Part shown: one piece after another, positions 1-64,000 of the stretch | How positions within the stretch are numbered: position 1 is the first letter of the stretch | Layout: each line of letters begins with the position of its first letter | Origin: Schlesneria paludicola DSM 18645 | GTDB taxonomy: Bacteria; Planctomycetota; Planctomycetia; Planctomycetales; Planctomycetaceae | Assembly (NCBI GenBank): GCA_945876035.1 | Contig: CAMCMU010000011.1 | Coordinates: forward strand, 1-64,000 | Direction: 5' to 3' | Length of the DNA stretch: 64,000 bases | The notes under the pieces: model-generated | What the model saw: the letters and a program-made list of their open reading frames with translations, nothing else | What the model was told of the DNA's origin: nothing | Database searches by the model: none | Program-made: the position numbers and the translations under genes

Positions 1-652
<652 letters not shown>

Positions 653-1047
653 ACAATGATTTGCGGTTCGCATGAACGAACCGAATGTGGCTCACAACAC
701 ATGCCGACTCTGCAGCGGCATGTGTCAAATGCAATTTGTATTGTTGTCGAGTTGTCAAATAGCAGACACAGCAAAACCGTACAGCACGCTGAAACACAGC
801 GAGTCAGTGGCGGTCGTGTTGCGGGACGGGGATAGTAAGAACAATGCCACAGCGGGTCAAGTTACTGCCCGATGTTTTTTTGTTTTTTTTTCGACCTGTT
901 TCGGTGTGATGGTTTTGTGAGACTTTGAGGGCAAAAAAACGAGTGGGGCGCGGAGATTGATCGGTGTTCGGATTTGGTGTCTAAACCGCGCCGTAGCGAC
1001 TCTTGTAAACCCCAGAAGGCGGCGCCGGCGGCAACGGGCCAGTCTCC
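653..1047. other. Leader and promoter region of the 23S gene; possible terminator of the AsmA-like gene
   Basis: No credible coding region is seen. Reading towards the 23S gene, the stretch holds a T/A-rich tract (871-892), a promoter (832-860), a 9-bp stem with arms CACATGCCG (698-706) and CGGCATGTG (716-724), and a smaller stem CGGTTCG/CGAACCG (664-683). The stems could be leader elements for antitermination or processing. A GGCGCGG/CCGCGCC pair (947-953/986-992) followed on the minus strand by seven T's (932-938) may terminate the AsmA-like gene, but its loop is long and the case is weak. Confidence 0.55.
832..860 (-). promoter_or_regulatory. Sigma70-type promoter for the 23S rRNA gene
   Basis: On the minus strand there is a -35 box TTGACC (855-860), a 17-base spacer and a -10 box TACTAT (832-837), about 180 bases upstream of the mature 23S 5' end. 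An A-rich tract lies just upstream (871-892), where an UP element would sit in an rRNA promoter. It supports transcription of this 23S gene as its own unit. Confidence 0.6.
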
Positions 1048-4000
1048 TCAAGGGCGAAGAGTTGCTGGGGTTGAGCGTCGGTCGACTGATGGTGGGCGTA
1101 GATTGGAATTTTGGAATGTTTTTCTGGGATCTCGCGACTGGAAGAGAAGTTGCACGGCCGCATCGAGCTCAGGAAACGGGATCACACGAGACGTCGGTTG
1201 GCCGATCTGACCGGTGACCTGAACACCGACGAGTCCCCGGCCAAATTGATTCACAATCGCGTTAACGAACGGGAGCGGAAGTTGAGTTCGAGGCGGCATC
1301 GACACCATCTCAAGGTCCATCATTCCGTCAAAGCGGACGTTGCCACTACCACGCAGACTGATGGTATTGCCTCTTAAATCGATAGGATTGAAGTTGAATC
1401 GAGAGTTGTCAATTGTGAACGTGACGTCGGCTTGTTCGAAAGCCGTGCGATCGGCTGCATCAAGGCGTAAGACTCGAAAAATCTGCACGAATAGGGGCAA
1501 CTCGTACAGTGCAGCCGGCTCGATTCTGATCGCACCCCGTCCTCGCATCTGCTCCGTGGAGTTTCCTTTACCGGAAATATTCATCCAACCATTGATGATT
1601 CCAGCAACATCCCACCGATCTCTCAGGTAGCTCTTTGCGTACTGTTCCAAACGGCTGTCCAGCAGCGTCAATTTGGCACGGTATTCGGGTTCCGCGTTAA
1701 GATTCGCTTCTGCATCGATCGTCAATTTTCCCTGGATGAATTCTCCGGTGACGCTTTCGGACATTGGAATGCGAGACGATCGCGGCTCATTCGCCCCCTG
1801 AACGGCATCCAACGATCCCATTGTGAAGTTGCCGTTGCGAAGCTGGAAAGGCCCCACAACACGGTTGATTTGGTGTGAAATTCCCGAGGGTAGTTTGAAG
1901 ATAGATATCGAATCGAGATCCAGCCTCCCCTCCAGGCGTGGTTTTCCATCGTCCATAGAGCCCTGCATTGCGATCCGGCCATGAATATCTTCCACCTGGA
2001 TTCCCGCGTTGATAGCGCAACCTGCGGAGACCGCCTGCAGATTCCATGTGGCTGAAATATCTTCCAACGGGCGTAACGGGCCGGACAACGTGACCGGGAA
2101 GCCCTCATCTTTGGGCGTAGGTCGAGTAGCGCTGATAGAAAACCTGCCCGTGGGGTTCAATGTTTCGCAAGCGTTTCGCAACGCACCAGGAAGGGCCATT
2201 CGAAACGTCGAGTTCGGGACCAGATCGTCGACGAACAATTCCTCGAATTCGGCGCGCCAGGGTTGTCCGGGCAGAAATGTTCCTCTTCCCCGGCCATGAA
2301 TTCTGGTGTCGTCGTGGCGGGCGTTGAAGGAATGGACCATCAATCGGGCCGCGTGATAACTCAGATCTGCCGTCAGTTCCCGGATAGGCCAAGGGAAGGA
2401 TTTCATTTGGATTTCGGCGTTTCTCACGGTGACAGTCGGAAGTGTCACTTCGCATGGATGACCCGGATTCCAGCGAACTTTCGTTTCACAATCAAAATCG
2501 CCGATCGGCTGAAACTCGTGCCACGCGATGCGGAGCGGTTCCGGGATCGCCGCCTCGAGCGCGCGGTCGAAAGTGGCATTTTTGGTGGAGATCGAAAGAT
2601 CCAGTTGCCCCGGTGCGGGGGTACGTTGGTAGGTTCCGTATCCGGTTAACTCTGCTCCATCATGCTCCCCCTTCAGATCACGAAAGGAGAGCGTCTCGCC
2701 GTTCCAGTGGAGCATTCCACTTAACTGGCCAATCCCGTACGGAAAACCATTAAACATGCAGGAGCTGTCCCGTAGTTTCGCTTCCAAATTGATGTCAAAA
2801 CGTTGGTTGAGTCCTGCGAGTCGCCGAACACGAAGCCAAACATTCCCCTTCCCCTTCAGATTGAGTTCTGTCATTGCCTTTCGAACCACTTCTGGCGACG
2901 CATTAAGCAATTCCGCATCGATCGGAATCCCGTCCGCATGGATGAAAAAATCCGATTCATTTTCCGGTCCTGGATTCCTGACAATTCCCCGGACTGTGAC
3001 AGGGACTCCCCCTGCTCTTCCTTGGCCGTTGATTTCTGCAACGTTGTCCCTGAACAGGACGTTTCCAATAATTTCCCGAACGGGATAGGGGAATTTTTCG
3101 TGCGTCACCGTCGCCTGACGAAACCGTAAATCTGCATCAAATTTTGCGCCCTGTTCCGATTCTCGAGTCCAGGCCTTGAAGTCACACTTGCCACTCAGTC
3201 CAAGGACACCGAACATCCGCCGAACCGAGCCTGGGAGGCGATCCTTTAAAGAGTCTTCGAACTCGACGCCCGTCGCGGTGAGATTCCCCTCGGGAGTCTT
3301 ACCGGCCGCCAGTCGCGCATTGAGAATAAATTTGGAATTCCCGTTTTCGGCGTGAAGATCTCGCACGATCGTTTGCTGATTGTCGATATAGATTGAGCCT
3401 CCCAGTTGATTCAGGGGGAACGGCAGCAGTGCGTTGCTGATCTGTCCATTTCTGATGTTAGCAACCGCCCGAAACACGATCGGAGATCCAGCCTCGTTCT
3501 GCCGAAACGTGGATTCCTGTAAATCGCACAGGCAGGTCAGACCGAAATCGACGATCGGGGGTGACGGCGTCGACTGAACATTCGAATTCAGCGTCATCAA
3601 TTGTGAGGACTTAGATGTCCGTCCCGCCGTGTTGGACAGTGGTGCTGTCGACACTGAGGCCGCCTGTTTGGCGGCCAACTCGGACAGCGATTGACGCGCC
3701 GCCTGCAGTTTCTCGGAAATTGCAGGTGAGATATCGCCCGCCAGTTGCAAGAGACCCTCATCAACAACCAAATTTTTCCATTGGGCCTCAACCGTCCATG
3801 GATGACCATCCAGATGGAGACTCGCCGTTGCGTTGAGTGGACCTGCCGGTTCGATTCGCATCGACAACGCGATCTTTAATTGGCGAGAGGATGACGGCAA
3901 AGCCGTCAAATGAAGTTCGTCCAATTTCATCTGATGAGTCGTCCGACCGACTCGCTCCAGTTCCACAACAACCGTACCGTGCTCGATCTCAATGTCGGGT

Positions 4001-4425
4001 AGAGAATACCCCCCGCCGTTTTGGATCTCGATCCCCTGCCAGTTCCATCGTCCCGTGGAATGCCGAATGGCTCGCACAACTGGCTTCGAAACGCAGATTC
4101 TCTGAATCGTCACGTTTTCGAAGTCTGCCATCTGCTGCTGATCCAGCGTGATCACCGTTTCAGGAATGTAGAGTGCGGGTTCAACCTCTTGAGGTAGTTG
4201 CACCGACAGGCCATACAGACAGGCTCGACCACTGAAGTCAAAGTTTGCCCTCTCAATCCCGAATTTGAGGTCCGGAGCGAGCGCGGCAAGTTGTCTCAAA
4301 ACCTCCATCTTGAGCAGTTGATTGCTCTGAGAATAGAACCAGTACGCGCCACCGCTTCCCGCCACGGCGGCCATTAACACCATCACAGTGATCGTTCTCA
4401 AGATCGAGCTCACGCGAGGCCCCAT
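1048..4425 (-). CDS. AsmA-like large periplasmic protein
   Basis: About 1125 residues. One N-terminal membrane anchor (about residues 9-28) is followed by a long beta-rich periplasmic region with repeated 'G..v..Rn' strands and a C-terminal part typical of AsmA-like proteins, with a GVQVTGQIGQP stretch near the end. AsmA/TamB-type proteins are thought to be bridge-like structures moving lipids between inner and outer membrane; this role is inferred from family resemblance. The ATG at 4425 lies 4 bases after the stop of the upstream glycosyltransferase gene, so the two are probably cotranscribed. A GTG at 4461 would add 12 residues and overlap that gene by 32 bases; neither start has a clear SD. 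Length is at the upper end for the family. Confidence 0.8.
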   Translation of the reverse strand: MGPRVSSILRTITVMVLMAAVAGSGGAYWFYSQSNQLLKMEVLRQLAALAPDLKFGIERANFDFSGRACLYGLSVQLPQEVEPALYIPETVITLDQQQMADFENVTIQRICVSKPVVRAIRHSTGRWNWQGIEIQNGGGYSLPDIEIEHGTVVVELERVGRTTHQMKLDELHLTALPSSSRQLKIALSMRIEPAGPLNATASLHLDGHPWTVEAQWKNLVVDEGLLQLAGDISPAISEKLQAARQSLSELAAKQAASVSTAPLSNTAGRTSKSSQLMTLNSNVQSTPSPPIVDFGLTCLCDLQESTFRQNEAGSPIVFRAVANIRNGQISNALLPFPLNQLGGSIYIDNQQTIVRDLHAENGNSKFILNARLAAGKTPEGNLTATGVEFEDSLKDRLPGSVRRMFGVLGLSGKCDFKAWTRESEQGAKFDADLRFRQATVTHEKFPYPVREIIGNVLFRDNVAEINGQGRAGGVPVTVRGIVRNPGPENESDFFIHADGIPIDAELLNASPEVVRKAMTELNLKGKGNVWLRVRRLAGLNQRFDINLEAKLRDSSCMFNGFPYGIGQLSGMLHWNGETLSFRDLKGEHDGAELTGYGTYQRTPAPGQLDLSISTKNATFDRALEAAIPEPLRIAWHEFQPIGDFDCETKVRWNPGHPCEVTLPTVTVRNAEIQMKSFPWPIRELTADLSYHAARLMVHSFNARHDDTRIHGRGRGTFLPGQPWRAEFEELFVDDLVPNSTFRMALPGALRNACETLNPTGRFSISATRPTPKDEGFPVTLSGPLRPLEDISATWNLQAVSAGCAINAGIQVEDIHGRIAMQGSMDDGKPRLEGRLDLDSISIFKLPSGISHQINRVVGPFQLRNGNFTMGSLDAVQGANEPRSSRIPMSESVTGEFIQGKLTIDAEANLNAEPEYRAKLTLLDSRLEQYAKSYLRDRWDVAGIINGWMNISGKGNSTEQMRGRGAIRIEPAALYELPLFVQIFRVLRLDAADRTAFEQADVTFTIDNSRFNFNPIDLRGNTISLRGSGNVRFDGMMDLEMVSMPPRTQLPLPFVNAIVNQFGRGLVGVQVTGQIGQPTSRVIPFPELDAAVQLLFQSRDPRKTFQNSNLRPPSVDRRSTPATLRP

Positions 4426-4429
4426 CACG

Positions 4430-5731
4430 TCATTTTGATTGAGGGGCGTTGGCTGTTGCACGAAACGGCCATCCGCATCCCACGACGCAGGAATTCAGTC
4501 CAAAAGCCCCGAGGATCGCCAGAGGGTATTCTGCCGGCAGTCGATAACGTAGGGAGCCGACAAAAAACAAATGGAGTCCTGCGAACAGCATCAGCGATCC
4601 GGTCGTCATCGCCAAAAGAAAGAAGTTTCGGCGCGCCAGCCATGCTCCGCAGGCGGCAAAAAAGAATAATGGAATGACGGCGATCATGACCATCGTTTGC
4701 AATGAGGCTTGACGAAACTGCCGTGCGTTGGGGAGAAGACTCCAATACCGCTGCTGCTTCTTGATTGCCAGCCACATCGAGCGAAGCGGATGTTCCCTCA
4801 AAAAGGCAATCGCCCGCCCCCGATACTCTCGATCCATCTCATACTCGCTCAGCCTTGAAAGTCGCTGTTCCCGGTCAAAGAAGGCCATGTCACTGTCTCC
4901 CGTGGCTTCGGGGTGCAGTCCGTCATACAAACTTGGCCCAACCCACAAGGTCGTGGGGACGATGTGTTGTTCCGTGACCGCATAGTTCCGGATGATCCAC
5001 GGAGCCAACAGGAGAGTCACCCCAGCGACCAACCAACTCAGGGAAATAAGAATGGAATGGGTGGAACGACCGCCTCGCCGCGAGCACAACACAAAAACAG
5101 CGATCAGGGGTCCTACATACAGCCATGTTGGACGCATGTACGTCGCGACGGCAATCATCATTCCGGCAAACATCGCCGTGCCGTCGAACCCTCCGTGAAA
5201 CGATTTTCGCTCCTTGAAGCGATCCAGTGATACGAATGTCAACAGGCTCGCCAAGAGCGTGACGGCGAATACGGTCTCGCTCAACAGCAAAACACTGAAC
5301 AAGATTTGAGTTGGCGACAACGCGACATAGATTGCGGCAATAAGTCCGATTTTTGCGTCACATAGTTCGCGACCGAGCCAATAGGTCAGGCCACAGGCGA
5401 CCGTACCGACACCTGCAAGAAGACATCTCGCGGCGAATGTGCTTTCACCAAATAAAAATTGGGATAAGGCGAGAAGTAGTGGAAATCCGGGCATTCTCAG
5501 CACAAATCGTGGGGGCGTATAAATGGAATAGTCCTTGCCCGCGACAATGCGCTGAGCCAATTCCCAATACCCATTGGCATCGCCTGGAATCAGGCAGATT
5601 TCCCCTGGCGTTGCCGCCACCTTCTGCTCGACCACAATCGCCGCGGCCAGTCGCAATCCGAACGCAACCAGAAGTGTTAGCAGCAGGCCCAAGTTCCCCT
5701 GGGATCGGATGAACTGCTTCAGCCATTTCAT
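4430..5731 (-). CDS. GT-C fold (family 39/PMT-like) membrane glycosyltransferase
   Basis: A polytopic membrane protein of 433 residues with roughly ten hydrophobic segments. The first periplasmic loop contains an acidic patch (PGDANGYWELAQRI) like the catalytic loop of ArnT/PMT-type enzymes, which transfer sugars from lipid-linked donors. The acceptor and donor cannot be read from sequence. The ATG at 5731 is preceded by an unusually G-rich SD (GGGGGGAGGGGGCGGC); an upstream in-frame start at 5767 would translate this G-run as a Gly stretch and is less likely. It sits 4 bases upstream of the AsmA-like gene, suggesting a joint role in envelope assembly. Confidence 0.75.
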   Translation of the reverse strand: MKWLKQFIRSQGNLGLLLTLLVAFGLRLAAAIVVEQKVAATPGEICLIPGDANGYWELAQRIVAGKDYSIYTPPRFVLRMPGFPLLLALSQFLFGESTFAARCLLAGVGTVACGLTYWLGRELCDAKIGLIAAIYVALSPTQILFSVLLLSETVFAVTLLASLLTFVSLDRFKERKSFHGGFDGTAMFAGMMIAVATYMRPTWLYVGPLIAVFVLCSRRGGRSTHSILISLSWLVAGVTLLLAPWIIRNYAVTEQHIVPTTLWVGPSLYDGLHPEATGDSDMAFFDREQRLSRLSEYEMDREYRGRAIAFLREHPLRSMWLAIKKQQRYWSLLPNARQFRQASLQTMVMIAVIPLFFFAACGAWLARRNFFLLAMTTGSLMLFAGLHLFFVGSLRYRLPAEYPLAILGAFGLNSCVVGCGWPFRATANAPQSK

Positions 5732-5968
5732 GCCGCCCCCTCCCCCCAAAAAAACCGGCCTAGACATAAAACGCGGGATCGTATGAGCGACATGTGAAAA
5801 TGGTCAAGATGGATCCTGGCTGAGCCTCTTTTCGGAGTGCCTCGAAAACTTTCGGCTAGGGGGATCGACCATCGGGTGCGCGGATCCGTTTCTCTTGGAA
5901 GTGTCGCCCTTGGAATTGATCTAGGCTCGGAGTGGAACGACTACTAAGATCTCGTTCCCTTCGAGGGC

Positions 5969-6514
5969 GTGCCGTGCATTCAGCTCAGCGATGGATTGCA
6001 AAGGGTGATCGAATTGACGTGTCTTATCGGCGAGCAAAAGAAACGACCGGGAACCAGCAATTTACGTCCGGTCCTTTTGAATCCTTTGATTTCATCTTCC
6101 GGAATCTCAGGGATCTTCGCTTTTCAAATCGTTGGTCTGGCTTTCATCGCCCTCACGCAAGCGGGTTGCGTCAGTCGTCGTCTGATGGTCAACTCTAACC
6201 CTCCCGGTGCCGTTGTGTTGTGCGATGGCAAAGAGGTGGGCTATACGCCCACGGGCATCGATTTCACCTATTATGGAACTCGCGAGCTGACTCTGATTAA
6301 AGATGGATACGAAACCAAAACGCAACTCGTTCCCGTGCGTGCGCCATGGTATCAGTGGCCTGTGATTGAGTTTTTCTCCGATAATTTTTGGCCTGGGCAC
6401 GTGACGGACCGCCGCGAAGTTGCGTTCGAGTTGGAGCCCAAACAAATCGTTCCCAGCCAAGAACTCTTGAACCGTGGCCAGAACCTCCGCAACGAAGCCG
6501 AAATCAGCCGGTAA
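5969..6514 (+). CDS. PEGA-domain lipoprotein
   Basis: A hydrophobic stretch ends in the lipobox LTQAGC (Cys about residue 66), and the mature part starts with a PEGA domain ([21 protein letters not shown]). PEGA domains are short beta-sandwich modules found in surface proteins and kinase-associated receptors. The mature domain ends in a basic/acidic tail. The listed ATG at 5969 leaves an unusually long N-terminal extension before the signal peptide; a TTG near 6079 or 6088 is a plausible real start. It is divergent from the glycosyltransferase gene. The function beyond membrane anchoring is unknown. Confidence 0.65.
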
Positions 6515-6683
6515 AACATGGCCGCTCGTGGAGGGATGTCTCGATGCTTCTTTTCTGACGACGGGTTTGGCTCGCTCCCGGTCAGTCGATTCGGCCGACC
6601 AGCGACAACTAAGTCCACGCTGCGGCCCACAGACAACGACAGATTTTCCGATATCCAAGAACATGAGAACCAAGGAAGGACTG

Positions 6684-7691
<1,008 letters not shown>

Positions 7692-8261
7692 CGTGAACGC
7701 TTCACAGCAAACTTACGGCGATCCGAAACGCACGACGGACCACGCCAGTGCTGAGACAACGAAGAAACGCCTTCGCCCGAATTCCAAGACCCGGACGAAG
7801 GCGTTGTCGCGTTCGATTTTGACAGTCCGTCAATCACGTCACTCGTGCCGCAGCGCGCTGTTGCCGGTGAGAGTCTTGCCCGGGAGGTACTTGCCGGGGA
7901 TCAATGCCACCTTGTTAAACGGCAACGCGATTCGAAAATCGACCGCGGCACAGAGGTCCGCGGATCACGTCATTACGGCGTACACTTCGTGTCTACCACC
8001 CGAAAACATTGGTTTGAGCTGCCTGTAAATTCGGCGTGTTCGCACCGCATTCACGGGCTGGGTTCGCTCATCTTCAACTCGGAACGAGCGGTCGCGTGAA
8101 TGTCGATTGACCTTCAAAGCTGCGAATTCCTGCTCGAACGGTCACACGCGAATTTGTACCACCCCCTCCGATTTTGCAACCTGTCTGTGCCGCCTCTGAA
8201 GGCATCTCGTCGTGTCCCTCCTCGGCGAATGGAGAGAGAAAAGGCGAACGAGCAGGGGCGG
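7692..8261. other. Intergenic stretch with a hairpin and a short protein-like fragment
   Basis: Apart from the hairpin at 7766-7805, the minus strand at about 7840-7962 encodes a protein-like stretch (AVDFRIALPFNKVALIPGKY, then LPGKTLTGNSALRHE and a stop) with no start codon after the preceding TGA. It could be the tail of a decayed gene. No other credible gene is seen. Confidence 0.35.
7766..7805. terminator. Inverted repeat downstream of the DUF1559 gene, possible terminator
   Basis: Arms AACGCCTTCG (7766-7775) and CGAAGGCGTT (7796-7805) form a perfect 10-bp stem extended by CCG/CGG. It lies about 75 bases after the DUF1559 stop. There is no clear T-run on either strand, so termination is only suggested by position. 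Confidence 0.4.
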
Positions 8262-9050
8262 CTAACAAGGATTCTTCACCTTCAACCGACCCGTCCAAGC
8301 TAAGAGCTGTTTCCAAAACAAGGAATAATAAGATCCGACTTCAATGGCGTTAGCACCTGCTGCTTGGGTGCTAACGCGTTTGTCTCCCCAGTCGACAAAA
8401 CCGCCAACCCAATGCGGAGCGACATCTGAGGCAAATGACGCAACGCGCCCCCTGCGATCATCACTCGTCACAAGAATGGGGTAGGAGCATGGGGAGGGTT
8501 TCCATTCAAATTCGAATTCTTTCTGACCGTGAGGTTGAAAGCGATGCGGAGTCATTGGAAATGCCTGAAGTAAAAGGTTCCAGTCTCGTCCTTCTTTGAG
8601 TTCCAATCTGTTAGCTCCTCCGATCACAGGAGGAGCCTCCCAAGGGAGATCCCACAATCCGCTCACGCCTCGGGGTGGGGCCAGAATCGCCCCGTGACAA
8701 AAGTTGAGTCGGTCGTCCTTGGTTTGAATTTCGACAGGGAGCATTTCGGCAATCGGCGTACCGTCCCAGTTTCCGCCGAATCCGTGAAAGGATTCCCAAC
8801 CACCGATCATCAGAAAGCCGGCCCCAAGAGCAACCGACCGGACGATCGCCTGCTGAATCGGCACAGACACTTGAGAGGCCGGATAGTCACTGAAAATGAA
8901 CAGTTGTCGATTTTCGATCTCTTGTCGCGAAAGTTGCACGTGACTGGGAATGTAATCAAACGTTAACCCGTAATACGTCAAGATCCCTGCGAGATAGCAG
9001 GCCGCTCCTTCGAGATTGGTATCTCCGCAGTAGAGAATGGATGCGGTCAT
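8262..9050 (-). CDS. Class I glutamine-amidotransferase-like protein (DUF1355-type)
   Basis: 262 residues. The fold begins ILYCGDTNLEGAACYLAGIL and contains the segment GAGFLMIGGWESFHGFGG typical of putative glutamine amidotransferases of this group; no catalytic Cys-His-Glu triad can be named with confidence, so it may be a non-enzymatic member. The ATG at 9050 overlaps the stop of the upstream isomerase gene by four bases (ATGA), so the pair is translationally coupled. A hairpin (GCGTTAGCACC 8347-8357, GGTGCTAACGC 8367-8377) lies within the 3' part of the coding sequence. The context suggests a joint carbohydrate-related role with the isomerase. Confidence 0.75.
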   Translation of the reverse strand: MTASILYCGDTNLEGAACYLAGILTYYGLTFDYIPSHVQLSRQEIENRQLFIFSDYPASQVSVPIQQAIVRSVALGAGFLMIGGWESFHGFGGNWDGTPIAEMLPVEIQTKDDRLNFCHGAILAPPRGVSGLWDLPWEAPPVIGGANRLELKEGRDWNLLLQAFPMTPHRFQPHGQKEFEFEWKPSPCSYPILVTSDDRRGRVASFASDVAPHWVGGFVDWGDKRVSTQAAGANAIEVGSYYSLFWKQLLAWTGRLKVKNPC

Positions 9051-10090
9051 GAAGAAAAACTTTCGGTTTCCAGAAGGCCAAGCATGCGATTGAGCGAGTC
9101 GCCGGTCTGATGAATGAGTGCTTCCGGCCAATACAAATACGGGTGAAAGGATTCGAACGTCAGATATCCTTGATAACCAATCGAATCAAATGCGTTGAGA
9201 ACCGCAGGCCAATTTGTCGTTCCATCCAGCAGCGGGCGGAATGCTTCGAGTGACGAATCCGTCCCCTTCTTGGTGAACTCCTTCAAATGGACGTTCTTGA
9301 TCCTCGTGCCGAGTATCGGAATCCAGTGTTCTGGAAATTGATACAGCATGATGTTTCCCGTATCGAAATGGACGTGGATGCGATCGCTGCCAAATCCATC
9401 GACGAAATCAACCATTTCCATCGGTGTCATCAGGAAACCATTGAAGAAAATATTTTCCATATTGAGATTCACGTTCAGCTTTTCCGCTGTTGGAATCAGC
9501 TTTTGAACAGCCGTCTTTGCCCTGGTGAGGCAGATGTCATTTGCAACGGGGACATAATCTGTTCGCCAGGGGATATGGACGGCACCGGGGACAACGAGCA
9601 GGTTATCCGTGCCCAGATCGTGGGCCGCGGAGGCCATCAGTTCTGCCAATTCAATGGCGCAAGCTCGCGTGGCGCGATCGTGACTTGTGAAGGGATAGGG
9701 CCAGAAAAGAAAAGAGCACAGGCCGCTGATCGCGATTCCAATCCGTTCGGCCATCTGCCGGATCGCGGTGTATTCCTTCGCTCCCGATTTCGGCGACAAA
9801 TCATTGTCCAGATCGTAGTTCAGTTCCACACCATCGAATTCCGCCGCTTTCGCCAGTTTCAAGCACTGCTCAAGCGACATTTTTTCGGGATAGGGGAATG
9901 CCCAAAGGTTGATTGATTTTTTCATGTGATAGCGACGTTTGATCGGAGTTACGGGAGTCGCCTGAGCCACCGTTGTCAATCCGAACGGACCATGCATGGT
10001 CGCTGTGGTCCCGGCCGCGACAAGAGCCGATCCAAGAAGTGCTCGACGAGAAAAGGATTCGGATTCAACAAGACGAACGGGCTCGGACAT
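9047..10090 (-). CDS. Exported sugar phosphate isomerase/epimerase-like TIM barrel
   Basis: 347 residues. The N-terminus SRRALLGSALVAAG looks like a Tat signal. The mature part is an AP-endonuclease-2/xylose-isomerase-like TIM barrel with the metal-site strands GVELNYD, NLNMENIF, VHFDTGN and LTFESFHP, which supply the conserved Glu, Asp and His ligands. Such proteins isomerise or epimerise keto-sugars, or act on cyclitols, but the substrate cannot be read here. Planctomycete genomes carry many exported copies. It overlaps the GATase-like gene by 4 bases and appears to be the first gene of that pair. Confidence 0.85.
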   Translation of the reverse strand: MSEPVRLVESESFSRRALLGSALVAAGTTATMHGPFGLTTVAQATPVTPIKRRYHMKKSINLWAFPYPEKMSLEQCLKLAKAAEFDGVELNYDLDNDLSPKSGAKEYTAIRQMAERIGIAISGLCSFLFWPYPFTSHDRATRACAIELAELMASAAHDLGTDNLLVVPGAVHIPWRTDYVPVANDICLTRAKTAVQKLIPTAEKLNVNLNMENIFFNGFLMTPMEMVDFVDGFGSDRIHVHFDTGNIMLYQFPEHWIPILGTRIKNVHLKEFTKKGTDSSLEAFRPLLDGTTNWPAVLNAFDSIGYQGYLTFESFHPYLYWPEALIHQTGDSLNRMLGLLETESFSS

Positions 10091-10324
10091 GTGTCTCTTT
10101 AAATGTTAACCACGGAGGCCGACCAGAGAATGTTAATCATCGGCAGCAGTGCAGGAAACCCTCTCAAGGAACGCTTCGCTGCCCGGACAGTTGTCCGCGT
10201 CACACTGGCAGCAAGATGCCTTAGGGAATTGGATTCTCGTCGATAGGGCGTTGGCCCGTCTCCTGCTCCCGTTGTTTGACGGTGGGAATAACAACAGAGT
10301 GAAACTCAAATTCCGAAGTCGATT

Positions 10325-11317
10325 TTATGACGTCTTCTCTGAGATGAGGATCGTCAAAAAGCAGTCATGGCCGGACCGTCGTCCCGTGGTCGATGGCCGA
10401 GCCATTCGCCGCTGAACATTTTCGATCAACGGTGCCATATCGCGGTCAAAATTCTGCTTCGCCAAGGTGAGCACAATCACCAGCGGGATGGCGACGAGCA
10501 TCAACCGGAGCAACCCCACGAGCCCCGGCTTCCGATGCCGCAACAGTGGCATCTCCGTCACCCAGCACAGAAGTGGAGCGAGCAGCATAGCGATCGCGCA
10601 ACCGGTCGAGAGCCGGCCAAAGAACCGCCCGACGAACAACACGCCGAAGAGGCTGACCACTCCGATTCCAAGAATCACCGGCACGCTGGATCGTTTCGTG
10701 ATGATCCAAGCCACGAGAGTCGTTGCCGCAAGTGTAGCCGCCATTGGAAAAGCCGCCGCGCCACCCTTGATGTAACCCGCCATCATCACGTTCAGTCCGG
10801 CGCATTGGATCGCGAGAACGATTGCCAATGGAATCGAGATTCCCGGTGAACGTTGAGACAACGAGGAAAGCAGACCCCAAAAGCCTGCCAACACGACAGC
10901 AGATACGGCCAGTGTCGCGTTCGACCACCACAGGGGCCAGTCGTCGACGGAACCACTCAGATAAACCGAACCTCGCAGCAAAATCCTCGGGATCGTCGCC
11001 GCCAGACTGATTCGCAGGAACCAAGCGACACCGCGCGGCACGAACGGAAATCCAGCGATCAACTCGACCGCGAGGACCAAAGGAACGACGATCGTGAAAA
11101 ATCGATCGAGGCCGCTCACGGGAGGCCAATTCAATCGCAAAAGTACCGCGATGGAGCCGAACGCCAGAGCAAGCCCGAGGGCGCATGCCGCATTCAGCCA
11201 CGCCGTGCTGGCAGTCCGCCGAACCAGCCGAATCGCCAGCACTATCGTCAGCACAAACACCGGACTGACAAGAGCGGCAACCGCCGTTGCCTGCAGATAT
11301 ATTCGCAGATCTGGCAT
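10325..11317 (-). CDS. Polytopic membrane protein of unknown function
   Basis: 330 residues and about nine or ten hydrophobic segments from the N-terminus (ATAVAALVSPVFVLTIVLAI) to IPLVIVLTLAKQ, then a basic C-terminal tail. No known motif is recognised. Its ATG lies 3 bases downstream of the stop of the YceI gene, so the two are probably in one transcript; YceI as first gene hints at a shared envelope or lipid function. The tail (RRMARPSTTGRRSGHD) is Arg-rich and likely cytoplasmic. Confidence 0.75.
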   Translation of the reverse strand: MPDLRIYLQATAVAALVSPVFVLTIVLAIRLVRRTASTAWLNAACALGLALAFGSIAVLLRLNWPPVSGLDRFFTIVVPLVLAVELIAGFPFVPRGVAWFLRISLAATIPRILLRGSVYLSGSVDDWPLWWSNATLAVSAVVLAGFWGLLSSLSQRSPGISIPLAIVLAIQCAGLNVMMAGYIKGGAAAFPMAATLAATTLVAWIITKRSSVPVILGIGVVSLFGVLFVGRFFGRLSTGCAIAMLLAPLLCWVTEMPLLRHRKPGLVGLLRLMLVAIPLVIVLTLAKQNFDRDMAPLIENVQRRMARPSTTGRRSGHDCFLTILISEKTS

Positions 11318-11320
11318 TCG

Positions 11321-11905
11321 CTATTTCCGCACGCCTTCACAGTCGATGAGAATCATTGCCTCGTCTCCGATCGGTCCGATTTCTTTCTTGTCGAAACCGA
11401 AGTCGCTCCGTTTGAGTGCAAGTTCTGTCGAAAATGCCACGCGTTTCGTCCCCTTAAAGTCATGCTCCGCCCCCCCCTTGAAGACAAATGTAATTTTCTT
11501 CGTCTTGCCGTGCATCGTGAAGTCGCCCGTGACTTCGTATCCACCCTCGATGACTTTGGTATTCGTGCTTTTGAATTCGATCAAGGGGAACTGCTTCGTA
11601 TCGAAGTAGTCTGGTTGCCGCAGGTGCTCATCGCGTACGGTGTTCGCTGTATCGATGCTGTCGGCTTTGATGGTGAGTTGAAACGTCGACTTGGATGGGT
11701 ATTCTCGATCCAGCGAAAACCTACCACTCACCTCATTGAAGCGGCCGTGAATCCAACTGATGTCCAGATGTCTCGCTTTGAAACTGACCGAGGAATGGAC
11801 TAAATCGTAAGCATATTCGTCCGCTGCTGAGCTTGATTTGTTGCCTGCACAGAACGCGATTCCGATCACGAGTGTCACGACTCGCTGTAACAAAAAATGT
11901 CGCAT
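11321..11905 (-). CDS. YceI-family periplasmic lipid-binding protein
   Basis: 194 residues with a signal peptide (about 1-26). The mature sequence has the YceI lipocalin-like pattern: DLVHSSVSFKARHLDISWIHGRF, then FSLDREYP, DYFDTKQFPLIEFKS and LALKRSDFG. Structurally known YceI homologues bind polyisoprenoids in a beta-barrel. The start at 11905 has AAGGAA about 8 bases upstream. It is followed by the unknown membrane protein gene after only 3 bases. Confidence 0.9.
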   Translation of the reverse strand: MRHFLLQRVVTLVIGIAFCAGNKSSSAADEYAYDLVHSSVSFKARHLDISWIHGRFNEVSGRFSLDREYPSKSTFQLTIKADSIDTANTVRDEHLRQPDYFDTKQFPLIEFKSTNTKVIEGGYEVTGDFTMHGKTKKITFVFKGGAEHDFKGTKRVAFSTELALKRSDFGFDKKEIGPIGDEAMILIDCEGVRK

Positions 11906-12490
11906 GCAATTATTCCTTCCAAAACATATTACGGAAGAGCTTCACCGTATCTAAAGCCGCCTCCGCGCGATCCTATTGTCTGACGGTTCGCAAGTAAAGC
12001 GGACGGATTTTAGGGGGGGGCGTCAGGCCGCTCCCAATCCGCGACGCGATCGATGTTCATCCGTTCGCTGACAAATGCGAAAAGCATGCCCACATTTCCT
12101 CCTCGATTGCCCCAACGCTACACCAAACCGCAGGCGTCACTGTTTGCGAAAATTTCGCGGGATCTTGTCCTTGTCGATGGCCAGCCGAGGGATTCAATAA
12201 CGGCGTTCCGCTTTCTAGGAACCGAGTCCACTTCCTCCAAACATGGCTGATGTTTCTGCTAACCGCCATGCCCTTCAAGAAGCCTCTTGCTTCGTTGCCC
12301 AACCTACCGGCACTGCGCCGATCAAGACCCTTGCGACGAATTCGATTTCGATCAACTGTCGGTCATGAAGGACAATCCGTAAGACGGGAGCAATCTCCTA
12401 GGATGTTGCCGAGTGAAGTCATGACGCGCAAAAGACAGGCAACGGAATGCGACCAGAGGGCCGCCGCAGCGAAATTATCTGTGCGGAATT
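11906..12490. other. Intergenic stretch, no gene recognised
   Basis: It lies between the MMPL gene stop and the YceI start, both on the minus strand, and so should hold the YceI promoter and any MMPL terminator. Only short overlapping reading frames are present, with unconvincing products. Runs of G near 12013-12020 are the only visible peculiarity. Confidence 0.4.
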
Positions 12491-15361
12491 CTACGGTTTG
12501 TGAGTTGTTGAGTTGGAATCCAGCGATTTGAGGTGCGGCGCCGGAAGAGGCGCCCCAGTGTAGAGGGGCTTTACTTTTTCAGACGGACAAGACAGCTTGA
12601 GCTCTTGTGCATCATTTCGAACCGTATGTGACGGCGTCTGTTCCGCATTGTTGGACGCCCCCCTCTTCGGTTCAAACAGACCGCCCAGAGGTCCCGCCAG
12701 AAGTTGGGACAGGAAGACGACATCGACCAGCAATGCCACACCAATCATGGCCGCCATCATCCAGCCGAATCGGCTGATCGGTAGCAGTTCTGCCGGAATG
12801 AAAACCAGCAGACCGATTGCGAGAGCCAAACGGGCTTGCAACAGTGCTGGACCAGAGTGGGCGAGCGCCTGGATGATGGCCTCGCGACGCGTCTGATTGC
12901 GATTCAATTCCCGCCGAACCCCTGTCAAATAATACAGCGTCCCATCGACTGCGATTCCCAACGCCAAGGATGCAGCCAGCATGGTTCCGATATCAATCCG
13001 ACCACCGAACCAGGAAATGGCTCCGAAGACGACCGTGATGGGAACTAGATTCGGGATCATTGCCACCAAACCGGCCCAAAAGTTTTTCAGTACGACAACG
13101 AAAACCGCGAGAATCAGCACGAAGGCCAATGCCAGGCTACTGACTAGGCTCTCCAACACCGCTTTTTGAGTCCGCAGAAAGAGTGGCACCGTTCCGGTGA
13201 GGATGTGCAATGCCCCGGGGTTCCGTTTCAAGACATCCTGTGTGAGCTCGTTGACGTCGTTCAAAACCAAGGTCAAGTCATTGTCGGTCATCACGGCAAC
13301 CTGAGCACTGATCCTCCACAGTTCGTCCCCCGGCTGGTTCAGTTTGTTGTCACCCTTTCGGTTCCGATCGTATCCTTCCTGAGAAACGTTGTAGAACGCC
13401 TTCGACAAGGGGATTTCACCGCCACTGATCCGCAGTTGCGTCAACCCTGATTTTTTGTTGTATTTTCCTCGAGTCAGAAAGTTGGCGTCGGTCTCCGGAC
13501 GCTCGCTGACAGGTTGAAAATCTGCCAAAGAAATGGCCCCGCTGATTTCAGGATGTCGCCGCATCCGTTCGGCGATCTCACGCACGAATTCCATACGATC
13601 CAGAAAGTTGGTTTCCTGTTGCGAACGTGCGTCGAAGCGAATGATTGATTCGATCGGCATGAGACCTGCCAGATAGGTCTCGATGAACCAATAATCCCGA
13701 GAAATCCGCGAGCTCTCGGGGAAATACCGGATCACTTTAGTTTCGGTGCGGAACTTCGTCAGCCCATAGCTGCAGACCACGCAGATCGATAAAAAGACCA
13801 ACGATTGAAACAGCGGCCACGTCGTGAGACCACGTCCCAGTAACCTCCATCCCGAGTGATCAAGTTCGCTTTTCTGAGGCGGTCTTTCGGGCCAAATTTG
13901 CAACAGAGACGGCAGAGCATAGAGCACCATGATCGCAGAAAAAATCGTTCCGATCGCCGCATAAATGCCAAATTCTCGCACGGGTGCTAGGTCGCTAGTA
14001 CAGAGGCACGCCAAGCCGATGGCCGTGGTCAGACTTGCGATGGCACAGGGTCTCCAAGACCGCCAAACAGTTTGGACAATAGTTGTCGATTCGCCGGCAC
14101 AGGCTGCGTGTTTCCAGTCGTTGACTAAATAAATGGCCCGCGAGATCGTCAGGACCATGATCAGCGTCGGCAGGACCATGATCACCATGTTCATCGAACC
14201 ACCCGTCGCCGGAACGAACGCCAATGCCATGAATGCCGCATACAGTGAAACCGCAAGAACCATCGTGGCCAGACGAATATCACGAATCAGGACGTAGGCG
14301 AGGATGATACCGACAACAAGCGACGTCAAAATCACCGAGCGACGATGAATCTGAGTCCAAGGACGTGACTCATCCCAAGCGGCCTGCGTCACGTCCTGAT
14401 TCAACTCCGCCGCCGAAACAACGCTTCCACCGAGATGCAGGGTGTCGAGTGGAATACCGACAGACACCGCAGCCTGTTTAATAACCTCGACCGTTTCGCT
14501 CTGATCCGCGATTCCGGATTGGGAAATCAACAGGGAGAGCATGACGGGTGATCCCGGAGCGTAGAAGCATCGCTCAACGAGCGTCGCCCCCTCCCCTTTT
14601 GGCGGAACGAATTGCATAAACCATTCGGCCACTTCACCTGTCTGCTCACTAGCCGGACGCATTCCCTTCCAAACGACCTGTAAATCATGGTCCACCGTTG
14701 CGTTGTCACGAAGATTTCCATCGACACCCATGACCAAGGGGGCACTAAATCCGCTCGTTGGTTCGCCCTCTCCCGACTGCGGAATCGGGATCGAAACAGT
14801 CGTCGTGAAATCTGGAGAGGGATCACTAAAGTTCAATTCGATCCCAAATCGACTCTTGGCCTCTGCCGTCAATTCTTGTCGAGTCCTTCGCAATCGCGAT
14901 TTGCCGAATTCTGTCAATCGCAATTTGAGCGACCCCGCTCCCAAGAGGACTCCCTCGAGCCGACGCACGGCCTCCTGCGGATCAACACCTTGTTTTTGCA
15001 TGGTGGCCAGCAAGGGGCGCGGTTCAATCACGCCAGAGACATGGGGCAGGCCACCATGACGTACCCCGTCGGCATCGGTGTGGCCCAGCAATGTCTCAAC
15101 AAACTTGTCAATTCTGAGATCATTCAGGGAAGATCCATCCCAGGTGACCAAGACCCGATCTTCCGTCGGAAATTGTTGACGTGCCCAGCGTAGGACTTTC
15201 AACTCCGGATCATTTTGGGGAAGCCATGTTTCGACGTCATTCTCCAGCCGAATCTGCCTCAATGCAAACCAGCCGAACGGTGCGGCAAAGATCATGGCCA
15301 TCACGATCCAAACCGCAAAGCCGTTGCCCCACCGGTCACGTCTCTCAAAGAAGTGTGTCAT
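12491..15361 (-). CDS. MMPL/RND-superfamily exporter
   Basis: 956 residues with the two-half RND layout. A first transmembrane segment (residues about 14-36) precedes a large periplasmic domain (DVETWLPQNDPELKVLRWAR), then a membrane block with WTQIHRRSVILTSLVVGIIL and IVMVLPTLIMVLTISRAIYL, a second periplasmic loop, and a final block with VAMIPNLVPITVVFGAISW and LGIAVDGTLYYLTGVRR. This pattern fits MMPL-type exporters of lipids or hydrophobic compounds driven by proton motive force. Length is normal for the family. No membrane-fusion protein gene is adjacent, so it probably works alone or with distant partners. Confidence 0.85.
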   Translation of the reverse strand: MTHFFERRDRWGNGFAVWIVMAMIFAAPFGWFALRQIRLENDVETWLPQNDPELKVLRWARQQFPTEDRVLVTWDGSSLNDLRIDKFVETLLGHTDADGVRHGGLPHVSGVIEPRPLLATMQKQGVDPQEAVRRLEGVLLGAGSLKLRLTEFGKSRLRRTRQELTAEAKSRFGIELNFSDPSPDFTTTVSIPIPQSGEGEPTSGFSAPLVMGVDGNLRDNATVDHDLQVVWKGMRPASEQTGEVAEWFMQFVPPKGEGATLVERCFYAPGSPVMLSLLISQSGIADQSETVEVIKQAAVSVGIPLDTLHLGGSVVSAAELNQDVTQAAWDESRPWTQIHRRSVILTSLVVGIILAYVLIRDIRLATMVLAVSLYAAFMALAFVPATGGSMNMVIMVLPTLIMVLTISRAIYLVNDWKHAACAGESTTIVQTVWRSWRPCAIASLTTAIGLACLCTSDLAPVREFGIYAAIGTIFSAIMVLYALPSLLQIWPERPPQKSELDHSGWRLLGRGLTTWPLFQSLVFLSICVVCSYGLTKFRTETKVIRYFPESSRISRDYWFIETYLAGLMPIESIIRFDARSQQETNFLDRMEFVREIAERMRRHPEISGAISLADFQPVSERPETDANFLTRGKYNKKSGLTQLRISGGEIPLSKAFYNVSQEGYDRNRKGDNKLNQPGDELWRISAQVAVMTDNDLTLVLNDVNELTQDVLKRNPGALHILTGTVPLFLRTQKAVLESLVSSLALAFVLILAVFVVVLKNFWAGLVAMIPNLVPITVVFGAISWFGGRIDIGTMLAASLALGIAVDGTLYYLTGVRRELNRNQTRREAIIQALAHSGPALLQARLALAIGLLVFIPAELLPISRFGWMMAAMIGVALLVDVVFLSQLLAGPLGGLFEPKRGASNNAEQTPSHTVRNDAQELKLSCPSEKVKPLYTGAPLPAPHLKSLDSNSTTHKP

Positions 15362-15710
15362 GCGTTCCCTGCAGCTGAACTAGTCACCGAGCAACGGTGG
15401 AGGAATCCCTTCAGATCCACTGGACGACGCCAAATCGCCACGGCAGACCAGACCCGCTCACCGTCCAACGGACTCGCTACGAACGGAGTCCGGCGAGCTC
15501 ATCGGCCTGCGATTATAGACTCGAAAACGGTTCTTCGGAAAGACGAATCGGGCAAAGCCAAGATCCCGACAAAAAAACGACCTTGCCGACGGAGAATCTG
15601 CCGCACGAAGCGGCGAATCCGACAAACGCATGTCTCCAGAATCGGTCGCCTCGTTTGCAGGCGAGTCACCCACCACAAACCATTTGAGGAATCGGGATGA
15701 GGGGGAAAAC
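15362..15710. other. Intergenic stretch, no gene recognised
   Basis: It lies between two minus-strand genes. Short open frames occur on both strands but have Arg/Ser-rich, unprotein-like products. A promoter for the MMPL gene is expected here, but no convincing boxes were found. Confidence 0.35.
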
Positions 15711-16238
15711 CTATTTTCGAGACTGGATCTGCAGCAATGACGCCGCGACCTGGCTTCTAGCGTCACGCATTTCAACGATTACCTGCTGAAACCGTTCGGC
15801 ATAAGGAATCCCTCGCATCAATAACAATGTCTCGCCGGCAGCGTTGGACAGGCAAATGTCATTGGTCCTGTAGAACGTCTGCCGGGAATCACGGTCGATC
15901 GTCACTCCGACAATCTGCGAAAGCGGAATCGATTCGTACAGTCGACAGCCGAGCGATGCCACTCGTTTGACCGAGCGGTTCGTCACAACGTAGCGTGACC
16001 CGGAAACCTTCATCAGTAGATAGATGAACGCGCCGAGGGGCGCGGTCAGCAGTGCAAACACGTGTGAAACCTTAACCCCCCAGATCCGCAGGTTGATACA
16101 CTCGTACAGATTATTAAGACACGCTCCGATACCGGTGGCCGCAATCGACGGGTACATTTCTTCGACCACCGATTCAAATTCCGGACTAACGCCCGAGATC
16201 GCTTGTTGCTTCTTCGATGGTGGCTGCTTTGTCAACAT
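15711..16238 (-). CDS. Membrane-anchored PH-domain (bPH2/DUF304-like) protein
   Basis: 175 residues. The N-terminal part is polar (EEMYPSIAATG). A hydrophobic segment around VSHVFALLTAPLGAFIYLLM is followed by SRYVVTNRSVKRVASLG and IPLSQIVGVTIDRD, the hallmark of bacterial PH-like domains (YdbS/DUF304 type): 'Y.lT..R......g....i.l..I..v'. These domains sit at the membrane and their ligands are mostly unknown. It is flanked by minus-strand genes with more than 100-base gaps and may be monocistronic. Confidence 0.75.
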   Translation of the reverse strand: MLTKQPPSKKQQAISGVSPEFESVVEEMYPSIAATGIGACLNNLYECINLRIWGVKVSHVFALLTAPLGAFIYLLMKVSGSRYVVTNRSVKRVASLGCRLYESIPLSQIVGVTIDRDSRQTFYRTNDICLSNAAGETLLLMRGIPYAERFQQVIVEMRDARSQVAASLLQIQSRK

Positions 16239-16364
16239 GGCCTGATCTTCAAATTTTGTTACAGAATGACAGACGGGATCCGTTCCGATTTAGATTTTAC
16301 CATAGCCGATGACTCCCCGGAACTCCAGTGCTCGACAGTACACGTCGTGCTCGCTTGGATCTGA

Positions 16365-17573
16365 TCAGGCCCCCGTTTTAGACGGTGGGACGAGGATTCG
16401 CAGGACACAACGAAAACCGATATCCGGCAGACTTTTTGCGACTTCACGTCCCTGGCGGCTCCAAGAGGACCAATCGACGGAGTTTCCTTTGACAACTCGC
16501 AGATTCGAATTAGGAACTTTTTTGGGGCCGGGCCAATTGTGCGGTACTTGTAGCCTCGATGATGTCGCATCCTTGTGAGCGTTTGGCGAGTACAGGTCAG
16601 AGCACCACTCCCTTGCATTTCCGGCCAGATCATAGATTCCGTAAGGACTCTTGTCGCTGGAGAAGGAGCCGATCAATTGCACTGTTTCGGTGGTTCGGGC
16701 GAGAGGCCACACAGCGCGACCGTCACCCCAAGGGGTCCGCAGACTGTTCGGACCACGCGCAGCCTTCTCAAACTCAGCCTCCGTCGGTAACTCCATCCCC
16801 AGCCAACGCGCATAGGCTTGAGCGACTCCCCAAGGAACACCGAGAACGGGCATTTTGGAAGGGGCCGTGGGATTCGTCGTGGGAGGGGTAAGCTTCTTTT
16901 TTTCTCGCTGCTCTTGTCGAAACATTTCAAAGTCGACAACGGTTACTTCAAACAGGTCCAAATAAAAGTTGTCGATATGCAAGGAAAACTCAGGCTGAGA
17001 TTCCGTCGGCCCCTGATTGGTTCCCATGCGCACCAAGCCGGCTGGAACCAAGGCCATGGACGTGCCCGTTTTTTCGCACTGGATGCGAAGAGGCAGACCA
17101 TCGATGGAATATCCTGCCTCCACAAACGGGACAAACCCTTTGGGCAATGCAAAACCGGGTCGCGGTGATCCGGGCTCGGGAACCTGCCCGGTACTTGTGA
17201 CAATCATCTGCGTCGAATCCAAACCAACAGTGCCACTCTGCACCACGAAGACGTCGTCGGATTGGAATCCGGGTGTGACATCAACCTCCACGGGCACGGC
17301 AACGGATTGAACCTCAAATACTGTTCGTGGATCTGTACCGATTGGATGCGGCTTTCGTCCTGAGCCATTTGCGGAAATTTCGGAAGGTTGAATTGCCGAC
17401 CTTGGTTTCCTTGCAGGTGTCTGCGGCGGGGAAGCAACGGCGATGACCACCGGTGCCACGACAGCAGCACGCTTTGCCTCTTTGGATTTGGACGATTGAC
17501 CGCAACCGATCAGACAAACCAAAGTTGTCAATAAAACAACGAATCGAATGGTTTTTGAGTGCGTGTTTTTCAT
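16365..17573 (-). CDS. SUMF1/FGE-like domain lipoprotein, probably non-catalytic
   Basis: 402 residues. A lipoprotein signal (lipobox around LVCLIGC, Cys about residue 23) leads into a Pro/Lys-rich linker and a C-terminal formylglycine-generating-enzyme-like fold: MALVPAGLVRMGT, then WGVAQAYARWLGMELPTEAE, YDLAGNAREWCSD and a closing IGFRCV. The paired active-site cysteines of true FGE should lie just before that last motif, but the segment reads VDWSSWSRQGREVAKSLPDI, with none. It is therefore more likely a structural or ligand-binding C-type-lectin-like protein. The ATG at 17573 is chosen because a G-rich SD precedes it. Confidence 0.8.
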   Translation of the reverse strand: MKNTHSKTIRFVVLLTTLVCLIGCGQSSKSKEAKRAAVVAPVVIAVASPPQTPARKPRSAIQPSEISANGSGRKPHPIGTDPRTVFEVQSVAVPVEVDVTPGFQSDDVFVVQSGTVGLDSTQMIVTSTGQVPEPGSPRPGFALPKGFVPFVEAGYSIDGLPLRIQCEKTGTSMALVPAGLVRMGTNQGPTESQPEFSLHIDNFYLDLFEVTVVDFEMFRQEQREKKKLTPPTTNPTAPSKMPVLGVPWGVAQAYARWLGMELPTEAEFEKAARGPNSLRTPWGDGRAVWPLARTTETVQLIGSFSSDKSPYGIYDLAGNAREWCSDLYSPNAHKDATSSRLQVPHNWPGPKKVPNSNLRVVKGNSVDWSSWSRQGREVAKSLPDIGFRCVLRILVPPSKTGA

Positions 17574-17647
17574 GTCACCCCCCCCCCACACAATTTCTGA
17601 CTCTTCTTTGAGCGACGCGGACGGTCGTCGCTATTCCCATTTTGTTT

Positions 17648-19642
17648 TCACTTAGCCCGATCCAGAATAACTTTCAGCAGCAGTTCTTGACGACTTCGGA
17701 CTACGGTAATCTCGACCTCGTCACCCGGCTTGAATTTTCTCAACGCGGCATCAAAATCATCGAGATTCATCACAGGATGGCTACCCAATCTGACAATCCG
17801 ATCCCCCCCTTTCAGCCCTCCCTTGTCTGCCGGACTCCCTGACGCAACTCCGCTGATCGAATAACCCGGTTCCTCATTTCCGAATTCAGGGATCGAACCG
17901 AAATAGGGTCGATTGCCTCCCCTGTTGATCGTGGCACTTCCTTTCACTTCAACATAGGGAGGACGCTCGGGCGCGGCCACTGTGGCCGAAACCACTTTTT
18001 CGATGATCTCCGTCACTCGAGCCAGACCGTCTATGTTCAGTTTATCCCAGTCATCCGAGGGCCGATGATAATCCGGATGCTCACCGGTGAAAAAGTGCAG
18101 CACCGGAATCTTTTTGGCGTAGAAAGAGGAATGATCACTCGGCCCGAAACCTTCCGGCTTGAAGATCAAATGAAAATTATGCTGCCGATTAAATTGCGTG
18201 AGTTCCGGCTCCCAGCGAGGACTGGTCGCCGTCCCATAGACGATCAGCTTATTGTCCGCCTTTAACCGACCGACCATATCCATATTGAACATGGCGATCG
18301 TCTTTTCCAGCGAAAAGACGGGCTCCTTGCAATAACGTGCCGAGCCGAGCAAGCCGATTTCCTCTCCCGTGAATGCAATGAACACCATCCGCCGGACGGG
18401 CTTCTTAATTTTTGCCGCAGCCCCATAGCGACGAGCCAATTCGATCAGCGAACTCGTCCCCGAAGCATTGTCGTCGGCTCCATTATGGATCTCCGTCGAA
18501 CCAGGCGATAGAGAAGCACTACCACCTCGACCTACGTGATCGTAATGAGCTCCAATCACGACAGTCTCATCCGCCAATGCCCCCTCCCCGTCAATGACCC
18601 CAATGACATTAAAGACTTGTGTTTTTATCTTTTCCATTGAAAGAATCCCGCGAACTCGCCAGCCGGGGATGGCGATCGAGCGAGGCTTCAAGTCGGAGTC
18701 AATCGACTGCTCAAGAGTTGCGACTCCCGTCTGGAGAGCGGCGAGCAGTTTGTCGGCCTGTTTCTGCGTCATGTGGATGGCCGGTGGAACAGACGTACTG
18801 TCGCCGTATCCGGCATAGCCAAACGTCATCAGTTCATCGTCATTGGCAGCGATACTCGCTTCTTTGATCGATTGCAGTTGATTGACGGCAGCCGTCACAG
18901 CATTGCGAGCGATTACCGATTTTTCACTGTTGGACACGTCAGCCGCGACCAATTCTTCCGCCGAAACAACAACCTTGTCAGCCGCCCTCTTCAAATCTTC
19001 AATACGTTTTTCAGCAGCTTTTCGCCCCGAAAAGGAATCGTTGACGATCAATACCGCCGCGGCTTTGTGGGCCTGCGCTCGAATCATTTTCGAACGCAAA
19101 TCCGCATATTCTGCAAACGAATGCGCCGCCGTTTGATCCGACTGCCGCGGCGTTCGACGCATGATGAGGACGACCTTCCCTGTCACATCAATCCCCTCAT
19201 AATCGCTATAGGGGACTTCGTTTGCTTCAATGCCATAGCCACAGAAGACGACTTCGCCGTCAAACGATCCCGCTCCGGCAAACGAGCAGACGTTATAGTC
19301 CACCCCCGACCGCAACTCGATGACATCGCCATTCGGGGTCACGAAGTGGATCGAATTGGGGTCTACAAGCTTGGTCCCGATTGTCAAATCAAATTTTTGA
19401 AACGCACCGCCATCCACTCTGTCCATCGCAAGTCCGGATTTCAAAAACTGCTCTCGAATGTACGTTGCCGCCAAGTTGATGCCGTTTGTACCCGGACCTC
19501 TTCCTTCGAGTTCGTCGGATGCCAGATACTTCACATCCTCTAACAGCCGCTGGCTTGTTGCGGATAAAGGGTCGCCCATCAGCGGCCGTCCCACAGCCGC
19601 AACCAACAGCAAACAACCAAGCATCAATGCAATTCGAGTCAT
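17648..19642 (-). CDS. Secreted M28-family aminopeptidase with PA and PDZ domains
   Basis: 664 residues with a signal peptide (1-23). After ASDELEGRGPGTNG comes a protease-associated insertion, then the M28 catalytic core. Its zinc ligands are visible: GAHYDHVG (His), NGADDNASG (Asp), FTGEEIGLLGS (Glu pair), MFNMDMVGR (Asp) and SDHSSFY (His). A PDZ domain closes the protein (YSISGVASGSPADKGGLKGG). The expected activity is exopeptidase cleavage of extracellular or periplasmic peptides. The start has GAGG 6 bases upstream. The gene is divergent from the unknown secreted protein at 19793. Confidence 0.9.
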   Translation of the reverse strand: MTRIALMLGCLLLVAAVGRPLMGDPLSATSQRLLEDVKYLASDELEGRGPGTNGINLAATYIREQFLKSGLAMDRVDGGAFQKFDLTIGTKLVDPNSIHFVTPNGDVIELRSGVDYNVCSFAGAGSFDGEVVFCGYGIEANEVPYSDYEGIDVTGKVVLIMRRTPRQSDQTAAHSFAEYADLRSKMIRAQAHKAAAVLIVNDSFSGRKAAEKRIEDLKRAADKVVVSAEELVAADVSNSEKSVIARNAVTAAVNQLQSIKEASIAANDDELMTFGYAGYGDSTSVPPAIHMTQKQADKLLAALQTGVATLEQSIDSDLKPRSIAIPGWRVRGILSMEKIKTQVFNVIGVIDGEGALADETVVIGAHYDHVGRGGSASLSPGSTEIHNGADDNASGTSSLIELARRYGAAAKIKKPVRRMVFIAFTGEEIGLLGSARYCKEPVFSLEKTIAMFNMDMVGRLKADNKLIVYGTATSPRWEPELTQFNRQHNFHLIFKPEGFGPSDHSSFYAKKIPVLHFFTGEHPDYHRPSDDWDKLNIDGLARVTEIIEKVVSATVAAPERPPYVEVKGSATINRGGNRPYFGSIPEFGNEEPGYSISGVASGSPADKGGLKGGDRIVRLGSHPVMNLDDFDAALRKFKPGDEVEITVVRSRQELLLKVILDRAK

Positions 19643-19792
19643 GAAAGGCCTCAGTGGATGGATCCTAAAACGACAATGTCATCGGGATTATAGACAGTCC
19701 CCCGCTCCAGATGTAGGGATTCCTCAGCGTGTTGACCGCTCTGACAAAATCTCGCACACTCCAACAATCACCATTAACACGGAAGAACAGCG

Positions 19793-21613
19793 TTGAGGCA
19801 CTGCGCGACCCCGTCACTGAGAATTCGACTGCGGCTGAACATTGTCAGCCTCGTCTTCGCCTGCGCCTGCTTACTACCTTCTCGAGCGAAGGCTGCTGAA
19901 ACCCCGTTCGGACCAGCGAGTCCAAGCCACCACGAGACGTTTTTCTCTCCGCGACAATTTTTATTGAACCACGTTTTGTATCCCGTCATTTCCCGCATAG
20001 AGCAATTGGCTGTCCGGCAATCGTTGAGCCTACCACATCGACCGCGCGTCTGTCCGACATACCGTCCCGTGCGGCAATTCGTGTTCCTTAACGGAGATTG
20101 CATCTCGACGGAGTTGCTCAACGCGGAAAACGACGTGCTCGACCTCCGGCTATCCGGGGGCGTTATGGTCTCAGTTCCTACGGATGCGGTCGAATCGATT
20201 CATATCCCACCCGGGGAATCGGAACTGGTCGCCGAGGGATTCGAAAACGATGACGCACTCGCTGGTTTTTTCGCAGCGGCAACGCATCCCCAGCTGGTCT
20301 TCGATACCGATCACGCGGCGAGTGGTCGCCGCTCTTTGAGGGTTTCCGCGGACCGGCAACCGTTGGTCATCCAGTGTCCTTTGCCGCTCGACGCAGCAAG
20401 AGTCCAGTTTTGGTTTCAGGTGGAGCGTTTGCTTCCATCAATGACTCGCACGCAGATGACATTCGAGTTCGAGTCTTCACCAATTTCCGAAACATTCGAA
20501 ATCGAATACGACGGGTCGCGACTGTCGGTTGCAAATCGAAAACCGCGTCCCGCTGCATGGACGACTCAGTCCGTTGAACTTCGTTCCGGTTGGCACCAAT
20601 TGACGGCTGTCCTCACCCCGCAACGACTGTTGTGCTTCGTCGATGAATCTCTTTTGGCCTCGGGTCCGGGATTTAACATACCCTTGCGCTCATTACGATT
20701 GATTTCGCAAACCGGTATGCAAATGGACGACTTGCTGATCAGTCGATTGGGAACGTATGAGCCATTGTCCACCACACGCCCCGCTATGGCAAACGATCTG
20801 ATCTTGAAGCACGATGGCGACGAGTACTATGGTCGAATACAACGGATTTCCATGAACGGAGTTACCATTCATGGAATCGCAGAGCCCGCGACCGTGCCAT
20901 GGTCCCAGGTCAAGGCCATCCGCTTTCATTCCTCGAGCCGCGTCGTCGCGGCCCCCGCTCAACGACCCGAAGGGCTCGTAGCTCAAATCGAATACCAGCC
21001 GATCGTTGATCGCCCCCAGCTTCGTCAGGACAGACTGACGGCGACAATCACAGCCACCGAGGTCAATCATTTGATCGTTTCACATCCTTGGCTCGGCGAA
21101 TTCTCGATCGCTTGGCGAGACATCAAAAGGATCCTGCCCTTGTTTGCAGGCCGAACGCTGGTTCTCGATGCGCGACGTTTTCATCTGGGCGATTCCATTC
21201 AAGCTAACTTTCAACGCCCACTCCCTGACGGTCATGAGTGGCACGGTGAATTTCATCTGGAGCAGATTCCCCAAGGGGAAGTCTTTCTCACACTGGAGGC
21301 GATCGATCTGGAACCGTGTGGCCCCGAAACACCACCGGGAAGTCCGTTTCTCAAGGAACTCCGTCGCGGACGATTGCTGACGGAGATTATTGTCAACAAT
21401 CAGCCTGCCGGAGATTTGAATCGGTACATTCGTTTTCGCGCTTCGTTCGACAAACCAGAGCGGATTCGTTGTCCGATTCTTCCATCGGTCCTGAAGGTCG
21501 GGGCCAACACGATCCGGATTAATCAAATTCCGCTAAAAGAGAACGGCACAGACTTTGACGATTTCGAGTTCTCCAATCTGAGGCTGGAATTGATCAACCC
21601 GCATGCACCGTAA
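19793..21613 (+). CDS. Large secreted protein of unknown function with LamG-like and Sm/SH3-like segments
   Basis: 606 residues. A signal peptide covers about 1-34 (LNIVSLVFACACLLPSRAKA). Two similar beta segments, FLNGDCISTELLNAENDVL followed by VSVPTDAVESI, and LKHDGDEYYGRIQRISMNG followed by VPWSQVKAIRF, resemble the small 'write-through' beta modules common in planctomycete secreted proteins. Between them lies a stretch that looks like a concanavalin/LamG fold (ELRSGWHQLTAVLTPQRLLC). The start is TTG at 19793 with GGAAG upstream. The downstream ThuA gene on the same strand starts 46 bases after its stop, suggesting cotranscription. No enzymatic motif is recognised. Confidence 0.7.
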   Translation: MRHCATPSLRIRLRLNIVSLVFACACLLPSRAKAAETPFGPASPSHHETFFSPRQFLLNHVLYPVISRIEQLAVRQSLSLPHRPRVCPTYRPVRQFVFLNGDCISTELLNAENDVLDLRLSGGVMVSVPTDAVESIHIPPGESELVAEGFENDDALAGFFAAATHPQLVFDTDHAASGRRSLRVSADRQPLVIQCPLPLDAARVQFWFQVERLLPSMTRTQMTFEFESSPISETFEIEYDGSRLSVANRKPRPAAWTTQSVELRSGWHQLTAVLTPQRLLCFVDESLLASGPGFNIPLRSLRLISQTGMQMDDLLISRLGTYEPLSTTRPAMANDLILKHDGDEYYGRIQRISMNGVTIHGIAEPATVPWSQVKAIRFHSSSRVVAAPAQRPEGLVAQIEYQPIVDRPQLRQDRLTATITATEVNHLIVSHPWLGEFSIAWRDIKRILPLFAGRTLVLDARRFHLGDSIQANFQRPLPDGHEWHGEFHLEQIPQGEVFLTLEAIDLEPCGPETPPGSPFLKELRRGRLLTEIIVNNQPAGDLNRYIRFRASFDKPERIRCPILPSVLKVGANTIRINQIPLKENGTDFDDFEFSNLRLELINPHAP

Positions 21614-21659
21614 CGGCAGGCCGACCCAATGCAACGTCAATTTTCATAGGAATAATTTC

Positions 21660-22535
21660 ATGCGTTCTTCAACGATCACACGCATTTTGGCCCTCCCGAC
21701 ACTCATGGTCTGGACAGCAATGGGTTGCCCCTCGGGTTGGGGGGCGGAGCCAGAAAAACCAACCCCCATCAAGGCGTTACTCGTCACGGGCGGATGCTGT
21801 CATGATTATGGGCGTCAGAAAGAGATACTCAAGCAGGGGTTGGAACAGCGTGCCCATGTCACGATCGTCCTTGCGCATATGATGGACACGACGGATGCCG
21901 CTCGATTGCCAATGTACGAACGATCCAATTGGGCGGATGGCTACGATGTTGTGATCCACGACGAATGCTCCGCCAACGTCAAGGAGATGCCCTTCGTTCA
22001 AAACATTCTGAACGCGCACAGAAATGGTGTTGCTGCTGTTAACCTGCATTGCGCAATGCATTGTTATCGAGTCGAAACGGACGATTGGTTCCAGTTTGTT
22101 GGCATCCATTCAACAACACATGGCCCCCAAAGACCGATCGAAGTCACATACGTTCATCGCGATCATCCCGTGTCCCGGGGATTAGAAAACTGGACGACCG
22201 TCAACGAAGAGTTGTACAACAATGTCCGCCTGTTCGAGACATCGGTTCCACTCGCTCGGGGGCGACAGGACACCGGGGACAAGATCGATGATTTTGTGGT
22301 GACGTGGACAACCCAGTACGGCAAATCTCGAGTCTTCAGCACGACTCTGGGACACAACACCGAGACGGTGGCGGACGCTCGTTATCTGGATCTCGTGGCA
22401 CGTGGGCTCCTTTGGTCCGTTGGCAAGCTGACCGATGACGGCAAGCCTCGTCCCGGGTATGGTGGGACGGGTCTCCTGCCCATCATCGTCGATCAATTGA
22501 AACCACAGACCGAAGCCAACGAAGTCAAGAATTAG
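21660..22535 (+). CDS. Secreted ThuA-domain protein
   Basis: 291 residues. A signal peptide (about 1-29) precedes the ThuA fold, a class I GATase-like domain: IKALLVTGGCCHDYGRQKEIL, then YDVVIHDEC, VAAVNLHCAMHCYR and VFSTTLGHN. ThuA was first linked to trehalose and sucrose uptake and metabolism, and exported forms are abundant in planctomycetes with unproved activity. The ATG at 21660 has AGGAA 9 bases upstream; an upstream in-frame ATG at 21603 would overlap the preceding gene and gives a poor signal peptide. Confidence 0.85.
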   Translation: MRSSTITRILALPTLMVWTAMGCPSGWGAEPEKPTPIKALLVTGGCCHDYGRQKEILKQGLEQRAHVTIVLAHMMDTTDAARLPMYERSNWADGYDVVIHDECSANVKEMPFVQNILNAHRNGVAAVNLHCAMHCYRVETDDWFQFVGIHSTTHGPQRPIEVTYVHRDHPVSRGLENWTTVNEELYNNVRLFETSVPLARGRQDTGDKIDDFVVTWTTQYGKSRVFSTTLGHNTETVADARYLDLVARGLLWSVGKLTDDGKPRPGYGGTGLLPIIVDQLKPQTEANEVKN

Positions 22536-23158
22536 CACGTCGCGGTTGCCCTGACCGCCGACGGATTTAGCCTGTAAGGACATGCTAGGTCCTGTGTCGG
22601 GTGGTGTCAGGATTGGTGGGAAGCCAATTTCGGGAAAGACCTGGTAACGAACCCGACAGACCCCACGAAAGGTTCGCAACGCGTCCTGCGCAGCGGCGAC
22701 CGGACCGACTTCTTTCTCTTCATGCCGCTTGTCGTACCGTTTTCATGACGCTCCCGGCATCGGTTTCCATGTCGGGAGGACTCCATAGTTTCCTTGACCC
22801 TTGCTGATTCCGCGGAGTCCGCGGAATCAGCTTCGATTTCACCGATTTCATTTCACTTTTTTCCTGTCTTCACGGCGCGAATCGTGGGGGTCGTGGAAGC
22901 GTGGTTAGGCCACTGATTTTCTAAAGCGTTGTTGTCTCAGCGACCACAATCTCAACGCCACTGATTTCAGAAAAAACGGGGCCTTCCGCCTGCAAAACTT
23001 GAGAACGTCATCCTTCTGCCGCCAATGGGACCTCGTTTTACATCGACTGCTCTTCCGGCCGGCCGTGGAATGAACTCTACGATTTTTTGGAGGGGTCATT
23101 TGCGCGTCTTTCGCTGTGTCAAACACAGACTCTCCAACGTTTCGTGGACGATCGCCAT
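22536..23158. other. Intergenic stretch between convergent genes
   Basis: It contains the perfect hairpin at 22803-22831. A motif CCACTGATTTTC/CCACTGATTTC occurs twice (about 22911 and 22960). The only longer reading frame (22905-23162, minus) overlaps the end of peptidase T and is basic and unconvincing. Confidence 0.4.
22803..22831. terminator. Perfect hairpin between convergent ThuA and peptidase T genes
   Basis: Arms GCTGATTCCGCGGA and TCCGCGGAATCAGC are separated by one base, giving a 14-bp self-complementary stem. The T-rich stretch after it on plus (TTCGATTTC) is weak. Its position about 270 bases after the ThuA stop fits a terminator, but it could also be a protein-binding palindrome. 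Confidence 0.45.
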
Positions 23159-24466
23159 TCACGGTTTAGCCCATTCCACGGCGAGTTGAGTGAGGACATC
23201 GACTGCCGCCTGCATTTCTTCGAGGCTGGTCCATTCTAGGGGTGAGTGAGGATTGTGTTCTCCCGTCGAAAGATTCGGGGTTGGCAGACCCTTGGCGGTG
23301 AGGAGGGAGCCATCGGTGCCGCCGCGAATAATGGTCAACTTTGGTTTGCGGCCGAGTGAGTGCATGGCCTCGACCGCTTTTGAGATCGCTCGAGGCTCAG
23401 AGATCAGGCCCTCACGCATGTTGCGGTATTGGTGCCGGATCTCGATCAAAATTTCGGCGTGCGGATGTTCCGTTCGCAATGTCGCGGCGAGGCTTTCCAG
23501 CAGTTGTGCCTGTTCCTGAAGTTTGTCCGTTTCAAAATCTCGCAGGATCACTCGCGCCGAAGCTTCCGCGACGCTTCCTTCGATGTGATACGGATGAATA
23601 AAACCGTCGCGGCCGTCCGTGGTCTCCGGGCTGAGTCGTGCGGTCGGAAGTCGCGACAGCAACGTACTGAGGATGCGGATCGCGTTGACCATCGCGCCTT
23701 TGCCCACAGAGGGATGCGTATTGATCCCCTTGACCGTGACCTTGGCTCCGTCCGCTGAAAACGTCTCGGAATCAATTTCGTCCCGTCCTGCCCCGTCCAG
23801 AGTATAGGCAACCTGTGCCCCCAGTTTCTTCAGGTCGATTTTGTCCGTACCGCGTCCGATCTCTTCATCACAGGTAAAGCAGATCCGCACCGGGCCATGC
23901 TGCAATTCACGACCTCGGCGCATCAATTCGGCAGCCGCCGACATGATCACGGCGACCCCAGACTTGTCATCCGATCCCAGCAGTGTCGTACCGTCTGTCG
24001 TGATAACCGTCTGACCAATGCATTGCATCAAGTCGGGGTTCTCGGCGACTCGCAACACTTTGGACGGATCGCGCGGAAGAATAATGTCGCCTCCCTGATA
24101 GTTCTCGTGCAGCAGCGGCTGGACGTTCGTCGAGGAGTATTCGGGGGAGGTATCGACGTGTGCGACAAAGGCAATGACTGGCGTCGGATTGTTGGCGATC
24201 GCGTTCACTTGAGCCGGGGAAGTGATGGCCCCGTCATTCGGTCGGACGTGGTGCGATTCTGCATCCCAGAGCGTGGCCGGAACGGTCGCCATCACAATCC
24301 CAAACTCATCGCAGGTGACGTCGGACAACCCGAGCGCGCGACACTCGTCCGCCAGCATTCGACTGAGTATCAATTGCTTTGCCGTACTGGGGTAGGTGGA
24401 ACTGGTCTCGTCCGATTGAGTATCAATCTTCACGTAACGCAAGAAGCGGTTGAGCAGGGTCGACAT
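23159..24466 (-). CDS. pepT: Peptidase T (tripeptide aminopeptidase), M20B
   Basis: 435 residues, close to the usual 410. The M20 metal-site motifs are intact: AHVDTSPEYS (His, Asp), GSDDKSGVA (bridging Asp), TCDEEIGRGTDKID (Glu pair) and the C-terminal GEHNPHSPLE (His). Peptidase T removes the N-terminal residue of tripeptides in the cytoplasm with two zinc ions; no signal peptide is present, as expected. It stands alone on the minus strand. Confidence 0.92.
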   Translation of the reverse strand: MSTLLNRFLRYVKIDTQSDETSSTYPSTAKQLILSRMLADECRALGLSDVTCDEFGIVMATVPATLWDAESHHVRPNDGAITSPAQVNAIANNPTPVIAFVAHVDTSPEYSSTNVQPLLHENYQGGDIILPRDPSKVLRVAENPDLMQCIGQTVITTDGTTLLGSDDKSGVAVIMSAAAELMRRGRELQHGPVRICFTCDEEIGRGTDKIDLKKLGAQVAYTLDGAGRDEIDSETFSADGAKVTVKGINTHPSVGKGAMVNAIRILSTLLSRLPTARLSPETTDGRDGFIHPYHIEGSVAEASARVILRDFETDKLQEQAQLLESLAATLRTEHPHAEILIEIRHQYRNMREGLISEPRAISKAVEAMHSLGRKPKLTIIRGGTDGSLLTAKGLPTPNLSTGEHNPHSPLEWTSLEEMQAAVDVLTQLAVEWAKP

Positions 24467-25153
24467 GATTGCGGACTGGTCCTAGCTTGAGGCAACGAAT
24501 GGGAGTGTGGGTGTTCTAGGATAATCGTTACAGAATGATTTGGGGCGACTGTTGGTGTTGGGGACATCTCACTGGGCCGAAATCAACACATCGGCCTGGG
24601 ACTGCGTGGGCCATACGCCGCACGCCGATTGCGGTCAAACGAGTCGACCTCCACCGCATCGGGTGCACCTCTGTGAGGTATAGCCCTCCGCGCGCAACAG
24701 AGGAAGCGCGTAGCGGATAGAACTAGGCCATCGTCCATTTCAGCGACTTCCCATCAATGGTTGCATTTGCTTTCAACAACGTATCAAGGGTCCCTTCAAG
24801 CGGAGGACTTTGCCTGTCGATTTCCGGTAGCAGAAAACCCAATATCCGTCGGTCCTCGTCGGACTTGATGACGTAACAATTCGCCATGGTTTGTGAATCA
24901 AGAGCGCGCGACCAAGCCTGTCTTATAGGGCAGATTCCGCGTCATTTGACGATCTCGTGAGTCGCCGTCTTCTCGTACTTTTGTTACGTTCGCTGCGGAT
25001 GAACGCGTTGTCGATCCCCGCCCCTTTTTTCGTGGTTCCTTCTGATCGTAGCCATTTTTGGGGCTCTCTGGTCAATCCCGCAGTGGCCTGCGCGTTTTGC
25101 CGCATCGGGGAAGAGACGTGACGAATCCGTGTTGTCTCTCCCGCGGGCCTGCG
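24467..25153. other. Gap between peptidase T and a hypothetical gene; one small ORF
   Basis: Most of this stretch is without credible genes. One short minus-strand reading frame (24723-24887) has a protein-like composition and is listed separately. The remainder, 24888-25153, holds a run of C/T (about 25018-25030) and no clear signals. Confidence 0.4.
24723..24887 (-). CDS. Possible small protein, 54 residues, unknown function
   Basis: The frame reads MANCYVIKSDEDRRILGFLL, then PEIDRQSPPLEGTLDTLLKA and NATIDGKSLKWTMA, ending in TAG. The alternation of charged and hydrophobic residues is protein-like, with no signal peptide or cysteine pattern. There is no SD at the ATG, and no neighbour within 150 bases on either side. 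It could be chance; conservation in relatives would settle it. Confidence 0.35.
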   Translation of the reverse strand: MANCYVIKSDEDRRILGFLLPEIDRQSPPLEGTLDTLLKANATIDGKSLKWTMA

Positions 25154-25630
25154 TCACGCGGCAAGGGATCGGGTTCTTTCCGAGTGCTCTCTTGGAAGAG
25201 AAGCAAGAGGCCGCACAAAGCGTTGCAACAATCGATCAGACGCCACCGGTTTTCTACCAGCGATCACCACCGATCCGCGTTCGGTGGTGATCGCTCCGCG
25301 CAAGCGGAGCTTCGTGTTGTCTGCTTGGACAATCGTCCACCAGATCGACGGCCGACGTAGATCACACTTGGCGGCAAACCAGCAAGGGCCGTCCGAGGGA
25401 AATTGCCAGACTCCTTGACGATCTAGCATCCTCGTGTGCGTCCCTTCCACAAGCGGTCGAGGGAGACATCCGTCAGAAAACGAAAGCAAATCACGCGGCG
25501 GACAGGTCAACGCAGACGCCGTTTCGGCGATCACCAGATTGTCACACCCGCCCAACTCCTCTTGGTAAAGTCCCACGATCCCTGTTAATCCGTTGGCACA
25601 GAGGCGGAGTCGATCAAGAATCTGGGACAC
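25154..25630 (-). CDS. Hypothetical protein, 158 residues
   Basis: It begins with GTG at 25630, preceded by a good SD (GAGGAGACC), which is the main support for its being a gene. The protein has hydrophobic patches and a conserved-looking core (FPSDGPCWFAAKCDLRRPSI, WWTIVQADNTKLRLRG) and a basic C-terminus. No family is recognised. It lies 68 bases downstream of the HExxH protein gene on the same strand and may be its operon partner. Confidence 0.5.
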   Translation of the reverse strand: MSQILDRLRLCANGLTGIVGLYQEELGGCDNLVIAETASALTCPPRDLLSFSDGCLPRPLVEGTHTRMLDRQGVWQFPSDGPCWFAAKCDLRRPSIWWTIVQADNTKLRLRGAITTERGSVVIAGRKPVASDRLLQRFVRPLASLPREHSERTRSLAA

Positions 25631-25698
25631 GGTCTCCTCGACGTCGAGGCGTGGCCGGGTCCACGAAATCTCGATCGTCGGGAGTCATTGCACGGAGG

Positions 25699-26478
25699 TT
25701 ACTTATCGGATCTCACGGACGACAAGTCCCATCGAGCGGACTGATAGTCGAACTGCTCCAGCAAGTCGAGTGTTTCGGACAGATACGGAAACCGCATCTC
25801 GTCCAGATTTTCCTTGAGATACATTTGGGAAAAGAAGGCATCGTGATCTTTGAGCCGGCGGACGCCGTGACCGGTCAACAGATCGAGTTGACGATTGTTT
25901 GCAGTGATTAAGGCGTCGATCGCATCGCGGCGCGGAGCAATCTCCTCGCTGATTGCTTTTTCGAACCACTCTTCGGTGAGTTGGCTCGGCGTGTCGACGA
26001 TCCGTTGCACTCGTTGGATTTTCTTCAGCATATGCTCGGTCAACTTGCGAACGCGTGGATGAGCGCCGATGGCCACATGTTCTAATTCGTGCTTTGCCAG
26101 CGAGGAATCCCAAACGCGGGGTGTATCGAACTTCATCGGCAATCGAATTCGATGCCGCATCGGCATCTCGATCTCGGTGAATTGGGGGACAATCGTGACT
26201 GCGTAGGTGTTCTTTACCGGACGAACCTTGTACTCGTAAAGGAAGCGGTGATGCAGTTGAAAATCATAGATCGTCCAGCCCGCGAATTCTTGCGCCTGCT
26301 TCTCGGGATCATAAAACTCAATCTCTGTCCGCCCCCCTTCGAAAGCCGGTTTGATCCAAGCGGGAGGTGCTGCAGACGCGGGTTTGTCAGACCGTTCCGC
26401 AGCAACACACCTGCCTGCCAGAACCATTGAAGAGATCGTCAGGCAGATAGCAAACGAAAGCAAACGAGACTTTGTCAC
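25699..26478 (-). CDS. Exported HExxH protein (DUF922-like putative zinc protease)
   Basis: 259 residues. Signal peptide 1-27. The mature protein has FYDPEKQAQEFAGWTIYDFQ and YAVTIVPQFTEIEMP, then a helix with KHELEHVAIGAHPRV, which contains the HExxH zinc-binding motif (HELEH). The layout resembles DUF922 proteins, which have been proposed to be zinc-dependent proteases; the activity is unproven. The start is GTG at 26478 with AGGA 9 bases upstream. The stop of the upstream uvrC gene lies 114 bases away. Confidence 0.7.
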   Translation of the reverse strand: MTKSRLLSFAICLTISSMVLAGRCVAAERSDKPASAAPPAWIKPAFEGGRTEIEFYDPEKQAQEFAGWTIYDFQLHHRFLYEYKVRPVKNTYAVTIVPQFTEIEMPMRHRIRLPMKFDTPRVWDSSLAKHELEHVAIGAHPRVRKLTEHMLKKIQRVQRIVDTPSQLTEEWFEKAISEEIAPRRDAIDALITANNRQLDLLTGHGVRRLKDHDAFFSQMYLKENLDEMRFPYLSETLDLLEQFDYQSARWDLSSVRSDK

Positions 26479-26592
26479 GAGTGAATTCCTGAAGCAGGTG
26501 GACCGTAACGGAGACGCAAAGTTTGCCAGGGACCGGATTCTCTCCCTAACGCCAATCGAAAATCCCGAGACCTCCAGAACGCAGAGAGTCCT

Positions 26593-27948
26593 CTAATCGA
26601 CATCACCCAACGTCGTTTTTTTTCTCAAGAGATGATGATAGTGCTGAGCGAAGCGGTGTGATTCATCACGAACGTACTGCAAAAGCCGCAGCGCGAACGA
26701 ATGTTTACTGAGCAACCTTGGTTCGGACTCGCCCGGCAAGAAAAGGGCCTCTTCGCGTTTCGCCAGAGAGCAAACCAAAGGGGGCTTGGCCCCGATACTG
26801 TCGAGGGCCGCCATCGCGGCGCTCAGTTGCCCCTGCCCCCCATCGATCAACAGGATATCGGGGAACGCTCCCCCCTCCTGTTGCAGGCGACGAAAGTGGC
26901 GACTGACAACCTCCCGCATGGACGCAAAGTCATCCACTCCGTCCACAGATCGAATCTTGAAGCGTTTGTAGCCATGCTTGAATGGAAGACCATCAATGAA
27001 CTGAACGCAACTGGCAACCGTTTCTCCTCCCTGCAAATGGGCAATGTCCATCCCTTCAATCCGGCGAGGTACCGCCGGCAGATTGAAAATCTTTTTCAAT
27101 CCGAGAAGCCCTCTGCGCGGATCGATCTGGAATGCCTCGGGCTGTGCGTGGTCCTGCAGATTTCCGCAAAAGTTCAGCGATTCGAGGGATTTGATTTGAT
27201 CGCGTAGCCTGGCGGCCTTTTCAAATTTCAACTCTGTGGCTGCAGACCGCATTTCTTCGTTTAATTCCCGAAAGAGTCTGTTCCTTTTCCCTTCGAGGAA
27301 CAGACGCAGCCGACGGATATCCCGTCGATAGTCTTCCTTGGAAATTCTCAAATTACAGGGTGCCGTACATTGGTTGAGACTCGCTAAAAGGCACGGCCGA
27401 AACCATCTCCAGCGTTCTTCCGCTTCCTTGATATTGAGTGAACAATTGCGAAAGCGAAAGACTCGTTGAAGGACGACGATTGCCCCGCGAAGTTGTCTCG
27501 AATTCAGAAATGGGCCATACAGCTTTGTTCCTCGGGAACGAGGCTTCCGCGTGAACTCAACACGCGGAAACTCTTCTCGCACGAAGATTTCCAAATACGG
27601 AAACGTCTTATCATCTTTGAGCGCCGTATTGAATCGCGGCTGGATGTCTTTGATCAGCCGCGCCTCGAGCAACAAGGCATCAATTTCACTCTCTGTGGGA
27701 ATAAAATCGACATCGCAGATCTCGGCGACAAGATTCGCCGTCCGGAAATCCACTGCGGCCGGCTTTGTGAAATAGCTCGACACGCGGCTTTTCAAATTGA
27801 CCGCTTTGCCAACGTAGATCACTCTTCCCACAGAGTCTTTCATCAAATAGACGCCCGATGTTAAAGGAAAGGTTTTCACTTTTTCACGGGGCGCAAGTGC
27901 TTTCGAAGCAGCGGCTGCCGATTGAAATTCTTCCGGTGTGGTGGACAT
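26593..27948 (-). CDS. uvrC: UvrC-type excinuclease subunit lacking the C-terminal HhH2 domain
   Basis: 451 residues versus about 600 for usual UvrC. An N-terminal GIY-YIG nuclease (TSGVYLMKD, VIYVGKAVNLKSRV) makes the 3' incision. A Cys cluster (CLLASLNQCTAPC), a UvrB-binding UVR motif (ELKFEKAARLRDQIKSLE) and the RNase H-like 5'-incision domain follow, with acidic residues at GMDIAHLQG and LLIDGGQGQLSA and the late His in ESHRFAQHYHHLLR. The protein then stops (KKTTLGDVD) where the helix-hairpin-helix pair should begin, and no frameshifted continuation is seen in the next 110 bases. The ATG at 27948 is taken; an in-frame start at 28086 would add 46 uncharacteristic residues. Confidence 0.85.
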   Translation of the reverse strand: MSTTPEEFQSAAAASKALAPREKVKTFPLTSGVYLMKDSVGRVIYVGKAVNLKSRVSSYFTKPAAVDFRTANLVAEICDVDFIPTESEIDALLLEARLIKDIQPRFNTALKDDKTFPYLEIFVREEFPRVEFTRKPRSRGTKLYGPFLNSRQLRGAIVVLQRVFRFRNCSLNIKEAEERWRWFRPCLLASLNQCTAPCNLRISKEDYRRDIRRLRLFLEGKRNRLFRELNEEMRSAATELKFEKAARLRDQIKSLESLNFCGNLQDHAQPEAFQIDPRRGLLGLKKIFNLPAVPRRIEGMDIAHLQGGETVASCVQFIDGLPFKHGYKRFKIRSVDGVDDFASMREVVSRHFRRLQQEGGAFPDILLIDGGQGQLSAAMAALDSIGAKPPLVCSLAKREEALFLPGESEPRLLSKHSFALRLLQYVRDESHRFAQHYHHLLRKKTTLGDVD

Positions 27949-28489
27949 TATCGCGTCGCCTGAGTGTGTGACGGTCTCATAAAAACACCCTCGTGATCTG
28001 ATCGTCAGCCCAGGACTCTGATGCGGAGATTGAGGACACCTCATCAGGCCCAATCTGGGAACCTGTCGCCATGTGCAATATGTCAAAATCTTTAGGAAGA
28101 ACGTCCGTCATTACGATAACGTCTGCAGGTGTCGGGCGACCCAATACGTTTGTCTGTCTAGGCGATTGAGCGTGTTCTACAAAACCGTAGCCCCAAGGAT
28201 TCCGGCACGATGGAAACGTCCTCGGTTGGGGCTTCGCCGTTTCAACAACGGAAAGGGGTCAACGTCGGAATGCTCTAATACGGCCAGACGATGGAGACAC
28301 GATCAATAAAAACACGATCTCGGCTCAGTGGCTGTCCGAAACCAAAGGGCTTGTTTTCACGACCCCACGGCCATGACTTTGGGGATCCCTGGGATGATCA
28401 CTATCAACAGACATTCAACGTCAAGGCCGTGAAACATAAGGCCATACTCTGAGTCCATGGGGCCCGACGCCCCTCCCTCGGACTCCCTC
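27949..28489. other. Gap between uvrC and the downstream end of a secreted-protein gene
   Basis: No credible gene. A pair of arms AGCCCCAA and TTGGGGCT (about 28189-28233) can form a stem with a large loop. Otherwise nothing is seen. Confidence 0.35.
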
Positions 28490-29098
28490 TCAGTTCCCCG
28501 GATCCGGATCGATCGCATCGGTATTTCTATCCTTGGCATCAGTCGTCTGGTCCGCCTCTGTCAATTGTTCCAGTTTTTTGAGTGCAACCCGTCTCGCTTT
28601 GGCAAACGCTTCCTGATCAGACGTTTTTCGGGACCTCGCGAAATTCGTCAACGCTTTGGCTTCTCGCTGAAGACTCTCGTAGGTCACGATCATTCGATCG
28701 ATGAATTCTCCATCCTCGTCTGAAAGGTGTGTTTCCCGCAATTTACGAAGCGGCGTCTTGACGGCGTCGATGCCATTGATGGTGCCCATCATTAAATCTT
28801 CAACCTTCTTGGCATCATAGGTTTTTGTGGAGAAAGCATCGGCCGTGACTCCGATAAACCCCAAAGTACTCTGAATGTGTCCGATCCCCAAGACACCCAC
28901 CGCCTGAAGCAAGGGATTTCCCGTCCCTTCGTTTTCGCTGTCATTCGGCGTTGAAGGAATCGTGTCGACCGGTACCGGACTTCCGGGCGTTTCACTATCG
29001 GACTCTTTCGAAAGGACGGTCCGCACGGTCCAAGAACTCACATAAAACAATCCACAAACAATCACGAGACACGAGACACGAGACAACGCGGCAGACAT
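28490..29098 (-). CDS. Secreted hypothetical protein, 202 residues
   Basis: A signal peptide (about 1-30, CLVIVCGLFYVSSWT) is followed by a Ser/Pro/Glu-rich linker, a short hydrophobic segment (GNPLLQAVGVLGIGHIQSTL) and a helical C-terminal half rich in Lys and Glu (KALTNFARSRKTSDQEAFAK). The end is acidic (DRNTDAIDPDPGN). The start has AGGA 9 bases upstream. No family is recognised; the helical part could be a coiled-coil or helical-bundle adaptor. It is separated from the YTV gene by a strong terminator. Confidence 0.65.
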   Translation of the reverse strand: MSAALSRVSCLVIVCGLFYVSSWTVRTVLSKESDSETPGSPVPVDTIPSTPNDSENEGTGNPLLQAVGVLGIGHIQSTLGFIGVTADAFSTKTYDAKKVEDLMMGTINGIDAVKTPLRKLRETHLSDEDGEFIDRMIVTYESLQREAKALTNFARSRKTSDQEAFAKARRVALKKLEQLTEADQTTDAKDRNTDAIDPDPGN

Positions 29099-29314
29099 TC
29101 ATTTATTCCTTTCTACAAAGCCAAAAGATCACTCGACGGGCAATCACAAATCATAGTCTTGTCATTCAAATCGACCAAGAGGGGATTCCGAAACACCCGT
29201 TCCCCGAGGCCGCGTTTCGCAACGAGTGTGCGACCGCTCATCGAAACAGCAACACACTAACGTCGACAGACCTGCAAAATTGCGTCGCGATCCTTGATCG
29301 GCTCAAAAAAGCCA

Positions 29315-29346
29315 ACGGGACGCATTCCTGAAGAAATGCGTCCCGT
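29315..29346 (-). terminator. Rho-independent terminator of the YTV protein gene
   Basis: Arms ACGGGACGCATT (29315-29326) and AATGCGTCCCGT (29335-29346) form a perfect 12-bp stem with an 8-base loop. On the minus strand it is followed by TGGCTTTTTT, a T-run within 5 bases. It lies 31 bases after the YTV stop. Confidence 0.8.
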
Positions 29347-29377
29347 CTGAGGCACAAACTAAGGCGGAGTCATCGAA

Positions 29378-30745
29378 CTACGTTGCAGCTCCGCGAGACA
29401 GGGAAGATCGACTCAAGGGAGCCGATTCAGGAATTGGTGTCGGCGACACGCCCGATGGGGGAGCCATTTGCGGTACACCACAATTCCCGGAAGCACAACC
29501 ACCCGTTGCACAATCACCGGTTGAGCATCCCGACGAACATGGAGAAGCCGGGCAAACCGTCTGAGGAACCAATTTGCAGACCTCGTAGGCCTCCACTCGT
29601 GGCACACAACGAGTCACCATTCGAGTGCAAGGAACCTGCTCTTCGCGAGCCACACAACGAGCAACACGATGAGTTACCGTAAATGGCTCGCGGCGGCAAA
29701 CCGTATAAGGAACACGGCAGGTCTTGTTTTCCATTACGGTTCGACAAGTCTGCACCGGAACGCGGCGCGTGCATTTTTCCGCGACCTGTCGGCAGACTTG
29801 ATAAGGAATGCGTTGCGTCACCCGCTCGCAGACCATGCGACATGTCCGCACGGGAATTTGCTCGACAATTTCTTCGGAAACCATCCTGCAGACCTGCACG
29901 GGAATTTTTGTAACAATCGTTTCGGGGACCTGACGGCAAACCGTCACCGGCACGGTCTGGCGGCAGACTTGTGGTTGATACGTCGTACATGGAATTTGGC
30001 GTTCGACGATGTTTGGACACCACGTCGGTCGAAGCGTGTAGAAACCACGCGGCACCATCGCCATTTGCGGACGGCCACATTCGTCACGAACACATCCAGG
30101 AAAACAGTAACTTGGATTGTATGCTCGTTGCCATGTCCATCGGCCGCAATCTTCTCGAACAATACGACAGGTGGTTACCGGCCGCATGACGGTATAGCAG
30201 CGTTCTTGATTGATCGTCTCGCTCACAGTACGTATGACGGTCCGCCGACATTCGCGTTCAATGGTTTCCGTGACTGGTCGCTGAACGCAACGGCGAACTT
30301 CGCGTGTCGACTCTTCCCAAACCGGTTTTTGTACGGTGTAGCAGTTGTCTCGATAGAGGGTCTCTGTGACGGGACGCATCACCGTATAGCATTCTTCGCG
30401 ATCAGCGGTTTCGATGACCTGCCGTGCCACCTGATATTGTTCTTCGCGGAAAGCTGTTTCCTGAACGGTGCGATAGCAGGTCTGAGCCACGTCTTCGTAG
30501 TTGGTGTCGTAGACAGTCCGCGACACCATATACTGCTCCGGCTCCTGAACGTAACTGTAAACCGTCCGCTGACATTGCTGACGTTCCACTCGGCAAGTCG
30601 TATAACAGGACACGGGCTCACAGGCTGTCGTCGGACAGCAGTTGTAACTCGCGGCACCGCAATAACGACCCGCCTCAACCGTACCGGGGGTGATAGTAGA
30701 AAACATGGCTAACCCGGTAAGCATCCCCACCCATAAGTTTCTCAT
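29378..30745 (-). CDS. Cysteine-rich YTV-repeat cell-wall protein
   Basis: 455 residues. A signal peptide (about 1-25) precedes a long repetitive region in which short units of the type 'CYTVMRPVTET', 'CRTVMENKTCRV' and 'VCRQVAEKC' recur about every 12-20 residues, each with one or two Cys. This is the YTV domain pattern described for planctomycete cell-wall proteins; the many cysteines suggest disulfide cross-linking into the envelope. The C-terminus is Gly/Ser/Cys-rich, then Pro-rich (APPSGVSPTPIPESAP). The start has GAGGAAG 8 bases upstream, and a strong terminator follows the stop. Confidence 0.9.
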   Translation of the reverse strand: MRNLWVGMLTGLAMFSTITPGTVEAGRYCGAASYNCCPTTACEPVSCYTTCRVERQQCQRTVYSYVQEPEQYMVSRTVYDTNYEDVAQTCYRTVQETAFREEQYQVARQVIETADREECYTVMRPVTETLYRDNCYTVQKPVWEESTREVRRCVQRPVTETIERECRRTVIRTVSETINQERCYTVMRPVTTCRIVREDCGRWTWQRAYNPSYCFPGCVRDECGRPQMAMVPRGFYTLRPTWCPNIVERQIPCTTYQPQVCRQTVPVTVCRQVPETIVTKIPVQVCRMVSEEIVEQIPVRTCRMVCERVTQRIPYQVCRQVAEKCTRRVPVQTCRTVMENKTCRVPYTVCRREPFTVTHRVARCVAREEQVPCTRMVTRCVPRVEAYEVCKLVPQTVCPASPCSSGCSTGDCATGGCASGNCGVPQMAPPSGVSPTPIPESAPLSRSSLSRGAAT

Positions 30746-31516
30746 GAATTGTCTTCCTCTCTTGTGTCAATCGTTCTCTTGATTTGCGTGCGAGCCGTCG
30801 CAGAATCCCCCCACCGAACCTGATTTTGAGAAATCCACCGGCGAGTTCGGGGCTTCCTCCGGCCAACTTTCGTCTGACGGGAAGCACTGGAGAAAATCAT
30901 AAACCGAACCGAGGCAGTTCGCTTTAAAGAAATGACAAAAAAACTCCGAAGTCTGCGTGCAATAATACGTCATCACGGCAAACCCGGAAAATTCATCAGA
31001 GTGGAACTCACCCACAAAGACCACACAACCGAGTGCCTCTTGCCGAAAACTCGACGCACCCAACGCAGATGGCACCTTGTTGTTATCCCGTGAGGCAACA
31101 GGCCTCGATTGTCAACAGACGATCCGTAAATTCAAAGCGGTTCCTTTTCCGCCTCCAGAGTTGCACCGACCAGCAATCGGAACGGGCAAGTCCAATTCAA
31201 AAACCGGTTTTCAACACCTAATTCGGCGTACAAAGATATTACTGAAAAAGACTTGTGATCGGTCACCGACAATAGTCGCCTCTCCAACAACAATCATTCT
31301 GGCCAGAAAAACATCGGCTCCCCGATCGTCGTCTTAGCGAAGACTCGTTCTTGCTTGGCATGAGCCTAGGGAACGCCTCGCAGACAGGTTCTGAGTCCGC
31401 GTAAAACGATCTGTCCCCGAGTGGGCTCCATGTCCTCTTGCCGAATTTCCACAGATGATTCATATAGGTACCTCTCGAGCCGGGTCAGAGAGATGAAATT
31501 TTCAAGGAAGAAAAAA
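30746..31516. other. Divergent upstream region of the YTV and cyanophycinase-like genes
   Basis: It should hold the promoters of both flanking genes. A minus-strand frame at 30767-31075 reads partly like a protein (MTYYCTQTSEFF, SVYDFLQCFPSDES) and ends 21 bases before the YTV start, but its GTG start has no SD. It is left as a possibility only. The A+T-rich part just upstream of the YTV gene is the likeliest promoter site. Confidence 0.35.
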
Positions 31517-32785
31517 ATGCGTCGTATCGTCATTGTCATTCTGGCCATCATCAGCGCCCGTGGAATGACTGCCAATACGTGTTCTGCAGCCGACTCGACA
31601 CCTGATCAAAAGCAGGGTGTTAGTGGGTCGCTGGTGATCATTGGCGGATCAGAAAGGTTTGATCAACGGGAATACTGGGAAAGCATCGTCGAGCTTGCCG
31701 GAGGCCCGGGGGCACGCATTGCGGTATTTCCGACCGCCAGTGGAGATCCTGTGAAAAAGGGCGGATGGGTGATTTCCGCCTTGAACAAGGCCGGAGCCGA
31801 TGCGTTTCTTGTTCCGGTCGCTTGGCGCAAGGTCCCGTTGTCGCCTCAGGAAGCCGTCTCGGATCCTGAGCTTGTCGGGCAGGTCCAAGAGGCGAGCGGC
31901 GTCTTTTTGATCGGGGGTGAGCAGGATCGGATCGTAAAAGCGCTCTACACCCTCGAAGGACGATCGACGCCGATGCTTGACGCCATTTGGGATGTTTACC
32001 GCAGAGGGGGTGTCATCGCCGGCACCAGTGCAGGTGCCGCTGTCATGAGCCGAGTCATGTATCGCGATGCCGAATCGGTTTTGGGAACACTGTTGCACGG
32101 AGTCCACTGGGGAAAGGAGATCGACCGGGGTCTAGGGTTTCTCGACGATGAGTGGTTCGTCGATCAACACTGTCTCGTGAGAGGACGTTTCGCGCGGACC
32201 TTGGTAGCGATGCACGATCAGGGATTCAAATATGGAATTGGCGTTGATGAAAATTCTGCCGTCATTGTAAAAAATGGGAAAGACCTGACCGTGATTGGCT
32301 ACAAGGGGGCACTTGTGATGGATCTCACGCGAGCCGAACACGATCCCGCCCAGCAGCGATTTAATCTCAAAAATGTCCGTCTAACCTATCTTGATCGTGG
32401 CGATCGTTTCGACCTGAAGACGCTTCAAGTCACTCCCTCAGATGAAAAACTGGACGACCAAAAGATCGATCCGACGTCGCCCGATTTCCAACCGGATCTC
32501 AAACGGCCACTGTTTTTTAATGACGTTCTGGGCAATATGACTGTTGTCGATCTGATGGGTCAGTTGATGGAGAGCATCCATGGCGAGGCAATCGGGTTGG
32601 CGTTCGACGGAGCGCAAGCAAGAAAGCAGGCCGTGGATGGTTTTGAGTTCAAATTCACACGCGACGGCGAAAGCGTCGCGTGGTACACAGAGCTTTTCGG
32701 AGGCGACGACTATACGGTGTTGAACATTCGTCTGGACATCAATCCGATTCGGATCCTCGGCCCCCTCTACGAGTCTGACAAGTAA
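31517..32785 (+). CDS. Exported cyanophycinase-like serine peptidase (S51)
   Basis: 422 residues. Signal peptide (about 1-25). The S51 fold is clear: SLVIIGGSERFDQ, then ASGVFLIGGEQDRIV, and the nucleophile elbow IAGTSAGAAVMS with catalytic Ser. LDDEWFVDQHCLVRGR follows with the expected His/Arg. Cyanophycinase cleaves beta-Asp-Arg dipeptides from cyanophycin; an exported form suggests scavenging, and a different substrate is possible. A C-terminal extension (residues about 290-422) has a beta-rich appearance. The ATG at 31517 is preceded by AAGGAAG. Its terminator is shared with the porin gene. Confidence 0.85.
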   Translation: MRRIVIVILAIISARGMTANTCSAADSTPDQKQGVSGSLVIIGGSERFDQREYWESIVELAGGPGARIAVFPTASGDPVKKGGWVISALNKAGADAFLVPVAWRKVPLSPQEAVSDPELVGQVQEASGVFLIGGEQDRIVKALYTLEGRSTPMLDAIWDVYRRGGVIAGTSAGAAVMSRVMYRDAESVLGTLLHGVHWGKEIDRGLGFLDDEWFVDQHCLVRGRFARTLVAMHDQGFKYGIGVDENSAVIVKNGKDLTVIGYKGALVMDLTRAEHDPAQQRFNLKNVRLTYLDRGDRFDLKTLQVTPSDEKLDDQKIDPTSPDFQPDLKRPLFFNDVLGNMTVVDLMGQLMESIHGEAIGLAFDGAQARKQAVDGFEFKFTRDGESVAWYTELFGGDDYTVLNIRLDINPIRILGPLYESDK

Positions 32786-32931
32786 CAAACCGAAGGCGAT
32801 CGGATCCGCACTCCAATCCTTGAGAACGCATCGGTTCCCCCTGCCACATGATGTGGACGGATGGGGATGGAGACCGCGTGCTTCAAAGCGACGAAGAGCC
32901 GGCGTCAAACCGTGAACCCCGCGACACTAAT

Positions 32932-32967
32932 GAAGGGACTCTCGGAAATGATTCCGAGAGTCCCTTC
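32932..32967. terminator. Bidirectional terminator between cyanophycinase-like and porin genes
   Basis: Arms GAAGGGACTCTCGGAA (32932-32947) and TTCCGAGAGTCCCTTC (32952-32967) make a perfect 16-bp stem with a four-base loop (ATGA). It lies 147 bases after the plus-strand stop and 86 bases from the minus-strand stop. The motif GAAGGGACT recurs at 32989, within an overlapping weaker stem. Confidence 0.7.
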
Positions 32968-33052
32968 GAATCGGTAATCGGCACCGAAGGGACTGTCGTT
33001 TGCCCTTCGGGTAAGGTCGCAGCCACGATGCCGTCCATTGGCGGAAATTTGG

Positions 33053-34498
33053 TTAGAAGGTCAGAATGGCATCAATACCGAACTGCGTCTGATTGAAGAG
33101 CTCCCCGCTGTAATCTGGACCGGTATAGGTTTGATGATTGCCTTCAGAGAACATATAGCGCACTTCAGGGCGAATGATCAAATTGGCAATCGGCTTGACG
33201 TTCACGCCACCGGTCAAAGTTTGATAGGACGTCCCATCGGCTTTGTACCACTCGTAGCGGACACCCGCCTTCGTTTTGGCGTTGATGTCGTAGAAGGCAT
33301 AGTTGATCAAGCCCGTCGAGTTCCGAGCAACACCGGCACCCGGAGGACCAGGAACGAAGCCAGTCGGAGTCGGATTCGCATTGAAATCGACATTGGCATT
33401 TGTTCCAAGAACGTCGAACTGATGTACCGTACTCCACTTCTCGGCCCATTTGCGGGTCAGGATCACGCTGTTAATCGCGCCGTCACCACGCCAGCCAAGG
33501 TTTCCATAAATTCCCGCGTAGAGCAACGATGTCTTGTCGTCGATCGTGTAAGTGAAACCGCCGATGGCGCTGTTGCCACCGTCGTACTGGGCAAATCCCG
33601 TATCCATGCCCGCCACCCAGCCACCGATGAGCGCTAGTTTGTCGCTGGTCTTGTAGGTCCCCAAGACACCGGTGTGAGTGAATGGCTCACTATTGTAAAA
33701 CGTCAGTTGACGGCTGAGGAAGAAATTGCCATTCGACGGGATCACTTCGTAGCCGATCGGGGTATAAAAGTGACCGGCCTTCACGGACAGGCTGCCCATC
33801 GCTACTTCGGCGTACAACTGAGGCAACGCCCATTCGTAAGCACCATGATTAAAACCGTTGAAGTAGTCATATTTCCCTGCATCGACGTTACCAAATGCCT
33901 GACCTTCGTTGCCGTCCAGACCGAAAATCACATCTGTGCGGAAACCCCAGTCGAATCCCTTGCTGCCATCAGCGACCTTGCCCGCAAACAGGTACTGTTG
34001 GTTCAATCCAAAAAACTTGTATTCCTTCTGACTCACAAACGGTCCGTTACCCGCGAACGCACCGTCGGGTCCGCTCTGGTAGCCAAACTGCGTGAAGCCA
34101 CCGAAGATCCAGCCCTTATCTTTAAAGCGGTTCCCACCACACTCCGTGTCAAACAGACTGATCGCTGTCCACGGTTCACCGAGTTCGCCACCGAGCAAAC
34201 CACAACCCATTCCGCAGCCATTGAATAATGCATTGGGGTCGCAGACAGCTGTCGCGGCGGACGGAGTTGTCCCGTCCGGAGAACACTTTCCGTTGTAGTC
34301 TTTAAGACGGGTGGCGGCGTCGTCGAACAACTTGTCACAACAGCCACCCCCTTGGATTGTAGGGCTGCCCTGCGTCGGAGCACTGCACGCTGGTTCCGCA
34401 ACTGCCGAACGAATCGTGCCGAGCAATCCTCCAACACCATACAAGAGTGATAAACCGACCCATAAATTCGTCCAGTGAATTTTCTTTTTTAGGACCAT
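33053..34498 (-). CDS. Outer-membrane beta-barrel porin of the planctomycete type
   Basis: 481 residues. Signal peptide (about 1-34). A Cys-rich N-terminal segment (GGGCCDKLFDD, FNGCGMGCGLLGGELGE) is followed by alternating beta strands (WIFGGFTQFGYQSGPDG, FGLNQQYLFAG, LPQLYAEVAMGSLSVKAGHF) and ends in an aromatic residue (FGIDAILTF), the C-terminal signature of outer-membrane barrels. Such porins are abundant planctomycete surface proteins. The Cys clusters may form disulfides with the Cys-rich wall proteins nearby (inference). The ATG at 34498 follows GGGAG by 7-8 bases; the in-frame start at 34519 lacks this. Confidence 0.8.
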   Translation of the reverse strand: MVLKKKIHWTNLWVGLSLLYGVGGLLGTIRSAVAEPACSAPTQGSPTIQGGGCCDKLFDDAATRLKDYNGKCSPDGTTPSAATAVCDPNALFNGCGMGCGLLGGELGEPWTAISLFDTECGGNRFKDKGWIFGGFTQFGYQSGPDGAFAGNGPFVSQKEYKFFGLNQQYLFAGKVADGSKGFDWGFRTDVIFGLDGNEGQAFGNVDAGKYDYFNGFNHGAYEWALPQLYAEVAMGSLSVKAGHFYTPIGYEVIPSNGNFFLSRQLTFYNSEPFTHTGVLGTYKTSDKLALIGGWVAGMDTGFAQYDGGNSAIGGFTYTIDDKTSLLYAGIYGNLGWRGDGAINSVILTRKWAEKWSTVHQFDVLGTNANVDFNANPTPTGFVPGPPGAGVARNSTGLINYAFYDINAKTKAGVRYEWYKADGTSYQTLTGGVNVKPIANLIIRPEVRYMFSEGNHQTYTGPDYSGELFNQTQFGIDAILTF

Positions 34499-34970
34499 CG
34501 TCAACTCCCTTAAAATCATTCCCGATGAAATTCAAATTTTCAAACTGTCGCATGCGCAGGGCAAATCAAAACGCTAACCTACCACGTCTTAAAAAAACCT
34601 TTACACCAATTCGCCTTGGGATTTATTTCGGCTCTTTTCCAGATCGAATCCGCTCCTTTGAATCGACCTCGAACAGAACCGTTTCAGTATTCGGCATCCT
34701 GATTATCAAAAGTGTCTGCCTAATCATTGCAATCAGATATCCGAGGCCATTCGAAATAGACTACTGGTCAGCGTCCTAACTCGTTTTGCTGATTTGGATT
34801 CTGGTTGAATGGCGGTAACAGACAATCTCGCTTGCAGGGACGACCACAAGGGTCTAGACTGATCCTCAAGCGACACGTTGTCCGACCGACATCACGGATC
34901 GGTCTTCGGGATTCCACGAGCAGCAGTCTCGTCGTGGAGATTTCACACATTTCTGGCAGGTATGCGGATC
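34499..34970. other. Divergent upstream region of porin and rpmE genes
   Basis: No gene is seen. It must hold two divergent promoters. A+T-rich stretches (about 34560-34700) lie upstream of the porin, but no boxes stand out enough to call. Confidence 0.4.
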
Positions 34971-35240
34971 ATGAAACAAGGCATTCATCCCGACTATCAA
35001 ATGGTCGTGTTCCAAGACACCTCGACTGGGGCGCAGTTTTTGGCTGGTTCAACAATCAGAACAACCAAATCCTGTGTCCTCGATGGCACGACCTATCCCA
35101 TGGTCACGGTTGATATTAGTTCGGCATCACATCCGTTCTTCACCGGCAAGCAGAAGATCCTAGATGCTGCCGGTCGAGTGGAAAAATTCACCCGAAAATA
35201 CAATTGGGGCAAAAAGGACGCGGAAAAAGCCGCGGATTAG
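34971..35240 (+). CDS. rpmE2: Ribosomal protein bL31, type B (zinc-free)
   Basis: 89 residues, starting MKQGIHPDYQMVVFQD, the usual L31 N-terminus, which fixes the start at 34971 rather than the longer frame from 34878. The zinc-ribbon CxxC pair of type A L31 is absent; only one Cys is present (TKSCVLDG). The core VDISSASHPFFTGKQKI and FTRKYNW is standard. It is a large-subunit surface protein at the subunit interface. Upstream AGG is 10 bases from the ATG. It is followed by prfA after about 150 bases, a common pairing. Confidence 0.92.
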   Translation: MKQGIHPDYQMVVFQDTSTGAQFLAGSTIRTTKSCVLDGTTYPMVTVDISSASHPFFTGKQKILDAAGRVEKFTRKYNWGKKDAEKAAD

Positions 35241-35394
35241 CGACACTTGGGATAGACGGACTGCGGTTCTTCACGCAATGTTGCCCTTCTGCAGTTGTTT
35301 TGTGTTGCGGTCGACTCGTACCGACAAGGTGCGATGAATTGGCCGACCGACCTGGAACACCACGGCACTTCCCGTTCGCATCGGTCTATTTCCC

Positions 35395-36471
35395 ATGTTT
35401 CCCGTTCTACAGGCCAAACTCGAACGTTATGAAGAGTTGGAGCGACTGCTTCAGGATCCGGAAGTCCTTTCTCAAACGTCACGAATGATCGAATTGCAGC
35501 GCGAACATGGCGGCTTGGGGAAGGTTTCGAAAATCGTCCGCGAGTTCAATCAACTGCTCGCCGACTTAGCAACGGCTCGTGAGATGCTCGATTCGGCCAA
35601 GGACACGGAAACGCGAGAGTACGCTCGGGCGGAATGCGAAGAGCTTCATTCGAAATTCGAAGTGATGCAGGTCGAGCTTGAAGATATCGTGACGGCAGGC
35701 GACTCCATGACCCGCGGAAGCTTGATCATGGAGATCCGCGCCGGAACCGGCGGTGACGAAGCCGCTCTTTTCGCTCGCGATTTATTTGAGATGTATACCA
35801 AGTTCGTGGAGCAGCGGGGTTGGAAGTGTGAGGTTCTCGAAATTTCCGTGACGGAACTCGGGGGACTCAAAGAAGTCGTTCTGTCGATTACCGGTGACGG
35901 TGCATTTCACCAATTGCAGTTTGAGAGCGGCGGACATCGTGTGCAACGCGTTCCAGAAACGGAGACCCAGGGACGTGTTCATACCAGCGCCGCGACAGTA
36001 GCCGTCATGCCAGAGGCGACAGACATCGACGTCGAGATTCGCGACGAGGATCTACAGATCGACACCATGCGTGCCGGTGGTCCAGGCGGACAAAAAGTTA
36101 ACAAAACGGAATCGGCCGTCCGTATCACACACATTCCCAGTGGCATCGTTGTTCGGATCCAAGACGAAAAAAGCCAGCACAAGAACAAGGCGAAAGCGAT
36201 GCGAGTTCTTCGAAGCCGGCTAATGGAATCACGCCAAGATCAAATCAACAAGGAACGCTCGGCCCAACGTCGAACCCTGGTTGGTTCAGGGGATCGCAGT
36301 GAACGAATCCGAACCTATAACTTTCCACAGAATCGCCTGACCGATCATCGCATCAATTTGACGCTCCACAAACTGGACCAGATTATCGTCGGGCACATGG
36401 GTGAAGTGATCAATTCCATGGTTGAATTTGATCGTAACGAACGTCTGCATGGCGGTGGCTTGCTCTCCTGA
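35395..36471 (+). CDS. prfA: Peptide chain release factor 1
   Basis: 358 residues, the normal length. The stop-codon-recognition loop reads [20 protein letters not shown], with PET as the PxT motif of RF1 that reads UAA and UAG. The catalytic GGQ lies in [17 protein letters not shown]. The C-terminal domain ([20 protein letters not shown]) is complete. No SD is visible at the ATG. It is followed immediately by prmC, whose product methylates the GGQ glutamine. Confidence 0.95.
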
Positions 36472-36510
36472 TTGCGTCTTTTCGATTCACAACTCCCTAG
36501 GGAGAGTTTC

Positions 36511-37476
36511 GTGTCACAGGACCCCTCACCACCCCCGTCTGTCCCTGAAACATGGACAGTACGCCGCGTGATCGAATGGACAACAAGTCACCTCAAGAAA
36601 TACGGAAGTGAGACCCCGAGGCTGGATGCCGAGGTCCTGCTCGCCCATGCACGTGGCTGTCAACGGATTCAACTCTACACCGCCTACGATGAACCGTTGC
36701 CCGATGATGTACGAGCCACAATGCGAGACATGGTCCAACGTCGGGCGAAGTCCGAACCGGTCGCGTATCTTGTTGGACACCGCGAGTTTTTCAGTCTCGA
36801 TTTTCGAGTGAGTCGCGATGTGCTGATTCCGCGCCCCGATACAGAAACGCTGGTGATTGAAGTCATTGAAGCCGCCAAGTTACTGGACGCGCAGAGATCT
36901 TCGACGGACAACAACAATGGATGTCTCCGAATACTGGATCTCTTTACCGGTTCGGGTTGTGTGGCGATTGCTGTTGCCAAACACTGCTTGTCAGCCAAGA
37001 TCAATGTCGACATTGTTGCAGCCGACATCAGTTCCGCCGCGTTAAATATCGCTCGTGAGAATGCCCGCATGCATCAGGTGGATGATCGAATCACTTTTCT
37101 GGAGGGAGACCTGTTTGCCGAATTTCCAAAGGACGCCAAATTTGACATCCTTGCGGGAAATCCGCCGTACATACCGTCAGCAGAAATTGATTTGCTCGAC
37201 GATGAAATCTGGAAACACGAGCCTCGGCTGGCGTTGGATGGAGGCCCCCAAGGCCTGTCTGTCTTCGAACGACTGATCGCGACCGCACCCAAGTATGCGT
37301 TGCCCAATTCGCGGCTGTTAATGGAGATCTCGCCCGAACAAGCCGAGTCATTACAACAACAATTGCTTGCCAATGACTCTTATTCCGACGTTTCGGTGCG
37401 TCGAGATCTTGCGGGCCGACCCCGAGTCATCAAGGCCGTGTTGGATGGTGGAGAGATTATTGCTACAGAACGTTGA
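36511..37476 (+). CDS. prmC: Release-factor glutamine N5-methyltransferase
   Basis: 321 residues. An N-terminal helical substrate-binding domain (TPRLDAEVLLAHARGC) precedes a SAM-dependent methyltransferase fold with ILDLFTGSGCVAIA (motif I) and LAGNPPYIPSAEI, in which NPPY is the catalytic motif for the target Gln. It acts on RF1 and RF2. The start is GTG at 36511 with AGGGAG 6-7 bases upstream; a TTG at 36472 abuts the prfA stop but has no SD. The prfA-prmC order is conserved in many bacteria. Confidence 0.93.
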   Translation: MSQDPSPPPSVPETWTVRRVIEWTTSHLKKYGSETPRLDAEVLLAHARGCQRIQLYTAYDEPLPDDVRATMRDMVQRRAKSEPVAYLVGHREFFSLDFRVSRDVLIPRPDTETLVIEVIEAAKLLDAQRSSTDNNNGCLRILDLFTGSGCVAIAVAKHCLSAKINVDIVAADISSAALNIARENARMHQVDDRITFLEGDLFAEFPKDAKFDILAGNPPYIPSAEIDLLDDEIWKHEPRLALDGGPQGLSVFERLIATAPKYALPNSRLLMEISPEQAESLQQQLLANDSYSDVSVRRDLAGRPRVIKAVLDGGEIIATER

Positions 37477-37635
37477 TCGCGGTCACCCGTTCAATCTTGT
37501 GGCGAAAGGGGTGGTCCTCGACTCTCCTAGGCTTTCCGCAAAACAAAGGGCTGGCACGGTCGTACAATCGTTTGCTCTTCCCGCGGTCGAAATGCGACGG
37601 ACTCGACCATCGTCAATTTCAAGGAGATCGTTCAG

Positions 37636-38643
37636 ATGAAGTACCTCGTCACCGGTGCAGCAGGATTTATCGGAATGCATGTCAGCGCGGCGCTTCTCGA
37701 CCGGGGTGACGATGTCGTCGGGTTGGATAATCTCAATTCGTACTACACTGTGCAGTTGAAGCGAGATCGCCTCACTCAACTCCGCCAAAAGGCAAGATTC
37801 ACATTTCAAGAGCTCGATCTCGCTGATCGCGAGCGTCTGCCTCAACTGTTCACGAGCGAAAAATTTGATGTGGTGATCAATCTCGCCGCGCAGGCCGGTG
37901 TGCGTTATTCACTGACAAATCCACATGTTTACGTCGACAGCAATATTGTCGGCTATGTCAACGTCCTCGAAGCCTGTCGTCACTCCGGGGTAAAACACCT
38001 TGTTTATGCGTCATCCAGTTCCGTCTATGGCGCGAATGCGACAATGCCGTTTTCGATCCATCACAATGTTGATCATCCACTCAGTCTGTACGCTGCGACT
38101 AAGAAGGCCAATGAACTGATGGCCCACACTTATAGTCACCTCTACAGCCTACCGACAACAGGGCTACGGTTCTTCACCGTCTACGGGCCGTGGGGTCGCC
38201 CGGATATGGCTCTCTGGCTTTTTACACGCGCGATCCTCAACGGCGAACCTATCGATGTCTTTAATAACGGTCAAATGAGACGAGACTTTACTTACATCGA
38301 CGACATCGTACAGGGAGTGATTCGTATCGCGGATCAAATTCCCACAGGCGATCCCGCGTGGTCCGGAACTGACCCCGATCCCGCAACCAGCCGCGGCCCC
38401 TATCGCATCTACAACATTGGCAATAATCAACCCATCGAGTTGCTGCACCTGATTGAGACACTCGAAAGGGCGATCGGAAAAAATGCCGTGAAAAATTTTC
38501 TCCCTCTTCAACCCGGAGATGTACTCGCAACGTACGCTGACGTGGACGACTTAATTCGTGATGTCGGATTCCGCCCGACGACCGCCATCGAACAGGGAGT
38601 GCAGCGGTTTGTGGAATGGTATCGTCGCTACCACAGAGTTTGA
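37636..38643 (+). CDS. UDP-glucuronate 4-epimerase-like SDR
   Basis: 335 residues. The extended SDR pattern is complete: NAD-binding GAAGFIGMH, the QAGVRYS segment typical of UDP-glucuronate epimerases, the catalytic YAATKKANE (Tyr, Lys), and [15 protein letters not shown] followed by [11 protein letters not shown]. Members interconvert UDP-glucuronate and UDP-galacturonate for surface polysaccharides. The start has AAGGAGAT 9 bases upstream, the best SD in this region. It is probably monocistronic, 160 bases after prmC. Confidence 0.88.
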
Positions 38644-39522
38644 AAAACCGCGAACAATCTGCCCGAATAAAACGCCGTTCACTTCTATTGACGACGTTGT
38701 TACTGACCACCCCGCCATAGAAATTGAAATCCCGCCGCTCTTCAGTAAGCACGTCACCACTGAATCAAGCAAATCACAATCCTGAGAGGATTCCTAGTTC
38801 TCCGTGGGTGACAGGGACGTAACGGCCAACGAACCTCGTTGAAGCTGTTCTGTCAAAGCATTTGGCGGAAATATGATCTGGTCCGGTCATCCGGAAGATC
38901 GACTTTTCCATCTGTGTCGATTGATCACAGCGTCGAGGCTTTCCGCGCAGTGTCAGTGCCTTCGGACGTCTTGGTTTTAGTGACGTTCAGGACAGTGTCA
39001 CAGAAACACTAGGCACGACCATTTCTACCGTCACAGGCTATTGAGATCCTATATATTCGACCCAATATGACACGAATCGTGTCCAAAACATGAGGATTTA
39101 CGCGTCAAATTTTACCACAGACCATGCAGATACTACCACCAGTAAAACCGGCACATAAATTGACGCAACTCCCTATGAAAATAACGGTTTGAGTTCCTCA
39201 AGGTGTTGCACCTGCTCCGCCGATTCATAGTTCTAGTCACGCCAAATGCAAATGCCGGATGGTGCCCGCCGTGATTACATAATGATCTGTGAGGCGGATG
39301 CGGCACCTGTGCCTCTGCTGGCGACAACGGTTTGTGAATGGACGTATGTTTTTGAAGGTCGATGCGACCGGGAGCGGGGTAAAGGTAGCAGTCGTTAGAA
39401 ATGCGACGCGCGTCGCGGGCGGTGCTCAACACCGCTTGGAATTCCTCGGCTGACCGTTACCTGCGTTCCATGGGTCTGGACGACCCAAGTTCGAGATTCC
39501 CAAGGAAAGGATACTTAGCTCT
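38644..39522. other. Long upstream region of the Cys/Ala repeat protein gene
   Basis: No credible gene in about 880 bases. Several palindromes are present: GACACGAATCGTGTC (39069-39083), GCGACGCGCGTCGC (39403-39416) and CGGTG/CACCG (39420-39434). The A+T-rich part around 39040-39066 (CCTATATATTCG) could be a promoter. It may be a complex control region or hold an RNA gene that cannot be recognised by eye. Confidence 0.4.
39069..39083. promoter_or_regulatory. Perfect palindrome GACACGAATCGTGTC, candidate operator
   Basis: A 7+1+7 perfect palindrome about 440 bases upstream of the Cys/Ala repeat gene and next to the A+T-rich stretch 39040-39066. The size fits a dimeric regulator's site. It could also be chance. 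Confidence 0.3.
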
Positions 39523-40605
39523 ATGCGATGGATCAAGATGACTGGTGCTATGCTCGCGGCAATGGGTATGGCTAGCTTGGCGGAAGCCGGGCTTCTTTCT
39601 GGCCACCGGGGTTTGTGCGGTGCTTCGAAAGCCTGCTGCACGACAACCTGTGCGCCTGTGTGTTGCAAACCCGTGATCGTCAAGCCTTGCTGCCCGACGA
39701 TTCACACGTATCAAAGACGCTGCTCCGACATCAAGCCTCCCTGCTGCGATAGCTGCTGTGCTCCAGCTAGCTCCTGTCACGCAGCTCCCGCTGCTAACTG
39801 TGCTCCAGCTTGTGCAGCGCCTGCTGCTAACTGTGCTCCAGCCTGTGCAGCTCCTGCTGCTAACTGTGCTCCAGCCTGTGCAGCTCCTGCTGCTAACTGT
39901 GCTCCAGCTTGTGCAGCTCCTGCTGCTAACTGTGGTCCAGCGAGCTGCGGTACGACTGCGGGTTGTGGCACGAAGAGCTGCTTGACAGGATTTCGGGGCC
40001 TTCGGGGCCTGTTCAGTAAGCACTGCAAGACATCTTCCTGCACGAAAGTTTGTGATCCAGGTTGTGCAGCTCCTTCGGAAGCCAAATGCTGCAGTGCCAA
40101 TCCATGCGACATCGCTTGTTTGATATACGAATCGCAGACGGCCTGCTACGCTCGCCAACGACGCGCTGCCATTCGCAAGCTCGGAAACCGATACGATTGC
40201 ATCTGCAATCCAGAGATTATGACCGCGTTTGTTTACGCCTTGAATGATTCCGATCATCGAGTTCGCCGCCAAGCGGCTGACAAGATTGGTGATCAGATCC
40301 GAAAGAACTGCTGCTGCTGCCCAGAAGTCGTTGCCGCCCTGACCTGTGCCTTGGGCGATTGCGATCACGGTGTGGTTCGTCAAGCCACTCAGGCTCTCCG
40401 CCTGTGCGGATACGAAGTAGTTAGCGGCAACTGCAACAGCGGTTGCGCAACGGCTTGCAATTCGAACTGCACCAACGGCGGATGCACCACCGCTCCTGCG
40501 ATGATGCCAAGCCAAGGTTCTGCTGCTCCGGCTCCAGTCCCACCAGAAGAAAAGAAAGCTCAACGTCGAAGCAGCCTTTCCACGTTGCTCGGTATGTTGA
40601 ATTGA
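39523..40605 (+). CDS. Secreted Cys/Ala-rich repeat protein with HEAT repeats
   Basis: 360 residues. Signal peptide (about 1-22). A Cys-rich head ([20 protein letters not shown]) is followed at about residues 87-141 by five copies of an 11-residue unit related to [12 protein letters not shown] second Cys-rich stretch then leads into two HEAT-like helical repeats ([38 protein letters not shown]), and a Pro/Lys-rich tail ends [13 protein letters not shown]. The exported Cys-dense design parallels the YTV protein and suggests a disulfide-linked wall component. The start at 39523 has AGGA about 10 bases upstream; a terminator follows. No catalytic motif is present. Confidence 0.8.
39781..39945 (+). 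repeat. Five tandem 33-bp units inside the Cys/Ala repeat gene
   Basis: The unit reads GCAGCTCCTGCTGCTAACTG then TGCTCCAGCTTGT, 33 bases and in frame. Copies start at 39781, 39814, 39847, 39880 and 39913; the fifth is degenerate at its end. The near identity at DNA level suggests recent or ongoing expansion by slippage or recombination. Confidence 0.9.
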
Positions 40606-40659
40606 ATCTGGATTTGTTGAATTGATAACCCAGCCCTTTCTGGCTGGAGTGCTACAACG

Positions 40660-40694
40660 AACACGGCCCTCGGACTCGTCCGGGGGCCGTTGTT
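40660..40694 (+). terminator. Terminator after the Cys/Ala repeat gene
   Basis: Arms AACACGGCCCTCGGA and TCCGGGGGCCGTTGTT pair with one bulge and one G-T pair around a short loop, and are followed by ATTT. It lies 55 bases after the stop and before asnS. Confidence 0.65.
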
Positions 40695-40795
40695 ATTTGC
40701 ATGTTTCGCCAAAAATTTGGAAACTCTCTTCTGCTGTTAAACATCTGAAGAGGTGCACGGGCGGAATCGGCCCTTATCGTTGGACACCATTCATT

Positions 40796-42187
40796 ATGCC
40801 TCGAACAAAAGTTGCCCAAATTCTCCGAGAGACACTTTCCGGAACGGAGGTCGATGTCCGAGGCTGGGTCCGCACGAAACGTGAGTCCAAGCAAAACTTT
40901 GCGTTTTTGGAAGTCAACGACGGCAGTTGCCTGGCGAACATTCAGGTCGTGGTCGATGCCAACGTTCCCGACTATGCCATTCTGATTAAGCAAATTTCCA
41001 CCGGCGCAAGTGTGGCCATCATCGGTGAGGTGAAAGAGTCACTCGGGAAAGGGCAGCGTGTCGAAATTCACGCACGCCAGTTGACCGTTCTCGGAACGTC
41101 CGATGCTCTGACATATCCGCTCCAGAAGAAGGGACACTCACTGGAATTTCTTCGCGAGAAGGCTCATCTGCGTCCTCGCACAAACACATTCGGTGCCATG
41201 GCTCGCGTTCGAAATTCTTTGTGCGCGACGATTCACGATTTCTTTCAGACTCGTGGGTTTCTTTATGTTCAGACGCCGATCATCACCACTAGCGACTGTG
41301 AGGGCGCCGGGCAGGTCTTTCAGGTGACGACACTCGACCTCGCCAAACTCCAACAGTTCAAAGGACCGATCGATTACAGTCGCGATTTTTTCGGGAAGAA
41401 GGCGGGACTCACTGTCAGCGGCCAACTCGAAGGAGAGATCTACGCCACGGCTCTCGGGGACGTCTACACCTTTGGTCCGACGTTTCGTGCGGAGAACTCG
41501 AACACCACACGACACCTCGCCGAATTCTGGATGGTCGAGCCAGAGATGCCGTTCTATGTTCTTGAAGAAAACATGGATCTCGCCGAATCTTTTGTACGCT
41601 CGATCGTCAAAGGCGTGATGGATCGCTGTCAGGCCGATCTCGAATTCTTTAACGAGCGGTTCGAGCCAACTTTGTTGGCATCACTTCAGAACATCGTGGA
41701 AAACGAATTCATCCGTCTCACGTATACCGAGGCAATCGAGATCCTCGAAAAATCGGGGCACTCGTTCGAGTATCCCATATCATGGGGAAATGACATGCAC
41801 TCGGAACACGAACGCTATTTGACCGAGCAGCATTTCAAGCAGCCGGTGATTTTGACGGACTACCCTCGGGAGATTAAATCGTTCTACATGCGTTGCAACG
41901 AGGACGGCAAAACAGTCAGGGCGATGGATGTTCTCGTGCCTCGTATCGGTGAGATCATCGGCGGCAGCCAACGCGAGGAGCGGCATGACGCTCTGATCGA
42001 CCGCATGAAAGAATGTCATCTCGATCCCGAAGACTACTGGTGGTATCTCGAACTTCGCCAGTACGGAACTGTTCCGCACAGCGGTTTTGGACTCGGACTC
42101 GAACGAACCGTGCAACTCGTGACCGGAATGACAAACATTCGTGACTGCATTCCGTTTCCACGAACTCCGAAGAGTGCCGAGTTTTAA
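40796..42187 (+). CDS. asnS: Asparaginyl-tRNA synthetase
   Basis: 463 residues, class IIb. An N-terminal OB-fold anticodon-binding domain ([20 protein letters not shown]) is followed by the catalytic core with [20 protein letters not shown] (motif 2) and [10 protein letters not shown] (motif 3). It lacks the AspRS-specific insertion. It charges tRNA-Asn directly, so this organism need not rely on the amidation route. The ATG at 40796 ([10 protein letters not shown]) is chosen over 40622 because the upstream part overlaps the terminator and looks non-coding. The initiator tRNA gene follows after 84 bases on the same strand. Confidence 0.95.
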
Positions 42188-42271
42188 TTGCGGAGAATTC
42201 ACAAACCGGCTCACTTCCCTTATTGATTTGAACCGATACAATACCGTTCGCCCAGAAATGGGGTACTCCGA

Positions 42272-42345
<74 letters not shown>

Positions 42346-42355
42346 CTGATGACTC

Positions 42356-42398
42356 AAAACACGAACAGCCGCTCCGATGGAGCGGCTGTTCGTGTTTT
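42356..42398 (+). terminator. Strong hairpin terminator after the initiator tRNA
   Basis: Arms AAAACACGAACAGCCGCTCC (42356-42375) and GGAGCGGCTGTTCGTGTTTT (42379-42398) form a perfect 20-bp stem with loop GAT. The 3' arm ends in TTTT. It is 11 bases past the tRNA end. Confidence 0.85.
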
Positions 42399-42774
42399 CG
42401 CTTTCATTCTCGTACTGCAACCGGTTGAGACGCAAGCACACGTTGTCGTATTGATCCATCTGGCTCTACGAAACACTCACAACGGCGATCCCTTCCGCGG
42501 ATTTTGCGAGACACTTGGCCCCTATCCTGCATGAGGCATGCCCATGTCGACGGTTTGCAGGGGGCTGAAAACTTGTTCCATTCCAGTTGACGAAACCTCA
42601 ATTTCTGTCAGGTCACTCCGCGTACGGCTGTCAACCGTGCGTTCCGTCACTGGACGTGAACTTCGATCCCGTGGTTGAAGAGCGTTGGCATCACATCGCT
42701 CACAAGAACCCGATTATCAGGGGCGGTCTCAATCAACGCGATGAACTCCCTCGCGATCCATGATGCACAAACAA
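42399..42774. other. Gap between tRNA terminator and cyclophilin gene
   Basis: The stretch is convergent between the plus-strand tRNA unit and the minus-strand cyclophilin gene. No gene is recognised; the short frames present give unprotein-like products. Confidence 0.4.
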
Positions 42775-43347
42775 TTACAGTTCGCCGCAATCTTCAACGA
42801 CAACTTTGGCCTTAGTTTTTCCACTTTCCGATCCCGCAGCTTCGATCTTCTTCACCACATCCATTCCCTTCACCACCGATCCAAACACAACGTGTTTGCC
42901 GTCAAGATGAGGTGTCTTCGCAGTACAAAGAAAGAACTGAGATCCATTCGTGTTGCGGCCTGAGTTGGCCATGCTCAGCACACCAGGTCCGGTGTGTTTG
43001 AGTTGGAAATTTTCGTCCTTAAACTTCTCACCGTAGATCGACTTGCCGCCGGTTCCGTTGTGATTCGTGAAGTCTCCTCCCTGACACATGAAGCCTGGAA
43101 TCACGCGATGGAAGCTGGATCCTTTGTAGCCGAATCCTTTCTCACCGGTACACAGGACTCGAAAGTTCTCTGCCGTCTCGGGGACGACATCCGCACGCAG
43201 TTCGATCTCGATCCGGCCAACCGGCTTGCCGCCGATGCTGATGTCTAGGAAACATTTGGGGTTTTCTTTTTTGGCCGCGCCAAACACAGATGTTCCCAAA
43301 GCCACTGCGGCCAAGGTCGATGAAATGACTTCTCTTCGCTTGAGCAT
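42775..43347 (-). CDS. Exported cyclophilin-type peptidyl-prolyl isomerase, eukaryote-like
   Basis: 190 residues. An N-terminal signal ([20 protein letters not shown]), possibly Tat or Sec, precedes a full cyclophilin domain. Catalytic residues are visible in [20 protein letters not shown] (Arg, Phe, Gln). The core, [14 protein letters not shown] and [18 protein letters not shown], matches vertebrate cyclophilin A far more closely than the usual bacterial PpiA/PpiB loops. The position of the cyclosporin-contacting Trp121 is His here ([11 protein letters not shown]). The ATG at 43347 follows AGAGGTGG; an earlier start at 43410 is unlikely. It presumably assists folding of exported proteins. 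Confidence 0.9.
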
Positions 43348-43692
43348 AAGACCACCTCTATAATTCGATAAAACTGAGCCATTCGCGACATTCGCGAATG
43401 GAACTGCCAAAACATCTTTCGCGGCGTTGCATAGTCAATCACACTTGCGTCTCTCCCCGTGTCGAATCGCATCACGAGATCATTTCACCTCATCACAAGA
43501 CCACTTTTCACCTGTCGATTCGATTTGGTCGGAAGACCAGATCGAATCGACCAATAGAGCCGTGTCACACAGGGTCATGATTCGCTGGGTAGCGTTGTAA
43601 ACGAAGTTTTCCTTCGCCGATAGCCTCAGACGGCGGCCTAATACGAAGGGCTGCCCTTGCTTCGTTCGTCGAGATGCGTCAAACATGAAGGC
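43348..43692. other. Divergent region of cyclophilin and RecQ genes, with two hairpins
   Basis: No gene is seen. Two self-complementary elements are present. CCATTCGCGA/TCGCGAATGG (43379-43401, loop CAT) lies 31 bases before the cyclophilin start. A 15-base near-perfect hairpin is at 43516-43549. Confidence 0.45.
43516..43549. repeat. 15-bp inverted repeat with GGAA loop in a divergent promoter region
   Basis: Arms CGATTCGATTTGGTC and GACCAGATCGAATCG differ by a single mismatch (G-T pairing in RNA), with loop GGAA. It lies midway between the divergent cyclophilin and helicase genes, so it is unlikely to be a terminator for either. An operator or small RNA stem is possible. Confidence 0.5.
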
Positions 43693-45366
43693 ATGAAACC
43701 GATAGACATTCTAAAGCAGTCCTTTGGCTTTTCCTCATTTCGTGGCTCTCAAGAGGCGATCATCCACCGAGTGCTGTCCGGACGGCACGTGCTGGTGATC
43801 ATGCCCACGGGAGCTGGAAAGTCTTTGTGCTATCAGATTCCCGCCTTAATGCCGCTGGCGGACGATGAGAATCTCCAAAAAGAAGGGGTGCCGCAGCACG
43901 AGTCACTGACGCTCGTGATGTCCCCTTTGATTGCCTTGATGAAGGATCAGGTTGATGCCTTGCGACGGCGTGGAATTGATGCGACGTTCATCAATTCATC
44001 GCTCTCACGCGGGGAGCGAGAGCGACGTTACGACTCTTTGGCGAAGGGGCGTTACCGGCTGCTGTACGTCACACCCGAACGATTTCGCAAGCCCGAGTTC
44101 TTAAAGGTCATCACGCACCGCGCCGTGCGATTGCTAGCGGTCGATGAGGCACACTGTATCAGTGAATGGGGACACGACTTTCGACCAGATTATACTCGAT
44201 TGCAGGAGTTTCGAGCGTTGCTTGGCAATCCGACAACAATCGCATTGACGGCCACAGCCACACCCGAAGTGCAGGCAGACATCGTGAGCCAACTCGGACT
44301 GACCCCAAACGAAATCGAATTATTTCACGAAGGGATCGATCGGCCCAATCTGACTCTCTCTGTTGAAGAAGTCTGGGGTGATGAGGAAAAGATCCGGCAG
44401 ATTGAGACGATTCGCGCGCGACATACATTGCAAGAGACTACGCCTGAACACCGGCCGAAAGACCAGCTGTCCAGCACCGTTGACGAGAACCCTCCACTTG
44501 CAGAGCCTGTCCTCAGTGGACCGCTGATTCCAGAAGGCTCCTCACACGGAGCGATGATGGCAACCGTGAAGACGTTCCGAAACCCGACTCCAACACAACC
44601 GACTCCCGGTAGCAAGCGGCTGGGGGGTAGTGGGATTGTTTACTTCACCTTGATTCGAACTCTCGAACGGTTTAGCGAGCGGTTAAGGCACCGCAACATT
44701 CCGCACGTCAACTATCACGGCGACCTCGAACGCCGGCAACGGAGACGAATTCAGAATGAGTTCATGCAGGGCCGTTGTCCGCTTGTCCTCGCGACACCAG
44801 CGTTTGGCATGGGGATCGACAAAGAAGACATTCGGTTTGTGGTCCATGCCGAAATTCCCGGTTCAATGGAGGCGTGGTATCAAGAGATCGGACGAGCCGG
44901 ACGAGATGGTTGGCCATCCGATTGCGTATTACTCTACGAAGAGTCCGATTTGACGACGCAGATGGAATTCATCCGCTGGTCCAATCCCGACCGCTTATTT
45001 TATGAGCGTGTGTACGATCTTCTCGTCCACGATGCGGAACAGGTGGCAGCGTTCGGCTTGGAATGGATGAGGGAAAAGTTGCACGCCCGGCAGAAGCACG
45101 ATCGGCGTCTCGAAACGGCACTGGCGATGCTCGAGCGTTATGGTGCAATTGAAGGAACGTGGGAGCCGATGCGACTGGAAGTGACTGGGCCCCTGCCGCG
45201 TGAGTTGCTCGATCAGGAACGATTGGCGGTGAAACTACGCCGAGATCAACAGAAGTTGCTGACGCTCGTACAACTCATTCGCCATCTGGGGGACCGAAAA
45301 GAGTTCATTCACCATTACTTTGGAATTGTCTCGAACAATTCCAACTTGGCAACGGCTCAGGGATGA
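43693..45366 (+). CDS. RecQ-family DNA helicase lacking the canonical zinc-binding/HRDC tail
   Basis: 557 residues. Helicase core: SFRGSQEAII (motif 0 region), VIMPTGAGKSLCYQIP (Walker A), LLAVDEAHCISEWGHDFRPD (DEAH), ALTATATPEV, then after an insertion GIVYFTLIRTLERFSERL and QEIGRAGRDGWPSD (motif VI). Between the two RecA-like domains is a Pro/Thr-rich insertion of about 60 residues (EHRPKDQLSSTVDENPPLAE). The C-terminus keeps a FIHHYFG element, but the zinc-binding Cys residues and HRDC domain are missing. Start 43693 is preferred by homology (MKPIDILKQSFGFSSF). It is divergent from the cyclophilin gene. Confidence 0.85.
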   Translation: MKPIDILKQSFGFSSFRGSQEAIIHRVLSGRHVLVIMPTGAGKSLCYQIPALMPLADDENLQKEGVPQHESLTLVMSPLIALMKDQVDALRRRGIDATFINSSLSRGERERRYDSLAKGRYRLLYVTPERFRKPEFLKVITHRAVRLLAVDEAHCISEWGHDFRPDYTRLQEFRALLGNPTTIALTATATPEVQADIVSQLGLTPNEIELFHEGIDRPNLTLSVEEVWGDEEKIRQIETIRARHTLQETTPEHRPKDQLSSTVDENPPLAEPVLSGPLIPEGSSHGAMMATVKTFRNPTPTQPTPGSKRLGGSGIVYFTLIRTLERFSERLRHRNIPHVNYHGDLERRQRRRIQNEFMQGRCPLVLATPAFGMGIDKEDIRFVVHAEIPGSMEAWYQEIGRAGRDGWPSDCVLLYEESDLTTQMEFIRWSNPDRLFYERVYDLLVHDAEQVAAFGLEWMREKLHARQKHDRRLETALAMLERYGAIEGTWEPMRLEVTGPLPRELLDQERLAVKLRRDQQKLLTLVQLIRHLGDRKEFIHHYFGIVSNNSNLATAQG

Positions 45367-45600
45367 GGATGCTGGTGACACAGAAAATATTGGAATTTGG
45401 CCGCGGAGTGACACTCATCTTAAGTCACGGCTTGGGACACCGATTTCAAAAAACGTGTCCAAGAAACTCGGACTTATCCTCGTTTGGCGCGACGGACATC
45501 GGTCGTTTGACTCAAGTCCAATTGCAGTGTCAAACGGAGGGCCGTTCACGGGGGATTCAAGTGGCGAGGCGCGCTCACTACTATCTGGCAGATCGACTGA

Positions 45601-46614
45601 CTACTTTCTGCCGTATTGCTGCTCATAGTAGGAGCGATACTCGCCGGACCTAATGCTCCCAACCCAAGACTGATTCGCAAGATACCAATCAACCGTCTGC
45701 TTCAGGCCTTGGCGGAAGAGAACTTTGGGTTCCCACTCGAGTTCGCGTTTGGCCTTTGTCGCGTCGATCGCGTAGCGGTGGTCGTGGCCCGGTCGGTCAG
45801 CGACGTATTTGATGAGCGACCTCGGTTTGCCCAGAGCCTCCAGCAGCGCGTAGGTCAGGTCAAGGTTCGTCAGTTCGCAATTGCCACCAAAGTTGTAGAC
45901 CTCGCCCGCGCGGCCTCGTCGCAGCGCGGCGTCGATACCTCGACAGTGATCGAGCACGTGAATCCAGTCGCGGACGTTGAGGCCCGTTCCGTAAACCGGC
46001 AGTGGTTGGTTCTGCAAGGCATTTGAAATGAACAGCGGGATCAGTTTCTCGGGGAACTGGTAGGGGCCGTAATTGTTCGAGCAGCGTGTCGTCACGGCCG
46101 GAAATCCGAACGTGTGGAAGTAGGCTCGTACGAGGAGGTCGGCCGCCGTTTTGGAGGCCGAGTACGGGCTGTTGGGAGCGAGTGGAGTCTCCTCCGTGAA
46201 CATGCCGTCGTCGCCGAGTGAACCGTAGACCTCGTCTGTCGAGACCTGCACATAACGCGGTACGCCATGCAGGCGGCAGCAGTCAAGCAGCACCTGCGTT
46301 CCGACAATGTTGGTCTGCACGAACGGACCGGAATCGAGGATGCTCCGATCGACATGGCTTTCCGCCGCAAAGTTCACGACGGCGTCGATTCCCCCCGGCT
46401 GAAGCAGCGATGTGAGGAACTTGCGGTCGCAGATGTCGCCGTGAGCAAACGCATACCGCGAGTCCCCCGCTAGGTCGGCGAGGTTCTTAGGGTTGCCCGC
46501 ATACGTCAGTTTGTCGATATTAAGGATCGACAGTTCGGGATACGTGGCCAGTTCGTGTCGAATGAAGTTTGACCCAATGAAACCACAACCGCCGGTGACA
46601 AGGATGTGTCGCAT
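45601..46614 (-). CDS. rfbB: dTDP-glucose 4,6-dehydratase
   Basis: 337 residues. NAD-binding [15 protein letters not shown], the family signature [12 protein letters not shown], the catalytic STDEVYG with Asp-Glu, and [12 protein letters not shown] (Tyr, Lys) are all present, as is [17 protein letters not shown]. The enzyme makes dTDP-4-keto-6-deoxyglucose for rhamnose-type sugars. The ATG at 46614 has GAGG 7 bases upstream, overlapping the gyrA stop; an ATG 6 bases earlier would overlap gyrA by 4. No other rml genes are adjacent, so its partners are elsewhere. Confidence 0.92.
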
Positions 46615-46616
46615 GG

Positions 46617-49409
46617 TCATGCCTCAGCTTGTGGCGGTGCCGCTGCAGGTGTCTCGGCTACGAGGTCGCTGGGGATACGGGCCATGCTGACCAGTTTGTC
46701 GCCTTCATCCATGCGGATGATCCGGACACCTTGCGTGTTGCGGCCGATCTCACTGATGTCGCCCGCACGGATCCGTTGAATTTTGCCGACCGCCGTGACC
46801 ATCAGGACGTCATCGTGTTCCGCGACGGAGAGGATTTTCACGACTTGGCCGTTGCGTTCCGTGGTCTTGATGTCCTTGAGGCCCTTACCACCACGACGCT
46901 GGCGGCGGTAGCCCTTGGCGGACGCGGTCGCTTCTTCGCCGCCTTCCACCTCGGAGGTATCTCCTTCCGAGGTCTCTAGCTCGTTCATATCGGCATCCGT
47001 TTCATCGGCTTCGTCCGTGAATCCGTCATCGGAGAGCGGGACACCCGTCGCCAGTGCTTCTTCCCCTTCGACGATCCCAGTCCCGACAGGCGTTCGCTTG
47101 CCGAAACCTTTCTCGCAAACGGTCAGCAAGGTCATCGAGGGATCGGCCAGGACCATGCCGACCACGGTCGAACCCTTGCCGAGTTTGATTCCCTTCACGC
47201 CACTCGTGTTGCGACCCATGCTGCGCGCGTCGGATTCAGCAAAGCGGATCGCCATCCCTCCCGAAGTTGCAAGCAACACGTTGTCGCCGGGTGAGACCAA
47301 CATCGCTTCAATGAGAGCATCCCCTTCTCGCAGATTGATGGCGATGATGCCCCCCTTCTGCGGACGTTTATAGGCCGACAGCGGCGACTTTTTGATGAGA
47401 CCATTCTTGGTGGCCATGATCAAAAATCGAGTCTCGTCGAATTCACGCACAGCAACGCAGGCACTGATACGGTCTCCCTCGGGAAGTTGGAGCAGGTTAA
47501 TCAGTGCCCTACCCTTACTGGTCCGGCTTTGCATGGGGAGGTTGTAGACTTTTTCCCACAACACTTTCCCCTTGTCCGTAAAGAACAACAGCCACGAATG
47601 CGTACTCGAGACGAATAAATGTTCGACCGCATCCTCGTCATCAGCCTTGGTACCGGTGATTCCCTTGCCACCGCGATTTTGAGCCTGATAGGTATTGAGA
47701 GGGAGTCGTTTGATGTAGCCTCGCTGCGACAGTGTGACGACCATCGGCTCTTCGGCGATGAGGGCTTCCAGATCGTAGTCGCCCAGTTCTTCACCGCTGA
47801 TTTCGGTCCGACGCTTGCTTCCATACTTGTCCTTGATGGCCAGCATATCATCGCGAACGACGGCTCGAATATTGGCCTCATCTGACAAGAGATAAAGGTG
47901 GCCCTTAATATCCGACAGCAATTTGCCGTGTTCGTCCCGCAGCTTCTCACGCTCGAGATTGGCCAGAGAACCAAGTTGCATCGAGACAATCGCCTCAGAC
48001 TGATTCGCCGACAGGGAGTAGTTCTCCTTGGTGCCGCATTCCTCTTGGAACATCAGGAAGGCGTCATCGCCGACGGCTCTGGCGATCAGCGGCCCCGGAA
48101 CTTGAATCAGTTGCAGCCGCTCTTTGGCCTCTGCTCGGCTGGGCGAGTTGCGGATGGTTGAGATCACCTGATCGAGATCGATTTGCGCAATCAGCAGACC
48201 TTCGACCGTATGCTTGCGTTTGCGAGCTTCGCCCAGCAAAAATTCGGTCCGCCGTCGAATCACGGTGACGCGGTGGCGGATGAACTCGGCCAGCATTTCC
48301 TTCAGCGTCAGCAACTTTGGTCGATTGCCGACCAACGCCAGAAGAATCACGCTGACTGTCGATTGCAGCGGAGAGAATTGGAACAACTGATTGAGAACCG
48401 TTTCCTTGTCGGCATCCCGTTTGAGGACGACGTGCAGACACGCCTGCCAAGAGGGGAGCGTACGGTCGGTCAGATCGGTGACGCGGCTGATCCCCTTAAT
48501 CCGCTCGTCCTTGATGAGCTGTTCGATCTTTTCACGAATGCGGTCTCGCGTTTCTTGATGCGGAATCTCGGTGATTTCGATGATGTCCGTGTTCTTCTCG
48601 GTGATGAACCGCGTTCTGGCTCGTAGCGTCAGGGTGGACCGACCGGTGAGATAGGCCTGCCGAATGCCCAGCCGCCCACAAATCACGCCGCCGGTGGGGA
48701 AGTCGGGGCCGGGCAGCACTTCCAGCAAATCGTCGAGAGTACTCTCAGGGTCATCGATCAGCCGAATGATTGCGTCACACGATTCGCTGAGATTATGTGG
48801 TGGGATGCTCGTCGCCATGCCGACCGCGATCCCGGTCGAACCGTTGACGATCAGATTGGGGAACCGAGACGGCAGGACCACCGGTTCGCGGTTGCGTTGA
48901 TCGTAGGTCAACGTGTAATCGACAGTCTCTCGCTTGAGGTCGTCGAGCATTTCGGACGCGACCGCCGACAGACGTGCTTCGGTGTATCGCATCGCGGCGG
49001 GAGGCATCCCGGCCAGCGAGCCGAAGTTCCCCTGCTTGTCGATCAAGACCTCACGAACGTTCCAGTTCTGAGCCAGTCGGACGAGGGTCGGATAAATCGA
49101 ACCATCGCCGTGCGGGTGATAATTTCCGCTCGTATCACCGCAAATCTTGGCACATTTGACTCGACCGGAATTCGGACCCAGATTCAGATCGTTCATCGCG
49201 ACTAAAATGCGTCGCTGCGAAGGCTTCAGTCCGTCACGCACGTCTGGCAGCGCGCGGCTGATAATCACCGACATTGCGTAAGTCACATAACTTGTCTGCA
49301 TCTCATCCTGAATGGCGATGTCCACAACTCGGCCACCGGAGTGAGCGACACCGTCGGGGGAATTAACAGGGAGATTCGGGTCGTTTGAGGTTCCGTCACC
49401 AGTAGACAA
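46617..49409 (-). CDS. gyrA: DNA gyrase subunit A
   Basis: 930 residues. Catalytic Tyr in [13 protein letters not shown]; the beta-pinwheel C-terminal domain carries a GyrA box ([12 protein letters not shown]) in the usual blade. It also has a second exact QRRGGKG near residue 855, after an acidic Glu/Asp-rich insertion of about 40 residues ([19 protein letters not shown]). In the quinolone region the E. coli Ser83 and Asp87 positions read Gly and Pro ([13 protein letters not shown]). The start is TTG at 49409 with an excellent SD (AAGGAG, 7 bases). rfbB begins just past its stop. gyrB is not in the window. Confidence 0.95.
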
Positions 49410-49830
49410 GCGAAAACTCCTTCCGTCGGAAAGCGGGGTTCGAATCGATTTCTTGACTCGTCAACTCGATCGGGCAATGCCCGCTTCAGAGCGGCCCTAT
49501 CGGCCTGTCAGGACCGCTGAATAGCAAACCTTTGCAGAGTTGGAACTCTACTCCAAACGAGACCAATTCTCAACGGACTCAGGACACCGCAAACACCTCA
49601 CAAGCCACAGTCTTTTCAGTTACTTTCAGCAGAGCCTCTCTCGGACGAATATCGGCAGGTCGAGGCATCGAATTTCCTGTCTGGTATCGAAGTCGTCGAC
49701 TGAGCGGCGCGACGATGCGGGTCTTGATTTAGCAATCCGGCAATGACGATGACAGCGGTCCCTCATCTGTGTATCTTTCACCATACTGCGTTTGGTCGCA
49801 TACCGATCTGTGCTGTGACGAGAAGACTTC
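49410..49830. other. Divergent upstream region of gyrA and the DUF1501 gene
   Basis: No gene is recognised. Promoters of both flanking genes are expected here but no boxes are clear. Confidence 0.4.
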
Positions 49831-51165
49831 ATGCTGACTCTTCGAGGTTCTCCAATTCAGTGTTGTGACGGACTGTCTCGACGCAGTTTCCTGCAGATTG
49901 GATCATTGGCAGTCGGAGGCCTGTCACTGCACGACGTGATCCGTGCGGAACAGAGTCAGGGACCGACCAACCGGTCCTCGAAGTCGGTCATCATGGTTTA
50001 TCTGTCGGGCGGGCTAGCCCATCAAGACACGTTCGACCTCAAGCCGGATGCTCCTCGGGAAATTCGAGGTGAGTTCACGGGCATCGACTCCAGCCTGCCC
50101 GGCTATCAAGTCAGTGAACTATTGCCACAAACCGCACACTGCATCCACCGATTGGCAGTGGTCAGATCCCTCGTCGGGCTGCAAGACGAACACAGCAGCT
50201 TTCAAAATCTGACGGGTTACCCGATGACCCTCAGCAACCGTGAAGGGAAGCCGAACTTTGGTTCGATTGTTTCCCACAAGTTTGGTCAGCAAGATTCCTC
50301 ACTCCCCGCGTTTGTCGATCTGTTTCCGACAATGAAATATCAACCCTACAATAGCCCGACGTCAGGGATAGTCGGTCAGGCACATCGTGCGGTCCAAGCG
50401 GACGGCGAAGATCTGGCTAGCATGCAATTACGATTTGTCGAACCTTGGCAACTGGATGGCCGACGCCGATTGCTGGACTGCATGAACCACTTTCGTCGTG
50501 AGGTCGATGCCAGCCCGGTCCGCGACATGGACTCCAGTTACTCTAAGGCCTTTGATGTGCTGACATCTAGTCGTCTGGTGGAGGCTCTGGACGTCACGAG
50601 AGAGGATCCTCAAATCCGTAAACGCTTCGGAGTGGGCTCTTCGAAACATATCAATGACGGAGCGCCTCTGTGGAACGATCAGCTCCTCGCGGCACGACGG
50701 CTTGTCGAAGCGGGGGTCAGATGTGTCACGGTCGCCTACGGGTTTTGGGATTTTCACAGCCACAACTTTAGTAACCTGCGGGAGTATCTGCCGCTGTTCG
50801 ATACGGGCATCGCCGCGTTGGTCAATGACATCTATGATCGCGGCTTGGAACACGACGTCACGGTCTGCGTCTGGGGCGAGTTCGGCCGGACACCAAAAAT
50901 CAACAACGATGCCGGACGCGATCACTGGGCACGCGTCGGCCACGCCCTCCTGTGGGGCGGCGGCCTCAACGTCGGACAGGTTCTCGGAGCAACCGACAAA
51001 CTGGGAGGTGAGGTCTTAGAGCGACCGATTCATTACCAACAGGTTCTGGCGACGCTGTATCACACGCTCGGCCTCGAAGAAGATCTCTCGGTCAACGATA
51101 TGACGGGTCGACGCATGCCCGTGCTCGCGCCCGGCATCCGGCCGATTGCCGAGTTGATTTCGTAA
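49831..51165 (+). CDS. DUF1501 exported protein (sulfatase-like fold)
   Basis: 444 residues. A Tat signal with SRRSFLQIGSLAVGG begins the protein. The mature sequence has the DUF1501 pattern: VIMVYLSGGLAHQDTFDLKP near the start and DVTVCVWGEFGRTPKINNDA with GRDHWARVGHALLWGG near the end, an arrangement related to alkaline phosphatase and sulfatase folds with His/Asp metal ligands. In planctomycetes these genes normally pair with a DUF1553/DUF1549 cytochrome gene, but no such partner is present here. Substrate unknown. Confidence 0.88.
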   Translation: MLTLRGSPIQCCDGLSRRSFLQIGSLAVGGLSLHDVIRAEQSQGPTNRSSKSVIMVYLSGGLAHQDTFDLKPDAPREIRGEFTGIDSSLPGYQVSELLPQTAHCIHRLAVVRSLVGLQDEHSSFQNLTGYPMTLSNREGKPNFGSIVSHKFGQQDSSLPAFVDLFPTMKYQPYNSPTSGIVGQAHRAVQADGEDLASMQLRFVEPWQLDGRRRLLDCMNHFRREVDASPVRDMDSSYSKAFDVLTSSRLVEALDVTREDPQIRKRFGVGSSKHINDGAPLWNDQLLAARRLVEAGVRCVTVAYGFWDFHSHNFSNLREYLPLFDTGIAALVNDIYDRGLEHDVTVCVWGEFGRTPKINNDAGRDHWARVGHALLWGGGLNVGQVLGATDKLGGEVLERPIHYQQVLATLYHTLGLEEDLSVNDMTGRRMPVLAPGIRPIAELIS

Positions 51166-51205
51166 AAACCCGCCCAAGAGCAACTCCATCGGCGGATTCG
51201 TTGCC

Positions 51206-53419
51206 TCATGGCGATGTCACGAGAGGCAAGACGGCTATGCGTTCGGCAAGGACCGTGATCGGAACCGACTTGAAGGCGGGGGTACGTGATCGGGGATCGG
51301 ACGATCGGGGAACAAGAACGTTGCATTCGGGATAGTACATCGCCACGTTGCCTGGTCGTATTTTTTCAAACGACGTCGCAATGACTCGACGCATCTCCCC
51401 CGCCGAACTCTTCACTGTGACGAGTTGCCCCGATTGCAGACGCCATCGTGACAGGTCGTCGGGATGCATCAAGATCACGTGCCGCGATTCAATTCCGCGA
51501 TAAAGATCATACTCTTCATACACGACCGTATTGAACTGACCTTCGCTGCGGATCGTCATCAGTCGGAGTTGGTTCGGCTCACCCACCAGTTCCGGCAGAG
51601 CATGAGTTCGCAACTGGGCACGTCCGGTCTTGGTCGGGAATTGAGGCGTATAAAAAGTGCGTCCGGCAAGTTGAAACTCCTTTTTTGTTTCGTCGATGTC
51701 ACTGATTTCCTCAAAGCCCGGAACAACCTTCGCAATCGCTTCACGGATGCGGTTTGCGTTTTGCATCGATCGCCAATCAATGGGGCCTTGATCGCCCAAC
51801 ACGCCACTCGCAATGCGGCAGATGATTTCGATCTCGCTTCTCGGCCCGACGTGACGGGGTGGGCCACCGTCACTCAGTCGGATGAAATTGAACATCGATT
51901 CCTGCGTCGTCGATTGCGGTTCCTCGTCACGAGCCAATACCGGCAGGATCAGGGTCTCGTCGGCGAGGCCCTGTGCGTGGCCCGTGTTGAGTGTCGTGTT
52001 GAGATACACGAGCATCTCCAGTTGTTCCAGCGACGTCTTCGCGAAGGTGGCATCGGGGTTGGAGCCGTACAGGTTCCCGCCGAGACAGAAGCCGAACTTC
52101 AGTTCCTTCCGGCTGGAAGCCTCCATGCAGGCCAGCGTGTCGAGTCCGGCGGTCGTCGGAAGTTGCAGTCCGAAATGGGATTGCAGCCGCTCGAAAATCG
52201 CCTCCTTCAATTTCGGAGTCACTCCCATCGAGCCGATTCCCTGCACGTTGGAGTGACCTCGAATCGGTAGCAGACCCGCGTTCGGTCGCCCGACCATGCC
52301 TCGCAACAGTGCCAGATTGGCGATCGCTTCGACATTCTCGACACCATGCGCATGATGCGTGATTCCCATCGTCCACGTGAAGACCACGTTCTCCGCCGCC
52401 GCATAGCGCGTGGCAATCGCTTGGATGGCTTGCGGGCCGACCCCTGCCTTGCGATAGATGTCGTCCCAATCATGAGCGGCTAGACTCGCCTGTAGTTCGG
52501 GCCAGTGGTCACAGTATTTCGTCAGGAATTCCTCGTCGTGTGCCTGCATCTCGACGATCCGCTTCGCCACACCCGTCAGCAGTGCGAGATCACCGCCGAT
52601 GTGAGGCTGCACATACAACGAAGCAATCTTCGTTCCGAACAACAAACTGAAGGGATCGCTCGGGACACTGAAATTGACGAGCCCCGTTTCGACGATCGGG
52701 TTGATGACGACCACTTGGCCACCTGTGCGGCGAATATGTTTGAGCGTGGACATCAGACGCGGATGATTGCTCGCCGGATTCCCGCCGATGATGAACACCA
52801 GATCCGCGCGGTCGACATCCTCCAACACCAATGTGGCCGTTCCCGTCCCGAGAACACTGCTCAACCCAACACCGCTCGCCTGATGACAATAGAAACTGCA
52901 ATTATTGACGTTATTCGTACCAAACACGCGGGCGAAAACTTGCAACAAAAATCCCGCCTCATTCGAACTGCGACCGCTGAAGTACCAAAACGAGTCATCG
53001 GGCGCAATGCCCTGGAGCTTGCCAATGATCTTGGCAAACGCCTCATCCCACGTGATCGGCTGATAGTAGTTCTCGCCCTTGCGATGCAGCATCGGTTGAG
53101 TTAACCGTCCGCTCGTCTCAAGCTCTCTGGGCGAGAAGGACTGCAGTTGCGGGATCGAATACGTTTGGAAAAACTCCGGAGTGATCGCCCCCTGCATGTC
53201 GGCGACCATTGCCTGCAACGACTTTTTGCAGACCTCGGGAAAGACCCCTCGTTCGTTGACCATCCCCCCCTGCTGCCCTCCCATGCCGAGGGCACAGGTC
53301 TTGCAGGCATTCTTCGACCGCATCGCCTTCCACAATTTCCAAAACCCACCGGCTTCACGCGCCTTGCGAAACGCGTAAAGCATTGCAGGCCAGCCACCAC
53401 CGGTTTTGACTTTTCGCAT
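51206..53419 (-). CDS. YdeP/FdhF-type molybdopterin oxidoreductase
   Basis: 737 residues. The N-terminus has a reduced iron-sulfur motif (ACKTCALGMGGQQGG), as in YdeP-like proteins rather than true formate dehydrogenases. The molybdopterin domains follow (FSGRSSNEAGF, IIGGNPASNHPRLMSTL, GRPNAGLLPIRGHSNVQGI, LGGNLYGSNPDATFA) and the C-terminal dinucleotide-binding domain (ILMHPDDLSRWRLQSGQLV) ends it. The usual Cys or Sec ligand of Mo is not obvious. The electron acceptor and substrate are unknown; YdeP has been associated with acid resistance in E. coli. It stands alone, convergent with the DUF1501 gene. Confidence 0.85.
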   Translation of the reverse strand: MRKVKTGGGWPAMLYAFRKAREAGGFWKLWKAMRSKNACKTCALGMGGQQGGMVNERGVFPEVCKKSLQAMVADMQGAITPEFFQTYSIPQLQSFSPRELETSGRLTQPMLHRKGENYYQPITWDEAFAKIIGKLQGIAPDDSFWYFSGRSSNEAGFLLQVFARVFGTNNVNNCSFYCHQASGVGLSSVLGTGTATLVLEDVDRADLVFIIGGNPASNHPRLMSTLKHIRRTGGQVVVINPIVETGLVNFSVPSDPFSLLFGTKIASLYVQPHIGGDLALLTGVAKRIVEMQAHDEEFLTKYCDHWPELQASLAAHDWDDIYRKAGVGPQAIQAIATRYAAAENVVFTWTMGITHHAHGVENVEAIANLALLRGMVGRPNAGLLPIRGHSNVQGIGSMGVTPKLKEAIFERLQSHFGLQLPTTAGLDTLACMEASSRKELKFGFCLGGNLYGSNPDATFAKTSLEQLEMLVYLNTTLNTGHAQGLADETLILPVLARDEEPQSTTQESMFNFIRLSDGGPPRHVGPRSEIEIICRIASGVLGDQGPIDWRSMQNANRIREAIAKVVPGFEEISDIDETKKEFQLAGRTFYTPQFPTKTGRAQLRTHALPELVGEPNQLRLMTIRSEGQFNTVVYEEYDLYRGIESRHVILMHPDDLSRWRLQSGQLVTVKSSAGEMRRVIATSFEKIRPGNVAMYYPECNVLVPRSSDPRSRTPAFKSVPITVLAERIAVLPLVTSP

Positions 53420-53717
53420 CAGAAGGAGACCTCTTCGTCAAAGAACAATTCCTCGGTACACACGTCACGAAGGACGCCGTAGCCCGCACGATCCGTAATT
53501 GTAGAAGTGGCCGCGAGCCACCTCAACCGCAATCTTGGGGAAGTTTCTCTAACGCCGTTGAAGCAGTTTCGATCCTTCCGCGATTTCCTCACAATTCCTC
53601 CCGCGGCAAAAACGCAGAGGTCATCACCACGTGCGGGATCGAGGGGAGTCGCCGACCGCGACACCTACGCAGGAAAACACTCCTCGAAAAGTTCTCGAGA
53701 TTGAACGTCTGGCCAGT

Positions 53718-54551
53718 TCACTCCCGGGTGGATCCCGATCCAAACTCGCGAACGCGGCGTGACACAATTTGTGGCGGCCACGGAAAGAAGGAACTGGTGC
53801 GTGTTTGATAGGCCGCATACTCAGGACGACGGTCGATAATCGTCTTCTCCAGCAGTGTCACTCCGGATACCTTGAGCAACAAAAACGACATCAGTAGCGG
53901 ACTGACGATTGTCCACGCCGCGCCACCGGCGAGGGCGATGATGTACAAGCCCCACCAGACGCAGAAGTCACCAAAGTAATTCGGATGTCGAGTCAGCCGC
54001 CAGAGGCCGCGGTCCAGGACTCGGCCAGCGTTTTGCGGATCCGCTTGAAATCGGGCCATCTGAAAATCGCCGACCGCTTCAAAGGTCAGCCCGATGCACC
54101 ATAAGACGATGCCGATCAGGTCGAACCAACCGCGAGGAATCGTTGATGCCGTGACCAACGCCGCTTGAATTGGCATCGAGACAATCCACAGGATGAGGCC
54201 CTGCAATAGAAAAACCGTCAACAAACTGATCCACCAAAAATGTGGGCCATGATTTTCTCGCATCGCGCGATAGCGGCGATCTTCAAGGTGGCCCCAATTG
54301 CGCCACAGCAGGTACAGCGACAGCCGCAAACCCCAGACTGTCGTCAACGTGACGAGCCACCACGATCGCTCGAACACTGGTGCCCGGGGAGTCGATGCCA
54401 GTGCAAACCACGTCACGAGGACGAAACCTGTTCCCCAAAACGGATCGACGACGCTGGCATCGCGACGTATGAGGCTCAGCAACCACAAACAGGTCATCGT
54501 GGCCATCACAAGCAGCAGCGAACTCAGCAGCAGCATCGTCAAGGGCATCAT
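53718..54551 (-). CDS. DUF1295 membrane protein (steroid 5-alpha-reductase-like fold)
   Basis: 277 residues with about seven hydrophobic segments. LIRRDASVVDPFWGTGFVLV, VWGLRLSLYLLWRNWG and, near the end, RGLWRLTRHPNYFGDFCVWWG match DUF1295/isoprenylcysteine-methyltransferase-like membrane enzymes. It is the last gene of the seven-gene operon and overlaps the preceding methyltransferase gene by 4 bases (ATGA). In related clusters it accompanies CFA-like enzymes; a membrane-lipid reductase or transferase role is inferred. Confidence 0.85.
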   Translation of the reverse strand: MMPLTMLLLSSLLLVMATMTCLWLLSLIRRDASVVDPFWGTGFVLVTWFALASTPRAPVFERSWWLVTLTTVWGLRLSLYLLWRNWGHLEDRRYRAMRENHGPHFWWISLLTVFLLQGLILWIVSMPIQAALVTASTIPRGWFDLIGIVLWCIGLTFEAVGDFQMARFQADPQNAGRVLDRGLWRLTRHPNYFGDFCVWWGLYIIALAGGAAWTIVSPLLMSFLLLKVSGVTLLEKTIIDRRPEYAAYQTRTSSFFPWPPQIVSRRVREFGSGSTRE

Positions 54552-55603
54552 GGTTTCTCACGGGTCTGCTGTAACAGAGAATGTGACACGAACCATTCAC
54601 TCCCGCCGGCGTAGCCGAAGAGTTCCGCCACCGCGAGAAAGAACAGACGCCAGCGGTAAAACCAACGTCGAGCTGAGTCGCGGCCGTAGGTCGCTTCCAG
54701 AATCGGCAAGACCTCTGTGCGGTGAGCATCCAGATTCGCGAGCCAGGCTTCGGAGGTCCGTTGATAATTGGTGCCGGACCAACGCCATTGCCGCACAACG
54801 GTCAGATGCCGATCGAACTGTCGCAACATGTTCTCGCTGGGCATCAAGCCGCCGGTAAAGAAATAACGGCCCATCCAGTTCGCGTCGCCCTCCGTTTCAA
54901 ACGGATACGCGAATTGCCGATGGCAAAAATGGTGTACGAACAGTTTTCCGTCTGGCTTCAGCCACGATGCAACCTGCTCCAGCAACTGCTCATAGTTCCG
55001 CATATGTTCGAACATCTCGACGGAGACGATCCGATCAAAGTGGCTCGGCTCAGCGACGAACTGATTCATATCGGCAGTGATGATCTGCAAATTCGTCAGT
55101 CGGCGTGAGGCCGCTTCTGTTTCGATGAATCGCCGTTGCGAAGCGGAGTTGGAGATCGCCACGATCCGACTGTTGCGAAACCGCTCGGCGATCCACAGCG
55201 ACAGCGAACCCCAGCCACAACCGAGCTCCAAAATCGTCTGACCATCGGCAAGATCAGCGCGTTCACAGGTGATCGCCAGTGATGCGGCTTCGGCCTCCGC
55301 CAACAAGATCTCCGCTGTCGGCCAAAAACAGGAGCTGTATTTGCGATGCGGCCCGAGAACTGCTGCGAAAAACTCTGGCGGCAATTCGTAATGCTGCTCG
55401 TTGGCTTTTTCAGGAACAGGTGCAATCGGCCCCGACCGCATCGACTCGACGAGTGCCGAAATCGTCCCTGAATTGGTGATTTTCTGGCCGCGATCGCAGC
55501 CGCGCAGACGTTGCGCGCACAACTGACGAATGGCCGCGCGCGTGATCGCATCCGGGACCCACCCGCGTTCTACGGCATCAAGGCTCAAGGACAGCAGACT
55601 CAT
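54548..55603 (-). CDS. CFA-family SAM-dependent methyltransferase, short form
   Basis: 351 residues. Motif I is ILELGCGWGSLSLWIAERF; the bicarbonate-site residues of CFA synthases are matched by SSCFW (Cys, shifted one place), VSVEMFEHMRNYEQ (Glu) and LFVHHFCH (His). It lacks the N-terminal domain of full CFA synthase. The ATG at 55603 overlaps the stop of the upstream gene in ATGA, and the stop overlaps the DUF1295 start the same way. A lipid methyltransferase acting with the neighbouring CFA-like enzyme is inferred. Confidence 0.88.
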   Translation of the reverse strand: MSLLSLSLDAVERGWVPDAITRAAIRQLCAQRLRGCDRGQKITNSGTISALVESMRSGPIAPVPEKANEQHYELPPEFFAAVLGPHRKYSSCFWPTAEILLAEAEAASLAITCERADLADGQTILELGCGWGSLSLWIAERFRNSRIVAISNSASQRRFIETEAASRRLTNLQIITADMNQFVAEPSHFDRIVSVEMFEHMRNYEQLLEQVASWLKPDGKLFVHHFCHRQFAYPFETEGDANWMGRYFFTGGLMPSENMLRQFDRHLTVVRQWRWSGTNYQRTSEAWLANLDAHRTEVLPILEATYGRDSARRWFYRWRLFFLAVAELFGYAGGSEWFVSHSLLQQTREKP

Positions 55604-56916
55604 AACGGACACCACTCCGCCGCACGGCGGCCAATGTGGATCGGATCGCGTTGGCAGAGAGGTTTGTCAAATTGAATTTGCACAACGCCGGTGTAACGTT
55701 CTTCGAATGCCGCCTCACAATAACTCAGGTAATAATCCCACATCCGAATGAACCTGTGGGGATAACCCAGAGCGAGCACATCCGTCACTCGTGCGTGAAA
55801 TCGTTGCCTCCATTCTCGCAGAGTCTGAGCGTAATGCATGCCGAAGTCCTCGGCATGAACAAACCGCAAATCGGTCGCACGGGCCGTTGATTCCAGTATC
55901 GAACTTATGGACGGCAGGCAACCGCCGGGAAAGACGTAGCGTTGAATGAAATCGACAGACCGCAAATACTGCGCGTATCGTCGATCGGGCATCACGATCC
56001 CTTGTAGTACGAATGTCCCACCCGGCTGAAGCAGTTCGCTGCACTTACCAAAGTAATTGTCGAAGTAGCGATGCCCGACCGCTTCGATCATCTCCACTGA
56101 GACGAGCTTGTCAAACTGACCGGTCAGGTCGCGATAGTCCTGCAGCAACAACGTCACACGATCCGATAACCCGGCGTCGACGATGCGTTGCTGAGCCACA
56201 TCAAACTGCTGCTGCGAGATCGTCGTCGTTGTGACTCGGGAGCCGTATTTGACGGCCGCATGAATCGCGAGACCGCCCCAGCCGGTGCCAATCTCCAGCA
56301 GATGATCGTTCGGCTGCAGATCAAGCTTGCGGCAGATACGGTCCATTTTTTCCAGCGATGCGTCGTGGAGAGTACTCGTCGGCGTCAGAAAAATGCCGCT
56401 TGAATACGACAGTGTTTCGTCGAGCATCAGCCGAAAGAATTCATTCCCTAAATCGTAATGCGCCCGAATGTTTCGCTGGCTCCCCGACCGACTATTCGCG
56501 TGCCAACTGTGGTACAGCCGATGGAACAGCTTGGTGATTCGCGACAGACCGCGTTCGAGTTGATCCGTTATCGGAAGGTTTCGCAAGAAAATCCGAAAGA
56601 ACGCCGTCAAGTCGTCACAGTCCCAGTCACCGCGGAGATACGACTCGGCGACGGACAAGCTTCCGCCGAGGACCGCGTGCCGGTAGAAGCTCGGATTGCG
56701 CACATCGAGACGTGCCTGCACATCGCCTCCCAGGCCAAGCGTGGTCGATCCCGACGAATCGGTTATCTGGATTGTTCCGCCACGCAGACACCCCAACTTC
56801 TGGACGAGCAATCGCCGCGCGAATCGATTCACATAACCCCGATTCGCCGACACGGGAGTGGAATCGTGATCGTCCGAGGGGACCTTTGAATGTTTGAAAG
56901 CGAACACAGTACTCAT
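55600..56916 (-). CDS. CFA-family fatty-acid methyltransferase, divergent active site
   Basis: 438 residues, with the full two-domain CFA layout: N-terminal lipid-binding domain ([20 protein letters not shown]) and SAM domain ([31 protein letters not shown]). Compared with E. coli CFA synthase, Cys139 aligns with Ser (LSYSSGIF) and His266 with Gln (FVLQGIVM), while Glu239 (SVEMIEAVG) and the later Tyr are kept. This suggests methyl transfer without normal cyclopropane formation, as for other fatty-acid methylases in light-induced clusters. It overlaps both neighbours by ATGA. Confidence 0.88.
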
Positions 56917-57764
56917 GGCGTCGAATTCTTCGAGGGTGAAAATTCAGGATTAGACACAGTCGCGATGGAGACGGTTTGTCCCGGATGCGGCACAACAGGG
57001 ACTTGCTTGATCCACAGCCGCAACGCTTGCCAATAAATGCCGACGAAGATCTGTATCGTGATCAGCGGGTATCGCAACAACATCCGCGTCAGCTGCCACT
57101 GCGTCATCGGCCGTTGTTGCAAAGCCAACGTCGCATCGAATTGCTTGCTGCGGTCCACGTAGTTTTCGATCGAGACCATCAGCCGTTTGCCTGGTTCAGT
57201 GACCCGCCAACGATACGTCATGTTCATCGGAAAAAATGGCGAAACGTGAAACTCCTTAGAGTGCTCAAATCGCCCGGTCCGCGGCCGCTCCGTTTTGCGC
57301 CCTTGTTTGTCATCGCTTTCGGCTGAGACACCGGCCCCACCGACAAAGTTTAGCACGTAGCTGTGCTTCTCGTTCCACGGCGTGTTGTTGACTTCCGCGA
57401 CAACGCATTCGACTCTCTCGCCAGACGCATCGAAGCAGAAATAGAAGCTGACCGGATTCATACCGAATCCGAAGTACCGAAAGTTGGTCAGCAATCCGAT
57501 CGGCCCGACAAGACACTGTCCCGTCCGTTGCTGCACCAACTCGCGGACGCAGTCGGCCAGTGGACGAACCGCATCGCCCATGTAGTCGGCGCGCCGAAAC
57601 CAAGCGATCGCCGGCCAGCGAGTTGACCAGCAGCCACGACGTCCGAACAACGAATCCAATTCGGAGAGATCCACGAAAGCCAGAAACAACCGGTATCGAA
57701 ACGAATGCTCGACCGGAGTAAGTCGCTGATGCCGCACCACGCCTTCATAAAGGCAACTTCTCAT
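56913..57764 (-). CDS. DUF1365 protein
   Basis: 283 residues. It starts [20 protein letters not shown] and continues [16 protein letters not shown]-like (observed [20 protein letters not shown]) and [19 protein letters not shown], then [29 protein letters not shown] and the closing hydrophobic [21 protein letters not shown]1365 genes nearly always neighbour CFA-like genes, and their function in fatty-acid modification is unproved. The ATG at 57764 overlaps the FAD-oxidoreductase stop (ATGA). Confidence 0.9.
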
Positions 57765-59038
57765 GTGCTCGCCTCCTGAGGCAGGAGCGCGTCGCAAACT
57801 CGCAGGGCACTGACCACGCCATCTTCGTGGAAGCCGTTGCCCCAATAGGCTCCACAGTATGAGGTCCGATTGACGTTAATCAGTTCGTGATGCCGAGCCT
57901 GCGCGGCGGCTCTGCGAACAGTGAAGATTGGATGGTGGTACTCGAATCGCCGCAGTACCTTCGCCGGGTCAATCTGCTTATCACTGTTGAGCGTCACGTT
58001 AAAAACGTGCTTTGATTGAAGATGCTGAAGCAGATTCATTTGATAAGTCACGGTGGCCGCCCCCAAGGCCTCCGTGTTGTTCCATCGCTGACCGGTGAGG
58101 CGATAATTCCAACTGGCCCAAGCATGTCGTCGCTTCGGCAACACCGACCTGTCGGTATGCAAGACCGCGATGTTGCGTTCATACGGAAACTCCGACAATA
58201 CCTCTCGCTCAACAGTCGTCGGATCGGAAAGCGACCGCAACGCTTGATCGCTATGACAGGCAAAAACAAGGTGATCGAAACATTCTGAGGGGCCTCCCTG
58301 TGGCTTAACGCAGATCATTTCCGGAGATCGAATCACCTGTTGAATTGGCGTCTTGAGGCGAACGCAATCGTGAAACCGTTTGGCCATTTTCACAACATAC
58401 GTCCGCGAACCACCGTCAATCACGCGCCACGTCGGTCGATGGCGAATGCTGAGCAAGCCGTGATTACGATAGAACTCAACAATAAATCGGATCGGAAAGT
58501 TTTCAAACGTCCCGACCGGGCATGACCAAATCGCAGCACCCATCGGCAGCAAATAATATTCGGCAAACTCACGCGAATAGTGCTGCTTTGCGAGAAACTC
58601 GCCGACCGTTGTCTCGTGCGTCGCAGGCCGACTCAGAATCAACTCTGGCGTTTCACGATTGAAACGCAGGATGTCTCGCAACATCCGATAAAAGCGGGGA
58701 CGCAGCAAGTTGCGCCGTTGAGCAAAAAGTCCATTCAAAGACGAGCCGTTGTACTCCAAATTCGCCGTATCGCATCGCACGCTGAAACTCATCGATGTCG
58801 GACGCGACGGGACACCGAGTTCGTTCAATAATTGTACAAAATTTGGGTACGTCCGATCGTTGAAGACAATGAACCCGGTGTCGATCACCTGCCGCTCCCC
58901 TTGAACTTCGACATCGACCGTCTGCGTGTGTCCACCCAAATAATCATTGGCCTCAAACACCGTGATGTCATGCCATGGGCTCAGCCGATACGCCGCCGTC
59001 AGACCGGAAATTCCAGCTCCAATAATCGCGATCTTCAT
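57761..59038 (-). CDS. FAD-dependent amine-oxidase/desaturase-like oxidoreductase
   Basis: 425 residues. It begins with the dinucleotide-binding [20 protein letters not shown] and [17 protein letters not shown], then [19 protein letters not shown], and ends with the FAD-contacting [18 protein letters not shown]. This is the family in LitR- or sigmaE-controlled clusters, where it is thought to oxidise fatty acyl chains. The start has AGAGGA about 10 bases upstream, overlapping the stop of the beta-propeller gene (14-base gap). Confidence 0.9.
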
Positions 59039-59052
59039 GACAGCTGCGTCCT

Positions 59053-60336
59053 CTACTCAGGCGGGGCGGACCAACGAAAGACCGCCACACCATTCAGGTC
59101 ACGCACAAAAACCTCGTCCCCGCAAACGGCCAAGTGGGCCCAGGTCGGTGAATCGCTGATGTGCCGCTGACCAAGCAGCTCAAACTTTTCCGGATTCGCC
59201 CGGATGAGCAACAGATCACCGCGTTCATCGAGCGCCAATATTTTTGGGCCTTGGGCGACCAAGCTCCAGTACTTGCCGAACGGCTGAGTGATCCAACGCT
59301 CTTTGCCGGTCGCGAGTTCAATGCAAGCGAAACGCCCGTTTTTCAGATGCGTATAAATGTGGCGGTCGATAACGACCGGTGTGGACATGTACCCCTGCAC
59401 TTTGTTAGTCCAGCGTTCGGTCACCGAGATTGTCTTGCCGGCGGTGGATGCCGCGTCGCTCTGGGTCAGATCGAACAACCAAGATTTTCCGCCATAGCTG
59501 CTGGTGAAGACCGCATCGCCGACCACCAGCGGCGTGAGGATATTCATGCCGCGAAAGGCTTCGATTTTTTGCGACCAAAGTTCCATGCCGGTGGCCTCCT
59601 CAACGCCTACGAGTTTGTCGCGTGTCTGCACGAGGAACTGCGACTGTCCCACGATTGTCGCTTTCAGGGGAGAAGAGAACGCGCTGCCATGCATGCCGCC
59701 ACTGTCTTGCAGCGATCGCCACACCGTCGCGCCGTTGCGTTTGTTGAGTTTTACGAACGAGGCGCCAGCTTGAACGTAAACGTTCTCGCCATCGACCAGC
59801 GGAGAGGACACGAATCCAAACGTCGGCAACGGCGACTTGAAACGCTCAACAAAATCGACGCGCCAACGCTCCGTGCCAGTGGTGGTATCGAGGCAGACCA
59901 GCACCTCACGGATCCCAGCGACAAACAGCGATTCGCCATCGCAGGCTGGCGTCGCTCGAATCCACTCGCCATTCTCTCGGGCAAAGAACGGAACGGATGT
60001 CGCTCCGGGCCACGCGGCCGACCACAAAACCGCTCCACCGATTCGAGACAACGCCTGCACGACCTCCGTTGTTTTGTCGCGAGTCTCCGTCACGAAGATG
60101 CGATCCTCTCCGACAATCGGCCCGGAATAGCTCGGCATCAACTCAACGCGCCATTGTTCAACGAGCGTGACCGAGTCGATGCGATCTGGCCAAAGGGGGA
60201 GTACCGCCGCTTGCCCATCGCGAGACGGACCGCGCCACTGTGACCACGTGGCGTCGAGGTCTGATCCACACAAAGTCGGAGGCATTCCAAAGAGACCCGC
60301 GACAAACATCGCAAAACCGATTGGGAGTAATCGCAT
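59053..60336 (-). CDS. Exported PQQ-type beta-propeller repeat protein
   Basis: 427 residues. Signal peptide (about 1-24). WSQWRGPSRDGQ is a hallmark of planctomycete BamB-like propellers, followed by blades such as VCLDTTTGTERWRVDF, VKLNKRNGATVWRS, VGVEEATGMELWSQ and IELATGKERWITQ. The binding partner is unknown. The start at 60336 has TTGAGGC 6 bases upstream, and its gene follows the regulator gene by 7 bases, so it is embedded in the operon. It is not part of this cluster in the bacteria where I know the cluster. Confidence 0.85.
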   Translation of the reverse strand: MRLLPIGFAMFVAGLFGMPPTLCGSDLDATWSQWRGPSRDGQAAVLPLWPDRIDSVTLVEQWRVELMPSYSGPIVGEDRIFVTETRDKTTEVVQALSRIGGAVLWSAAWPGATSVPFFARENGEWIRATPACDGESLFVAGIREVLVCLDTTTGTERWRVDFVERFKSPLPTFGFVSSPLVDGENVYVQAGASFVKLNKRNGATVWRSLQDSGGMHGSAFSSPLKATIVGQSQFLVQTRDKLVGVEEATGMELWSQKIEAFRGMNILTPLVVGDAVFTSSYGGKSWLFDLTQSDAASTAGKTISVTERWTNKVQGYMSTPVVIDRHIYTHLKNGRFACIELATGKERWITQPFGKYWSLVAQGPKILALDERGDLLLIRANPEKFELLGQRHISDSPTWAHLAVCGDEVFVRDLNGVAVFRWSAPPE

Positions 60337-60343
60337 AAACGCC

Positions 60344-61228
60344 TCAAGCCTTGTTGCGTGTCGATTCCGGTTGTCTTCGCCAGGTATGGGCAAAGTCTTC
60401 TAGATGCCGCATCGTGTCGCAAAATGCCGAGTAGCGAAGCCGTGTCCGGATCTCGGGTGTGAGAACCCGGCCACCGACAACAATCGCTGTCTTGGTTTTC
60501 ATGCCAGTCGTAAACAGTCGATGAAACCCGTCCACGAATGCCGCTTCGTCGGCGATGAATGAAACGCTTAACCAGAAGAGATCTGGTGAGTGCTTCTCAA
60601 TCGCCTTCACGATCGAATCGAAAGGGATAGACGTCCCGAGCAACCGCGCATCCCAAGCAGCCGAGCGCAGCACAATCTCGGCCATCGTGACCGGCAGAAT
60701 ATATTGATCCCCTTCGATCGTCGCTCCCAACGCAACGAAGTTCCGATCGGGGGCGACTTGTTTGGATCGAAGTTCATGAAGCAGGCGGAGCATCGCCTGA
60801 CAAGCCGCTCGCTCTTGATAAACCTCCGCTTGGTGACACTCCCACTTTTGGCCGATTTTTCGAAAGGCGGCAGAAATCACCTCGTCAAAAATCCCGCTCA
60901 CCGACTCACCCTTCAGAAACAAATCAAAAAAAATCGCGTGACAGGCGAGATCGTTCCCTGCCAAAAGCGCCTCCGTCAATCGCTCGACGCTTTCTTCGAT
61001 CCGACCCGCCTTTCGATCCATCGTCGCCGGCATCGATAGGATCCGAGGCTCAACCACGGCGTGATTCTGTTCGCGAACGAAACGCAATGCCTCCTGAATC
61101 GGAATCCGTCGATGGCCGCCTCCGGTCTTGACCGTCTGGAGCATCCCCTGATCGCACCAACGCTTGAGCGAAGATTCGCTGACACCAATCGCCACAGCCA
61201 CTTGCTTCGGAGACAGAAGTCGTTCCAT
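60344..61228 (-). CDS. MerR-type regulator with degenerate B12-binding domain (LitR/CarH-like)
   Basis: 294 residues. The N-terminal HTH reads MERLLSPKQVAVAIGVSESS and RWCDQGMLQTVKTGGGHRRI, as in CarH/LitR. The helical B12-sensing motif W-x9-EH is W-x9-ER here (KWECHQAEVYQER), and the cobalamin-ligating E-x-H-x-x-G is GDQYILP (His to Tyr, Gly to Pro). Domain order and spacing are otherwise normal. Loss of both suggests it does not bind B12 in the usual way. It is the first gene of the seven-gene operon and presumably controls it and the divergent SRPBCC/photolyase genes. The ATG at 61228 is preferred; no strong SD. Confidence 0.88.
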   Translation of the reverse strand: MERLLSPKQVAVAIGVSESSLKRWCDQGMLQTVKTGGGHRRIPIQEALRFVREQNHAVVEPRILSMPATMDRKAGRIEESVERLTEALLAGNDLACHAIFFDLFLKGESVSGIFDEVISAAFRKIGQKWECHQAEVYQERAACQAMLRLLHELRSKQVAPDRNFVALGATIEGDQYILPVTMAEIVLRSAAWDARLLGTSIPFDSIVKAIEKHSPDLFWLSVSFIADEAAFVDGFHRLFTTGMKTKTAIVVGGRVLTPEIRTRLRYSAFCDTMRHLEDFAHTWRRQPESTRNKA

Positions 61229-61400
61229 GAGTTCACACGAAAATAAACGAGCGTAAGAAGTAGTGATCAGCACCAGACTGGCAGCAACCTAACACAACAA
61301 ACAGGTGAGAGCAACTTTACAATAACGTCCAATACGTCCTCACGGAATGCGGACGAAGCAATTCATAGACATGAGGCCTGCCCCTCCGTAAATCATAGCC

Positions 61401-61679
61401 TCATACAACGCAGCAAGAGAGGCGAAGAATTCCAGAAATCGCCATGATTTCGGCTTTCTGTAGTTCTTCGAGGCCCTGTTTGTTCCCTGCAGAGGAGATT
61501 CCCGACTTGACCTTCAGGGCATTCGATTTGATGGTCAACTTTTCCGCCAAGCGACCGATTCCGGTTGCATCCTCACGATAAAAACATTCAAATCGTTCAT
61601 CGATACCCTGCGTTTGACATGACTCATAATCGCATTCAGGTCGTGACCTTAGGCCACAACCTCCGGCAAGCCGTCCGCT
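61401..61679 (-). pseudogene. Start-less reading frame, possible gene remnant
   Basis: 92 codons are open between stops, with no ATG or GTG near the front. The product is protein-like in the middle: CQTQGIDERFECFYREDATG, then IGRLAEKLTIKSNALKVKSG and AGNKQGLEELQKAEIMAIS. No family is recognised. The charge pattern is more regular than expected by chance, so it may be the decayed end of a gene, bordered at its 5' side by the inverted repeat. Confidence 0.25.
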
Positions 61680-61695
61680 TTACCCAAATGAGACT

Positions 61696-61741
61696 TTACC
61701 ATCAATTCACGGCCCTTCTTGGGGCTCGGAATTGATGGTAA
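61696..61741. repeat. Large inverted repeat between the regulator and the SRPBCC gene
   Basis: Arms TTACCATCAATTC (61696-61708) and GAATTGATGGTAA (61729-61741) match perfectly over 13 bp. An inner GCCC/GGGC pair closes the loop. It is close to the SRPBCC upstream region and could be an operator, a terminator, or the end of a small mobile element. Confidence 0.6.
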
Positions 61742-61938
61742 GGGACTTCTTAAACAGGAACCGGACTAATGATCGCAAATCTTCCATAAACCATGTTCTA
61801 GCCGGTTCTCTCTCAGCAACCGCAGTCCAAGATCGTTGGCGTCCGTGGTTGCTCTGGGCGAATCGGCTCATCGCTTTCGGGCGTCATCGTCCATACCGTA
61901 TTCACGCGTTCACTTCCCGGCAAATGATGGGTAACGCC

Positions 61939-62424
61939 ATGTCGATGTATCGACTGATTCGAGAACAAATCATTGCACGCCCAGTGGAAGAAGTATTTCG
62001 TTTTTTTGCGGACGCGAGCAATCTGAAAATGCTGATCCCTCCGAGACTGCGGTTTCAGATTCTGACGCCTGGCGACATCGAGATGCGGGGCGGAACAATT
62101 ATTCAATATGCTCTACGAATTCATGGTGTTCCCATTCGTTGGATGGCCACGATCACCGAATGGAACCCACCGTTTGAATTTGTGGATACCCAACTGCAAG
62201 GACCGTATCTCTTCTGGCAACACCGACACACGTTTGAGCCTCTCGACAAGGCAACTCGAATGATCGACGAAGTGAATTATCGTCTTCCGCTGGGTTGGAT
62301 CGGCCAAGCCATGCACTCATTGCTGATTCGAGACGATTTGGAAACCATCTTTAACTATCGCAAGCGGGCGGTCATTCGCCAGTTTGAAACCCGCCCCCCA
62401 AACGCACCCGTGGGCTTGGACTAG
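61939..62424 (+). CDS. SRPBCC-family (START-like) protein
   Basis: 161 residues: MSMYRLIREQIIARPVEEVF, then FADASNLKMLIPPRLRFQIL, TEWNPPFEFVDTQLQGPYLF and a conserved YRLPLGWIGQAMHSLLIRDD. This is the helix-grip fold of the cyclase/dehydrase group that neighbours photolyase and LitR genes in many bacteria; it binds hydrophobic ligands. A longer in-frame start at 61732 exists, but the extension is Arg-rich and non-homologous. A photolyase gene lies about 1.1 kb downstream on the same strand. Confidence 0.8.
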   Translation: MSMYRLIREQIIARPVEEVFRFFADASNLKMLIPPRLRFQILTPGDIEMRGGTIIQYALRIHGVPIRWMATITEWNPPFEFVDTQLQGPYLFWQHRHTFEPLDKATRMIDEVNYRLPLGWIGQAMHSLLIRDDLETIFNYRKRAVIRQFETRPPNAPVGLD

Positions 62425-63512
62425 TGCGGTCTTGGAAAGTCTCCCGCGCGCAGGCTGCGATGTTTGAAACACCGGACGCTGGTCGATTTCGAACGCCGCA
62501 TGGTTCCTGGATCCGAGTCGAAAACGTGATTGCGTTGAGTTCTCCAAATCCGATCGCAAATTTGTCCGCGTTCCCGTTTTTTGGTTGATACATCGAGAGT
62601 CTTTCCCGCCTGTCCTCAGCGAATGCGTGTCACGATTTCTTGAACAGCAAATTCAGTTTCAATGAGATTTCTTCTAATCCAACTCTCCGCTATTGTCCCA
62701 GACGTTAGAGCTCGAACGACACTTTTTGTTCAACATCATGTCGCTGGAATTCGAGCCAAAAACGATCTCCCCTGCGAAGTGGTCGGATCACGATTTGTCT
62801 CGTTCATTCCACGTAGCAGCCAATAAAATTCTGGGGCAAATGCCGCGGCGGCGTTGATCACGTTGCGCAGGCCACGATCAGAAACGAAATGGCGGTCACC
62901 CTCGACCTCAGTGGTACAGGTGAGGCGTAGCAGGCCCTTTCCACACATCTTGATTGAATGCCAGTCACCGGCGATGTTTGATCCGCTTGGCTTAGCCGAT
63001 GCGGAGCAGATCAATGCTCTGCACGCGTTTGGCTTTGGCGGCAGATGGTGTGACATCGCGACGGCCACTCATCGATCCACCGAACGAGCGACAACGTGGC
63101 GACAGAAGGCCGCTCAATCGCGGTTCGATTCCCCCCACTGGCTGGCGAAGAGCGGTGGCATCGATACCCCTTGAAGGCTGGTAATTAATGCCGGCGACAC
63201 CTGGTCACAATGTGCCCGACGGGTTCTTCGGCCTCGCCCGGGCAGGTCTATTCTTATGGATCGGGGTCGCCGCCTGGCTGATGTAGTAGCGTGACCAAGA
63301 GAATTCCGTTCGCACAGCCGCGATGAGGTTCGGCATTCTACTGGCGCTCAACACACCCGGCTTTGTCGGCTTCTCTCGTTGTGGATTTCGATCGTCAGTG
63401 TCAGCATCGCATTTCAAAGCAAGTCGACCGGCACCACATGGCTGCTGACTTTGGACCTCGTTTGGACATCCTTCGCGACCCTGTTAGACTGGTTCACTGG
63501 GAGGGTGAACTC
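62425..63512. other. 1.1-kb gap between the SRPBCC and photolyase genes
   Basis: No confident gene. Fragments are suggestive: a plus-strand 32-codon frame at 63188 (MPATPGHNVPDGFFGLARAG, then LFLWIGVAAWLM) that looks like the end of a membrane segment, and a minus-strand frame at 62736-63068. In other bacteria an epimerase gene often sits here, so decay of a missing cluster gene is possible. Only the SD of the photolyase is clear. Confidence 0.4.
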
Positions 63513-64000
63513 ATGATCAGCGAACAGTGCGTGCCCCAGATCCGCCGACGGAATTGCAACGACGCGCCGATCCGAGTGGACGGCGACTTCGTACTGTATT
63601 GGATGATCGCATTTCGGCGAACGACTTGGAATTTCAGCCTGCAACGTGCCGTCGAATTGGCCGTGGAGTTACAAAAGCCGTTGGTCATCTTCGAGCCGCT
63701 GCGAATCAGGTATCGCTGGGCGAGTGACCGGATTCATCGGTTCGTGATCGATGGAATGGCCAACAATGCTGCGTGCATCGACGCTGCGAAAAATCCCGGA
63801 GTGTTGTACTTCCCGTATGTCGAACCGACAACCGACGCTGGCAAAGGGTTGTTGTCCGCACTGGCCGAACGCTCTTGCGTCATTGTGACCGATGACTTCC
63901 CCTCGTCCTTTCTACCACGCATGGTCGCTGCGGCGGCATCTCAGTTACCGATTCGACTGGAGTCCGTAGATTCCAACGGGCTGCTACCGATGCGCGCGAC
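63513..64000 (+). CDS. Class II-like DNA photolyase, N-terminal part (runs off the window)
   Basis: 163 residues seen, open to the window end. The ATG at 63513 is preceded by GGGAGGGTG. The product starts MISEQCVPQIRRRNCNDAPI and has VDGDFVLYWMIAFRRTTWNF followed by RAVELAVELQKPLVIFEPLR and SDRIHRFVIDGM, matching the N-terminal antenna domain of class II-type photolyases; the FAD-binding half is outside the window. It repairs UV-induced cyclobutane dimers with blue light. Its position next to the SRPBCC and MerR/B12-type genes is the usual one in light-response clusters. Confidence 0.85.
   Translation, partial: MISEQCVPQIRRRNCNDAPIRVDGDFVLYWMIAFRRTTWNFSLQRAVELAVELQKPLVIFEPLRIRYRWASDRIHRFVIDGMANNAACIDAAKNPGVLYFPYVEPTTDAGKGLLSALAERSCVIVTDDFPSSFLPRMVAAAASQLPIRLESVDSNGLLPMRA

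Follow-up and report, generated by a model that had tools for sequence, protein, structure and literature searches.

One gene in the window (the whole stretch of 64,000 nucleotides that was analysed) probably encodes, in our moderately confident judgement, an auto-regulated photo-oxidative (singlet-oxygen-type) regulator. It would be a planctomycete member of the LitR/CarH group, derived from a CtMerR-type adenosylcobalamin (AdoCbl) photoreceptor whose lower side has been rebuilt. The first-pass annotation had described a LitR/CarH-like regulator that lacks the His which ligates cobalt, and both the motifs and the domains agree with this. If the present reading is right, it supplies a candidate planctomycete light regulator, a defined repeat to go with it and a set of candidate targets. 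It would also mean that evolution has remodelled a B12 photosensor in its lower half and held its upper half, a natural experiment on the sensing parts of CarH. A literature search joining planctomycetes with CarH or LitR returned, among the matches listed, no light regulation by such a protein in Planctomycetota.

The HTH and the domain order had been called intact, and they are. HTH_17, B12-binding_2 and B12-binding all score above their gathering thresholds (34.1 bits against a cut-off of 32.1 for B12-binding, PF02310) and follow each other as in CarH and class I LitR. MerR and MerR_1 score below their own gathering cut-offs, and the NCBIfam CarH equivalog model gives 46.3 bits against a cut-off of 400. 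Pfam finds no photocobilin-type biliverdin-binding (globin-like) domain, and the protein stops at residue 294, soon after the Rossmann domain. It is the sole match in its own genome (4.7 Mb, 96.85% complete). The predicted model (pLDDT 95.2) is closest to CtMerR (8jbs; Z 26.6, rmsd 2.0, 217 residues aligned), followed by photocobilins (Z 23.4-23.8), CarH (Z 20.5 and below) and the heme-binding SCHIC domain of AppA (4heh; Z 19.8). A predicted fold such as this does not by itself identify the ligand.

Table 1. Features of the regulator locus, in window coordinates.
Feature	Position	Strand	Remarks
Regulator gene, 294 aa	60344..61228	-	ORF, ATG start
HTH_17	61070-61219	-	residues 4-53; Pfam, above gathering score
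B12-binding_2 (four-helix)	60773-60985	-	residues 82-152; Pfam, above gathering score
B12-binding (Rossmann)	60434-60733	-	residues 166-265; Pfam, above gathering score
Trp129 codon	60842..60844	-	equivalent of CarH Trp131 (adenosyl cap); conserved
Glu139-Arg140 codons	60809..60814	-	CarH Glu141-His142; Glu retained, Arg for His in one large subgroup
Gly168 codon	60725..60727	-	clade-specific; first Rossmann strand (161-171 in model)
Tyr176 codon	60701..60703	-	at place of cobalt-ligating His177
Trp219 codon	60572..60574	-	clade-specific; strand 217-221 in model, two before Ser221 (S-x-T/V motif)
Putative promoter TTGCTC-N17-TAGGTT	61286..61314	-	adjoins operator
Putative operator AACGTCCAATACGTCC	61324..61339	+	direct repeat, 9-bp period
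Second operator-like site	61583..61598	+	1 mismatch; upstream of divergent SRPBCC gene
SRPBCC (polyketide cyclase-like) gene	61732..62424	+	divergent; recurrent neighbour
PQQ/BamB-type beta-propeller gene	59053..60393	-	next downstream; listed TTG start overlaps regulator end
Flavin amine-oxidoreductase gene	57761..59038	-	putatively UfaD-like, only by order next to DUF1365
DUF1365 gene	56913..57845	-	domain of UfaO
Cyclopropane fatty acid synthase-type methyltransferase gene	55600..56916	-	
Second CMAS-type methyltransferase gene	54548..55615	-	
DUF1295/steroid-reductase-like gene	53718..54551	-	

How much of the cobalamin pocket is left? In CarH, Trp131 stacks on the adenosyl group and Glu141 hydrogen-bonds it, while cobalt has His177 as its lower ligand (PMC10442372). 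The motif spellings given earlier are confirmed as W129-x9-E139-R140 and G173-D174-Q175-Y176-I-L-P179. The CarH motif Wx9EH is therefore found here as Wx9ER, with W and E conserved and Arg throughout a group of 102 rows (the ER group, below), and the motif D/ExHx2G/P, whose His ligates cobalt, as GDQYILP with Tyr in its place. In the rest of the signature (x41 SxT/V x22-27 GG) the 41-residue spacing from Pro179 to S221 is exact, then comes S-V-S on a strand that carries the clade-specific Trp219, and 28 residues lead to GG. The real changes with respect to CarH are two, namely His177 to Tyr176 (the dark-state cobalt ligand) and His142 to Arg140 (on the adenosyl side). The change from Gly to Pro had also been counted as a departure. 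However, the published motif permits Pro (PMC9304148), and the photocobilin SasPcob (8j2x) reads EWHALP; Gly to Pro is thus no loss. Judged from the alignment, the statement that the protein "has lost its cobalamin ligands" is an overstatement. It holds for the dark-state cobalt His, the only one of CarH's ligands that is replaced, but W129 and E139, the equivalents of adenosyl-contact residues in CarH, are near-invariant. The B12-independent CarA shows the reverse pattern, having kept the His motif and lost the adenosyl-cap Trp (PMC9304148), whereas the regulator kept the Trp and lost the His.

Relatives are widespread in the order. A match at E <= 0.001, in a few cases short or weak, occurs in 115 of 150 genomes, and one at E <= 1e-15 in 104 of 343 genomes of the phylum, more distant B12-domain proteins included. 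Among the best 80 of 429 loci in named genomes there are 79 planctomycete records and one named only 'bacterium', the nearest being from Planctomycetaceae and Schlesneria MAGs. Searches of plasmids and phages gave distant relatives only, all below 60% identity (21 records and 1, respectively). An alignment of 80 rows (P0001 plus 79 of the 96 other listed references) shows no variation at W129 and E139, and conservation of 90% or more at R140, D174 and Y176.

An effector-domain tree of 173 sequences was built in one FastTree run and rooted on L311; its input was the matches from the order above 140 bits, leaving out L107|9802, L121-L124 and the L127 fragment. The planctomycete sequences form one clade of 148 tips (support 0.84), or of 147 with support 0.996 when L118 is set aside. 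This clade adjoins the AdoCbl photoreceptor CtMerR (support 0.994 for the two together), and CtMerR is the nearest relative under the root chosen, on which that placement depends. Residue 176 is Tyr in 135 of the 148 members, the other 13 having His (3), Cys (3), Asn (2), Ser (2), or Phe, Thr or Gly (1 each). Because the changes are common to so large a clade, the idea that the regulator is a single decayed copy was ruled out.

Residue 140 divides the clade into an ER group (102 rows), an EH group with His140 (45 rows) and a single EA row. The adenosyl side is kept in both groups: W129 is present in 101/102 ER and 42/45 EH rows, E139 in 102/102 and 43/45, and they rank 11th and 5th by conservation among the 195 effector columns. 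The lower side looks different. Four of those columns are clade-specific, defined as reaching 80% or more within the clade but no more than 20% among 25 H-type relatives: G168, Y176, W219 and, the weakest, L105. G168 occurs in 101/102 ER, 45/45 EH and 0/25 H-type rows; W219 in 100/102, 44/45 and 0/25, its place being taken by Ala, Gly or Cys in 19 of the 25 H-type relatives. By strand alternation in the model, the side chain of Trp219 would point toward the nucleotide-tail cleft. AerR has Thr189 where its third strand ends, and this residue forms a hydrogen bond with the benzimidazole tail (PMC9144470). Given the loss of the His together with the clade-specific G168 and W219, the regulator probably no longer binds cobalamin in the canonical base-off/His-on mode. 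Nevertheless, with Trp and Glu near-invariant, a ligand may well still occupy the adenosyl side.

The DNA side of the system can also be approached from sequence. Upstream regions share a direct repeat of 9-bp period, CGTYCA-WWW-CGTYCA. A hand-made operator pattern, found only 6 times in 169 upstream regions (0.25 in shuffles), was replaced by a motif learned by EM, AAAaaCGTtCAAAtCGTTCAtt, which is present in 10/10 loci of one genus and in an estimated 54% of 71 others; its log-likelihood is 422.7, whereas three shuffled sets give 82.5-85.8 (motif width 22, 71 upstream regions). The window's close group carries the repeat in the other orientation, GGACGTATTGGACGTTATTG. The putative operator at 61324-61339 is the only exact AWCGTYCAWWWCGTYC match in its own genome, where one mismatch or fewer gives 11 matches against 2 in the reversed control; two mismatches within the window give chance numbers (14 against 14.2). 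Nine own-genome matches lie outside contig C11, most of them inside ORFs, and four proteins at three such sites (L337, L339, L340) yielded one Pfam match, an NADH:quinone/Mrp antiporter domain. For these reasons no further own-genome targets are named. A TTG-N17/18-TA promoter directly follows the repeat in 8 of 9 close loci (0.7 expected), the nine having been hand-picked from 16 in the close group. In CarH systems the operators consist of tandem 11-bp repeats, and in T. thermophilus one of the repeats takes in the -35 element (PMC9304148). The architecture here is similar, since both are tandem direct repeats near a promoter. However, the repeat itself differs, having a 9-bp period and CGTYCA rather than the CarH-type nnnnTnnACAn.

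Because the motif was learned from upstream regions of this gene, its presence there is partly by construction; its presence elsewhere is not. In 12 chosen genomes AWWCGTYCAWWWCGTYCA occurs at 12 sites in 9 genomes (1 control site), upstream of the regulator (8), photolyase (2) and fasciclin (2). One exact form has 100 sites in 150 genomes against 3 in the reversed control. Neighbours were counted for 79 of the 100. A gene on either strand counted as a neighbour if it started no more than about 320 bp away, and one site can serve two genes. The regulator (21) or a labelled recurrent neighbour (48) adjoins 69 of the 79, and neither adjoins the other 10. ECF sigma factor genes are found beside 32 sites, fasciclin beside 28, FolE beside 4, oxidoreductase, photolyase, NmrA/TspO and PQQ beside 2 each and UvdE beside 1. 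These labels come from BLAST to neighbour clusters, the photolyase, ECF and one fasciclin label sequence being drawn from the repeat loci themselves; Pfam was applied to three labelled ECF genes. The regulator and the exact site tend to occur together (66/115 genomes with a regulator match, 3/35 without; Fisher p 1.5e-7 in a test that ignores shared ancestry), and with six short or weak matches removed the figures are 65/109 and 4/41. The remaining 49 of the 115 genomes have no exact site, and for the longer pattern these include the window's own genome. Pfam was run on four proteins from three unlabelled sites (L392, L401, L380) and on the gene at L415. Two of these gave no match; the others were an FAD/halogenase-like protein, an FG-GAP protein and one with a weak winged-helix match. 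An exact repeat site lies 9 bp before the start of the FAD/tryptophan-halogenase-like frame (L392:1507-3000), a possible further target.

Some divergent homologues (L121:9035-10030, L122:8931-9965 and L123:6903-8003, in genomes G036, G023 and G028) are without Trp129 and the GDxY motif, and their genomes have exact repeat sites. They may represent a second step away from ligand sensing. With the pocket lost and repeat sites present, the function on DNA may persist without the pocket, which may speak against the ligand being needed.

In the window the regulator gene is the first in a series of genes on one strand (beta-propeller, flavin oxidoreductase, DUF1365, two CFA-type methyltransferases, DUF1295) whose families recur in 30-44 loci each, in a survey of the window and 100 loci of the order, up to 20 kb each, with every cluster named from one representative. 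In furan fatty acid synthesis the DUF1365 domain is that of UfaO (PMC7380195). An ECF sigma cluster recurs in 38 loci, and its ORFs can overlap the regulator on the opposite strand. Other recurrent neighbours are SRPBCC (22 loci), fasciclin, FolE, FMN-binding and DCC1 (10 each), ferrochelatase (9), photolyase, PTPS and NmrA/TspO (8 each) and UvdE (7). These kinds of genes resemble the singlet-oxygen regulon of R. sphaeroides RpoE, which includes rpoE, chrR, cfaS, phrA, RSP_1091/1090, a fasciclin and folE2 (PMC7074977). Photolyase PF03441 is matched in 84/150 genomes of the order (68 over the cut-off) and is not matched in the window's own genome, so a photolyase of this family is not an obligatory target. 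One group of homologues has a photolyase gene next downstream (L071, L101, L102, L106, L109), with Tyr at residue 176, or Cys (L109) or Asn (L106). In several close relatives (L033 and L035-L039) the stretch upstream of the regulator resembles, by eye, a CsrA-type coding region (VLEVRGNQVRLGIVAPKE). Outside the planctomycetes, the Rhizobium sp. TH2 plasmid pTH2c encodes a His-type HTH-B12 protein (L327:2926-3765), missing from the record's gene table, beside a fasciclin gene, a pair that echoes the planctomycete linkage.

What might release such a repressor? The first-pass annotation had suggested a B12-independent version, perhaps working with another photoreceptor, and had pointed to class-II-like LitR proteins of Pseudomonas that work with a LOV protein. 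The class II comparison fails, as class II LitRs are described as retaining only the 4-helix domain (PMC9758184) and both B12 halves score above gathering here. As to a partner, the own genome has no match coding for GxxNCRFLQ (nucleotide level, no mismatch, one motif spelling, so that LOV-like PAS domains could be missed) and no BLUF match by domain model; across the order the LOV motif occurs in 18 and BLUF in 17 of 150 genomes, against 115 for the regulator. A LOV or BLUF partner is therefore unsupported as a general mechanism. That the regulator is a B12-independent, ligand-free repressor released by some other protein, either a LOV/BLUF receptor or a CarS-like antirepressor, is rather unlikely. 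There are precedents in the class II LitR PmlR2, which works with a short LOV protein (PMC9758184), and in the B12-independent CarA, which is released by CarS (PMC9304148), and the pocket-less homologues in genomes keeping repeat sites would fit, as would those genomes that do have LOV or BLUF matches. However, such matches are far rarer than the regulator, and a ligand-free domain should drift at Trp129 and Glu139, as CarA has at its Trp, whereas here both rank among the most conserved positions.

Perhaps the protein is instead an AdoCbl photoreceptor of the ordinary kind, with the tail still inserted and with Tyr, or nothing at all, as the lower ligand where His used to be. A loss of AdoCbl supply was considered and rejected, the AdoCbl-forming family PduO (PF01923) being found in 142/150 genomes, the window's own included. 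CobA (PF02572) is found in 7/150, the own genome not among them, and six genomes have a regulator match and no PduO match (G075, G077, G106, G131, G136, G148; none among the seven with CobA), from which nothing is inferred as these assemblies are 88-97% complete. The adenosyl-cap residues and GG are kept. Loss of the His need not end cobalamin binding, since Mmp10 binds cobalamin without the canonical motifs and with Leu below the cobalt (PMC8828468). CtMerR and photocobilins are described as lacking the other light-state His of CarH, H132 (PMC11796333). This reading is unlikely nonetheless, because W219 and G168 go with the loss of the His, near the tail motif, and because HaAI-2E, with Arg at the His place, served as a negative control (PMC11796333). 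It is also improbable that the ligand is heme or another tail-less tetrapyrrole, bound in the manner of SCHIC with Tyr as the metal ligand, and that the domain senses heme, porphyrin or singlet oxygen. The match of the heme-binding, B12-type SCHIC fold to the model, the ferrochelatase cluster in nine surveyed loci and the role of protoporphyrin IX as blue-light sensitiser in M. xanthus (PMC9304148) would suit it. But a shared fold shows no ligand, and SCHIC has Leu for the cap Trp and a longer b3-a3 loop (PMC9144470), whereas the Trp is kept here. Finally, the 9-bp repeats could be bound by another factor, or be part of ECF sigma promoters, their proximity to the regulator gene being incidental. 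ECF sigma is indeed the commonest labelled site neighbour (32/79), and sites occur in 3 of the 35 genomes without a regulator match. This is very unlikely, however: a -35/-10 pair does not take the form of tandem repeats with a 9-bp period, a separate promoter adjoins them in most of the hand-picked loci, and the sites co-occur with the regulator.

The reading of an auto-regulated photo-oxidative regulator with a rebuilt sensor would work as follows. The regulator would bind the CGTYCA-WWW-CGTYCA repeats that adjoin its own operon's promoter and, in relatives, those upstream of ECF sigma, lipid, photolyase, fasciclin and folE genes. In the dark it would presumably repress, rather than activate, its own operon and, in relatives, the ECF sigma gene. 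Its sensor domain would descend from a CtMerR-type AdoCbl photoreceptor with the lower side rebuilt, the cobalt His having become Tyr and Gly168 and Trp219 having appeared near the nucleotide-tail motif. The ligand would be held by the Trp/Glu cap and not by a cobalt His; a corrinoid bound in a different mode is the likeliest candidate, another tetrapyrrole a less likely one. This ligand, or its reaction with light (the presumed signal) or singlet oxygen, would release the repressor. A broader version can be entertained only tentatively, and we consider it doubtful as a whole: a phylum-wide family of photoreceptors or singlet-oxygen sensors that hold a cofactor without a cobalt His, with Trp219 filling the nucleotide-tail cleft, and that control a planctomycete counterpart of the RpoE/ChrR regulon. 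The cofactor in it, as part of the same joint judgement, would be Tyr-facing or base-on AdoCbl, or a different tetrapyrrole.

Several known systems share parts of this picture. The Pseudomonas class II LitRs PplR and PmlR2 are LitR-type proteins without canonical B12 binding, and their light-induced genes include PhrB, UfaM and FolE (PMC9758184); they differ in domain content and, for PmlR2, in the LOV partner. The photocobilins SasPcob and AbDPcob share the B12 domain and, in SasPcob, the Pro at the Gly place, but they have retained the His and possess a biliverdin-binding domain, and the regulator has neither. AppA SCHIC and AerR place a B12-domain fold in light/redox control. Unlike the regulator they are not fused to its HTH, and SCHIC lost the Trp cap while AerR keeps the His (PMC9144470). 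CarH and class I LitR of T. thermophilus, M. xanthus and B. megaterium have the HTH, four-helix and Rossmann arrangement, the adenosyl-cap Trp/Glu and a tandem direct-repeat operator near a -35 element, to which the regulator's putative operator is alike; the regulator differs in having no cobalt His, an HTH_17-type HTH and a linkage to lipid, photolyase and ECF sigma genes. The closest system is CtMerR of Chloracidobacterium thermophilum (8JBS/8JBT), which resembles the regulator in domain order, HTH spelling (SESSVKRW), fold and position in the rooted tree. CtMerR keeps EH and GDLH and binds AdoCbl (PMC11796333), whereas the regulator has ER and GDQY together with W219 and G168.
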